A DNA stretch of 47,546 bases from Deltaproteobacteria bacterium (lineage in GTDB: Bacteria; Myxococcota; Myxococcia; Myxococcales; 40CM-4-68-19): contig VBKL01000125.1 of NCBI GenBank assembly GCA_005879805.1, forward strand, positions 1 to 47,546, in the 5' to 3' direction. Below the pieces are notes generated by a model, which made no database searches, was not told the origin of the DNA, and saw only the letters and a list, made by a program, of their open reading frames with translations. The position numbers and the translations under genes are program-made. Of the stretch, positions 1-47,546 are shown in pieces (position 1 is the first letter of the stretch; every line of letters starts with the position of its first letter).

Positions 1-45
1 CTTCCGCAGGGTGGCCACGTGATCGATGTTCACTCCCAGGCGCAA
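1..45 (-). CDS. pdxJ: Pyridoxine 5'-phosphate synthase, N-terminus only (runs off the left edge)
   Basis: The first 15 codons read MRLGVNIDHVATLRK, the very conserved PdxJ N-terminus. PdxJ condenses 1-deoxyxylulose 5-phosphate with 3-amino-2-oxopropyl phosphate to form pyridoxine phosphate. The start is TTG with a GGGAGGGA ribosome site about 6 bases upstream; the rest of the gene lies outside the window. In many proteobacteria pdxJ sits close to glmM; here glmM is about 2.7 kb upstream in the same orientation, separated by three unrelated genes. Identification rests on a short but diagnostic stretch. Confidence 0.85.
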   Translation of the reverse strand, partial: MRLGVNIDHVATLRK

Positions 46-170
46 ACGGTCCCTCCCGCTCCTGCCGCGAGGAAGCATAGCGCACCCGCACCTACCCCGC
101 CGGTTGCGGCAAGCCCCGGCCGGGACCAATCTGCCCCCGCGCCGGCGATCGCGGCGCCAGGAGGTCGACC

Positions 171-377
171 ATGAAGGACTTCCACTGCAGGGATGCGGGC
201 CTCGACTGCGATTTCGTAGCCCGGGGCAATGACAACAAGGAGATCCTCTCCCAGGTCGGAAAGCACGCGCAGAACGCGCACCAGATGCAGGTCACTCCGG
301 AGCTGTCCAAGAAGGTCGAAGGGCTCATCCACGACGAGAGCAGCGACGCGCACGAGCGTTCCGCCCAGAAGCACTGA
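171..377 (+). CDS. DUF1059 family small protein
   Basis: A 68-residue protein beginning MKDFHCRDAGLDCDFVARG, matching the DUF1059 signature (FHCRDxGxDCDF, then a helical segment with a conserved HAQ/HM region). The family is small and soluble, of unknown function. The ATG has an AGGAGGT ribosome site 4 bases upstream. It is codirectional with the MarR-GNAT gene 66 bp downstream and divergent from pdxJ. The two conserved cysteines at residues 6 and 13 are present. Confidence 0.85.
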   Translation: MKDFHCRDAGLDCDFVARGNDNKEILSQVGKHAQNAHQMQVTPELSKKVEGLIHDESSDAHERSAQKH

Positions 378-393
378 GGGGCACGGTAGATAC

Positions 394-406
394 TTGACTG
401 AGTCAA
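394..406. promoter_or_regulatory. Perfect palindrome TTGACTGAGTCAA, candidate MarR operator
   Basis: Two 6-base arms (TTGACT / AGTCAA) flank one central G, 37 bp before the start of a MarR-type gene. MarR dimers bind short palindromes of this kind in their own promoter regions, so autoregulation is the natural reading. Operator function is inferred from sequence and position only. Confidence 0.5.
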
Positions 407-443
407 CTATCGGCGCGAGGCTGGCGGGCAAGGAGGCCTTCCT

Positions 444-1439
444 TTGCCCGCCCTCGCCCGTACCGGACCTCGCGACGGACGCCTGGAAGCGATCCGCCGA
501 TTCAACCGTTTCTACACGCAACGCATCGGCGTCCTCGACGAGGGGCTGTTGCGCAGCCCCTTCTCGCTGACCGAGGCGCGCGTCCTCTACGAGCTCGCCC
601 ATCGCGACCGCCCTGCTGCCGTGGATCTCTGCCGGGACCTCGGTCTGGATCCCGGCTACTCGAGCCGCATCCTGCGGCGCCTGGAGAAGCTCGGCCTCGT
701 CCGTCGAGTACCCGCAGCCGACGATCGCCGCCGGCACATCCTCGCGCTGACCGATCGCGGCCGCGCAACCTTCGCCGAGCTCGACGCTCGCTCGGCGGAA
801 GAGGTGTCGCGCCTGATCGAGCCGCTTTCCGAGGGCGATCGCACCCTTCTCGCCGGATCGCTGGCCACGGTGGAGTCGGTCCTCGGAGCTCGCGGCGACG
901 AAGCGCCCCGCCGCGAGATCGTGCTGCGAACCCACCGGCCCGGCGACATCGGCTGGGTAGTCGAGCGCCACGGCGCCCTCTACGCCGAGGAATACGGATG
1001 GGACGTATCCTTCGAGGGCCTGGTCGCGAAGATCGCGGGAGCGTTTCTCGAGAAGAACGATCCCCGCGTGGAGCGCGCCTTCATCGCCGAGCGCGACGGC
1101 GTACGCCTGGGCAGCGTCTTCCTGGTTCGCGGCTCCAAGCAGGTGGCGAGGCTCAGGCTCCTCCTCGTGGAGCCGGAAGCGCGCGGAATGGGCGTCGGCA
1201 GGCGGCTCGTCGAAGAGTGCATCCGCTTCGCCCGCGAGAGCGGGTATCGGAAGATCGTGCTCTGGACGCAGCGAAATCTGATCGCCGCTCGCGCCATCTA
1301 CCGGGCCACAGGCTTCCGCAAAAAGGCCGAGGAGAAGCACACGAGCTTCGGCGTGAAGCTCGTCGCGGAAACCTGGGAGCTCGATCTCCTCAGAGCGAGC
1401 CCGCGGGCCGGCCGAGCAACTCGAGCACCGAGATCGTGA
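444..1439 (+). CDS. MarR-family regulator fused to GNAT N-acetyltransferase
   Basis: 331 residues. The N-terminal half (about 15-150) is a MarR winged helix: a segment with SLTEARVLYELA, a recognition-helix region with GYSSRILRRLEKLGLV, and a beta-wing DDRRRH. The C-terminal half (about 158-312) is a GNAT fold with the acetyl-CoA loop EARGMGVGRRLVEE. Such bifunctional proteins are widespread; the acetylation substrate is unknown. The start is TTG, supported by AAGGAGG 7 bases upstream. A palindrome ahead of the gene is a likely autoregulatory site. The last 50 bp overlap tail-to-tail with the M20 amidohydrolase gene, so the GNAT C-terminus is encoded opposite the peptidase C-terminus. Confidence 0.9.
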   Translation: MPALARTGPRDGRLEAIRRFNRFYTQRIGVLDEGLLRSPFSLTEARVLYELAHRDRPAAVDLCRDLGLDPGYSSRILRRLEKLGLVRRVPAADDRRRHILALTDRGRATFAELDARSAEEVSRLIEPLSEGDRTLLAGSLATVESVLGARGDEAPRREIVLRTHRPGDIGWVVERHGALYAEEYGWDVSFEGLVAKIAGAFLEKNDPRVERAFIAERDGVRLGSVFLVRGSKQVARLRLLLVEPEARGMGVGRRLVEECIRFARESGYRKIVLWTQRNLIAARAIYRATGFRKKAEEKHTSFGVKLVAETWELDLLRASPRAGRATRAPRS

Positions 1440-2733
1440 ACGTCGAAACGCCCGTCCGGATGGTTCGCTCGCGATCGGGGGCGAATCCGGCGTTGTGGGG
1501 CCCTGGGATCTGGGTGCCGGCCGCTTTCGCCTTGGCGAACTCGGAGGGCTCCGCCGCGCCGACCCGCAGCATGACCGATGGCACGCCGGCCGCCGCGCCG
1601 AAGACGCCGAAGTCTTCGGAGCCCATCACCGGGTCGGTTGCCACGACGTTGGCGGCTCCCAGCGAGCGCCGCAGCGCCGCGGCGAGCCGATCCGTCAACC
1701 CGGGGTCGTTCACGACGGCCTGCGCGGACTCGTTGGGATTGACGAAGATGGTCGGTTCCCTGGTGGCGCCGGAGGCCGCCGCCTCTGCCTTCGCGATCCG
1801 CGCGATGGCCGCCACGAGTTGCTTGCGCACTTCGGGTTTGTAGGAGCGTACCGTCAGCTCGAGCTTGGCATCGTCGGGGATGACGTTGCGCTTGGTGCCG
1901 GCGTGGAACGTGCCCACGGTGACGACAGCCTGATCGAACGGGTTGACCTCGCGAGCGACGATGCTCTGCAAGGTCACCACGGCGCGCGCAGCCATCAGGA
2001 CCGGATCGATGGTCCGGTGTGGCGCAGCGCCATGGCCGCCCTTGCCGTGGAAGGTGATGTCGATGGAATCGATGTTGGCAAAGGCCGGACCCGCCACGAA
2101 GCCGACCTGTCCCGACGGGTGGATCTGCGTGTCGTGGATGGCGATGGCGAAATCGGGCTTCGGGAACCTCTTCAGGAATCCGTCGTCCACCATCGCCTGG
2201 GCGCCGCTGACGACCTCTTCCGCCGGCTGCCCGACGAAGATCAGCGTCCCGCGCCATCGTTCCTTCCCGTTCGCGAGCAGCGTCGCCGCGCCGATCCAGG
2301 AAGCCATATGGATGTCGTGGCCACAGGCGTGCATCACGGGCACGATCTCGCCCGCATCGTTCTTGGTGACGACGGTGCTCGCATAGGGCAGACCGGTCTG
2401 CTCCTTGACCGGCAGCGCATCCATGTCCGTGCGCACCAGCACGGTCGGTCCCTTTCCATTGCGAAGGACACCGACGATGCCGTGGCCGCCGACGTGCTCG
2501 GTGACCTCGAAACCGAGAGCGCGCAGGCGAGCGGCAAGCTTCGCGGCAGTCTTCTCCTCGTGCCGGGAAAGCTCCGGGTTGCGATGCAGGTCCAGATACA
2601 ACGCGTCGAGCGACGGATAGGCGGCGTCGAGACCGGCAAGTTCGGGCGGTCCCGCGGTCGCGTCGGACGGAAGGACGGGAACCAAGGCGAACAAGCACGC
2701 AAGAGCGAACCGGCTCGGAACGAAGCGCGACAT
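1390..2733 (-). CDS. Secreted M20 family amidohydrolase/peptidase
   Basis: 447 residues with an N-terminal signal peptide (hydrophobic 8-24). It shows the M20D amidohydrolase pattern: TDMDALP at about 102-108, HACGHD at 135-140, the QPAEE metal/catalytic pair near 169-173, a dimerisation domain with GGHGAAPH, and a late GSEDF. These enzymes hydrolyse N-acyl amino acids or amino-acid conjugates with two bound metals. The export signal suggests periplasmic action. The ATG is preceded by GAGGGGG. The gene lies between glmM and pdxJ and is followed by a convergent MarR-GNAT gene, so it looks like part of an insertion into an older cluster. Confidence 0.9.
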   Translation of the reverse strand: MSRFVPSRFALACLFALVPVLPSDATAGPPELAGLDAAYPSLDALYLDLHRNPELSRHEEKTAAKLAARLRALGFEVTEHVGGHGIVGVLRNGKGPTVLVRTDMDALPVKEQTGLPYASTVVTKNDAGEIVPVMHACGHDIHMASWIGAATLLANGKERWRGTLIFVGQPAEEVVSGAQAMVDDGFLKRFPKPDFAIAIHDTQIHPSGQVGFVAGPAFANIDSIDITFHGKGGHGAAPHRTIDPVLMAARAVVTLQSIVAREVNPFDQAVVTVGTFHAGTKRNVIPDDAKLELTVRSYKPEVRKQLVAAIARIAKAEAAASGATREPTIFVNPNESAQAVVNDPGLTDRLAAALRRSLGAANVVATDPVMGSEDFGVFGAAAGVPSVMLRVGAAEPSEFAKAKAAGTQIPGPHNAGFAPDRERTIRTGVSTFTISVLELLGRPAGSL

Positions 2734-2793
2734 GAGGCACCCCCTCGCCCCGCTCTACGCCGGTCGACTCCGCGCGGTCAATGCGGACGACCG

Positions 2794-4182
2794 CTACGCG
2801 CCGATCGCCTTCTTCAACTCGCTCGCGATGTCGCTCGCGAATCCCTCGATGCGCTTCTTGTCGGGACCCTCCACCAGGACCCTTACTTTTGGTTCGGTGC
2901 CGCTGTAGCGGACGAGTACGCGGCCTTCCTTGCCGAGCTTCTTCTCCGCCTCGCGGACGGCGCGCATCACCGAGGGAAGCGACCCCAGCTCGGGTTTCTC
3001 GCGAACCGCGAGATTGAGCTGCGCCTGCGGATAGACGTCCATGACCCGGGCGAGCTCGGAGATCGGCTTCCCGCTCTGAACCATTACCGCGAGGAGCGCG
3101 AGCGCGGCCACGGTGCCGTCGCCGGTGGTGGCGTGCTGCAGGAAGATGAGGTGGCCGCTCTGCTCGCCGCCGAACGCGTAGCCGTTCTTGCGCATCTCCT
3201 CGACCACGTAGCGGTCTCCGACGCGGGTGCGGACCACCTTCCCGCCGGCCTTCTCGATGGCCTGGTCGAGGCCGAGGTTCGACATCACCGTCGCGACTAC
3301 CGTCTTCTTCGGAAGCGTCTTGTGCTGGAGGAGGTCGAGGCCGCAGATCGCCATGACCGCGTCCCCATCCACCACACGCCCCTTCTCGTCGGCCACGATG
3401 ACACGGTCGGCGTCGCCGTCGAGGGCGATGCCGATGTCGGCGCCGGTCTTGAGGACCGCCTTGCACATCGTCTCCGGGTGGAGCGCGCCGAAGCCCTTGT
3501 TGATGTTCTTGCCGTCCGGCTCCGCCCCGATGGTGATCACCTTGGCGCCCAGCTCCGAGAACACCTCCGGAGCGACGCGGTACGCCGCTCCGTGCCCGCA
3601 GTCGACGACGATGGTGACGCCCTCGAGCGTCAGCTCCTTGGGGAAGGTGCTCTTGGCGTAGACGACGTAGCGCCCGCCAGCGTCGTCGATGCGAAAAGCC
3701 TTGCCGATGCTGGTCGCGGTCGGTCGCAAGTGGTGGAGCTCGTCGTTCGCGATGAGCTCCTCGATCTTCATCTCCTGCTCGTCGGGCAGCTTGAAGCCGT
3801 CGCGGCTGAAGAACTTGATCCCGTTGTCCTGGTACGGGTTGTGGCTCGCGGAGATGACGGCGCCGGCGTCGGCGCGCATCGAGTTTGTCAGGTTTGAGAT
3901 GGCCGGCGTCGGGAGCGGCCCGCAGAGGAGGACGTCGACGCCCATGCTGCAGATGCCGGAGGCGAGCGCCGTCTCGAGCATGTAGCCGGAGACGCGCGTG
4001 TCCTTACCGATCACCACGCGATGCCGGTGCGGGCCGCTCTTGATGAGGTACGCGACGGCCCGTCCCAGCTGGAGCATCAGCTCCCCTGTCATCGGGTAGA
4101 CGTTGGCCACACCGCGGATGCCGTCGGTCCCGAACAGGCGGCGGGCCGGTTCGGCGGGCTTCTCTTGAAGGCGCAGCGCCAT
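2794..4182 (-). CDS. glmM: Phosphoglucosamine mutase
   Basis: 462 residues, full length for GlmM. It converts glucosamine-6-phosphate to glucosamine-1-phosphate for UDP-GlcNAc and peptidoglycan synthesis. Visible motifs are [11 protein letters not shown] near residues 14-24, the phosphoserine loop [11 protein letters not shown] (Ser113), the metal loop DGDADR, and the C-terminal phosphate-binding RYSGTEPK. An in-frame start exists further upstream, but the ATG at 4182 matches the family N-terminus and has GGAGA 7 bases before it. It follows folP by 82 bp on the same strand, in the ftsH-folP-glmM order common in bacteria. Confidence 0.97.
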
Positions 4183-4264
4183 TTGTCGTCTCCAATCCGC
4201 GTCGGAGGTTGCAAATCTAGGGGCGCGTCTTATCGGGCGGCAGCGTACCAGAAACGTTTCCGCG

Positions 4265-5359
4265 TCAGCTTCCGGACGAATGCGACTGTCTGATCGCATG
4301 CGCGACGAGCGCCGCCTCCCTCGTTTCGCGTACGTCGTGCGCTCGGATCACCAGAGCCCCGTTCGAGACAGCGAGGGCGGCGCAGGCGACGGACGAGATG
4401 ACGCGCCCGGCGGGCGGGCGGCCGTCGAGCTTTCCCAAGAACGACTTTCGGGAAGCGCCCACGACGAGGGGCCGCCCGAGCTGGAGGAGCTCGCGTTGCC
4501 GCCGCAGGAGCAGCAAGTTTTGCTCAGGGCTCTTCGCAAATCCGAGCCCCGGATCGAGCGCGATCCGCTCCTCGGCGATCCCCGCGCCCTTGGCTCGCTC
4601 CAGCATGGATTCGAGCTCTGCGAGCACCTCGCCGTGCAGGTCGCCGTAGACCGCCCGGGACTGCATGTCGAGAGGCGTGCCCCGGGTATGCATCACGATG
4701 AGAGCGGTATCGCGCGATGCGACGAGGGAAGCCAACCGCAAATCGGAAAGGCCCGAGACGTCGTTCACGATCTGGGCCCCGGCATCCAGAGCAGCGGCGG
4801 CCACCTCGGCCTTGGACGTGTCGATCGATACCGGAGCGCCGCTCTGCGCCACGAGCTCGAGAACGACGGGCTCGATACGCGCACGTTCCTCGGCCGCAGA
4901 GACTGGCAGCGCTCCGGGGCGGGTCGATTCGCCTCCCACGTCCAGGAGGTCCGCTCCTTCCCGGGCGAGCCGAAGGCCATGCTCTATCGCCGAGCGCGCA
5001 TCGAGAAAGCGTCCGCCGTCGGAGAACGAGTCTGGAGTGACGTTCACGATTCCCATCACCAGGGGACGGTCGGGAAGCTCGGCGCGCGGAAGGCGCCAGC
5101 GGCCGGGCGACTCGATCGCGTCGACGAGCCGTGCAAGCTCGGGCGCGGCGCCGCGCAATTGGGAGAGACTCCCGGCCACGAGGACGGAACGCGATCCACG
5201 CAGGACCGTCGTGCCGCCGGGCTTCATCGATTCGGCCACGTCGGGCGGTACCAGCGCCGCCCAGCCGCGCAGACCGGGCTGGGCAGCCGGCGTTCCCGCC
5301 GCGCCGCACGCTTGCAGCGAGTCGGATTCGTTCTGCAGCTCGATCAGCCGGGCCCGCAC
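4265..5359 (-). CDS. folP: Dihydropteroate synthase with N-terminal extension
   Basis: 364 residues. The TIM-barrel DHPS core begins near residue 99 ([16 protein letters not shown]), followed by [36 protein letters not shown] and the late GASRKSFLG. It joins 6-hydroxymethyl-dihydropterin pyrophosphate to p-aminobenzoate in folate synthesis. About 98 residues precede the core, longer than in E. coli FolP (282 residues in total). The start chosen is GTG; the ribosome site is weak, so the extension length is uncertain. Lies between ftsH and glmM. Confidence 0.95.
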
Positions 5360-5441
5360 GGCACCGACTCTATGCCGGAAAGAACAAGGCCGCCGGGCCC
5401 GGAGGGGCGCGGCGGCCTTCTGACTTCGCAGCAGAAGCTGC

Positions 5442-7373
<1,932 letters not shown>

Positions 7374-7524
7374 CTTGACTCCCTCGTGTCCGCTCGGGAT
7401 GGTACCAAAAGCGGGGCTGCTTCGCCGCTTGCCGAGGAACCGTTCTCGGAAGCAGTCCATTTCCCGACCGATTCTAGCCGCCTGTGCGCACGTCCGCCGA
7501 GCATTCTTGCGGGCGGATGTTTGC

Positions 7525-8424
7525 CTACTTTGCCCCCGCCCGGGGCGGCGCGGACGATTCCCGCCGCGGCTCGATCCGGAGAACACCGTCGATCACCTGG
7601 AATCGTCCCCCGGGTACGTCCAGGGCGGCACGGGGCTTCACCAGCAAGCCGACCATCTGCTCGAGGTGCGAGCGCTCGGGCCGCAGGATGCCCGCCGATG
7701 CGGCGAGCAAGCACCGGCGCGCTAGAGCAGGAGGCAGACGGGCGAGCGCCAGGGCGTCCAGGCCGCCGGGCACTTCCGCTTCTCGCAACGCCCCCGAAGC
7801 GAGCGTCTGGAGCAGCGCATCCTCGTCCGCCGCGATTCGGGCCGACCCGGCCAGCGCTTGTTCGAGCCGCGGGCCGAGGGCTTCCAGAAGAGCAGGCCAC
7901 ATCGCGCGCAGCCGGGCACGAGCTCGTTGCGGATCGGAATTGTGAGGGTCTCGGCTGAAGGAAAGGCAGAGCCTCTCGCAAAGCGTCTCGGTGGCCTCGC
8001 GCGACACGTCGAGGAGAGGTCGCACGAGACGCACACCGGAAGGCAAGACGCGATACCGCCGGATTCCCGCCAGCGCGCCGGGGCCTGCCCCTCGCGCGAG
8101 CCTGAGGAGGATCGTCTCCGCCTGGTCCCTGCGCGTGTGCGCGGTTGCGATCCGGTCGCACTCCGCCTCGCGCGCGAGCGTCGCAAGCGCCTCGTACCTC
8201 GCCTCGCGCGCGGCGGCCTCGAGCCCGAGAGCGCGGATTTCCTCTCTGAGCGATCGGAGCCGGACGATGCGTAACGGGACCTCGAGCGTTGCGGCGAGCT
8301 TCGCGACGCGTTCGGCATCCTCGGGAGCGTCGGCGCGGAGCGCGTGGTCGACGTGGCATTGCTGCGCGTGGGAGATCCTGTAGTTAGAACAGGGTCCTAC
8401 GACGCCGATCGTGACGGCGCGCAC
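7525..8424 (-). pseudogene. tilS: tRNA(Ile)-lysidine synthase lacking its N-terminal ATP-binding loop
   Basis: From VDHALR onward the frame is clearly TilS (a segment with EARYEAL, then AHTRRDQAET near residues 96-105, and a C-terminal substrate-binding region). TilS converts the wobble C of tRNA-Ile(CAU) to lysidine. The family N-terminus with the SGGxDS pyrophosphatase loop, normally some 40-60 residues upstream of this point, is absent; the 24 codons ahead show no resemblance to it and no frame upstream carries it. The break is near 8362, about 12 bp from a palindrome at 8374-8396. The gene is therefore truncated or the assembly is misjoined. It is normally essential unless tRNA-Ile(UAU) or another tilS is present. 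Confidence 0.8.
8374..8396. repeat. Palindrome with CCTGT-N7-ACAGG core at the tilS break
   Basis: An 8-bp stem (GATCCTGT / ACAGGGTC, one G-T pair) with a 7-base loop sits just beyond the last recognisable tilS codon. A second CCTGT-N7-ACAGG copy with a related spacer occurs at 9093-9109, so the pair bounds the gene-poor patch. It may be an operator or a mobile-element end; the sequence alone does not decide. Confidence 0.5.
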
Positions 8425-8624
8425 TTGCGCTCGAGTTGTCCCAAACCCAACTTCGTTTCGAAAGGGGCGCTACCGGATCGGCAGGCAGGAATCAGCAGCG
8501 CTCGGACAACGGTTTCTGGACGGTAGTCGCGGTCAGCTTTGGATCGGTCAGTTTCAGAGCGACCGCGCGCGGTTCGAAGAGCAGTGGGCTTGGGGGTCCC
8601 CCCCTCCCCCTCCGAGCCCATCGG
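8397..8624 (+). other. Gene-poor stretch ahead of an intrinsic terminator; possible small RNA
   Basis: I see no credible protein gene on either strand. The stretch contains a 7-bp inverted repeat (CGCGGTC / GACCGCG, about 26 bases apart) and ends in a strong plus-strand intrinsic terminator with no plus-strand ORF before it. This arrangement fits an independently transcribed small RNA. I found no tmRNA, RNase P or SRP signature and no convincing sigma70 promoter, so the RNA is inferred only from the terminator. Confidence 0.3.
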
Positions 8625-8661
8625 GGCTGGCCAGGCGAGAGCCTGGTCAGCCTTTTTTTTT
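8625..8661 (+). terminator. Strong intrinsic terminator with GAGA tetraloop and nine Ts
   Basis: A 12-bp stem (GGCTGGCCAGGC / GCCTGGTCAGCC, one G-T pair) is capped by the GNRA-type loop GAGA and followed directly by nine Ts. It is the most canonical intrinsic terminator in the window. No annotated plus-strand gene precedes it within 7 kb, so it must end an unannotated transcript or antisense transcription. Confidence 0.85.
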
Positions 8662-8730
8662 GCTCGCTCGGACCTGCTCTGCTAACGAGGGGTTTGAAAA
8701 ACGCGGAAAGTTTCGGACGGACGCGGTCGG

Positions 8731-8886
8731 CTAGATCCGGGTGAAGACGCAGCTCAGGAACGTGGTCTGTTCCCGGCGCAGGATGGCGAGGCAGCAACGC
8801 AGATATGCGCCCGGGCCGAATTCGCGAACGATGGTCGCGGTGTGCCGGAGGACATCCTTCGTCGTGATGACACCGCAAATCGCCAT
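8731..8886 (-). CDS. Small conserved-looking protein, 51 residues
   Basis: An ATG ORF (MAICGVITTKDVLRHTATIV...) with GGAGG 9 bases upstream and a TAG stop. It has three cysteines (residues 4, 30, 31 and a fourth at 46) and a hydrophobic/basic helical middle, without an obvious signal peptide. I do not recognise a named family. Support comes from the good ribosome site, a sigma54-like promoter element at the right distance, and a protein-like composition unlike the surrounding non-coding DNA. It is isolated: truncated tilS lies downstream and TIGR04563-type genes lie divergently. Function unknown. Confidence 0.6.
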   Translation of the reverse strand: MAICGVITTKDVLRHTATIVREFGPGAYLRCCLAILRREQTTFLSCVFTRI

Positions 8887-8925
8887 CGGGGACCGCCTCC
8901 AAAATCTTTCTTGCCAACATTCCCC

Positions 8926-8941
8926 TGCTAGTTGCGTGCCA
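8926..8941 (-). promoter_or_regulatory. Sigma54-like -24/-12 promoter for the 51-residue gene
   Basis: The minus strand reads TGGCACGCAACTAGCA, one mismatch from the consensus TGGCACG-N4-TTGCA, with the invariant GG and GC exactly 10 bases apart. Predicted initiation would fall about 30 bases before the ATG of the small gene and just upstream of its GGAGG. Sigma54 promoters need an enhancer-binding activator, none of which is encoded here. Confidence 0.5.
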
Positions 8942-9091
8942 TCGTCCTACAGAGGCTCACACGTGGGCCGTCTCGTGAGCGACAACCCTCCTGGATCGGC
9001 GCAAAGTCCCGGAATCTCGCGTTATCTACAAATTCGGTCCGGAGGCCAGCACCGCGACGCGGCGGTCATACCGGCACCGCTCGCTGCTCTA
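8942..9091. other. Intergenic stretch without a recognised gene
   Basis: No supported ORF. The only structure I see is an inverted repeat GCTCAC / GTGAGC with a 14-base spacer near 8957-8982. The stretch separates the sigma54-like site from the paired hairpins upstream of the TIGR04563-type genes. Confidence 0.4.
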
Positions 9092-9136
9092 CCCTGTAAG
9101 TTCGACAGGGAGTCACCTGTCCGGAGGACGGACAGG
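9092..9136. repeat. Two adjacent perfect hairpins upstream of the TIGR04563-type pair
   Basis: The first is CCCTGT / ACAGGG with a 7-base loop (9092-9110). The second, 5 bp later, is CCTGTCCG / CGGACAGG with the loop GAGGA (9116-9136). They lie 16-60 bp before a sigma70-like -35 box, the position of regulatory binding sites. Neither is followed by a T tract, so termination is unlikely. Confidence 0.55.
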
Positions 9137-9151
9137 CTACACAGTCCTCGC

Positions 9152-9180
9152 TTGACCATGTTGTGGCGCAAGTCTAGACA
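9152..9180 (+). promoter_or_regulatory. Sigma70-type promoter for the TIGR04563-type gene pair
   Basis: TTGACC (5/6 match to the -35 consensus) and TAGACA (3/6 to the -10) are separated by 17 bp. Transcription would start near 9187, giving a leader of about 57 bases before the ATG at 9244. A 16-codon ORF (9194-9244) ends in a TGATG overlap with that ATG and could couple translation. Confidence 0.5.
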
Positions 9181-9243
9181 GAGCGTTGAATTCATGGCAC
9201 GTCGCACGACGCGGCGCGGCCGCGGCAATCTGGAGGCGGGCTG

Positions 9244-9459
9244 ATGGCGGGCACGGACAAAAGGAAGCAGAGCCTCTACTTCCCGGAGGACATGTTGCGG
9301 GAAATCCAGGAGGAGGCGAACCGGCAAGATCGGTCGCTCTCGTGGATCGTCCAGCAAGCATGGAAGATCGCGCGCAACGAGATCATGCGCTTCCCTTCAG
9401 TCAATGACGTCATCGGCGGCGAGGCGCGACCCCCCGCTCCTGGCGTGGAGTCCGAGTAG
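9244..9459 (+). CDS. TIGR04563 family small protein, copy 1
   Basis: 71 residues with the core KQSLYFPEDMLREIQEEA, then a DRSLSWIVQQAWKIA segment, the pattern of the small myxobacterial TIGR04563 family. The layout, a beta-strand-like KQSLYF followed by two helices, resembles ribbon-helix-helix DNA-binding proteins, but function is not established. The ATG has TGGAGG 7 bases upstream. It forms a tandem pair with the next gene, with no intergenic base between stop and start. The C-terminal 15 residues are Pro/Glu-rich and unlike copy 2. Confidence 0.85.
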   Translation: MAGTDKRKQSLYFPEDMLREIQEEANRQDRSLSWIVQQAWKIARNEIMRFPSVNDVIGGEARPPAPGVESE

Positions 9460-9660
9460 ATGTCGGCCAACGATGCGAGGAAGCAGAGCCTCTACTTTCC
9501 GGAGGACATGCTGAACGAGATCCAGCAGCAGGCGCAGCGGCTCGATCGCTCGCTGTCCTGGGTCGTGCAGCAAGCTTGGAAGATCTCCAAGATAGAACTC
9601 AAGAAGATCCCGTCGCCGAACGACATGCTCGACGACGATCCCGCCGCCGCGCGGCGATAG
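9460..9660 (+). CDS. TIGR04563 family small protein, copy 2
   Basis: 66 residues, about 70 percent identical to copy 1 over the core (ARKQSLYFPEDMLNEIQQQA, then DRSLSWVVQQAWKIS). DNA identity is also high at the 5' end, so the pair looks like a fairly recent tandem duplication. Its ATG follows the TAG of copy 1 directly, which implies cotranscription and probably translational coupling; GGAG within the end of copy 1 can serve as ribosome site. Possible dimer partner of copy 1 if these are ribbon-helix-helix proteins (inference). Confidence 0.85.
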   Translation: MSANDARKQSLYFPEDMLNEIQQQAQRLDRSLSWVVQQAWKISKIELKKIPSPNDMLDDDPAAARR

Positions 9661-9840
9661 CTAGCGCGCGTACGCGCACGCGCGACCGATCCGCGCGGCG
9701 CGTCGCTTCGTTCTTGCAGTAGCTCTCTCCCGTTTCGTCTCCCCCTACATCGTCGATCGATCGTCTGGAGCGCGCGGCGCCGCGGTGCAGGCTTGCGGCG
9801 GAGCGGCTGGCGATGGCTGCCCCGTGGTAAAGCGCTCGCC

Positions 9841-11402
9841 ATGTCCATGCGCGAAAAGGTGGCGGAGCTCGAGCGCCGCAAGGACGAGGCGCGGCGGATG
9901 GGCGGAGAGGAGCGGCTGCGCAAGCAGCGCGAGCGGGGCAAGCTCGATGCTCGCACACGGCTTGCGAAGCTCCTCGACCCCGGCACCTTCGTGGAGATGG
10001 GCCTCCTCGCCACCCACCTCGGCAAGCTGCCCGCAGAGTCCGAGCGCCCTTCCCCGGCCGACGGCGTGGTGTGCGGCACCGGCCTCGCCGGCGGGCGGCC
10101 CTGCTGCGTCGCCTCCTACGATTTCACCGTCCACGGCGGCAGCATTGGACCGATCGGCGAGCGCAAGGTGGCCCGCCTCCGGGACCTGGCGCTGCGCGAG
10201 CGCGTCCCGATGGTATGGCTGGTGGATTCGGCGGGAGCGCGGCTCTCCGCCGATCCTGAATCGGCACAATTCATCAGCGGCTTCGCCGACACGGGATACC
10301 TCTTCCGCGAGCAGTCCGTGCTCTCCGGCGTGGTACCGCAGGTCGCGGCGATGATGGGGCCGGGGGCCGCCGGCACCGCCTACATTCCCGCGCTCGCGGA
10401 CTTCGTTCCGATGGTGCGCGGCACCTCCTCGATGGCCATCGGCGGCCCGTATCTCGTGAAGAGCGTGGTCGGCGAGGAGGTGACCGAGGAGCAGCTCGGC
10501 GGCAGCAAGGTGCACACCGAGATCAGCGGAGTTGCCGATCTCGAGGTTGGAAGCGACGACGAGTGCATCGCGGCGGTGCGCGAGTACCTCTCCTTCTTTC
10601 CCTTGCGCGCCGGGGAGAAGCCTCCGCGGATTTCGACGGGCGATCCCGCCGACCGCCGCGACGAGTCGCTTCTCGATGTCGTCCCCGACGACCCGCGCAA
10701 GGTCTACGACGTGAAGAAGGCGATCGCCGCCATCGTGGACGGCGGACGTCTGTTCGAGATCAAGCCGCGCTGGGCGAAAAATCTGGTGACCGCGCTTGCG
10801 CGCATCGACGGACGCAGCGTCGGGATCGTCGCGAACAACCCGATCCATCTGGGCGGGATCCTCGACGTCAACGCGGCCGACAAGGGAGCCCGCTTCGTCA
10901 ACCTCTGCGACGCGTTCGAGATCCCGCTCGTCTTCCTGCAAGACGTCCCGGGGTTCATGGTCGGCAGCAAGGTCGAGCGCGAAGGCATCATCCGCCACGG
11001 CGCCAAGATGCTCCACGCCGTCGCCAGCGCGACGGTTCCCAAGCTCACCGTGGTCCTGCGCAAGGGATACGGAGCCGGCTATTACGTGATGAACGGCCGC
11101 GCCTACGAGCCAGACGCGCTCCTCGCCTGGCCCACCGCGGAGATCAGCGTGATGGGCGCCGAAGGAATGGTGGCCATCGCGGCGCAGAAGCTACTGCGGG
11201 AGGCGGATGACCCGGCCGCCGAGAAGGCGCGCCTCGCCGCGGCCATCCGGCCCTACATCGACATCTACCGCGTCGCCGCCCTCGCTCATGTGGACGACGT
11301 CATCGATCCGCGGGACACGCGTCCCCTCCTCGCCCACTACTTGCGGCTGACGGAGGGGAAGCAGGTCGAGCGCCCTTGGCGTAAGCGGGGAGTGACGCCA
11401 GT

Positions 11403-11406
<4 letters not shown>
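9841..11406 (+). CDS. Acyl-CoA carboxylase, carboxyltransferase (beta) subunit
   Basis: 521 residues, the usual size of propionyl-/acyl-CoA carboxylase beta subunits. Both crotonase-like halves are present: the N-terminal half has GGSIGPIGERKVARL, a DSAGARL loop and GPGAAGTAYIPAL; the C-terminal half has NNPIHLGGILDVNAADK, LQDVPGFMVG and RKGYGAGYYVM. It transfers carboxyl from biotin-carrier protein to an acyl-CoA; the acyl substrate cannot be told from motifs alone. The start is ATG with a weak ribosome site; a second ATG lies two codons later. No biotin carboxylase subunit is adjacent. The stop overlaps the convergent prolyl oligopeptidase stop by 4 bp. Confidence 0.92.
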
Positions 11407-13604
<2,198 letters not shown>

Positions 13605-13843
13605 GGCGGCGCAGTCTGCACGGCCGGCTCGAGGAGTTCCAGAGCGGAAGCCTGGTCCGGAACGGGTGACGCGATGTGAGCCCGCCGGCCCACCGCGAGG
13701 GTAGCCACCGGGAGCAGGCATGCAACGCCGCAATCCTCTTGGAACTTTCCACTATGGGCGAAGCTGATCCTGGGTGCGGTTTCATCGGCGCCGATTCGTT
13801 TCCTAAAGTGCGTTCCATCACAGCATTGCGAGGGAGGACGTCA

Positions 13844-14875
13844 ATGAGGACTTCGAATCTGCAACGCGTGCTCGCCCGGCTGACCGCCATCGCGGTCACC
13901 GTGGGCGCGAGCGCCGCGAGCGCCAGCACCATGAGTGTTTGCGTCGACAGGGGCAACGGCGAGATGCGCGCCGTCATCTCCAACCGCTTCTGCCACCGTG
14001 ACGAGACGTTCCTGACGCTCGCCGCCTGCACCGACAGCAACTGCAGCGACTTCCGCGGTCCCGCCGGCCCCGCCGGCCCCCAAGGCGCCGCAGGCCCGGT
14101 GGGAGCTGTCGGTCCCAAGGGCGACATCGGCCCCGTGGGTCCGCAGGGCGCCGACGGCGTCGCCGGTCCGGTCGGTCCGATGGGCCCGATGGGCCCTGCC
14201 GGACTCCAGGGAGCAAAGGGCGATACGGGCCCGCAGGGCGTCGCCGGCGTAGCCGGTCCGACCGGCCCGCAGGGCCCCGCTGGCGCGGTCGGCCCCATCG
14301 GTCCCCAAGGACCGCAGGGCCTCCCGGGCGACGTCGGACCGCAGGGTGTCGCGGGTGCGACGGGACCGCAGGGTGTCGCGGGTGCGACGGGACCGCAGGG
14401 CCCCGCAGGTCCGATGGGTCCGCAGGGTCCCGCGGGCTCCGGTTCGGCGGTCTCTGGCAATGCCAGCGTGATCGCCTATGCCGACAGCGTGTTCACCCGC
14501 CACTTCCTGCCGGCCGGTTCGCCGCTTCCCTCCACCGTGGCCACGCTCGATCTGAGCCCCGGTAACTGGGTCATCGTGGGCAAGGGCATGGTTTCCGCGC
14601 TCGCGGAGTCGCCGACCGCCGAGGCAAGCTGCACGCTCGTGAGCGGCATCGGCGGCACCGGCCCGAGCCTCGACTACCACTCGGTGGCGATGCACCTCAA
14701 CGTGCACAACACGCTCACGATGGCCGCTCCGTTCACCGTCGTGGGCAGCTCGGACGGTCACCTCGAGCTCCAGTGCCAGACGCTGGATACGACCGACGGC
14801 ATGGTCGAGAACGCCCAGATCTGGGCGGTGCAGGTGGGCACGCTCAACACCACCGTCTCGCACCCGAGCTTCTAG
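13844..14875 (+). CDS. Secreted collagen-like (Gly-X-Y) repeat protein
   Basis: 343 residues. A signal peptide (1-29, ending ASAAS-AST) is followed by a short Cys-containing domain (four Cys between 33 and 67), an uninterrupted run of about 43 Gly-X-Y triplets (about 72-199; many GPQ and GPA), and a 140-residue C-terminal globular domain with two Cys. Bacterial collagen-like proteins form trimeric triple helices, usually with a C- or N-terminal trimerisation domain; the C-terminal domain here may play that role (inference). AGGGAGGA lies 5-6 bases before the ATG. The gene converges on kce and shares the CTAG stop overlap. Confidence 0.9.
14339..14392 (+). repeat. Exact 27-bp tandem duplication inside the collagen region
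   Basis: Two identical adjacent 27-bp units beginning CCGCAGGGTGTCGCGGG encode two identical 9-residue (three-triplet) blocks. The lack of any synonymous difference points to a recent slippage duplication that keeps the Gly-X-Y phase. Confidence 0.9.
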
Positions 14876-15699
14876 GCCCGGGCAGGGATTCGCAGGAGCT
14901 GGCGCGCGCGCGCGGGGGTCGCGATTTCGCGTCCCGCCGCGCGCGCCAGCTTCGAGAGCTCCGCGACGAGCTCGTACGAGCCCTTCGCGAGGACGCCCTT
15001 CGACAGATAGACGTTGTCCTCCAGGCCGCAGCGTGCGTGGCCGCCCATCCGGAGCGACAGCTCCGCCATGGGAAGCTGGAAGCGGCCGATCCCCGCGACG
15101 TTGAAGCTGCAGCCGGGGGGAAGCTTTCCGACCAGGAAGCGCAGGTTCTCTTCCGTCGCGGCGATACCACCGCGAACCCCCATCACGAAATCGAAATGGG
15201 CAGGCAGGTCGATGACGCCCTGGCCCGCCAGCCAGAGGCAGCTCTCGATGTGTCCCGCGTCGTAGCACTCGAGCTCCGGGACGATGCGCTTCTCGCGCAT
15301 CCGCGCCGCGAACTCACGGACCATCGGAAACGGATTGAGGAAGACGTCCTCGCCGAAGTTGAGCGATCCTGCGTTGAGGGTCGCCATCTCCGGATTGCAG
15401 TCGAGCGGCTGCGCGCGTTCCGCGGCGCTCATCCCCACCGCTCCGCCGGTGCTCGTCTGCACGATGACGTCGCAGCGGGCGCGAATGGCGCGGATCGCCT
15501 TGTCGAAGAGCGCGCGATCCTGCGTGGGCGTCCCGTCGTTTTTGCGCACGTGCAGGTGGATGACCGAAGCACCCGCCGCCGCACACCTCGCGGCCTCCTC
15601 GCCCAGCTCTTCGGCGGTGATGGGCAAATAGGGCGTCTGCTCGCGAGTCGTCTCGGCGCCGCAGATCGCCGCGGTGAGGATGGCAGGCTCTGTCTGCAT
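14872..15699 (-). CDS. kce: 3-keto-5-aminohexanoate cleavage enzyme (BKACE family)
   Basis: 275 residues, matching the DUF849/BKACE TIM-barrel family: [20 protein letters not shown] at the start, the zinc-binding HLHVR with following DGTPTQD, the QTSTGG segment, and the late [12 protein letters not shown] loop. In lysine fermentation Kce uses acetyl-CoA to convert 3-keto-5-aminohexanoate into 3-aminobutyryl-CoA and acetoacetate. BKACE members differ in substrate, but cotranscription with kamD, kamE and kal fits the lysine role. I used the ATG at MQTEPAIL; an earlier start would add 13 unconserved residues. Confidence 0.9.
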
Positions 15700-15747
15700 G
15701 GGTCCGGGAAGCTTCCAACTTCCCGGCCCCGAGTTCAAACGGCTCTG

Positions 15748-16179
15748 CTAGTGCGTGAGGGACACGCCCTCCTTTACCTCGCGCAGCGTGCTGCCCGCCG
15801 CGCCCTCGTCCTGCCGCTCGGCCAGGTCGCCGAGGCTGATGACGCCCACCGGCGCGCCCTTGTCGTCGACCGCGAGGATGCGGGAGACCTTGCTTTGCTT
15901 CATCCGCTCCTGCGCGGCTTTGAGGTCGTCGGAGCGCTTGCAAGTGACGACCTTGTTCGTCATCACCTGGTGCACCCGGATGGAATCCGCGGGAAGCCCC
16001 TGGGCGACCAGGCGCACGACGATGTCGCGATCGGTGACGGTGCCGACCGCCTTGCCCGATCCGTCGACGACCGGGAGGAAGCCGATGTCCTCCTCCGCCA
16101 TCAACCGGGCGGCTTCCTGCACGGTCGCATCGCGCGAGACGGTCGAAACGTCGCCCTTCATGATCTCTTCGCAGCGCAT
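15748..16179 (-). CDS. Tandem CBS-domain protein in the lysine-fermentation operon
   Basis: 143 residues containing two CBS motifs: the first has FLPVVDGSGKAVGTVTDRDI, the second ILAVDDKGAPVGVISLGDL. CBS pairs bind adenosyl nucleotides and regulate partner proteins; this one has no attached catalytic domain. The ATG (MRCEEIMKGDV) has GGAGGA upstream. It sits between kal and kce, with 76 and 48 bp gaps, in the same orientation, so it may sense energy state for the pathway (inference), or be a general stress protein that happens to lie here. Confidence 0.88.
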   Translation of the reverse strand: MRCEEIMKGDVSTVSRDATVQEAARLMAEEDIGFLPVVDGSGKAVGTVTDRDIVVRLVAQGLPADSIRVHQVMTNKVVTCKRSDDLKAAQERMKQSKVSRILAVDDKGAPVGVISLGDLAERQDEGAAGSTLREVKEGVSLTH

Positions 16180-16255
16180 GCTCTCCTCCATTCGCTGGCC
16201 CGGAAAGATGCGCACGGCCGCGCACTCCCGGCCCGGCCGCTCGCAGCGCCACCGC

Positions 16256-16657
16256 TCAGGGCGAGCGTTGCTTGTCCGCAGGGACGACGCAGGTGCCGAC
16301 GGCGCGGCAGACGACGACCGGCGCTCCGAGCGCCTCCGCGGCCGAGTCGGAAAGATCGGGCCTCGGTACGATCACCTTGCGGGCCTCGAAGCGCATCTTC
16401 CGGCTCGTCTTGCCGACGGAGAGGATTTCGCCCTCCGCCTCCACGAAGTCGCCGGCGTGCAGTGGAGCGAGGAACTCGACCGACTCGTAGGCGCGGAACA
16501 GACCCTCGTCGCCGTCGAGGCGGATGCACAGCTCCGTCGCCACGTCGCCGAAGAGCCCCAGGCAGCGCGCGCCGTCGACGAGGCCGCCCCCGTAGTGCGC
16601 GTCGTGCGCGGACAACCGGAGCCGGAGAAGGACCTTCAGACCGACGCCGCGGCTCAT
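16256..16657 (-). CDS. kal: 3-aminobutyryl-CoA ammonia-lyase (hotdog fold)
   Basis: 133 residues with the family signature [20 protein letters not shown], then [16 protein letters not shown] and [17 protein letters not shown]. Kal removes ammonia from L-3-aminobutyryl-CoA to give crotonyl-CoA, the step that links lysine degradation to butyrate or beta-oxidation chemistry. It has a GGGAG ribosome site, and its ATG overlaps the kamE stop (ATGA), indicating translational coupling. Identification is strengthened by its position after kamDE. Confidence 0.9.
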
Positions 16658-17472
16658 TCTTTGACTCCCGCGATGGTCGCATCCTGTGTGCCGTGCGCGG
16701 TCGGCTGCGGTGGCGGCGCCCGGCCCTGTCGTTCGAGTAGACGATAATAAATGTAGTTCGCAACGTCGCTCGGCTTGGTGCCGGGCCCGAACCCGGCATC
16801 GAATCCGAGCTCGAGCGCGGTCTTGTGATCGACCCGCGGGCCCCCGAACAGCCAGATGGTCCGCGTGAAGATCTGCGCTTCCTTCGCCGCGTCGATGAGG
16901 TTTCGCGCGTCTTCCTTGTGGACGTCGCGCTGGGTGACGACCTTGGAGACCAGCACCGCATCGGCCTCCAGCTCCTTCGCCTTCTCGACCAGCGCCCGGG
17001 GCTCGACCTGCGATCCGAGGTTGACCGCCCGGAACATGCGATAGCGCTCGAGGCCGTAATCTCCGGCGAAGCCCTTCATGTTCATGATCGCGTCGATGCC
17101 GGTGGTGTGCGAATCGGTGCCGATGCAGGCGCCGACGACGACGATCTTGCGGCCCACGTCGCGCTCGATGGCGTCGTTGAGATCGTCGAACCCGTGCTTC
17201 CGATGCTCGATGACCGGGACCTCGATTGCGGCGAAGTCGAGCTGCAGGTGGGTCCGGCCATAGACCACGAAGAAGCTGTAGTCCTCACCCGCCTTCTCCA
17301 TCGAGGCGACGAGAACGTGGGTCAGGCCCAGCTTCTTCGCCACCTGCGCCGCCGCCTCCTTCGCCTTCTCGGAGACGGGTACGGGAAGGACGAAGGAGAT
17401 CTGAACGACGCCGTCGTCCTTGCGATCGCCATAGGGCCGGATGAGGTGCTTCTCGGTCACGCGGGAGGCCAC
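16654..17472 (-). CDS. kamE: Lysine 5,6-aminomutase beta subunit, cobalamin-binding
   Basis: 272 residues. It contains the base-off B12 motif DSHTTG (120-125), followed by IDAIMNMKG in which the Lys (about 133) corresponds to the PLP-linked lysine of the beta subunit, and a C-terminal Rossmann-like B12 domain with [10 protein letters not shown]. With KamD it moves the terminal amino group of beta-lysine (or D-lysine) from carbon 6 to carbon 5. The GTG used here overlaps kamD by 16 bp; an alternative GTG at 17460 gives the common 4-bp overlap and a protein 4 residues shorter. Neither has a strong ribosome site. Confidence 0.93.
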
Positions 17473-19028
17473 TCCGCCTCGAGGATCTCGAGGAAGGGGT
17501 TGAAGTAGTCGGGGGCGCGCTCGAAGACTCCGGCGAGGCCCTTGCCGCCCGTCTCGCTGCGCGCGGTATCGCCGAAGCGGGCGCGGCCGATCGCCGCCAT
17601 GAGACCGTCGCGAGCGACCTCCTCGAGGAGCGAGAGCGCCTTTTCGAATACCTCGCGCTGCCGGCGAGCGACGATGCCGTCCTCCTTGAAGGAGATCTCG
17701 TCGCCGAGGTGCCGAGCGGCGCGATAGACGTACGCGCCCGCCTTGAGCGCCACGAACCGATCCATGAGGAACGGGTTGTGCATCGCCTCAGTCATCATCC
17801 CGAGGAGCTGAATGCCCTGCCCCGTGGTGATGGCCACGAGGTCCGCCATCACGTCGTAGGCGTGGCTGAAGAAGATGTCCCCTTCCTTGTGCTTGGTCGG
17901 GGGCATGTACTTGATGGGGCTGCGCGGGAACAATTCGCGCACCATCATCGCCATGGCGAACTCGCGCAAGAGCGTGTCCTCGCGGGCGGGGTCGATCTCG
18001 AAACTGTGCCCGAAGCCGATCAGCTCGTCCCTCATCCCCGCGAGGTGGGCGAAGGTCTCGTTGATGAGCTGCGAGGCGATGACGGTGTGCGCCGCCTCGT
18101 CGGCGTCGGCGGTGGTGATGTAATTGTCCTCGCCGGTGTTGATGATGATCTCCGCGAAGCCGCAGATACGGCGCGAGAAGTACTGATCGCAGAAGGTGCG
18201 GCGCATGTTGATGTCGCGGAAGAGGATCCCATACATGGCGTCGTTGAGCAGCATGTCGAGCCGCTCGAACGCCGCCATGTAGGCGATCTCGGGCATGGCC
18301 AACCCGCTCGAGTAATTCGTCAGATGGATATACCGGCCGAGCTTGCGCGAGGTGGCGTCGAGTGCCTCGCGCATGATGCGGAAGTTCTCCTGCGTCGCAT
18401 AGGTCCCGCCGAATCCCTCGGTCGTCGCGCCGTGCGGAACGTAGTCGAGAAGGGACTGCGCGGTGGAGCGGATGACCGCGACGACGTCGGCGCCCTGCTG
18501 CGCGGCGGCGTGAGCCTGCTCCACGTCGTCGTGGATGTTCCCGGTCGCGACGATTACGTACTTCCAGGGCGCGCCCGGGAAAGACCAGACCTGCAACGAC
18601 GCCTTCAGCTCTTTGCGGGCGCGGATGCGATCGCGAAGCTCGTCGACGGCCGCGCGGGTATCTGCTCGCATCGTCTCGCGTAGCTCGGTTTCCTCGGTCT
18701 CGCTGAGCGCGGGGAGCTTCTCGGGATGGGCGACTAGCCGTTCGATGGAATGGAGCGGGTCCTTTCCCGGCGCCGTCTTGAGCGCGCGGCCGAGCCAGTA
18801 CGCGGCGCCTCTTTGCAGCACCTTCGCTTCCGCCAGCTGGTCGACGATGAGGTTCGCGAGCGGCGCGCCGCGCGTTCCGGCCGCGCCGATTCCGAGCAGG
18901 CGCAGGACGGTTCGCTCGATCGCGACCGTCGTGTGGCGGTCGATGAACGCCTGCACGCCGCGGGCGGCGTTCTGCGCCAGCTCGCGGGCACGAGCGATCT
19001 TTGCCGCCTCGACGAAGAGCTGGGACAG
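17457..19028 (-). CDS. kamD: Lysine 5,6-aminomutase alpha subunit, probable CTG start
   Basis: 523 residues with KamD hallmarks: HTTVAIERTVLRLLG, the GATTEGFGGTYATQENFR loop, HLTNYSSGLAMPEIAYM and HEDYFNP-like C-terminal end (APDYFNPFLEIL). It binds PLP and B12 with KamE. The first ATG/GTG in frame (18956) would drop about 24 residues (LFVEAAKIARAREL...) that align with the family N-terminus. An in-frame TGA lies at about 19065, and the only initiator-like codon between is CTG at 19028, which has AAGGAGG 8 bases upstream. I therefore propose CTG initiation. First gene of the operon. Confidence 0.9.
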   Translation of the reverse strand: MSQLFVEAAKIARARELAQNAARGVQAFIDRHTTVAIERTVLRLLGIGAAGTRGAPLANLIVDQLAEAKVLQRGAAYWLGRALKTAPGKDPLHSIERLVAHPEKLPALSETEETELRETMRADTRAAVDELRDRIRARKELKASLQVWSFPGAPWKYVIVATGNIHDDVEQAHAAAQQGADVVAVIRSTAQSLLDYVPHGATTEGFGGTYATQENFRIMREALDATSRKLGRYIHLTNYSSGLAMPEIAYMAAFERLDMLLNDAMYGILFRDINMRRTFCDQYFSRRICGFAEIIINTGEDNYITTADADEAAHTVIASQLINETFAHLAGMRDELIGFGHSFEIDPAREDTLLREFAMAMMVRELFPRSPIKYMPPTKHKEGDIFFSHAYDVMADLVAITTGQGIQLLGMMTEAMHNPFLMDRFVALKAGAYVYRAARHLGDEISFKEDGIVARRQREVFEKALSLLEEVARDGLMAAIGRARFGDTARSETGGKGLAGVFERAPDYFNPFLEILEAEWPPA

Positions 19029-19056
19029 GCGATCCTCCTCCTTGCAAGGAGCGCGG

Positions 19057-19085
19057 GAAGTATCTCAGGAACACGTCCGCTTCAA
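19057..19085 (-). promoter_or_regulatory. Candidate promoter of the kamDE-kal-kce operon
   Basis: The minus strand has TTGAAG, a 17-bp spacer, then TACTTC, 28 bp upstream of the proposed kamD CTG. The -35 match is good and the -10 match poor. It lies in the divergent gap with the DUF4230 gene, the only upstream non-coding DNA available to the operon. Confidence 0.3.
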
Positions 19086-19142
19086 GGCGATGCACACATC
19101 CGCGCCGTTGCGGAAAGCCAGGGCACCGGGGTCTGATCGGGC

Positions 19143-19757
19143 ATGCGCAACGCCTCCGCGGTACTGATCGCATGCCTGCTCGCCGCCGCTCTCGGAGCGG
19201 GCGCCGTCTGGCACTTCACCCATCGCGCGGACAAGTTGCCCGATCCGCCGGCGCTGGTCTTGAAGGTCCGCGAGGTGGCGCGCCTCGAGACCCTGGACGT
19301 TTCGCTCTACAAGAAGATCGACTTCTCCCCCGATCCGCAGCCGTCCGGTTCGACCTGGGGCGACGTCGTGCAGTGGGCGAGCTATTCGCTGCGCCCGCCC
19401 CGCGGCCGGGCCATCATCTTCGCCGACGCCCATCTCGGGGTCGATCTCCGCAAGCTCGACGTGGGTTCGCTCCGGGTCAGCGGACGGAAGGTCCAGGCGG
19501 TCCTGCCGCCGACCCGCGTGCAGGTGGAGCTGCGGCCCGCGGAGACGGAGATCATCGGGTCCAACCTCGACTCTAAGCAAACCGCCGAGCTGTTCGAGCG
19601 GGCGCGGACTGCCTTCGAGCGGGAGGTCGCCCAGGACCCCAAGCTCGCGGCGCAGGCCCGCGCCTCGGCGGAGCAGACCCTGCGCTCGCTCTTCGTCGGC
19701 CTCGGCTTCACCGAGGTCGAGTTCGTGAAGGAGCTTCCCGGGCCCGCACGCGGGTGA
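19143..19757 (+). CDS. DUF4230 domain protein with N-terminal membrane anchor
   Basis: 204 residues. An N-terminal hydrophobic segment (5-22) forms a signal anchor. The rest matches DUF4230: LKVREVARLETLDVSLYKKI, then RAIIFADAHLGVDLRKLD and VQAVLPPTRV, followed by a helical C-terminus with TAELFERARTAFEREV. The family is anchored in the membrane and faces outward; its function is unknown. The gene is divergent from kamD. Its TGA is immediately followed by the stop of the decayed PEBP tail on the other strand. Confidence 0.8.
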   Translation: MRNASAVLIACLLAAALGAGAVWHFTHRADKLPDPPALVLKVREVARLETLDVSLYKKIDFSPDPQPSGSTWGDVVQWASYSLRPPRGRAIIFADAHLGVDLRKLDVGSLRVSGRKVQAVLPPTRVQVELRPAETEIIGSNLDSKQTAELFERARTAFEREVAQDPKLAAQARASAEQTLRSLFVGLGFTEVEFVKELPGPARG

Positions 19758-19892
19758 CTACCGCCCGTACGTCGCCGTGAAGGTCGCCTGGGCGATGGCA
19801 TTCGCGCGGGTCACGAATCCGACCAGCGCGCCTGTCGCGTTGTCGGGGATCCCGGCCACGGCGGGATCCTTGAGATTGGCCACCTTGAGCGC
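19758..19892 (-). pseudogene. Out-of-frame C-terminal remnant of the second PEBP domain
   Basis: 45 codons in a different frame from the PEBP gene read ALKVANLKDPAVAGIPDNAT and continue to FTATYGR-stop. This matches the end of the first PEBP domain of the same protein (ALKVADLGLDNTAPGALV... FTANYG). The middle of domain 2, about 88 codons in domain 1, is missing between the two parts. The tail would belong to the upstream gene if the lost piece were restored. Confidence 0.85.
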
Positions 19893-20641
19893 AGCACGAG
19901 ACTCCGCGTGCCCGTCGGCGGAGTCGACCAGTGCAATTCGGGAGACGTATTGGAGCCGGTGCAGCCGAACTGGTTGTAAACCTGTGGAGTCGGAATCGTG
20001 CCGCTCGTAATCGTGTTGCTCGCGAGCGTGAACCCCGGGGCGGTGGGAACCGGGGGATGGGACGTGGGCGGCCCCTGGATCCCGTAATTCGCCGTGAAGC
20101 TCGCGCTCGCGATCGCGTTCCCCTTCGCGGCGAAGCTCACCAGCGCCCCTGGCGCGGTATTGTCGAGGCCAAGGTCCGCGACCTTCAGCGCGTGGATCGT
20201 GAAGACGTACCGATGCGCGGGATCGCCAGCAGGAGGGCACGGGCCGCCATAACCATTGCTGGCGAAGTCGGTAAAGCCCTGGATCGTCCCCGCCGGCGCG
20301 AGGCTTGCGCTCAGGCTGCCGGCATTCTTGGGCAGCGACCTCGCCGACGCGGGAATGTTGAACACCGCCCAGTGCCAGAACCCGCTCCCGGTCGGGGCGT
20401 CGGGATCGTGCACCGTGATGGCGAAGCTCTGCGTGCCCGAAGGCGGATTCGACCAGCGCAGCTCGGGTGAGACGTTCCCGCCGGTACAGCCGAAGACGTT
20501 GGCGACCTGTTCGGTCTGGATGGCCCCGTTCGCGATGTCCGGGCTGGAGAGCGTGAAGTCGCTGCTGCCGCAGCCCGCCGCGAAGAGGGCGACGGCGAAA
20601 CCGGAGTGCAGGATCGTTCGGATGGCCTGCGCGACGTTCAT
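19811..20641 (-). CDS. YbhB/YbcL (PEBP) family lipoprotein with a broken second domain
   Basis: 276 residues. The signal peptide ends in the lipobox FAAGC (Cys24). Residues about 28-190 form a complete PEBP domain with SPELRWSNPP, the ligand-site DPDAPTG, HWAVFNIP and GYGGPCPP. A second domain starts (FTLASNTITSG, SPELHWSTPP) but after TRSL the frame runs into 22 unrelated residues and a stop. The proper C-terminus follows in another frame. PEBP proteins bind small anionic ligands; the bacterial role is unclear. AGGAG lies 7 bases before the ATG. Confidence 0.88.
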   Translation of the reverse strand: MNVAQAIRTILHSGFAVALFAAGCGSSDFTLSSPDIANGAIQTEQVANVFGCTGGNVSPELRWSNPPSGTQSFAITVHDPDAPTGSGFWHWAVFNIPASARSLPKNAGSLSASLAPAGTIQGFTDFASNGYGGPCPPAGDPAHRYVFTIHALKVADLGLDNTAPGALVSFAAKGNAIASASFTANYGIQGPPTSHPPVPTAPGFTLASNTITSGTIPTPQVYNQFGCTGSNTSPELHWSTPPTGTRSLVLRSRWPISRIPPWPGSPTTRQARWSDS

Positions 20642-20665
20642 GTTGCGGCTCCTGGTCGAGGTGGT

Positions 20666-20696
20666 GCGGCGGCGTGTAGCACACCAGCGCCGCCGC
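20666..20696 (-). terminator. GC-rich hairpin between the toroid-protein and PEBP genes
   Basis: A perfect 9-bp stem (GCGGCGGCG / CGCCGCCGC) with a 13-base loop lies 25 bp after the stop of the toroid-protein gene. There is no T tract, so it may be a weak terminator or a 3'-end stabiliser. Confidence 0.35.
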
Positions 20697-20721
20697 CTGC
20701 ACCTTCTTCCACGCGAGCCGG

Positions 20722-21828
20722 CTAGGAGGGACGCCCGCCGGCGTGGGGCCGGATCGCCAGGGTGATGAGCGAGGCGGCAGTGCAGAAGGTGGTGCTGGTG
20801 ATGCAGTGGTCGCCCCTCCAGGTCCCGTCGTCGCGCTGGATCTGAGCGAGGCGCACGCGCATCTCCTCGTGGAAGGTAGCGAACTCGGCGCCGCCCACCG
20901 CGGCCTTCGCCTCGGCCGTCATCATGTAGGAGACGTGCTCTTCGCCGCCGTAGGTCCCGAATCCGCGCATCAGCCGCTCGTTCGCGAGCTGGCCGCCGAC
21001 GCCCTGGGCGACCGCCTCCGCCTTGTGCTTCATGTCGCGGCTCCCTTCGGGTGAGGCGGGGGCCGCGGCCCTCACGCGCGCGGCGGCGATGACGCTGGCG
21101 GCAGCGGAGTAGAGGTCGACGCCGGCGCTCTCGCGATTGTCGAAGCTCTTCGTCTTCTCGTCGTACTTCCCCATCAGATTTGCATCGGCGCGAGCCAGCT
21201 TCTTCTGGTCGACCTTCGCTCCCGCGACGCTGGCGGCGTGAAGGCCATTTGCGGCGAACGCGCTCGACAAGAGAGGTGCCCAGCCGTCCTTGGAGAAGCT
21301 GCCGTCGGCTTGCTGGGCGCGCTCGATGCGCCGCACGCAATCAGCGAGAGCGGCCTCGGCGGCGCCGCGGCCGTCGCGCGGCAACGTCGGGAGCGCCTCG
21401 GCGAGGAACTGCGCGGCGAGATAGGTGTCCACGTTGCGCCCGAGCTTGCGCTGCGGAAGCGTGCCCGGCTCCTGCACCGCGATCTGATCGGCAGGCGCGT
21501 GCTGCACCGCCGAGACCACGTACTCGACCGCGCGCCGGGTCCGGGCCTGGAACTCGCCTTGCGACCCGGTATGCCCCATCCGGATGAGCGCGATCCCGGC
21601 GATGGCGGTGGTGGCGACGTCGGGGCTCTGCGAATGGGTTTCGGCGCCCCAGCTTCCGTCCTGGTTCTGCGCGGCTACCAGCCACTGCAGCGGGCGATCG
21701 AGGTCGAGCGCGTCGCGATGGGCTTCTTGGGGCTTGACGTCCCGCGGCATGGGACGCCGCGGACTGGTACCGAAGGCAGCAGCGGAGAGGAGAACGACGG
21801 CACAACTACCGACCAACAGGGTTTTCAT
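20722..21828 (-). CDS. Secreted prenyltransferase/squalene-oxidase-repeat (alpha-toroid) protein
   Basis: 368 residues with a signal peptide (about 1-20). It carries QW-type repeats typical of alpha/alpha toroids: AAQNQDGSWGAE near 52-63, RAQQADGSFSKDG, and QRDDGTWRGD near the C-terminus. I do not see the DXDD motif of squalene-hopene cyclases, so a terpene cyclase activity is not supported; related secreted proteins use the fold for binding. The middle has an Ala/Lys-rich linker. It lies 59 bp downstream of aroG on the same strand. Confidence 0.75.
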   Translation of the reverse strand: MKTLLVGSCAVVLLSAAAFGTSPRRPMPRDVKPQEAHRDALDLDRPLQWLVAAQNQDGSWGAETHSQSPDVATTAIAGIALIRMGHTGSQGEFQARTRRAVEYVVSAVQHAPADQIAVQEPGTLPQRKLGRNVDTYLAAQFLAEALPTLPRDGRGAAEAALADCVRRIERAQQADGSFSKDGWAPLLSSAFAANGLHAASVAGAKVDQKKLARADANLMGKYDEKTKSFDNRESAGVDLYSAAASVIAAARVRAAAPASPEGSRDMKHKAEAVAQGVGGQLANERLMRGFGTYGGEEHVSYMMTAEAKAAVGGAEFATFHEEMRVRLAQIQRDDGTWRGDHCITSTTFCTAASLITLAIRPHAGGRPS

Positions 21829-21887
21829 GGGAGGGAACCTTTCGTCGAAGGGCCTCCCTTCCGGAACGCGCGGTTGCCCACCCGGAT

Positions 21888-22952
21888 CTATCGGTCGGCG
21901 AGGACCAGCCGCCGGTTCCGCACGGCTTGTGCGAGCCCTTCGAGGAGGCCGATGCTGTCCTCCCACCCGAGACACGGGTCGGTGATGCTGCGGCCGTACT
22001 CGAGCGGCTTGTGCGGCGCGAGGTCCTGCCGGCCCTCCTGGAGATGCGACTCGACCATGACCGCGACGATCCGGTCGTCGCCGCGCGCCACTTGCGCTCC
22101 CACGTCTCGCGCCACGTCGAGTTGCAGCTTGTGCTGCTTGCGCGCGTTGGCATGCGAGCAGTCGATCATGACCCTCGCCGCGAGACCCGCCTGGCCAAGC
22201 TCCTTGCACGCCGCCTCCACGCTCGCGGCATCGTAGTTCGGCGCTTTGCCCCCGCGCAGGATGAGGTGGCAATCCTCGTTGCCATTGGTGGACACGATCG
22301 CCGAGCGCCCGGACTTGGTGACCGAGAGGAAGTGGTGGGGGCTCGTCGCCGCCCGGATGGCATCCACGGCGATGCGCACGTTCCCGTCGGTGCCGTTCTT
22401 GAAGCCGACCGGCGAGGAGAGCCCGGAAGCGAGCTCGCGGTGTACCTGCGACTCGGTCGTGCGCGCGCCGATCGCGCCCCAGGCGATCAGGTCGGCCGTG
22501 TACTGGGGCGTGATGGTGTCGAGGAACTCGGTCGCGCAGGGCAGCCCTAGCGAGGTGATGTCCGCGAGCAGGCGGCGGGCGAGCCGCAAGCCCTCGTTGA
22601 TCTCGAAGCTGCCGTCGAGGCGCGGGTCGTTGATGAGGCCCTTCCAACCGACGTTGGTGCGCGGCTTTTCGAAATAGACGCGCATGACGACGAACAGGTC
22701 CGCGCCGAGGCGATCGACCTCGGCCCGAAGCCGCGTCGCGTAGTCCAGCGCCGACCGCGGATCGTGGATCGAGCAGGGCCCGACCACCACCAGGAGCCTG
22801 TCGTCGCCCCCGACCAGGATGCGGTGGATGGTCTGGCGCGCCGCGTACACCCCGGCGGCCATCTCTTCGGAAGCGGGAACCTCCCGCAGCACCTGCTCGG
22901 GCGGAGAAAGCTCCTTGATCTCCCGGATGCGGACGTCGTCGATTGGCTTCAT
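21888..22952 (-). CDS. aroG: 3-deoxy-7-phosphoheptulonate (DAHP) synthase, class I
   Basis: 354 residues, the AroG/F/H length. Motifs are VVVGPCSIHDPRSALDYA, YFEKPRTNVGWKGLINDP, GFKNGTDGNVRIAVDAI, an IDCSHANARKQ segment and VAVMVESHLQEG. It joins phosphoenolpyruvate and erythrose-4-phosphate, the first step of the shikimate pathway, and such enzymes are normally feedback-inhibited by aromatic amino acids. The ATG is preceded by TGGAG. No other shikimate gene is adjacent; the gene lies between a DUF3365 haem protein and a toroid protein. Confidence 0.96.
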   Translation of the reverse strand: MKPIDDVRIREIKELSPPEQVLREVPASEEMAAGVYAARQTIHRILVGGDDRLLVVVGPCSIHDPRSALDYATRLRAEVDRLGADLFVVMRVYFEKPRTNVGWKGLINDPRLDGSFEINEGLRLARRLLADITSLGLPCATEFLDTITPQYTADLIAWGAIGARTTESQVHRELASGLSSPVGFKNGTDGNVRIAVDAIRAATSPHHFLSVTKSGRSAIVSTNGNEDCHLILRGGKAPNYDAASVEAACKELGQAGLAARVMIDCSHANARKQHKLQLDVARDVGAQVARGDDRIVAVMVESHLQEGRQDLAPHKPLEYGRSITDPCLGWEDSIGLLEGLAQAVRNRRLVLADR

Positions 22953-22978
22953 CACGCTCCAGATGCTCCGCCGGCCGG

Positions 22979-23506
22979 CTACTTCGCGGCCTCCGCCCAC
23001 CAGAATCCCCGCAGGTCGCCGAGGGCATATCCGAAAGACTGGTCGCGCGGGTAGGCCGCTTCGAGCCAGGCGCGGGTGCTCTCCGCCACTTCCGCGCGGT
23101 CGGCGTGGCAGGACAAACACCGCTTGCGGATCTCGATCGGGCGCAACAGACCCACGCGGTCGCCCAGATCGAAGACGGCCGGTTCGACCTCGGAAGCCTT
23201 CTTGCCGTCCGTCTGCGCGAGGTAAGCCTTCGCCCACCCCGGAGGAGCGTTGCGCGGGTTGCGCAGCCGCGCGCTCGTGCGGCCCACCTCCACGCCCGGG
23301 GGCCCGCGGACGCCCTCGCAGCGGGAGGCGTTCGCGTCCGGGTCCCCTTCGCCGAATCGCCGCTCCGCATCGCAGGCGGCGGCGCGGATGGCGGCCTCGG
23401 CCGAGGCGAGCCCACGGCGGAGCTGCGCCGGCGCTTGCGCGGGCGCGAACTGCGACGGCGTGGGCCCGGCGAGGAGCAGGACGAGAGCTGCGAGAGCGAG
23501 TCGCAA
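22979..23506 (-). CDS. DUF3365 (Tll0287-like) c-type haem protein, exported
   Basis: 175 residues with a signal peptide (about 1-20), one CxxCH haem site (CLSCH, 130-134), and the DUF3365 hallmark RTSARLRNPRNAPPGW near 77-91. Members are periplasmic haem sensors or electron carriers. The start is TTG with GGAGG 5 bases before it. It lies between the kdd-mobA chimera and aroG with short gaps (33 and 26 bp), so cotranscription is likely. Confidence 0.82.
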   Translation of the reverse strand: MRLALAALVLLLAGPTPSQFAPAQAPAQLRRGLASAEAAIRAAACDAERRFGEGDPDANASRCEGVRGPPGVEVGRTSARLRNPRNAPPGWAKAYLAQTDGKKASEVEPAVFDLGDRVGLLRPIEIRKRCLSCHADRAEVAESTRAWLEAAYPRDQSFGYALGDLRGFWWAEAAK

Positions 23507-23539
23507 AAGAGCCTCCGCAGCATTTCATACGACGGCCGA

Positions 23540-24907
23540 TCAGAGCGTCGCAATCCGCGCCAGGTCCGCGCGGGTATCAGCGTCGAGAAACGGCTTTTCG
23601 TCCGCCCAAGGCACCTGTGCGGTGCGCACCGCGTCGAGGAGCCGTCTCGGGCCGACCGACCCCTCGCGGAGAGCGGCGGTGGCCGCGGGCAGACAGATCT
23701 CCCGCCGGTACACCGCGCAGAGCGGTTGCAAATGCCCGCCGTTCACCGGAACGGCGGCGTCGTGGCCCGCGAGGGCCGCGAAGAGCGCCTCGAGAAGCGA
23801 CGGATCGACGGCGAAGGGCATGTCTCCGCCGCAGCAGAACGCGATCTCGGCGGTGCTCACCGCGAGCCCCGCTTCGATACCCGCAAGCGGCGTGGAGACG
23901 AGGGCGCGATCCCGGATCAGTCGCGCATTGCCGCTGAAAGACCCATAGCGGGAGGGCTCCTTGGCGACGAGCAGGACGTCCGCGAATCGCTTGGCGCAGG
24001 CGCGCATGAGGCGGACGTCCTTTCCCACGCCCTCGGCCCCGAGGGCCGCGGCGGTGAAGCTCGTGGCCATGCTGAAGAAGAGGACTTCCCCTCCCTCGCG
24101 AGCGGCGAGGATGCTCGCCATCTCGGTCCCGGGAACGCTCGCGCAGTTGACCACCAGATCGAAATCGCGCGCCTTCTCGAAGAGCTCCAGCGGCTTCGTT
24201 GCGTCAGCCTGCACCGCGGCGTCGGCGAGCCCTTCCTTCACCAGCCGCTCGGCAGCCGCTCCCTCGTAGTCGAGCGCCGTCACGTGCGCGGAGAGCTTGC
24301 GGGCCTGCGCGGCGGCGAGCGATCCGCTCTTCCCCGCTCCGAGGACCAGGACCCGCATCCCGGGCTTCACCAGCCGCGCCACCCAGGCGGGCGCGCCGCA
24401 CACGTCGAGGACCGCGAGCGACATCTCCAGCGGCAGATCCTCCGGCAAGGGCGCCCACAATCCGCTCGCGAAGAGCACAGCCTTTCCGCGCACCGCGAGG
24501 CGCTCCGCCTTCGGCTCGACCGAGACGACCTCGTCGAGGATCAGGGGCGTCAGCGTCAAGGAGACGAGCGTCGCGATCCGATCGCCGGCCTTCAGCTCGG
24601 AGGCCGCGGGATGCCCCGGCCCGATGCGCGCGACGCGTCCGATGAGCATCCCACCCGACCCCGTAACCGGATTGTGCATCTTGCCCCGGTTGCGCACGAT
24701 CGCCGAGACGAAGCCCGCGAGCACTCGCGGCTCCTTCTCCGCTTGCTTCCAAAGCTGCCGGAAGCTCGCGGCGTCGATGTTGAGGTGCTCCACGTCGATG
24801 AGCAGCTCGTCGTCGCCGAGGGGCATCGTCGGATCGAGGACCTCCGCCTGCTGCGGCAGGACGCCCTTGGGCTCCACCACGCGGCGCAGCCCGTACGGGT
24901 CAGGCAT
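23540..24907 (-). CDS. kdd: Chimera: 3,5-diaminohexanoate dehydrogenase fused to C-terminal MobA-like domain
   Basis: 455 residues. Residues 1-298 are Kdd: [38 protein letters not shown], the nucleotide loop [10 protein letters not shown] (187-195) and [17 protein letters not shown]. Kdd oxidises L-erythro-3,5-diaminohexanoate with NAD. The family C-terminus (about 35 residues) is missing. From about 302 the sequence is the C-terminal two-thirds of a MobA-type nucleotidyltransferase: [30 protein letters not shown] (360-365), [10 protein letters not shown]. The MobA N-terminal GGxSxRxGxDK loop is absent, so that half should be inactive. The join is near 24010. The ATG overlaps the slipin gene by 8 bp. 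Confidence 0.88.
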
Positions 24908-25760
24908 CCTTGTCTCCGGACGGACCGCGCGCGGGAACGGGGACGCGGGGCGCCTGATCCGGGATCTGCGTCGACGGCGATGGTGCCGCGAGGGCGGGCG
25001 GACGGACCTCCGCCTGTGGGTGTCCCCGCTCGAGGAAGGGCCGCAACAGATCGATGGGCAGCGGGAAGATGGTAGTCGACGCCTTCTCCGCGCTGATCTC
25101 CACCAGCGTCTGCAGATAGCGGAGCTGCAAAGCCGAAGGGTGGACGGCGATGACGTCCGCCGCCATTCCCAGCTTCTCGGCCGCCTGGTACTCGCCTTCG
25201 GCGGCGATGATCTTGGCGCGGCGCTCGCGCTCCGCCTCCGCTTGCCGCGCCATCGCCCGCTGCATCTCGGGCGGCAGGTCGATGGCCTTCACTTCCACCG
25301 CGGTCACCTTGATGCCCCAGGGCTCGGTGTGGAGGTCGAGGACCTGCTGGAGCTCCTTGTTGATCTTCTCGCGCTGGGCGAGGAGATCGTCGAGCTCCAG
25401 CTTGCCGAGGGTGGAACGCAAGGTGGTCTGCGCGAGCTGGGAGGTCGCGTAGAGGAAGTTCTCCACCTGGATGACGGCGCGCTCCGCGTCGATGACGCGG
25501 AAATAGATGACCGCGCTGACCTTGAGGCTGACGTTGTCGCGGGTGATGACGTCCTGCGGGGGCACGTCGCGGGTCACCGTGCGCAGGTCGACCTTCACCA
25601 TCCGGTCGACGCCGGGGACGATCCAGTTGAGCCCCGCGCGCTTGGTCTCGGCGAAGCGGCCGAGCCGGAAGATGACGCCCGACTCGTACTCCTGGATGAC
25701 GCGGAGGCCCGAGATGAACCACAGCCCCACGGGGATGAGGAAGAAGAGCAGCGGGCTCAC
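24900..25760 (-). CDS. Slipin / stomatin-like SPFH membrane protein
   Basis: 286 residues. An N-terminal hydrophobic segment (3-19) is followed by the SPFH domain: [48 protein letters not shown] and [20 protein letters not shown]. The C-terminal 40 residues are Pro-rich. Slipins oligomerise in the membrane and pair with NfeD proteases encoded next to them. The start is GTG with AGGAGGT 8 bases upstream, overlapping the nfeD stop by 4 bp (GTGA). Confidence 0.95.
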
Positions 25761-27067
25761 GTGACGGTGACCTCCTGGAGCGCGGCGTCGAGCGGGGCGA
25801 CCTCGACGACGAGCCCGTGGACGCCGACGACGCGGACGCGGGTCCCGGTGGCGATCGGCTCGATTGCGCGAGCCGCCCACAGCTCGCCATGCACCAGCAC
25901 CCTGCCCGGCTCGGATCCGATGTCGTCGCGCACTTCCCCGATCTCGCCGAGCAGCCCCTGGGCCCCGGCGAGAAGCGGCTGCCCGGCGCTGCTCGTCAGC
26001 TTCCATACCAAGGTCCCGGTGATGATTCCGAGCGCCGCGCCGACCGGCACCACCACCTGCCAGCCGAGACCGAAGTCGGGATCCGCCCAGAAGCCGCCTC
26101 CGACGTGTCCTACCAGGAACAAGGATCCGATGACGATGGTGACGAGGCCGGCGCCGATGAACCAGCCATGCCCGCCGAGCAACATCTCGGCCGCGAGGAG
26201 GGCGACCCCGCCTATGACGAGCGCGAGGGCGCCGGCATTGACGGGAAGCATCTGGAAGGACATGGCCGCGATGAGCAGGCAAATGGCGCCGACGATGCCG
26301 GGCACGATGGTTCCGGGGTGGAACATCTCGAGGAGGATGCCGATCACGCCGATCATGGCGATGAGATAGGCCACCTCGGGATTGGCGACGCCGTGCAGCA
26401 CCCGATCCCGGACGGTCCAGGAGACGTTGCGCAGCTCGGCCCCGGCCGTGTGCAGGCGGCGCTTCTCGCCTGCGATTTCGATCTCGCGGCCGTCGATCTT
26501 CTGCAACAGCTCGGGCAGGTCCTCGGCGATGAGGTCGATGACCCGCTCCTTCTGCGCCTGCGAGGCGGTGATGCTCACGCTCTCGCGCACCGCTTTCTCC
26601 GCCCAATCGATATTGCGGGAGCGCCGTTCCGCGATGGCGCGGACGAAGGCGGCGGTGTCGTTCTCGATCTTGCGGGCCATGTCCTCGAGCTTGCCGTTCT
26701 CGTCCTTGCCGCCGGAGCCGCCGAGGACCCCGACCGGGTGGGCCGCGCCGATGTTGGTCGAGGGCGCCATCGCGGCAACGTGGGCCGCGAGCGTGAGGAA
26801 GACGCCGGCGGAGCCAGCCCGGGCGCCGGGAGGCCCGACCCAGAAGACGACGGGGACCTTGGCGGACAGCTCCGCCTGGACCACGTCGCGGGTGGTGGAG
26901 AGCAACCCTCCCGGCGTGTCGAGGCGGACGACCAACGCTTCCGCGCCGCTCGTCTCGGCGTCGTGGATGGCATCGATGAGAAACCGTCCCGATCCCGGAT
27001 CGATCGATCCGCGAAGCTCCGCGACCGAGATGAATGACCCTGCGGCGAGCAGGATGGCGGCGATCAT
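25757..27067 (-). CDS. NfeD-like membrane serine protease (ClpP-class)
   Basis: 436 residues. The N-terminal ClpP-like domain has [16 protein letters not shown] and the nucleophile Ser86 in GARAGSAG. Four to five membrane helices follow (about 235-355), then a C-terminal OB-fold NfeD domain ([12 protein letters not shown] ... [16 protein letters not shown]). The long NfeD form cleaves slipin C-termini in characterised homologues. It overlaps the uracil-DNA glycosylase gene (4 bp) and the slipin gene (4 bp), so the three are one transcript. Confidence 0.94.
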
Positions 27068-27798
27068 CGGCTACGCTCCAGTCCCAGCTTCTTCATCACC
27101 TTCTGCAGATCGTCCCAGACCTTCCCCTTCTCCTGCGGCGAACGGAGGAGGTAAGCCGGGTGGAAGGTCGGCATGACGGGAATGCCTTCGTACTCGCGCC
27201 AGTTGCCGCGCAGGCGGGAGATGGGGGTCTCGTCCCGGAGCAGGGCCTGGGCGGCGAACTTCCCCAGGGTGACGATGGCCTCGGGCTGGACGGCCGCGAG
27301 CTGCCCTTTGAGGAACGTTTCGCAGGAGGCGAGCTCGTCTTGCTCCGGATTGCGATTGTTGGGCGGCCTGCACTTCACCGTGTTGCAGATGTAGACGTCC
27401 TCGCGGCGCAGGCCCATCGCCTCGATCATCTTGGTGAGGAGCTGTCCGGCCTTCCCTACGAACGGCTCGCCCTTCTTGTCCTCGTCCTCGCCGGGCGCCT
27501 CTCCGACGAACATGAGGCGCGCCTCGGGATCGCCGACCCCGAAGACCAGGTTGGTGCGACCCTTGTGGAGCTTGCAGCGGGTGCATTCACCCATCTCTTC
27601 GCGGACCGATTCCAGGCTCACCACGGGGAGCTTGCGGGGCATGGGCGTTGCGGGCACCTGACGAGCGGGTTCGGGTTCGAGGGCGGCCGGCCGGGGCTCG
27701 AAGACGACCATCCGATCGCCTCGCTCCGAGACCCAGGAAAGCCAGGCGCGCAGCTCGGTCAACGCCGCCGCTGCGTAAGCCGTATCGTCCGACTGCAC
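27064..27798 (-). CDS. Uracil-DNA glycosylase, family 4 (Fe-S)
   Basis: 244 residues from a GTG at 27798 with GGAGG 7 bases upstream; earlier in-frame starts would read through a dispersed repeat. Motifs are the Fe-S cysteines CTRC and, further on, CNTVKC with a fourth Cys in ELASCETF; the active-site [17 protein letters not shown]; and the late [10 protein letters not shown] with the conserved His. It excises uracil from DNA. It is the first gene of a UDG-nfeD-slipin-kdd overlapping series. Confidence 0.93.
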
Positions 27799-27816
27799 CG
27801 GGTCGCCTCCGTATGC

Positions 27817-27862
27817 TCCGCGCATTCGCGCTCCGCCCGTCTCGGGCAAAGCCCGTTCCTCC
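27817..27862. repeat. Dispersed 46-bp repeat, copy A
   Basis: 43 of 46 bases match copy B at 38923-38968. Each copy contains the small palindrome CGGGCAAAGCCCG. Both copies lie between a disrupted gene and the start of the next minus-strand gene, here 18 bp before the uracil-DNA glycosylase start. Confidence 0.85.
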
Positions 27863-27882
27863 GGGGAGGAAGGTTAACACGG

Positions 27883-28445
27883 TCAGTCCTTCCGGGCCCG
27901 GACCAGCTCCTCGCATGCGGCGGTGGAGGAACAGACCTTCTCGTCCTTCATCGCCCTCAGGTAGCGGACCACGTCCGCGATCTGCCGTTCGGTGAGCGAT
28001 TCGAAGGCCGGCATGCGGGCGCGGAAATGGAAGGCAGAGGCGTTGCGGACGTAGGGCGCGAGCTCCCCGGCGATCCAATACTCGGTGACGTTCCTGGGAA
28101 CGTTCAGCTCCGGCCCGACCGAGCCGCCGGCGAGATTCAGCGAATGGCAGCTCATGCAGTTCGCGCGGAAGACCTCGAATCCCGGACGCGCTGCGGGATT
28201 CCTGGGAAACGCTCGCGCGAAGGCTTCTCCGAGCGGCGCCAGCTCGATCCGCCCGAGCTGGTACGGCCAGGGAAGCGACGGGTCCTTCAGAGCGAAAGCA
28301 CGTCGGCAAGGGACCACGCCTGGTAGCGCATCTCGCGCTGGAAGGCGGGATCGGCGGGAACGATCACCCGATGGATTTGCAGGTTCGAAAGCCGTTCGTT
28401 GCCCGGAAGGGTCAGCGTCGCTAGAGCGATCAGCACCAGCGCCAT
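27883..28445 (-). pseudogene. Exported cytochrome c with frameshift and apparent internal loss
   Basis: Two overlapping frames make one protein. The first (28445 to 28287, 52 codons) has a signal peptide (MALVLIALATLTLPG) and ends YQAWSLADVL-SL-stop. The second (in frame from about 28317 to 27883) continues KDPSLPWPYQLGRIELAP and carries a class I cytochrome domain with CMSCH, the PELNVPRNVTEYW segment and a distal Met in RARMPAF. Related secreted cytochromes I would expect have a longer oxidoreductase-like segment between these parts, so I infer loss of roughly 70 codons as well as the frame change. The cytochrome domain itself looks intact. Confidence 0.7.
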
Positions 28446-28452
28446 GCGACGC

Positions 28453-29646
28453 TCAGAGCAAGGCGCGGATGCGGTCCCAGAGCGCGTCGGCGACAGCGCG
28501 CTTGGTTCCCGCGAGCTCCGCACGGCCGCCATCGCGGCCGAGGACCACGACGCGATTCTCGTCGCCCGCGAATCCCTGCGAGACCTCGTTGGCAACGATG
28601 AGGTCGAGGTTCTTGCGGGCGAGCTTGTCGCGGGCGTTCTCTTCCACTCGCTCCGTCTCCGCAGCGAATCCCACCAGGAGCGGACGTCCCTGCGCGCCGG
28701 CGAATCGGGTCCCCAGGCCGGCGAGGACGTCCGGGGTGCGCACGAGCCGCAGCGTCTCCTCACCCTCCTTCTTCTTCACCTTCTGCTCGGAGAATTCGGA
28801 AGGCCGCTGGTCGGCGACCGCGGCGGCCATCACCACCACCCTCGCGCCGTCCAGGCTGGAGTTTACTGCCGATTCGAGATCCTGGGCGCTGACGATGCGC
28901 AATACCCGGACCCCGGCCGGCGGCGCCACTTCCGTCGGCCCGGCGATCAGGGTCACCTCCGCGCCCCGATCCCGCGCTGCCTCGGCGACGGCAAACCCCA
29001 TGCGGCCGCTGCTCGGGTTCGACAGATACCGGACCGGATCGAGCGCCTCGCGGGTGGGCCCCGCGGTGACCAGGACGGCGATCCCTTCCAGATCGCGAGG
29101 GCCGAGCGCGCGCAGCGCCGCGGAGGCGATCTCCTGCGCCTCGACCATGCGCCCGGGCCCGACGTGGCTCCGCTCCGCCATCTCGCCCTCGGCGGGTCCG
29201 AGGAAGCGGACCCCTCGCTCGGCGAGCGCACGCACGTTTTCCTGGGTCGCGGGGCTGCGCCACATGCGCTCGTTCATGGCGGGCGCCGCGATCCAGAGCC
29301 GCGGCTCGATGGCGAGGAGCGTCGCCGTGACCACGTCGTCCGCCAGCCCGGCCCGGAGCTTCGCGAGAAGGTCCGCCGTCGCGGGAGCAATCACCGCCAC
29401 GCCGGCCCAGTCCGCGAGCGAAACGTGCCCCGCGGCGAGGATGGTCGGATCCGATCCGCCGCCGTCCCAAAGACCGGTCGCCACCGCGTTGCCGGTGAGC
29501 GCGTGGAAGGTGAGCGGCGTCACGAACCGCTGCGCGGCCGGCGTCAACGCGCAGCGCACCTCCGCTCCCGCCTTGACGAGGAGGCGCGCCGCCTCGCACG
29601 CCTTGAAGGCCGCGATTCCACCTCCCACGCAGAGGAGCACGCGCAC
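28453..29646 (-). CDS. coaBC: Bifunctional phosphopantothenoylcysteine decarboxylase / synthetase
   Basis: 397 residues. The N-terminal CoaC half has GGGIAAFKACEAARLLV, the active His in GHVSLADWAG and the substrate-binding APAMNERMW. The C-terminal CoaB half has VTAGPTREALDPVRYLSN, SSGRMGFAVAEAA and FAAETERVEENARDKL. It makes 4'-phosphopantetheine for coenzyme A. The start is GTG (VRVLLCVGGG) and the ribosome site is weak. It is divergent from the histidine kinase; the damaged cytochrome gene starts 7 bp after its stop. Confidence 0.96.
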   Translation of the reverse strand: MRVLLCVGGGIAAFKACEAARLLVKAGAEVRCALTPAAQRFVTPLTFHALTGNAVATGLWDGGGSDPTILAAGHVSLADWAGVAVIAPATADLLAKLRAGLADDVVTATLLAIEPRLWIAAPAMNERMWRSPATQENVRALAERGVRFLGPAEGEMAERSHVGPGRMVEAQEIASAALRALGPRDLEGIAVLVTAGPTREALDPVRYLSNPSSGRMGFAVAEAARDRGAEVTLIAGPTEVAPPAGVRVLRIVSAQDLESAVNSSLDGARVVVMAAAVADQRPSEFSEQKVKKKEGEETLRLVRTPDVLAGLGTRFAGAQGRPLLVGFAAETERVEENARDKLARKNLDLIVANEVSQGFAGDENRVVVLGRDGGRAELAGTKRAVADALWDRIRALL

Positions 29647-29703
29647 CGCCCAAGCATGTCCGATCCACCGTGCAAGCTCCAGTTTTTCTGGTAGCTTCCT
29701 CAC

Positions 29704-30648
29704 GTGCCCGCCACCCGCAAGGCGACCTCGCCAGGGGTCACCGCGACGCATGCGGCGCGGCGGATCGCACTCGCCGCCGTCTACTTCGGCCCCGTGGTGT
29801 TCCTCCTCGCCACCGCCGTCCTGGTGGTCGGCCTCTGGAAGGGTTGGAACCTCGGCGGCGTCCTCTACGTCGCGGTAGCCGTCCTCGCCGCGCTCGGCGC
29901 GGCCTCCGGCTACGTGCTGCAGCGGCGACTCCACGACATCTCCGGAGCCCTCGAGCGCGCCCAGCGCACCAGCACCGTCGGCCTCCTCACCGCCGGATTC
30001 GCGCACGAGATGAAGAACGCGCTCACCGTGATCCTCGGCTTCGCGGAGCTGTCCCGGACGGCGGCGGAGAAGGCGAACACCGACGCGAAAGTCCTGCGCC
30101 ACCTGCGCGAGGTCGAGAACGAGACCCGCAGGACGGTGGCGCAGCTGCAGAGCTTCCTTTCCTATTCCGCCGGGGACCGCGCGCCGCGGATCCCGCGCGA
30201 CGTCAACGAGCTGGTCCGGGAATCCTTGACGATGATCCGGCCGATGGCGCGGATGAAGGAGCTGACCGTCGAGGAGACGGCCGGGGAGCCACCGCGGGTG
30301 AATTGCGACCCCTTCGCCGTCCGTCAGATGCTGCTCAATCTGCTCCTCAACGCTCTCGACTTCGCTCGCAACCGCATCGTCGTCACCACCTCCCGCTCCC
30401 CGGACGGACAGGCAGAGGTGATCGTCGCCGACGACGGACCCGGAGTCCCCCCGCAAGATCGCCAGCGGATCTTCCAGCGGTTCATCACCACGCGGGCGGG
30501 CGGAAACGGCCTGGGTCTCACCACTTCGCGCGAGATCGCCGAGGCGCACGGCGGTTCCTTGACCTTGCTCGACTCCTCTCCCGGAGCGACCTTTTCGGTG
30601 CGTCTTCCCGCCGCGGCGGCCCAACAGCCCGTGAATCGACCTGCCTAG
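29704..30648 (+). CDS. Membrane sensor histidine kinase
   Basis: 314 residues. Two membrane helices (about 22-46 and 52-72) have almost no periplasmic loop, so the input is probably intramembrane or cytoplasmic. The HisKA H-box is AHEMKNALTVILGFAEL with phospho-acceptor His near 101. HATPase motifs are the N-box LLLNALDFARN, G1 DDGPGV, F-box IFQRFITT and G2 GNGLGLTTS. The start is GTG. A stand-alone receiver is encoded 3 kb downstream on the same strand and may be its partner (inference). Confidence 0.9.
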   Translation: MPATRKATSPGVTATHAARRIALAAVYFGPVVFLLATAVLVVGLWKGWNLGGVLYVAVAVLAALGAASGYVLQRRLHDISGALERAQRTSTVGLLTAGFAHEMKNALTVILGFAELSRTAAEKANTDAKVLRHLREVENETRRTVAQLQSFLSYSAGDRAPRIPRDVNELVRESLTMIRPMARMKELTVEETAGEPPRVNCDPFAVRQMLLNLLLNALDFARNRIVVTTSRSPDGQAEVIVADDGPGVPPQDRQRIFQRFITTRAGGNGLGLTTSREIAEAHGGSLTLLDSSPGATFSVRLPAAAAQQPVNRPA

Positions 30649-30667
30649 CCGATCTATCCTGCGCGCG

Positions 30668-31498
30668 ATGCGACGCTGCGCCCTTCTTCTCGTGGAAGTC
30701 CTCCTCCTCGGCTGCACGGGAGACCCGGCTGCACCTCACCTGGCCCGGGGCAACGTCCTCGTGAACAACGGGAAGCGCGAGGAGGCCGCGAGCGAGTACC
30801 GGGAGGCGGCTCGCCTTTCGCCCAAGGCCGCCCTTCCCCTCGAGCGGCTGGGGGACACGCTCCACGATCTCGGGCGGGCCGACGAGGCGCTCGCGGCGTA
30901 TCGGCAAGCCTCCGCGCGCGACCCCGGCTCGATCACTGCGCGCATCGGCGCGGCCCGTGTTCTCCTCGAGCAGGGACGGCTCGCGGACGCTCGCGGCGAA
31001 TTGACCCTCGCCTTGCGGGATCAGCCGAGCAACCTCTACGCGCTCCTCTCGCGGGGCAACGTCTTGCAGCGGGAGGGCAATCTCAAGGCGGCGCTCGAGG
31101 ACTACCAGACGGCGGTGCACCTCAAGTCGACCAACGTCCCCGCGCTCTACCAGTACGGCCTCGCGCTGCTCGCGGACGGCCAGCAAGAGGAGGCGCAGCG
31201 GACCTTCGATCGGCTGGTGAAAGTGGCTCCCGATTCGCCGGAGGGCTATCACGGCCGCGCCCGCGGAGCGGCGGCTCGGGGCGACGCGGCGGGTGCCGCC
31301 CGGGCACTGCGCGAGGCCGGGGAGAGGGTCGCGAAGGACGCGCGAACGCAGCTTGCCGAGCAAGGACTCACCGGGGACGCGCTGGAACGGGCCGCTGCGG
31401 AAACCACCCGGCGCTCGCTTGCGCAGATGCGTTCGGAGACCGCCTTTGCGGCCTTCGCCTCCGATGCCTCCTTCCGTCGTACCGCCGGCTGGGAATAG
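30668..31498 (+). CDS. TPR-repeat lipoprotein
   Basis: 276 residues. The signal peptide ends with the lipobox LLLGC (Cys16). Six or so TPR units span about 25-215, for example ARGNVLVNNGKREEAASEYR, GDTLHDLGRADEALAAYRQA and SRGNVLQREGNLKAALEDYQ. A C-terminal helical tail is Ala/Arg-rich. TPR arrays mediate protein contacts; this one probably scaffolds envelope or motility machinery. It follows the kinase gene by 19 bp on the same strand, with a second TPR lipoprotein downstream. Confidence 0.85.
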   Translation: MRRCALLLVEVLLLGCTGDPAAPHLARGNVLVNNGKREEAASEYREAARLSPKAALPLERLGDTLHDLGRADEALAAYRQASARDPGSITARIGAARVLLEQGRLADARGELTLALRDQPSNLYALLSRGNVLQREGNLKAALEDYQTAVHLKSTNVPALYQYGLALLADGQQEEAQRTFDRLVKVAPDSPEGYHGRARGAAARGDAAGAARALREAGERVAKDARTQLAEQGLTGDALERAAAETTRRSLAQMRSETAFAAFASDASFRRTAGWE

Positions 31499-31555
31499 AG
31501 GGCATCGGGCAACTGACGGGCGCACGGGCGATCCCGATCCCTCTAGGGTGCGGAC

Positions 31556-32911
31556 ATGACGAAACGCGCGCTCTCGGTAGCCGTCCTCCTCTGCTCTTGC
31601 GCGGCGATCCGCCCGGCGCCGACGGACGGCGCCGCCCTCCTGGCCCATGCGCAGGCGGACCTCGCCGCTGGACGCGACGAGGATGCGGCGAGGGAATTCG
31701 ACCAGCTGCTCGAGCGCGACCCCCGGTCCCTGCCGGCTCTCCGCGGACGCATCGAAGCGTCGAGCCGGCGCGGGGACCTGGCCAAGGTCGCGAGCGACGC
31801 CGCCGGCGCCGCGCAGGCCCGGCCGGCCGATGGCACCGCGTTCTATGCCCTCGGCTTGGCGAGATTCGCGGAGGGCAATGCGGCCGCCGCGCAGGCCGCC
31901 CTCACCAAGGCCGCGGAGCTGATGCCGGGCGAGGCGGACGTGCCCTACCGCCTGGGTCTTTTGCTCCTGGAGAAGCGGGATCTTCCCGAGGCACACGAGC
32001 GGCTGCACCGGGCGGTCGAGCTGGGACCCGCCGTTGCGCGCTACCGCATCGCGCTCGCCGTCTGCCTCGGCAGGACAGGCGATCGCGCGGGCGCGCTTCA
32101 GTCGCTGCGCGAGATACCGGCGCTTCAGCCCAGCGCGGAGGAGGCGCTGCTCGCCGTGAGGGCCGGGCGCGACCTCGCCGACCCATTCCGGGATGCTCCC
32201 CCGGAGATCCGCCACGACCTCGAGAATGCGCTCGGATACCTCTCGGGCGATGCGCCAGGCCTGGCTCTCGAAATCCTGGAATCCGCCGTCGAGCGGTTCC
32301 CCCGACTCGCCATCGCGCACGCGCTCCTCGCCCTCGCTGCCCAGCGCCTCGAGGAGCCCGCCCGCGCGGCAGGCGAGCTGAAACGCGCCGCCGAGCTTGC
32401 GCCAGATCTGCCGCAGCCTCGCATCTGGCTGGGCGAGCTGTACCAGTCCACCGACCGGTTCGAGATGGCGGCGCAGGAGTATGCGGCTGCCCTGGAGGTG
32501 GCCCCGCTCGAGCCCAGCACGCTACGCAGGCTCGGTTCCCTCCGGCTGGAACGGCTCGGGCAGCCTGCGGCGGCGCTCCCTCCGCTGCGCGACGCCGCCG
32601 CCCTGGACGCGGGCGACGCCAGCTTGCAAATCCTCGTTGCGCGAGCCGAGCTGGCCGCCGGGGCCGTGCCAGGAGGCCTGGCCCGGCTCGACCGCCTGGT
32701 TTCGGGTCGTCCGGAGGAAGCGGAGGTGCTCGTGGGTGTTGCCGGGGCGCTCTTCGAGCGCTCTGCCTCGGCCGGTCAGGCCGAACGCGCTCGATTGACC
32801 CGCCGCGTCGTCGCGCTTTGCGAAAAAGCGATGGAGCTACAGCCACGAAGCCCCGCCGCGGCCCGCCTGCTCGCCCAGGCGCAAGCGAGCTCTGCCATCC
32901 GTCGCGATTGA
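31556..32911 (+). CDS. Long TPR-repeat lipoprotein
   Basis: 451 residues. The N-terminus MTKRALSVAVLLCSC is a lipoprotein signal with Cys15. About ten degenerate TPR units follow, among them AALLAHAQADLAAGRDEDAA, FYALGLARFAEGNAAAAQAA and YRLGLLLLEKRDLPEAHERL; all are strongly Ala/Leu-rich. Function beyond scaffolding cannot be assigned. It lies 57 bp after the first TPR lipoprotein and is probably a diverged paralogue. Confidence 0.85.
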   Translation: MTKRALSVAVLLCSCAAIRPAPTDGAALLAHAQADLAAGRDEDAAREFDQLLERDPRSLPALRGRIEASSRRGDLAKVASDAAGAAQARPADGTAFYALGLARFAEGNAAAAQAALTKAAELMPGEADVPYRLGLLLLEKRDLPEAHERLHRAVELGPAVARYRIALAVCLGRTGDRAGALQSLREIPALQPSAEEALLAVRAGRDLADPFRDAPPEIRHDLENALGYLSGDAPGLALEILESAVERFPRLAIAHALLALAAQRLEEPARAAGELKRAAELAPDLPQPRIWLGELYQSTDRFEMAAQEYAAALEVAPLEPSTLRRLGSLRLERLGQPAAALPPLRDAAALDAGDASLQILVARAELAAGAVPGGLARLDRLVSGRPEEAEVLVGVAGALFERSASAGQAERARLTRRVVALCEKAMELQPRSPAAARLLAQAQASSAIRRD

Positions 32912-32997
32912 AAGATTACGAGAAAGTAAGCGGCGGGTCAGTTCTCTGCCGGTCATTTGTGCGCACTGCGCTTGCCACACCCGCCACGTCCGGTACC

Positions 32998-33591
32998 ATG
33001 GTTCCCGTGAGCGAGGCGCCCGAGTCGTCGCGTCCTCCGGTGGCGGCCCAACCCCCGGAGACGAAAGACGAGTCCGCGAGCGGCGGCGGCCGGGCTGCGA
33101 TCGCGCGCGCCCTCTCCGTCGCGACCCGCGCGGTGGTCTCCTGGACGAGCCGCATCTTCGGAGAGCTGGCGGAGCAAGGCGGGCAGGCGGTGCGGGAGTT
33201 CCAGGCCCGTCCCGAGCACTCCCGCTGGCGTGCCTACGCGCTCGGCAGCTACGGCATGATCGTCGTCGCCACCCTGCTCTTCCAGTTCTACGATCCCAAT
33301 CCGCTGGGAGCGGTGGTGCGGGTCCAGCCGGTGGACATCCCCCGCTCGACCGTCATCCTCGTCACCAACAATTCGCGCAAACCCTGGAAGGACGTGAAGC
33401 TGACCCTCAACGGCGTCTTCGTCTACACGCAGGATCTGCTCCCCTCAGGAAGGTCGCTCCGACCGGAGGTCGACAAGTTCATGGTGGTGGACGCAGCAGG
33501 GCTGCCGAGCTTCGCGCCGAGGACGCTCGAGCCGCGAAGCATGCACATCGATTGCGATCGGGGCTCGTTCGACACGGAGCTGAAGCCGTGA
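32998..33591 (+). CDS. Hypothetical protein with one membrane helix
   Basis: 197 residues. A hydrophilic Pro/Ser-rich N-terminus (1-40) and an amphipathic region precede one membrane helix (about 80-98, LGSYGMIVVATLLFQF). A small C-terminal domain follows, with VILVTNNSRKPWKDVKLTLN and YTQDLLPSGRSLRP; this beta-rich pattern resembles FxLYD-like extracytoplasmic domains, but the match is weak. The ATG lacks a clear ribosome site; a GTG three codons later is possible. Its TGA overlaps the GTG of the response-regulator gene, so the two are coupled. Confidence 0.7.
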   Translation: MVPVSEAPESSRPPVAAQPPETKDESASGGGRAAIARALSVATRAVVSWTSRIFGELAEQGGQAVREFQARPEHSRWRAYALGSYGMIVVATLLFQFYDPNPLGAVVRVQPVDIPRSTVILVTNNSRKPWKDVKLTLNGVFVYTQDLLPSGRSLRPEVDKFMVVDAAGLPSFAPRTLEPRSMHIDCDRGSFDTELKP

Positions 33592-33971
33592 TCGCGCAGA
33601 ATTCCGGGCGGGTGCTGGTGGTGGACGACGATCCGGAGATCGTCACCTTCCTTTCCACGCTCCTCGAGCTGGAAGGGATCGAGTCGAGCGTCGCGACCAG
33701 CGCCGCGGCGGCCCTGGAGCAGCTCGAGCAGGTGCATCCGGATCTGGTGCTGCTCGACATCGCCATGCCCGACCGCGACGGCATCGATCTCTGCCGCGAG
33801 CTGAAGAAGGACCCGCGCACCAAGGCGGTCCCGGTGTTCGTCGTCTCGGCGAGGCCAGGCAAGGACGTCGTCGAACGGGCTTTCGCGGCCGGCGCGGAGG
33901 AGTTCATCCGCAAGCCGTTCGAGAACTCCGATCTCATCACCCGGATCCGCGGCCGCCTCGCCGCGCACTAG
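33588..33971 (+). CDS. Stand-alone response regulator receiver protein
   Basis: 127 residues, a single receiver domain: acidic pocket VVDDDPE near 13-19, phospho-acceptor Asp in LVLLDIAMPD (about 57), VVSA switch Ser, and the Lys in FIRKPFEN. It has no output domain, so it acts by protein contact, as in phosphorelays and chemotaxis-like pathways. The GTG start overlaps the upstream membrane-protein stop by 4 bp. The membrane histidine kinase at 29.7 kb is a plausible partner. Confidence 0.9.
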   Translation: MIAQNSGRVLVVDDDPEIVTFLSTLLELEGIESSVATSAAAALEQLEQVHPDLVLLDIAMPDRDGIDLCRELKKDPRTKAVPVFVVSARPGKDVVERAFAAGAEEFIRKPFENSDLITRIRGRLAAH

Positions 33972-33985
33972 CGGCAGCCCGCCCG

Positions 33986-34558
33986 ATGACGGGGCTTGCA
34001 ACGCTCGCGTTGCTGATTGCCGCGACGAGCTACAGCGACAAAGCGCCAGTATCGCAATCGACGGTCACGGCAACTGGTTTGCCTCCGCGTCGATGGAACG
34101 AAGGTTGTCTCGTCCATCGCGGATGCGGAGCGGATTATCTTGGTGCGCCAACGCTCGCGCCGCGCCGTCTGGAACGGTGCGAGGCGAAACGGCCTGCGGC
34201 GGTCAGCCTCGGCGAAGCGCTCGGCCAGGCAGCCGTGGGACGGACGGTGCGGATTGCGGGGATACTCGACCGGCCCGGCCATGTTGAGACCACCCTCGTC
34301 TTGTGCCGCCCCGGCCAGTGCTGCAACGAGACCCGTGCGGGCCTACGCCTCCGCCCGCGCGGATTAGCTTCGACCAGGCGGCGCCAGTATTCCGGGGTGT
34401 CGGTCCCGCTTTCGATCGGCTGCAGAGGTGACGACTCGGCCCTCTGCTGCGGTTACGAGTTCGACAAACCGGTGGAAATCACGGGTACCTGGAGACGGGT
34501 CCTTTATTATCGAGAGCCTGGGTGGCAGTTGGAGCCGGTCTCGCTCTGCGCGCCCTGA
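33986..34558 (+). CDS. Cys-rich hypothetical secreted protein
   Basis: 190 residues. A short hydrophobic N-terminus (1-15) could be a signal peptide. Eight or more cysteines include CLVHRGC, two CC pairs (CRPGQCC and ALCCGYEF) and a terminal LCAP, which suggests disulphides or a metal site. A beta-rich segment with TVRIAGILDRPGHVETTLVL precedes the CC pairs. I recognise no family. Codon choice is less biased toward G/C third positions than its neighbours. It ends 5 bp from the convergent rplQ stop. Confidence 0.6.
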   Translation: MTGLATLALLIAATSYSDKAPVSQSTVTATGLPPRRWNEGCLVHRGCGADYLGAPTLAPRRLERCEAKRPAAVSLGEALGQAAVGRTVRIAGILDRPGHVETTLVLCRPGQCCNETRAGLRLRPRGLASTRRRQYSGVSVPLSIGCRGDDSALCCGYEFDKPVEITGTWRRVLYYREPGWQLEPVSLCAP

Positions 34559-34563
34559 ACCGG

Positions 34564-35124
34564 CTACTTCTCGCCCTCGCCCTCGGGCTTTTCCTTCTTC
34601 GCCTTCTTCTGCTTCGCCGGCTTCTTCTCGGCCGTCTCGCCGGCGCCCTGATCGCCGCCGCCCTCCGCGGCCTTCGCCTTCTTGGCCGGCTTCTTCTCCG
34701 CGGGCTTCTTCCCGGCCGCCTTCTTCTTCTCCTCGCCCGACTCCTTCGGCTCCTCGCCCTTCGGAGTCCTCTCCACGAACTCGAGGATCGCCATCGGGGC
34801 GTTGTCGCCGGGGCGGTTCTGCAGGTGGATCACCCGGGTGTACCCGCCCGGGCGCTCCTTGAAGCGGGGGGCGATGGTGTCGAAGAGCTTCGCCAGCGCG
34901 GCCTGATCGCGCACTGTCCGGTGCACGAGCCGCCGCGCCGCGAGCGTTCCGACCCGCGCCTTGGTGACCAGCTTCTCCACCACCCGCCGCGTCTCCTTCG
35001 CCTTGGCGGTGGTGGTGCGGATGCTCTCGCTCAGGATCACGCTGCGGATGAGATTGCGGAGGAGCGCCTTCCGGTGCCCGGTGTTCCGGCCCAGCTTGCG
35101 GCCCGCGTTGAGGTGGCGAGACAT
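34564..35124 (-). CDS. rplQ: 50S ribosomal protein L17 with long Lys/Glu/Ala tail
   Basis: 186 residues. The first 118 are canonical L17 ([18 protein letters not shown], then [35 protein letters not shown]). The remaining 68 residues are a low-complexity tail of Lys, Glu, Ala and Pro. L17 lies near the exit tunnel of the large subunit. Last gene of the alpha operon, 27 bp after rpoA. Confidence 0.96.
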
Positions 35125-35151
35125 GGCATTCGACCCCGACGAACGAGAGGA

Positions 35152-36177
<1,026 letters not shown>

Positions 36178-36247
36178 TGTGTTCTTCTCCTTGCCGTCCT
36201 ACTCCCGGACGAGGCCGGGCTCCATCGGATCGGCTTGGGGTTTCGGC

Positions 36248-36282
36248 AAAAAACGGGACCGGGCCTTCTAACGGCCCGGCCT
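36248..36282 (-). terminator. Intrinsic terminator or attenuator between rpsD and rpoA
   Basis: On the minus strand a 9-bp GC stem (arms with CCGGGCC / GGCCCGG, one G-T pair) with a 7-base loop is followed, after CG, by six Ts. It lies 15 bp after the rpsD stop and about 70 bp before rpoA. Read-through control in mid-operon is a reasonable inference. Confidence 0.65.
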
Positions 36283-36296
36283 TGGATTTGCAACGC

Positions 36297-36923
36297 TCAC
36301 TTCGAGTAGAGCTCGACGATGAGCTGCTCCTGGATGGGCATGGTGATGTCCTCCCGGGCGGGCTGCGCCTTCACCGTCCCCTTGAATCCGCCCTTGTCCA
36401 GGTCGAGCCAGGCGGGCACCCCGCGCCGCTCGACCGCCTCCAGCGCTTCGTTGATGCGGACGATGCGCTGGCTCTTGTCCTTCACTTGGACCACGTCGCC
36501 GACCTTCACCTGGAAGCTCGGGACGTTGACCTTGCGGCCGTTCACCCGGAAATGTCCGTGCCGGACGAGCTGGCGAGCCTCGGCGCGGGTATCGGCGAAT
36601 CCGAGCCGGAAGACGACGTTGTCGAGGCGCTGCTCGAGGAACTGGAGGAGGTTCTCGCCCGTCTTGCCCTTCGCCGCCGAGCCGCGGGCGTAGTAACCGC
36701 GGAACTGCGTCTCGAGGAGCCCGTAGAGGCGCTTTACTTTTTGCTTCTCGCGCAGCTGCACGCCGTATTCGGAGAACTTGGCGCGGCCCTGGCCGTGCTG
36801 GCCGGGCGGATACGGGCGGCGCTCGATGGCGCACTTGTCCGTGTAGCAGCGGTCGCCCTTCAAATACATCTTCAGATTTTCGCGCCGGCAGATGCGGCAA
36901 GAGCTTTCGGTATATCGAGCCAT
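36297..36923 (-). CDS. rpsD: 30S ribosomal protein S4
   Basis: 208 residues. It has the N-terminal zinc-type cysteine set (SCRICRRE and [11 protein letters not shown]), then [10 protein letters not shown] and the S4 RNA-binding domain [21 protein letters not shown]4 initiates small-subunit assembly and in E. coli represses the alpha operon. Order rpsM-rpsK-rpsD-rpoA is conserved. Confidence 0.98.
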
Positions 36924-36934
36924 TGTCGAATCCC

Positions 36935-37402
36935 TTAGACGCGGCGCCGCTTGGGGGGGCGGCAGCCGTTGTGCGGGATGGGGGTGATGTCGCGGATGAG
37001 CGAGACCTTGAGGCCGGCGGCGGCGATGGCACGCAGCGCGGACTCGCGGCCCGCTCCCGGGCCCTTCACCATCACCGAGACGTTCTTGAGGCCGTGCTCC
37101 ATCGCCTTGGCGGCGGCGTCGCCGGCGGCCACCTGCGCGGCGAAGGGCGTCGACTTGCGCGAGCCCTTGAACCCGCGGGCGCCGGCGGAGGACCAGGAAA
37201 GCACGTTCCCGCTCACGTCGGTGATGGTGATGATGGTGTTGTTGAAGGTGCTCTGGATGAAGACGATCCCGGTCTGGATGTTCTTCTTGCTCTTCTTCTT
37301 GCCCTTCTTGCCCTTGGGCTCGGTGGTCGCGGCGGCGCCTGCTGCGGGCGCGCCGGGAGCGGCAGGCGACGGGGTCTGGGGAGGCTTCTGCTCTTCAGCC
37401 AT
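36935..37402 (-). CDS. rpsK: 30S ribosomal protein S11 with N-terminal extension
   Basis: 155 residues versus about 129 in E. coli. The S11 core starts near residue 40 ([20 protein letters not shown]) and ends with [16 protein letters not shown]. The first 39 residues are Ala/Pro/Lys-rich and begin MAEEQK, the same opening as the extended L5. The core is intact, including the [12 protein letters not shown] segment. Confidence 0.97.
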
Positions 37403-37425
37403 CGGTCATCGTCCTCGGAGAAGGT

Positions 37426-37815
37426 TCAGGGCTTGGCCGGCGCGGCGGCGGGGCGGGCGCGGACGATGCCGCGCTTCGGACCCTTGCGGGTGCGGGCGTT
37501 GGTATGGGTGCGCTGGCCGCGGACGGGTAGCCCTTTGCGGTGGCGCAGGCCGCGGTAGCAGCCGAGGTCCATCAGGCGCTTGATGTTGAGCGAGGTCTCG
37601 CGGCGCAGATCGCCCTCGACCTTGTAGCCCTGCTCGAGCGTCTCGCGGATGCGGTGGACCTCGTCGTCGGTGAGATCCTTGGTGCGCCGGGTGGGATCGA
37701 TCTGGGCCGCCGCACAGAGCTTGCGGGCAGTGGTGGGGCCGATCCCGTACAGATACGTGAGGGAGACCTGGATCTGCTTCTCGCGCGGAAGGTCTACGCC
37801 TGCGATGCGAGCCAT
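37426..37815 (-). CDS. rpsM: 30S ribosomal protein S13
   Basis: 129 residues, canonical: [47 protein letters not shown] and a basic tail. S13 contacts L5 at the inter-subunit bridge and the P-site tRNA. It follows rpmJ by 3 bp and precedes rpsK by 23 bp. Confidence 0.98.
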
Positions 37816-37818
37816 CGA

Positions 37819-37935
37819 TTATCCCTGCCTCTGCTTATGACGCGGATTCGCGGAACAGATGACCCGGACCACGCCCTTGCGCCGGATGACCTTGCACTTG
37901 ACGCAGATCTTCTTCACCGATGCGCGGACCTTCAT
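37819..37935 (-). CDS. rpmJ: 50S ribosomal protein L36 (zinc-binding form)
   Basis: 38 residues, [20 protein letters not shown], with the C-x2-C, C, H zinc ligands (CVKC, IC, RHKQ). It has GGAGG 5 bases before the ATG. It is the first gene after a promoter and starts the alpha operon here; infA, which often lies between map and rpmJ, is not present in the 210-bp gap. Confidence 0.97.
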
Positions 37936-38065
37936 TGGTCCTCCAGAACGCGGTTCCGGGCGCGCGCTGGCGCCGGAAAAACGTGCTCCTTTGAAAACCG
38001 ACCTGGCGCCGCACCCCAACAACCGCCGTCGCGGCCGGGGCCAACCCGACACCAAAGGGGCTGCG

Positions 38066-38094
38066 TCAATAGCAGCGGCGTCCCTCTCTGTCAA
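38066..38094 (-). promoter_or_regulatory. Sigma70-type promoter for rpmJ and the alpha operon
   Basis: The minus strand carries a perfect TTGACA -35 box, a 17-bp spacer and TATTGA as -10. It is the best sigma70 match in the window. Initiation near 38059 gives a leader of about 120 bases before rpmJ, long enough for ribosomal-protein autoregulation. Confidence 0.75.
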
Positions 38095-38145
38095 ATGGGG
38101 AAGGACGGAGGGCGGGCGGGCGAGTGGTGCCTTGGACGAGGGTCC

Positions 38146-38913
38146 TCAAGCCGGCCCCGTCAGCACCACCGGCCCTTTCTCCGTCACCGCGATCGTGTGC
38201 TCGAAGTGCGCGGAATTCTTGCCGTCCTTCGTTACCACCGTCCACCCGTCGCTCAACGTCCGCACTTCGTGCGTACCTGCGTTGATCATCGGCTCGACCG
38301 CCAACACCATCCCGGCCCGGAGCCGCGGATTGAACTGCCCCCGGGTCCAGAGAGCCGGACCATAGTTCGGGACCTGCGGATCCTCGTGGGGCCGCTTCCC
38401 GATGCCGTGCCCCACATAATCCCGGACGATGCCGTAGCCGTGGGGTTCGATCACGCCCTGAACGGCGGCACCGATGTCCGAGATCCGGTTGCCCGGGACC
38501 ATCGCGCGGATGGCGGCTTCCAGGCTCTCGCGGGTCGCGTCGGCGAGCTTTTGCGCCTCCGGGGTGACCTTCCCCACCGATACGGTCCGGGCCGCATCGC
38601 CGTACCAGCCGCGCACCACCGCGCCGTGGTCGAGCTTGACGAGATCGCCTTCGACCAGCCTGCGCTTGCCGGGGATCCCGTGGACCACCTGCTCGTTCAC
38701 CGAGATGCAGATGTGCTTGGGAAAGCCGTACAGCCCGATGAAGGCGCACGCCGCTCCGCGTTTCTCGGTCTCGCGCTTGGCTACGGCGTCGAGCTCATCG
38801 AGGGTGATTCCCGGCTCGGAGATCTTCGCCAGCTCCTCGAGCACCTCGTGCACGACGAGGCCCGCCTCCCGCATGATGGCGATCTCGTCCGCGCTCTTGA
38901 TTTCGATCCCCAT
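38146..38913 (-). CDS. map: Methionine aminopeptidase, type I
   Basis: 255 residues. Metal ligands lie in LDHGAVVRGWYGDAARTV (Asp), DYVGHGIG (His), MVLAVEPM (Glu) and the C-terminal SAHFEHTIAV (Glu). It removes the N-terminal Met from nascent proteins. The ATG (MGIEIKSADEI) is used; in-frame codons upstream run through dispersed repeat B. A GGAG lies about 9 bases upstream. Position between adk and rpmJ is conserved. Confidence 0.97.
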   Translation of the reverse strand: MGIEIKSADEIAIMREAGLVVHEVLEELAKISEPGITLDELDAVAKRETEKRGAACAFIGLYGFPKHICISVNEQVVHGIPGKRRLVEGDLVKLDHGAVVRGWYGDAARTVSVGKVTPEAQKLADATRESLEAAIRAMVPGNRISDIGAAVQGVIEPHGYGIVRDYVGHGIGKRPHEDPQVPNYGPALWTRGQFNPRLRAGMVLAVEPMINAGTHEVRTLSDGWTVVTKDGKNSAHFEHTIAVTEKGPVVLTGPA

Positions 38914-38915
38914 CA

Positions 38916-39458
<543 letters not shown>

Positions 39459-40799
39459 CTACGCGGCAGCGGGCGCCGTCAAGTCGCGGCGGCCGCGGAT
39501 GCGCGGACCGCGAGGTCCGGTGAACCCCTCGTAGTGCCGCGTGATGAGGTGGCTCTCGATCTGCTGAACGGTGTCCAGGGCGACGCCGACCACGATGAGG
39601 AGCGCGGTGCCTCCGAACTGGAACGGCACGTTGTACTTGGTGATGAGGATCGATGGCAGGACGCAGACCGCGGCCATGTAGACGGCGCCGCCAAATGTAA
39701 TGCGGCTGAGCACGTGATCGATGTAGTCGGCGGTCTTCTTGCCGGGCCGGATGCCGGGAACGTAGCCGCCGTACTTTTTGAGATTATCGGCGACGTCTAC
39801 CGGATTGAAGGTCACCGCCGTGTAGAAGTAGGCGAAGAAGATGATGCCGATCACGTAAAGGCCGTTGTAGATCCAGCCTCCGCGCTGCATGGCGTCCGCG
39901 AATCCCTTGAACGCCGGGATCCAGGTCGCGAGCGTGGCCGGGAAGAGCAGGATCGAGCTGGCGAAGATGGGCGGGATGACGCCGCTCATGTTCACCTTGA
40001 GCGGCAGATGCGTGCTCTGCCCGCTGAAGGTCTGTTTGCCCACCACGCGTTTTGCGTAATGGACCGGAATCTTGCGATAGGCGCGCTCTACGTAGGTGAT
40101 GACCCCGATGGTCACCAGCATCACCGCGGCGAGGATGAGCAAGTCGACGTCGGATCCTTCCGCCTTGTCCTGGAAGGTGCTCCAGGTCTGGATGATGGCC
40201 TGCGGGACGCGCGCGACGATGCCGGCGAAGATGATGAGCGAAATGCCGTTGCCGATGCCGCGCTCGGTGATCTGCTCGCCGAGCCACATGATGAAGGCGG
40301 TGCCGGCGGTGAGGGTGATGACGGTGAGGATGCGGAAGCCCCAGCCCTTGGCGTCGTCGGGAACGACGCTTTCGTTGCCCGACTTCACGCTCTCGAGGTA
40401 GCGGGCGATGCCGAAGCCCTGGACGATGGAGAGAAGGATGGTTCCGTAGCGCGTGTACTGCGTGATCTTGCGGCGGCCCATCTCCCCTTCCTTGGAGAGC
40501 TTCTCCAAGGTGGGGACGACGACGGTGAGGAGCTGCAAGATGATGCTCGCGCTGACGTACGGCATGATACCGAGCGCGAAGATCGAGAGTTGCTCGAGCG
40601 CGCCGCCGGTGAAGAGGTTGAAGAGGTTCAAGAACCCGCCGCTCGTCTCGATCGCCTTCTTCATCACCACGCGGTTGACGCCCGGGGCGGTGACGAACAC
40701 GCCGATCCGGTACACGGCGAGCAAGAAGAGCGTGTAGAGGAGCCGCTTGCGCAGCTCGGCGACCTTGAAGAGGTTGGAAAAAGCGTTGGCGAACGACAC
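39459..40799 (-). CDS. secY: Protein translocase subunit SecY
   Basis: 446 residues with ten predicted membrane helices. Typical segments are [17 protein letters not shown] in helix 1, [18 protein letters not shown] with plug region, and late FVTRH-like [12 protein letters not shown] before the C-terminus. It is the channel of the general secretion system. The start is GTG. The gene follows rplO and precedes adk, the conserved spc operon end. Confidence 0.98.
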
Positions 40800-40850
40800 G
40801 TCACAGCTCCTCGCCGCCAGGGGGCGGCCTTTTCGCGGCTGGCGAGTCTA

Positions 40851-41381
40851 CTACGCTTTCGCGGCCTTCTTGGCGGCCGCGGCGGCCGCTCTCTCCTCTG
40901 CCTTGCGTTCCTGCGGTGTCTTCTTGGAAACGATCTCGATGAGCTCGATCTTGCCGCCGGCTTTTTCGATCTTCTCGCGGGCCGAGGCCGAGACCTTGTT
41001 CGCTCGCACGGTGATGGCTTTGGTCACCTCGCCGTCGCCGAGGATCTTGAGGCCGTCCTTGTGGCGCTTGATGGCGCCCGCCTCCTCCAGCGACTCCGCG
41101 GTGATGGTCCCGCTCGACTCGAGGTTGTCGAGGAGCCCGACGTTCACGACGGCGTACTCGACGCGGAAATAATTCGTGAAGCCGCGCTTCGGGACGCGGC
41201 GCTGGATGGGCATCTGCCCACCCTCGAAGCCGATGAAGTTCATGTTGCCGGTGCGCGCCTTTTGACCCTTGCCGCCCCGTCCCGCGGTCTTGCCGAGGCC
41301 GCTCGCCTGACCGCGGCCGACCCGTTTCTTCTCTTTGACGCCCCCGCCCCGCGGCGGAGTCAGCTTGCTGAGCTCGTTCAT
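40851..41381 (-). CDS. rplO: 50S ribosomal protein L15
   Basis: 176 residues. The Gly-rich N-terminus (KKRVGRGQASGLGKTAGRGG), GFEGGQMPIQRRVPKRGF and the C-terminal IEKAGGKIELIE are typical. The final 25 residues form an Ala/Lys-rich tail. L15 binds 23S rRNA late in assembly. Confidence 0.97.
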   Translation of the reverse strand: MNELSKLTPPRGGGVKEKKRVGRGQASGLGKTAGRGGKGQKARTGNMNFIGFEGGQMPIQRRVPKRGFTNYFRVEYAVVNVGLLDNLESSGTITAESLEEAGAIKRHKDGLKILGDGEVTKAITVRANKVSASAREKIEKAGGKIELIEIVSKKTPQERKAEERAAAAAAKKAAKA

Positions 41382-41459
41382 TCCGTCTCCTTGCGCGAGG
41401 GACAGATACCTCGCTCGCTCGGCCGCCCGGTGGGCTGGCCTACACTCGGTAGCTGCTAC

Positions 41460-41741
41460 TCAAGATACGGTGCTCGATGGCGATGGGCGCGAAGGCGACT
41501 GCCCGGAGGCCTTCGACTGGCTCTTCGCTCGCGCCCGGCGCCCGAACTTCTCGAACTTGTCCTGCGTCTCCTCCATCTGCACGAGGTAGCCGACCTTCTT
41601 CACCATGCCGCGGATGGCGGGCGTGTCCTCGAGGACGCGCTCCCGGCCCACGCGGGTGAGGCCCAGGCCGCGAAGCGTCGCCCGGTGACTTTCGGGGTGC
41701 CCGCTCATGCTTCGGACGAGCTTGATGCGAAGCGCTGCCAT
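41460..41741 (-). CDS. rpmD: 50S ribosomal protein L30 with C-terminal extension
   Basis: 93 residues. The usual 60-residue L30 ([43 protein letters not shown]) is followed by about 33 residues rich in Lys, Arg, Ser and Pro. The gap to rplO is about 78 bp. Confidence 0.95.
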
Positions 41742-41743
41742 GG

Positions 41744-42274
41744 TCAGGCCCCCTGCTGGTGATGTTCATCTTGCTGGAGCTCGGCGAGCTCCTTGCCGCG
41801 CATCCGCGCCATGTCCTCGGGGCTGCGCAGCTGGCGCAAGCCGTCGAGCGCCGCCTTCACCACGTTGTGCGGGTTCCGCGAGCCCTGCGACTTGGTGAGG
41901 ATGTTGCGAATCCCCACCGCCTCGAGCACCGCCCGCACCGAGCCGCCCGCGATGACTCCGGTTCCCTCGCCAGCCGGCTTGAGCAGCACGCGGCCCGCGC
42001 CGAAGTGACCGATCACCTCGTGAGGGATGGTGTTCCCGGCGAGCGGCACCTTGAAGAGGTTCTTCTTCGCCTGCTCGCCGCCCTTGCGGATCGCCTCGGG
42101 GACCTCGTTCGCCTTGCCGAGCCCGGCGCCGACGTGTCCCTGACCGTCGCCCACCACGACCAGCGCGGAGAAGCTGAACCGGCGCCCGCCCTTCACGACC
42201 TTGGCGACGCGGTTGATGTGGACCACCCGATCGTTCAGCTCGGGAAGGTCGTTCGGGTTGATCGGTGCGGCCAT
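41744..42274 (-). CDS. rpsE: 30S ribosomal protein S5
   Basis: 176 residues. It shows [40 protein letters not shown], and [18 protein letters not shown], the two S5 subdomains. S5 affects decoding fidelity. The ATG at [13 protein letters not shown] is chosen; the C-terminus ends in a His/Gln-rich DEHHQQGA. It ends 2 bp before rpmD. Confidence 0.97.
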
Positions 42275-42326
42275 CCACTCTCCTCGCGCCGCCCTCGCCT
42301 CTTGCGGGACGGCAGAAATCGAAAGG

Positions 42327-42695
42327 CTAGAACTTGAGCCCGGCTTCCCTTGCGCCATCGGCCACGGCGGCGATCCGGCCGTGGTAGTTGAACCCGTTGC
42401 GGTCGAAGACCACCGCCGAGACCTTCACGTCCTGGCACTTCTTCGCGAGGAGCTTGCCGACCTCCTTGGCGCGGTCCTTCTTCTTGCCCTTGCCGTCCTT
42501 CAGCTCCGCGGAGAGGGTGGACGCGGCGGCGATGGTCTTCCCGGTCGAGTCGTCGATCACCTGCGCATAGATGTGGTTGAGGCTGCGGTACACGGAAAGG
42601 CGGGGCCGCTCGGTCTGGCCGAAGACCTTGAACCGGATGCGGTGCTTCCGCTTCGCGCGCAACTCGCGCTTCTTCTGGATGGTCGAGTCGCTCAT
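42327..42695 (-). CDS. rplR: 50S ribosomal protein L18
   Basis: 122 residues, canonical L18 with [37 protein letters not shown] and [20 protein letters not shown]. It binds 5S rRNA with L5. Two bp separate its start from the rplF stop. Confidence 0.97.
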
Positions 42696-42697
42696 GG

Positions 42698-43240
42698 CTA
42701 GGTGGCCCCCGTCTTGCCCTGCTTGCGGCGGATGGTCTCCTCCGCGTACTTGATTCCCTTCCCCTTGTACGGCTCGGGCGGGCGGACCTTCCGGATCTGG
42801 GCCGCGGTCAAACCGACCAGGTGCTTGTCGGCGCCGCGCACCGTGAGCCGGTTGGCCTTGGCGTCGTACTCGGCGGTGATTCCCTCGGGCAAAGGGAACA
42901 CGACCGGGTGCGAGAACCCGAGGGCGAGGTGGATCGCCTTGCCCTTGAGCTCCGCCTTGTAGCCGACTCCGGCGATGTCCAGCGAACGCTGGAACCCCTG
43001 CGTCACGCCCTGGATCATGTTGGCGACGAGCGTGCGCGAGAGCCCGTGCAGCTGGCGCGCGCGGCGCGAGTCGTTGGGCCGCTCGACGCGGACCTGCCCC
43101 TGATCGAGGACCACTTTCATCTCGCGGTCGAGCTTCTGGCTCACCTTGCCCTTCGGCCCTTCCACCGCGACCAGGCCGGGCTGGACGTTCACCTTGACCT
43201 TGTCCGGGACCTTGATGGGCATCCTTCCGATACGGGACAT
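42698..43240 (-). CDS. rplF: 50S ribosomal protein L6
   Basis: 180 residues. MSRIGRMPIKVPDKVKVNVQ, the middle VGYKAELKGKAIHLALGFSH and the late VRPPEPYKGKGIKYAEE are typical of L6, which sits near the factor-binding site of the 50S subunit. Confidence 0.98.
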   Translation of the reverse strand: MSRIGRMPIKVPDKVKVNVQPGLVAVEGPKGKVSQKLDREMKVVLDQGQVRVERPNDSRRARQLHGLSRTLVANMIQGVTQGFQRSLDIAGVGYKAELKGKAIHLALGFSHPVVFPLPEGITAEYDAKANRLTVRGADKHLVGLTAAQIRKVRPPEPYKGKGIKYAEETIRRKQGKTGAT

Positions 43241-43248
43241 GTGCGCTC

Positions 43249-43647
43249 CTACCAGACGGTTGCGAGGAGCTCGCCGCCGAGGTGCTGCTTGCGAGCCTCG
43301 CGGTCGACGACGATGCCCTTGGAAGTGGAGAGGAGCGCGATGCCGAGGCCGTTCATCACCTTGGGGATGTCCTCGTACCCGACATACCGGCGCAAGCCCG
43401 GCTTCGACTGGCGCTTGATCTCGCTGATCGCGGGCCGCTTCTCCGCGTCGTACTTGAGGGTGACGGTGAGGACGCCCTGCTTGCCGTCCTCCTTCGAAGT
43501 CACCTCGCGGATGAAGCCCTCGTCCTTGAGGACCTCGCAGATGCGCTGCTTCATCTTGCTCGCCGGCACCTCGAAATCGGCGAGGCCGGCGCGCTGGGCG
43601 TTGCGGATCCGGGTCAACAGGTCCGCGATCGGATCGGTCATGCTCAC
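43249..43647 (-). CDS. rpsH: 30S ribosomal protein S8
   Basis: 132 residues. [19 protein letters not shown] at the start and the C-terminal [20 protein letters not shown] with [10 protein letters not shown]-like end are S8 signatures. In E. coli S8 is the translational repressor of the spc operon. Confidence 0.98.
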
Positions 43648-43696
43648 GTGTGCTACCTCCAGCCTGCCGTACCCTTGGGCGCGCAGGCGTGACGAG

Positions 43697-43891
43697 CTAC
43701 CAGCTCGACTTGATCACTCCGGTGATCTCGCCCTTCAGGGCGCGGTTGCGGAAGCAGATGCGGCACATCTGGAACTTGTTGAGGAAGGCGCGATTGCGGC
43801 CGCAGATGGGGCAGCGCTTGTAGGCGCGGACCTTGAACTTGGGCTTGCGCGCGAGCCGCTTCGCCTGGGCGATCTTGGAGAGCTTTGCCAT
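43697..43891 (-). CDS. rpsN: 30S ribosomal protein S14, zinc-binding type
   Basis: 64 residues with the zinc ribbon CPICGRN and CRICFRN and the C-terminal [13 protein letters not shown]. This is the short C+ form of S14. It lies between rplE and rpsH in the standard order. Confidence 0.98.
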
Positions 43892-43901
43892 TCGGGTTCC
43901 T

Positions 43902-44629
43902 CTAGGCCGTCCGGAAGGGCATGCCCATGTGGCGCAGGAGCGCGCGGCCTTCCTCGTCGTTCTTGGCGGTGGTCACGATGGTGATGTTCATCCCTTTGAT
44001 CTTCTCGATCTTGTCGTAGTTGATCTCGGGGAAGATGATCTGCTCGCGGATGCCGAGCGTGTAGTTGCCCTTGCCGTCGAACGACTTGGACGAGACGCCC
44101 TTGAAGTCGCGCACGCGCGGCAGCGCGACGCTCACCAGGCGATCGAAGAACTCGTACATCCGGTCCTTGCGCAGGGTCACCATCGCGCCGATCGACTGCC
44201 CTTCGCGGAGCTTGAAGTTCGCGATCGACTTGCGCGCCTTGGTGATGACCGGTTTCTGCCCGCTGATCGCCATCATCTGTTCCTGGGCCTGCTCGACGAG
44301 CTTGTTGTTGGAGATGGCTTCGCCGAGGCCCATGTTGACGACGATCTTCTCGATCTTCGGCACCTGCATCGGGTTCTTGTAGCCGAAGTCCTCATCAGCT
44401 GGGGGATGACGTTCGCCTTGTAGGCCTCGGCGAGGCGGGCCGGATGGTCGCCCTTGGCCTTGGCCTTCCCCTGTGCCGCCTGGATGGTGGCAGGCGCCTT
44501 CTTTTCCTTGCCACCCTTCTTGGGCTTCTTCTCGCCTTCCTGCTTGGGAACGATGGGGCCTTCGCCCTTGGCGTGCTTTTCGTGCTTCTTCTCGTCCTTC
44601 TCGCCCTTGCCCTTTTGCTCTTCGGCCAT
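43902..44629 (-). CDS. rplE: 50S ribosomal protein L5 with N-terminal extension, one-base frameshift
   Basis: The upstream frame starts at an ATG ([11 protein letters not shown]...) with a Lys/Glu-rich extension of about 60 residues, then the L5 start [16 protein letters not shown]. The conserved continuation [20 protein letters not shown] is in a different frame. Adding one base near 44391 (ATGAGGAC to ATGAAGGAC) joins them into a normal L5 with [15 protein letters not shown] and [15 protein letters not shown]5 binds 5S rRNA and is essential, so a consensus error is more likely than a real mutation; programmed frameshifting is not known for rplE. Confidence 0.93.
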
Positions 44630-44641
44630 TTTCGCTGGTCC

Positions 44642-44980
44642 TTACTGGTCGATCTGCGCGCCGCTGCGCTTCGCGAAGCGGACGCGCTTGCCGTTGTCGA
44701 GGAGCTTGGTCCCGATCCGGGTGGGCTTCTTGGATTCGGGATCGAGGAGCGCCAGGTTGGAAAGGTGGATGCTGCCGTTCTTCTCGACGATGCCGCCTTC
44801 CGGCGCGGCGGGATTGCGGCCGCGCTTGAAGTGCCGCTTCACCACCATCAGCTTCTCCACCACCGCGCGTTCCTTCTCGTGGTCGATGTCGAGCACCTTG
44901 CCGGTCTTCCCCTTCTCCCTGCCGGTGAGGACGAAGACCACGTCGCCCTTCTTGATCCGGGTGGCGCGCTCCTGCATCAC
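44642..44980 (-). CDS. rplX: 50S ribosomal protein L24
   Basis: 112 residues with the KOW motif [20 protein letters not shown] and [20 protein letters not shown]. It initiates 50S assembly. Its ATG overlaps the rplN stop by 4 bp. Confidence 0.97.
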
Positions 44981-45345
44981 AGCACCTCCGGAGCGAGGGA
45001 GATGATCTTCATGAATTTCTTCGCGCGCAGCTCGCGCGCCACCGGTCCGAAGATACGGGTCCCGATCGGCTCGCCTTCCTTGCTCACCATCACCGCGCTG
45101 TTGTTGTCGAACTTGATGTAGCTGCCGTCGGGACGCTTCACCTCGCGCTTCGTGCGCACGATGACGGCGCGGGCGACCTCGCCCTTCTTCACCTTGCTGT
45201 TCACCACCGCCTCCTTGATGGAGACGACGATGACGTCGCCGATGCTCGCATACCGCCTCTTGCTCCCGCCGAGCACCTTGATGCAGGCGACCTTCTTCGC
45301 GCCGCTGTTGTCCGCCACGTCGAGGACGGTCGTCGTCTGGATCAC
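44977..45345 (-). CDS. rplN: 50S ribosomal protein L14
   Basis: 122 residues, [20 protein letters not shown], with [16 protein letters not shown] and [20 protein letters not shown]. The start is GTG. It lies between rpsQ and rplX in standard order; E. coli has the spc promoter before rplN, but here only 3 bp separate it from rpsQ. Confidence 0.98.
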
Positions 45346-45348
45346 GGC

Positions 45349-45675
45349 CTAGCTCCTCTCCGACTGCGTTGCCGGCCCATGGGCCTCGAGCGTGGTGTCG
45401 GCGGGCCTGAGGATCTCCGCCACCCGCCAGCGCTTGTCCTTCGACATCGGCCGCGTCTCGGTGATCCGGACCTGGTCGCCGATCTTGCAGGCCTGCTCCT
45501 CGTCGTGCGCCTTGTACTTGTTCTTCTCGGTCAGGTACTTGCCGTAGCGCCCGTGCTTCATGCGGCGCTCGACCTGCACCACCACCGTCTTCGTCATCTT
45601 GTTGGAGGTGACGACGCCGATGCGGCTCTTGGGCCGCCCGCGCTTCGCCGTCTGGCTTTCCGTATTCTCGGACAT
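45349..45675 (-). CDS. rpsQ: 30S ribosomal protein S17
   Basis: 108 residues. The core [39 protein letters not shown] and [20 protein letters not shown] is S17; short hydrophilic extensions lie at both ends. It binds 16S rRNA early in assembly. Confidence 0.97.
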
Positions 45676-45682
45676 ATCGCCT

Positions 45683-45907
45683 CTAGGCCTTCTTCTCGGA
45701 TGGCGCCGGCGCGGGGGCGCCGTGCTTCTTCTGGTTGAGCACCGTGAGCACCCGTGCCAGATCGCGCCGGTGCTTGCTCAAATCGGAGCTCGAGTCGAGC
45801 GTCCCGGCGGCGTGGCGGATGCGCAGGTTGAAGATGTTCTCGCGCATCTCGTTCGCGCGCCTCGTCAGCTCGTCGACGGGAAGATCCCTCAGTTCGCCGG
45901 CCTTCAT
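45683..45907 (-). CDS. rpmC: 50S ribosomal protein L29
   Basis: 74 residues. [20 protein letters not shown] and [18 protein letters not shown] are typical, with a Pro/Ala/Lys tail of about 12 residues. It sits near the tunnel exit and contacts trigger factor and SRP. Confidence 0.96.
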
Positions 45908-45909
45908 CG

Positions 45910-46332
45910 CTAGGCTCCCAGGAGCGCGTCGCGCCGCACGAGGCGCGTGTGCAGCGGCAATTTGTGGGAAGCGAGCGCCATCGCCTTCTTGGCGATGTCC
46001 TCGGTGACGCCTTCCATCTCGTAGAGGATGCGGCCCATCTTCACCACGGCGTGCCACTCCTCGACGTTGCCCTTGCCGTGGCCCATGCGGGTCTCGGCGG
46101 GCTTCTTGGTGACGGGCTTGTCGGGGTAGACGCGGATCCAGACCTTGCCGCCGCGCTTGATGAAGCGGGTCATGGCGATGCGGCCGGCCTCGATCTGGCG
46201 GGCGGTGAGTCGCCCCGACTCGAGCACCTTGAGGCCGTAGTCGCCGAAGGCGAGCTCGCCTCCACGGTACGCCTTGCCCTTGTGGCGGCCCTTCATCTGC
46301 TTCCGGTACTTGGTTCGCGCAGGCTGAAGCAT
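45910..46332 (-). CDS. rplP: 50S ribosomal protein L16
   Basis: 140 residues with [57 protein letters not shown] and [10 protein letters not shown]. It helps shape the A-site tRNA position. The ends abut rpmC (2 bp) and rpsC (12 bp). Confidence 0.98.
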
Positions 46333-46344
46333 CTCGGCGATCTC

Positions 46345-47070
46345 CTACTGCACGGGCGTGGGCGTGCTCTGCGACGCACGCGGAGGAAGCGGCCGCGAGG
46401 GGCGCGCGGGAGGAGCGCCCTTCTCCGGCGCCGCGGTCACGCCTTCGGGAAGGACCTCGCCGCGGAAGATCCACACCTTGCAGCCGATCTTCCCGTAGGT
46501 CGTCTTCGCCTCGGCGAAACCGTAATCGATGTCGGCGCGCAGCGTGTGCAAGGGAACGCGCCCTTCGCGGTACCACTCGTAGCGGGCCATTTCCGCCCCG
46601 CCCAGCCGTCCCGAGCAGGCGACGCGGATTCCCTTGGCGCCGAACTTCTGCGCCGTCTGGATCGCCTTCTTCATCGCGCGGCGGAAGGCGATTCGCCGCT
46701 CGAGCTGGGTGGTGATGTTCTCGGCGACGAGCTGCGCGTCGACCTCCGCCTTGCGCACCTCGACGATGTTGAGGAACACCTCGTTCTGGGTGAACGCCTG
46801 CAGCTCCTTCTTGATCTGCTCGATGCCCGCGCCGCGCTTGCCGATGACGATTCCCGGCCGCGCGGTGTGCACGTTGATCTTCACTTTGCTCGCCGCGCGC
46901 TCGATCTCGACCTTGCTGATGCCGGCCTGGCCGAGCTTCTTCTTCACGTACTCGCGGAGCTTGATGTCCTCGTGCAGCCACTTGGCGTAGTTCTTCTCCT
47001 CGTACCACTTGGAGTCCCAGGAGCGGATGACGCCGAGGCGGAAGCCGATCGGATTGACCTTCTGACCCAT
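46345..47070 (-). CDS. rpsC: 30S ribosomal protein S3
   Basis: 241 residues. [20 protein letters not shown], the KH-domain loop [17 protein letters not shown], and the C-terminal domain with [29 protein letters not shown]. The last 30 residues are Pro/Arg-rich. S3 lines the mRNA entry channel. Confidence 0.98.
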
Positions 47071-47080
47071 TCTCTTCTCC

Positions 47081-47503
47081 TCAGGCCTTCGGCTCGGGGG
47101 CGGGCGTCGCAGCGGCGGTCGGTTTCGCGGCCCGCTTGTGGGCGCGCCGCTTCTTCTTCGCCGGCTTCTCGTCGCTGACGACGATCACGATGTGGCTCGT
47201 CTTCTTCATCACCTTGAAGGCCCGCCCCATCGCGCGCGGCATGAATCGCTTCAGGGAAGGACCCTGGCTTACCTGAAGGCCGCGGACGAAGAGAGCGTCG
47301 GCGTCGAGCTGCCCCTTGGCGGCCTGATCGGCGTTGGCGACCGCGCTGCGGAGCAGCTTCGCCAGCGGCAGCGCGGAGCGCTTCTCCACGTAGGCGAGCT
47401 GGCGGAGCGCGAGGTCGACCTTCTTGCCGCGGATGAGATCGGCGACTGCGCGCACCTTGCGGGGCGTGATGCGGAGGTAACGGAGTGTCGCGGAGGCTTC
47501 CAT
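47081..47503 (-). CDS. rplV: 50S ribosomal protein L22 with basic C-terminal tail
   Basis: 140 residues. [20 protein letters not shown], then [20 protein letters not shown] and [20 protein letters not shown] form the L22 core; a tail of about 28 residues rich in Lys, Ala, Pro follows. The beta-hairpin lines the exit tunnel. It precedes rpsC by 10 bp. Confidence 0.97.
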
Positions 47504-47512
47504 CGTCGTTCC

Positions 47513-47546
47513 TTATGCCTTGGCTGCCGGTGCCGCCGGCGCAGGG
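47513..47546 (-). CDS. rpsS: 3' end of the upstream ribosomal gene, probably S19 (partial)
   Basis: The last codons read PAPAAPAAKA-stop, with the stop 9 bp before rplV. In every S10 operon the gene before rplV is rpsS, so this is most likely an Ala/Pro-rich C-terminal tail of S19; the tail itself carries no diagnostic S19 residue. The gene runs off the right edge. Confidence 0.6.
   Translation of the reverse strand, partial: PAPAAPAAKA

Follow-up and report, generated by a model that had tools for sequence, protein, structure and literature searches.

The apparent fusion of kdd to mobA in the window, i.e., the whole analysed stretch of 47,546 nt, is almost certainly an artefact of assembly, in which about 200 bases were lost where two ordinary genes adjoin. 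The organism very probably has kdd and then mobA as adjacent, co-oriented genes like those of its relatives; the assembly would have left out the last part of kdd together with the first part of mobA and closed the gap. Generally, one in three random joins stays in frame, and here the reading frame would have been kept by chance, so that a single ORF of 455 codons appears. Clean losses of this kind, roughly 195–230 bases long, occur at many other places in the assembly, and the kdd-mobA case drew attention among them because the frame happened to be kept across its join. The features discussed here are collected in Table 1.

Table 1. Positions in the window of the kdd-mobA ORF, its parts and two related genes
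Feature	Position	Strand	Basis or remark
kdd-mobA ORF	23540-24907	minus	ATG at 24907, 455 aa, open throughout
Kdd part, residues 1-300, without the last 34 residues	24008..24907	minus	NF052381, PDB 7dl3, identity to the Kdd of G001
Join of kdd and mobA	24006..24007 (about)	minus	one-gap DNA alignment with the same-genus relative; protein alignments stop or begin there
MobA part, without the first ~35 residues (nucleotide-binding loop)	23540..24006	minus	NF011056, TIGR02665, identity to the MobA of G001
Kce-type (BKACE) gene, next step of the Kdd pathway	14872..15738	minus	PF05853, 332 bits; same contig as the Kdd part
Adenylate kinase gene (adk), broken	39005..39443	minus	~195 nt lost at about 39207-39217, frame changed; same contig

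The initial annotation described a lysine-pathway dehydrogenase, Kdd, joined near residue 300 to the molybdenum cofactor guanylyltransferase MobA, with a frame open across the join. Both points were confirmed by an exact ORF and by family matches, and the strand, which had been left unstated, is the minus strand. The NCBIfam model of Kdd (NF052381) gave 236 bits against a cut-off of 200, with the model spanning only residues 6–181. The solved Kdd structure PDB 7dl3 was aligned with residues 5–302 (E 2e-64), and the Kdd part shared 75% identity with the Kdd of the same-genus relative, G001, uninterrupted over residues 1–300. Residues from about 299 to 452 corresponded to MobA from about its residue 35 (NF011056, E 2e-19; TIGR02665, E 2e-11) and were 58% identical to the kdd-adjacent MobA of G001. 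The TIGR02665 score of the ORF was 44 bits, below the curated cut-off of 151.85 bits, as were the scores of the intact MobA proteins of G001 and G003 (93–94 bits). As judged from sequence, the similarity of the two halves to Kdd and MobA is far beyond chance.

The ORF differs from both families by what is absent at the join. It resembles the known Kdd proteins (NF052381; PDB 7dl0, 7dl1, 7dl3 and 7dl7) along residues 1–300, but the last 34 residues, which read TIGNGYARGHAELALELVRSTPALQRLFAARVG in the same-genus relative, are not present; the initial annotation had estimated this loss as 35 or so residues. The absent tail includes the motif GNGYxxGH, in which G, N, G and H are conserved in 99% and Y in 95% of 83 Kdds. 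In the same way, the final ~150 residues align with the kdd-adjacent MobA of the relatives (TIGR02665), but the first ~35 residues are missing together with the nucleotide-binding loop GGxSxRxGxDK (GGRSARFGSDK in the relative), which is present in those MobA proteins and whose absence had been correctly pointed out. At the DNA level, the window lacks 203 nt as compared with G001, in one clean segment composed of the last 34 kdd codons, the overlap of the two genes and the first ~35 mobA codons.

When the whole genome was searched with the G001 segment and its flanks, the 203-nt piece was not found elsewhere; the search gave the flanking kdd sequence here and, beyond it, only short matches of the chance type, and the possibility that the missing piece lies on another contig was thus rejected. 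Loss mediated by a repeat was likewise rejected, since no sizeable direct repeat, long enough for deletion or for k-mer collapse, exists at the join. The junction ambiguity was 0 nt here and mostly 0–6 nt at the other losses described below.

The two genes are intact in most relatives of the family, in this order on one strand and often abutting. G001 and four members of the family (G002, G003, G005 and G008) have kdd followed by mobA on one strand, abutting or overlapping, and the kdd stop overlaps the mobA start (ATGA) in G001. In G007, G009, G010 and G011, mobA is located farther downstream of kdd, from a few hundred bases to about 2 kb, and the kdd frame of G011 is interrupted. Among the relatives that have names, the nearest are metagenome-assembled genomes with the label Deltaproteobacteria or Myxococcales. 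A Kdd-MobA fusion was not found in the other genomes searched (99 relatives, and the 80 loci kept from a separate contig search). The initial annotation had named intact genes in this order in a relative as one half of the result that would speak against a real fusion, and this half was obtained. As a separate observation on the locus, the window contains a DAHP-synthase-like gene and others at 19758-23528, between mobA and a gene at 19.2–19.75 kb. The mobA end of G001 directly adjoins the counterpart of the latter gene, and therefore ~3.8 kb was either inserted in the window or lost in G001.

Losses of the same kind recur in this assembly. Sampled stretches of the source genome, 825 kb in total, were screened against 833 kb of G003 and 440 kb of G005 at the protein level, because a DNA-level scan for clean losses is too insensitive at this divergence. 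No N characters were present in the 825-kb sample. Besides kdd-mobA, nine distinct clean losses of about 195–231 nt were detected (133 genes shared with G003), one of which was seen from both strands and hence listed twice. The ten refined sizes, including kdd-mobA, were ~195, 203, 206, 213, 215, 218, 221, 226, 228 and 231 nt, as measured against relatives at 55–90% protein identity; the mean was 212.8 nt with an SD of 12.1 nt, computed with adk and the phosphoglycerate kinase gene (pgk) each counted twice. The reading frames across the losses were mixed. The rate was nine in ~50,000 aa compared, or ~6 per 100 kb of coding sequence, from which the total for the whole assembly is extrapolated, as a rough figure, to a few hundred.

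Two of the broken genes are the only copies in the genome. In adk, about 61–67 residues of the middle are absent as judged from the syntenic regions of G005, G003 and G002, and a PF00406 search of the genome gave no other adenylate kinase. The only copy of pgk (C155:17052-17986) lacks ~206 nt, corresponding to profile positions 269–344. The sole-copy status of both genes holds for a genome that is 88% complete, in which an intact second copy on an unassembled stretch is possible. A bacterium without both adk and pgk is not expected to live. Other genes with losses include those for LptF/LptG (lptF/G), a glycogen-debranching-type enzyme, a GH57 protein, a histidine kinase, a GGDEF protein and an M28 peptidase. 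In addition, a TilS-like gene of the window (7585-8418, minus strand) looks damaged at its N-terminus, at 8.3 kb: the SGGxDS region that G005 and G003 have there is unreadable in any frame. The spacing to its upstream gene is about normal and the size of the damage is unassigned, so this gene was left out of the loss count.

The relatives do not have this class of loss in the comparisons made. The reverse screen of G003 gave no loss of the ~195–231-nt class, and only gaps of 63–84 nt inside alignments. In that of G005 the class was again absent; a 111-nt gap within an alignment, located in an ORF that runs antiparallel to known genes, and a difference of 88 nt were the only entries. G003 and G005 compared with each other in both directions were also free of it. 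When G005 ORFs were compared with the source genome, none was listed; adk was absent from the list though its loss is visible in the direct comparison with G005, probably because the overlap filter removed the ORF containing adk. The adk loss was seen again with the ORFs of G002.

Two readings in which the deletion is real were weighed against loss during assembly. A deletion of ~200 bp in the lineage might have fused two dead halves into a pseudogene. Only one local event would be enough for it, as kdd and mobA are neighbours in relatives, and the contig has no N and both flanks of the join read cleanly. This explanation, however, needs about nine further real deletions of nearly equal length, including those in the sole adk and the sole pgk, and it would leave a genome with several molybdopterin oxidoreductase genes without any recognisable MobA. 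A second MobA that makes the loss harmless was looked for and rejected, as the two best other NTP-transferases of the genome score best as MocA/DVU_1551-type. From these two findings, it is unlikely that the organism has lost its only recognisable MobA. We consider a real deletion leaving a fused pseudogene highly improbable, and the proposal in the initial annotation that a deletion had fused the adjacent genes was not supported.

Even less probable, to the point of being barely credible, is a real deletion that left a working or repurposed chimera, in which the MobA piece serves as a replacement C-terminus of Kdd. The single open frame, the high identity of the Kdd part to that of the relative and the kce-type gene on the same contig are in keeping with such a protein. 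On the other hand, the near-invariant tail motif of Kdd is gone, the architecture appears in no other genome searched, and similar losses are present elsewhere in essential genes; the suggestion that the Kdd half still works with MobA residues found no support. As a side observation, PF12544 (lysine 2,3-aminomutase C-terminal domain) has its only match in the genome at C286:2772-2948, where only positions 2–60 of 127 are aligned; the match may have been shortened by a loss of the kind described here, or it may just be divergent.

Loss in assembly, which the initial annotation had offered as the other choice, accounts for the intact gene pair in relatives, the nine losses of similar length and the damage to the sole adk and pgk. 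We infer a technical cause because the losses are uniform in length, have mixed frames, affect single-copy essential genes, are gathered in one assembly and are absent from its relatives. The narrow size range suggests, as a matter of speculation, library geometry as the source; as the 825-kb sample has no N, possibly the two mates of a pair were merged with the unsequenced part between them left out, or Ns were stripped from scaffold gaps. Local assembly errors are a known class in metagenome-assembled genomes, and read-mapping tools have been made for detecting errors in draft assemblies, e.g., CRAQ (PMC10582259). The losses described here are like those errors in being short, internal and able to break or fuse genes, but their size range (about 195–231 nt) and frequency seem unusual to us.

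These results remove a false gene fusion, and the kdd-mobA ORF is not to be regarded as a fused gene. They also flag this 5.02-Mb draft assembly of 291 contigs for recurrent loss of ~200 nt, despite its acceptable-looking completeness (88%) and contamination (0.6%), and any fusion, truncation or frameshift that appears in it should not be taken for biology. Checking the sole copies of essential genes for losses of the same type within one assembly is a cheap and general test.
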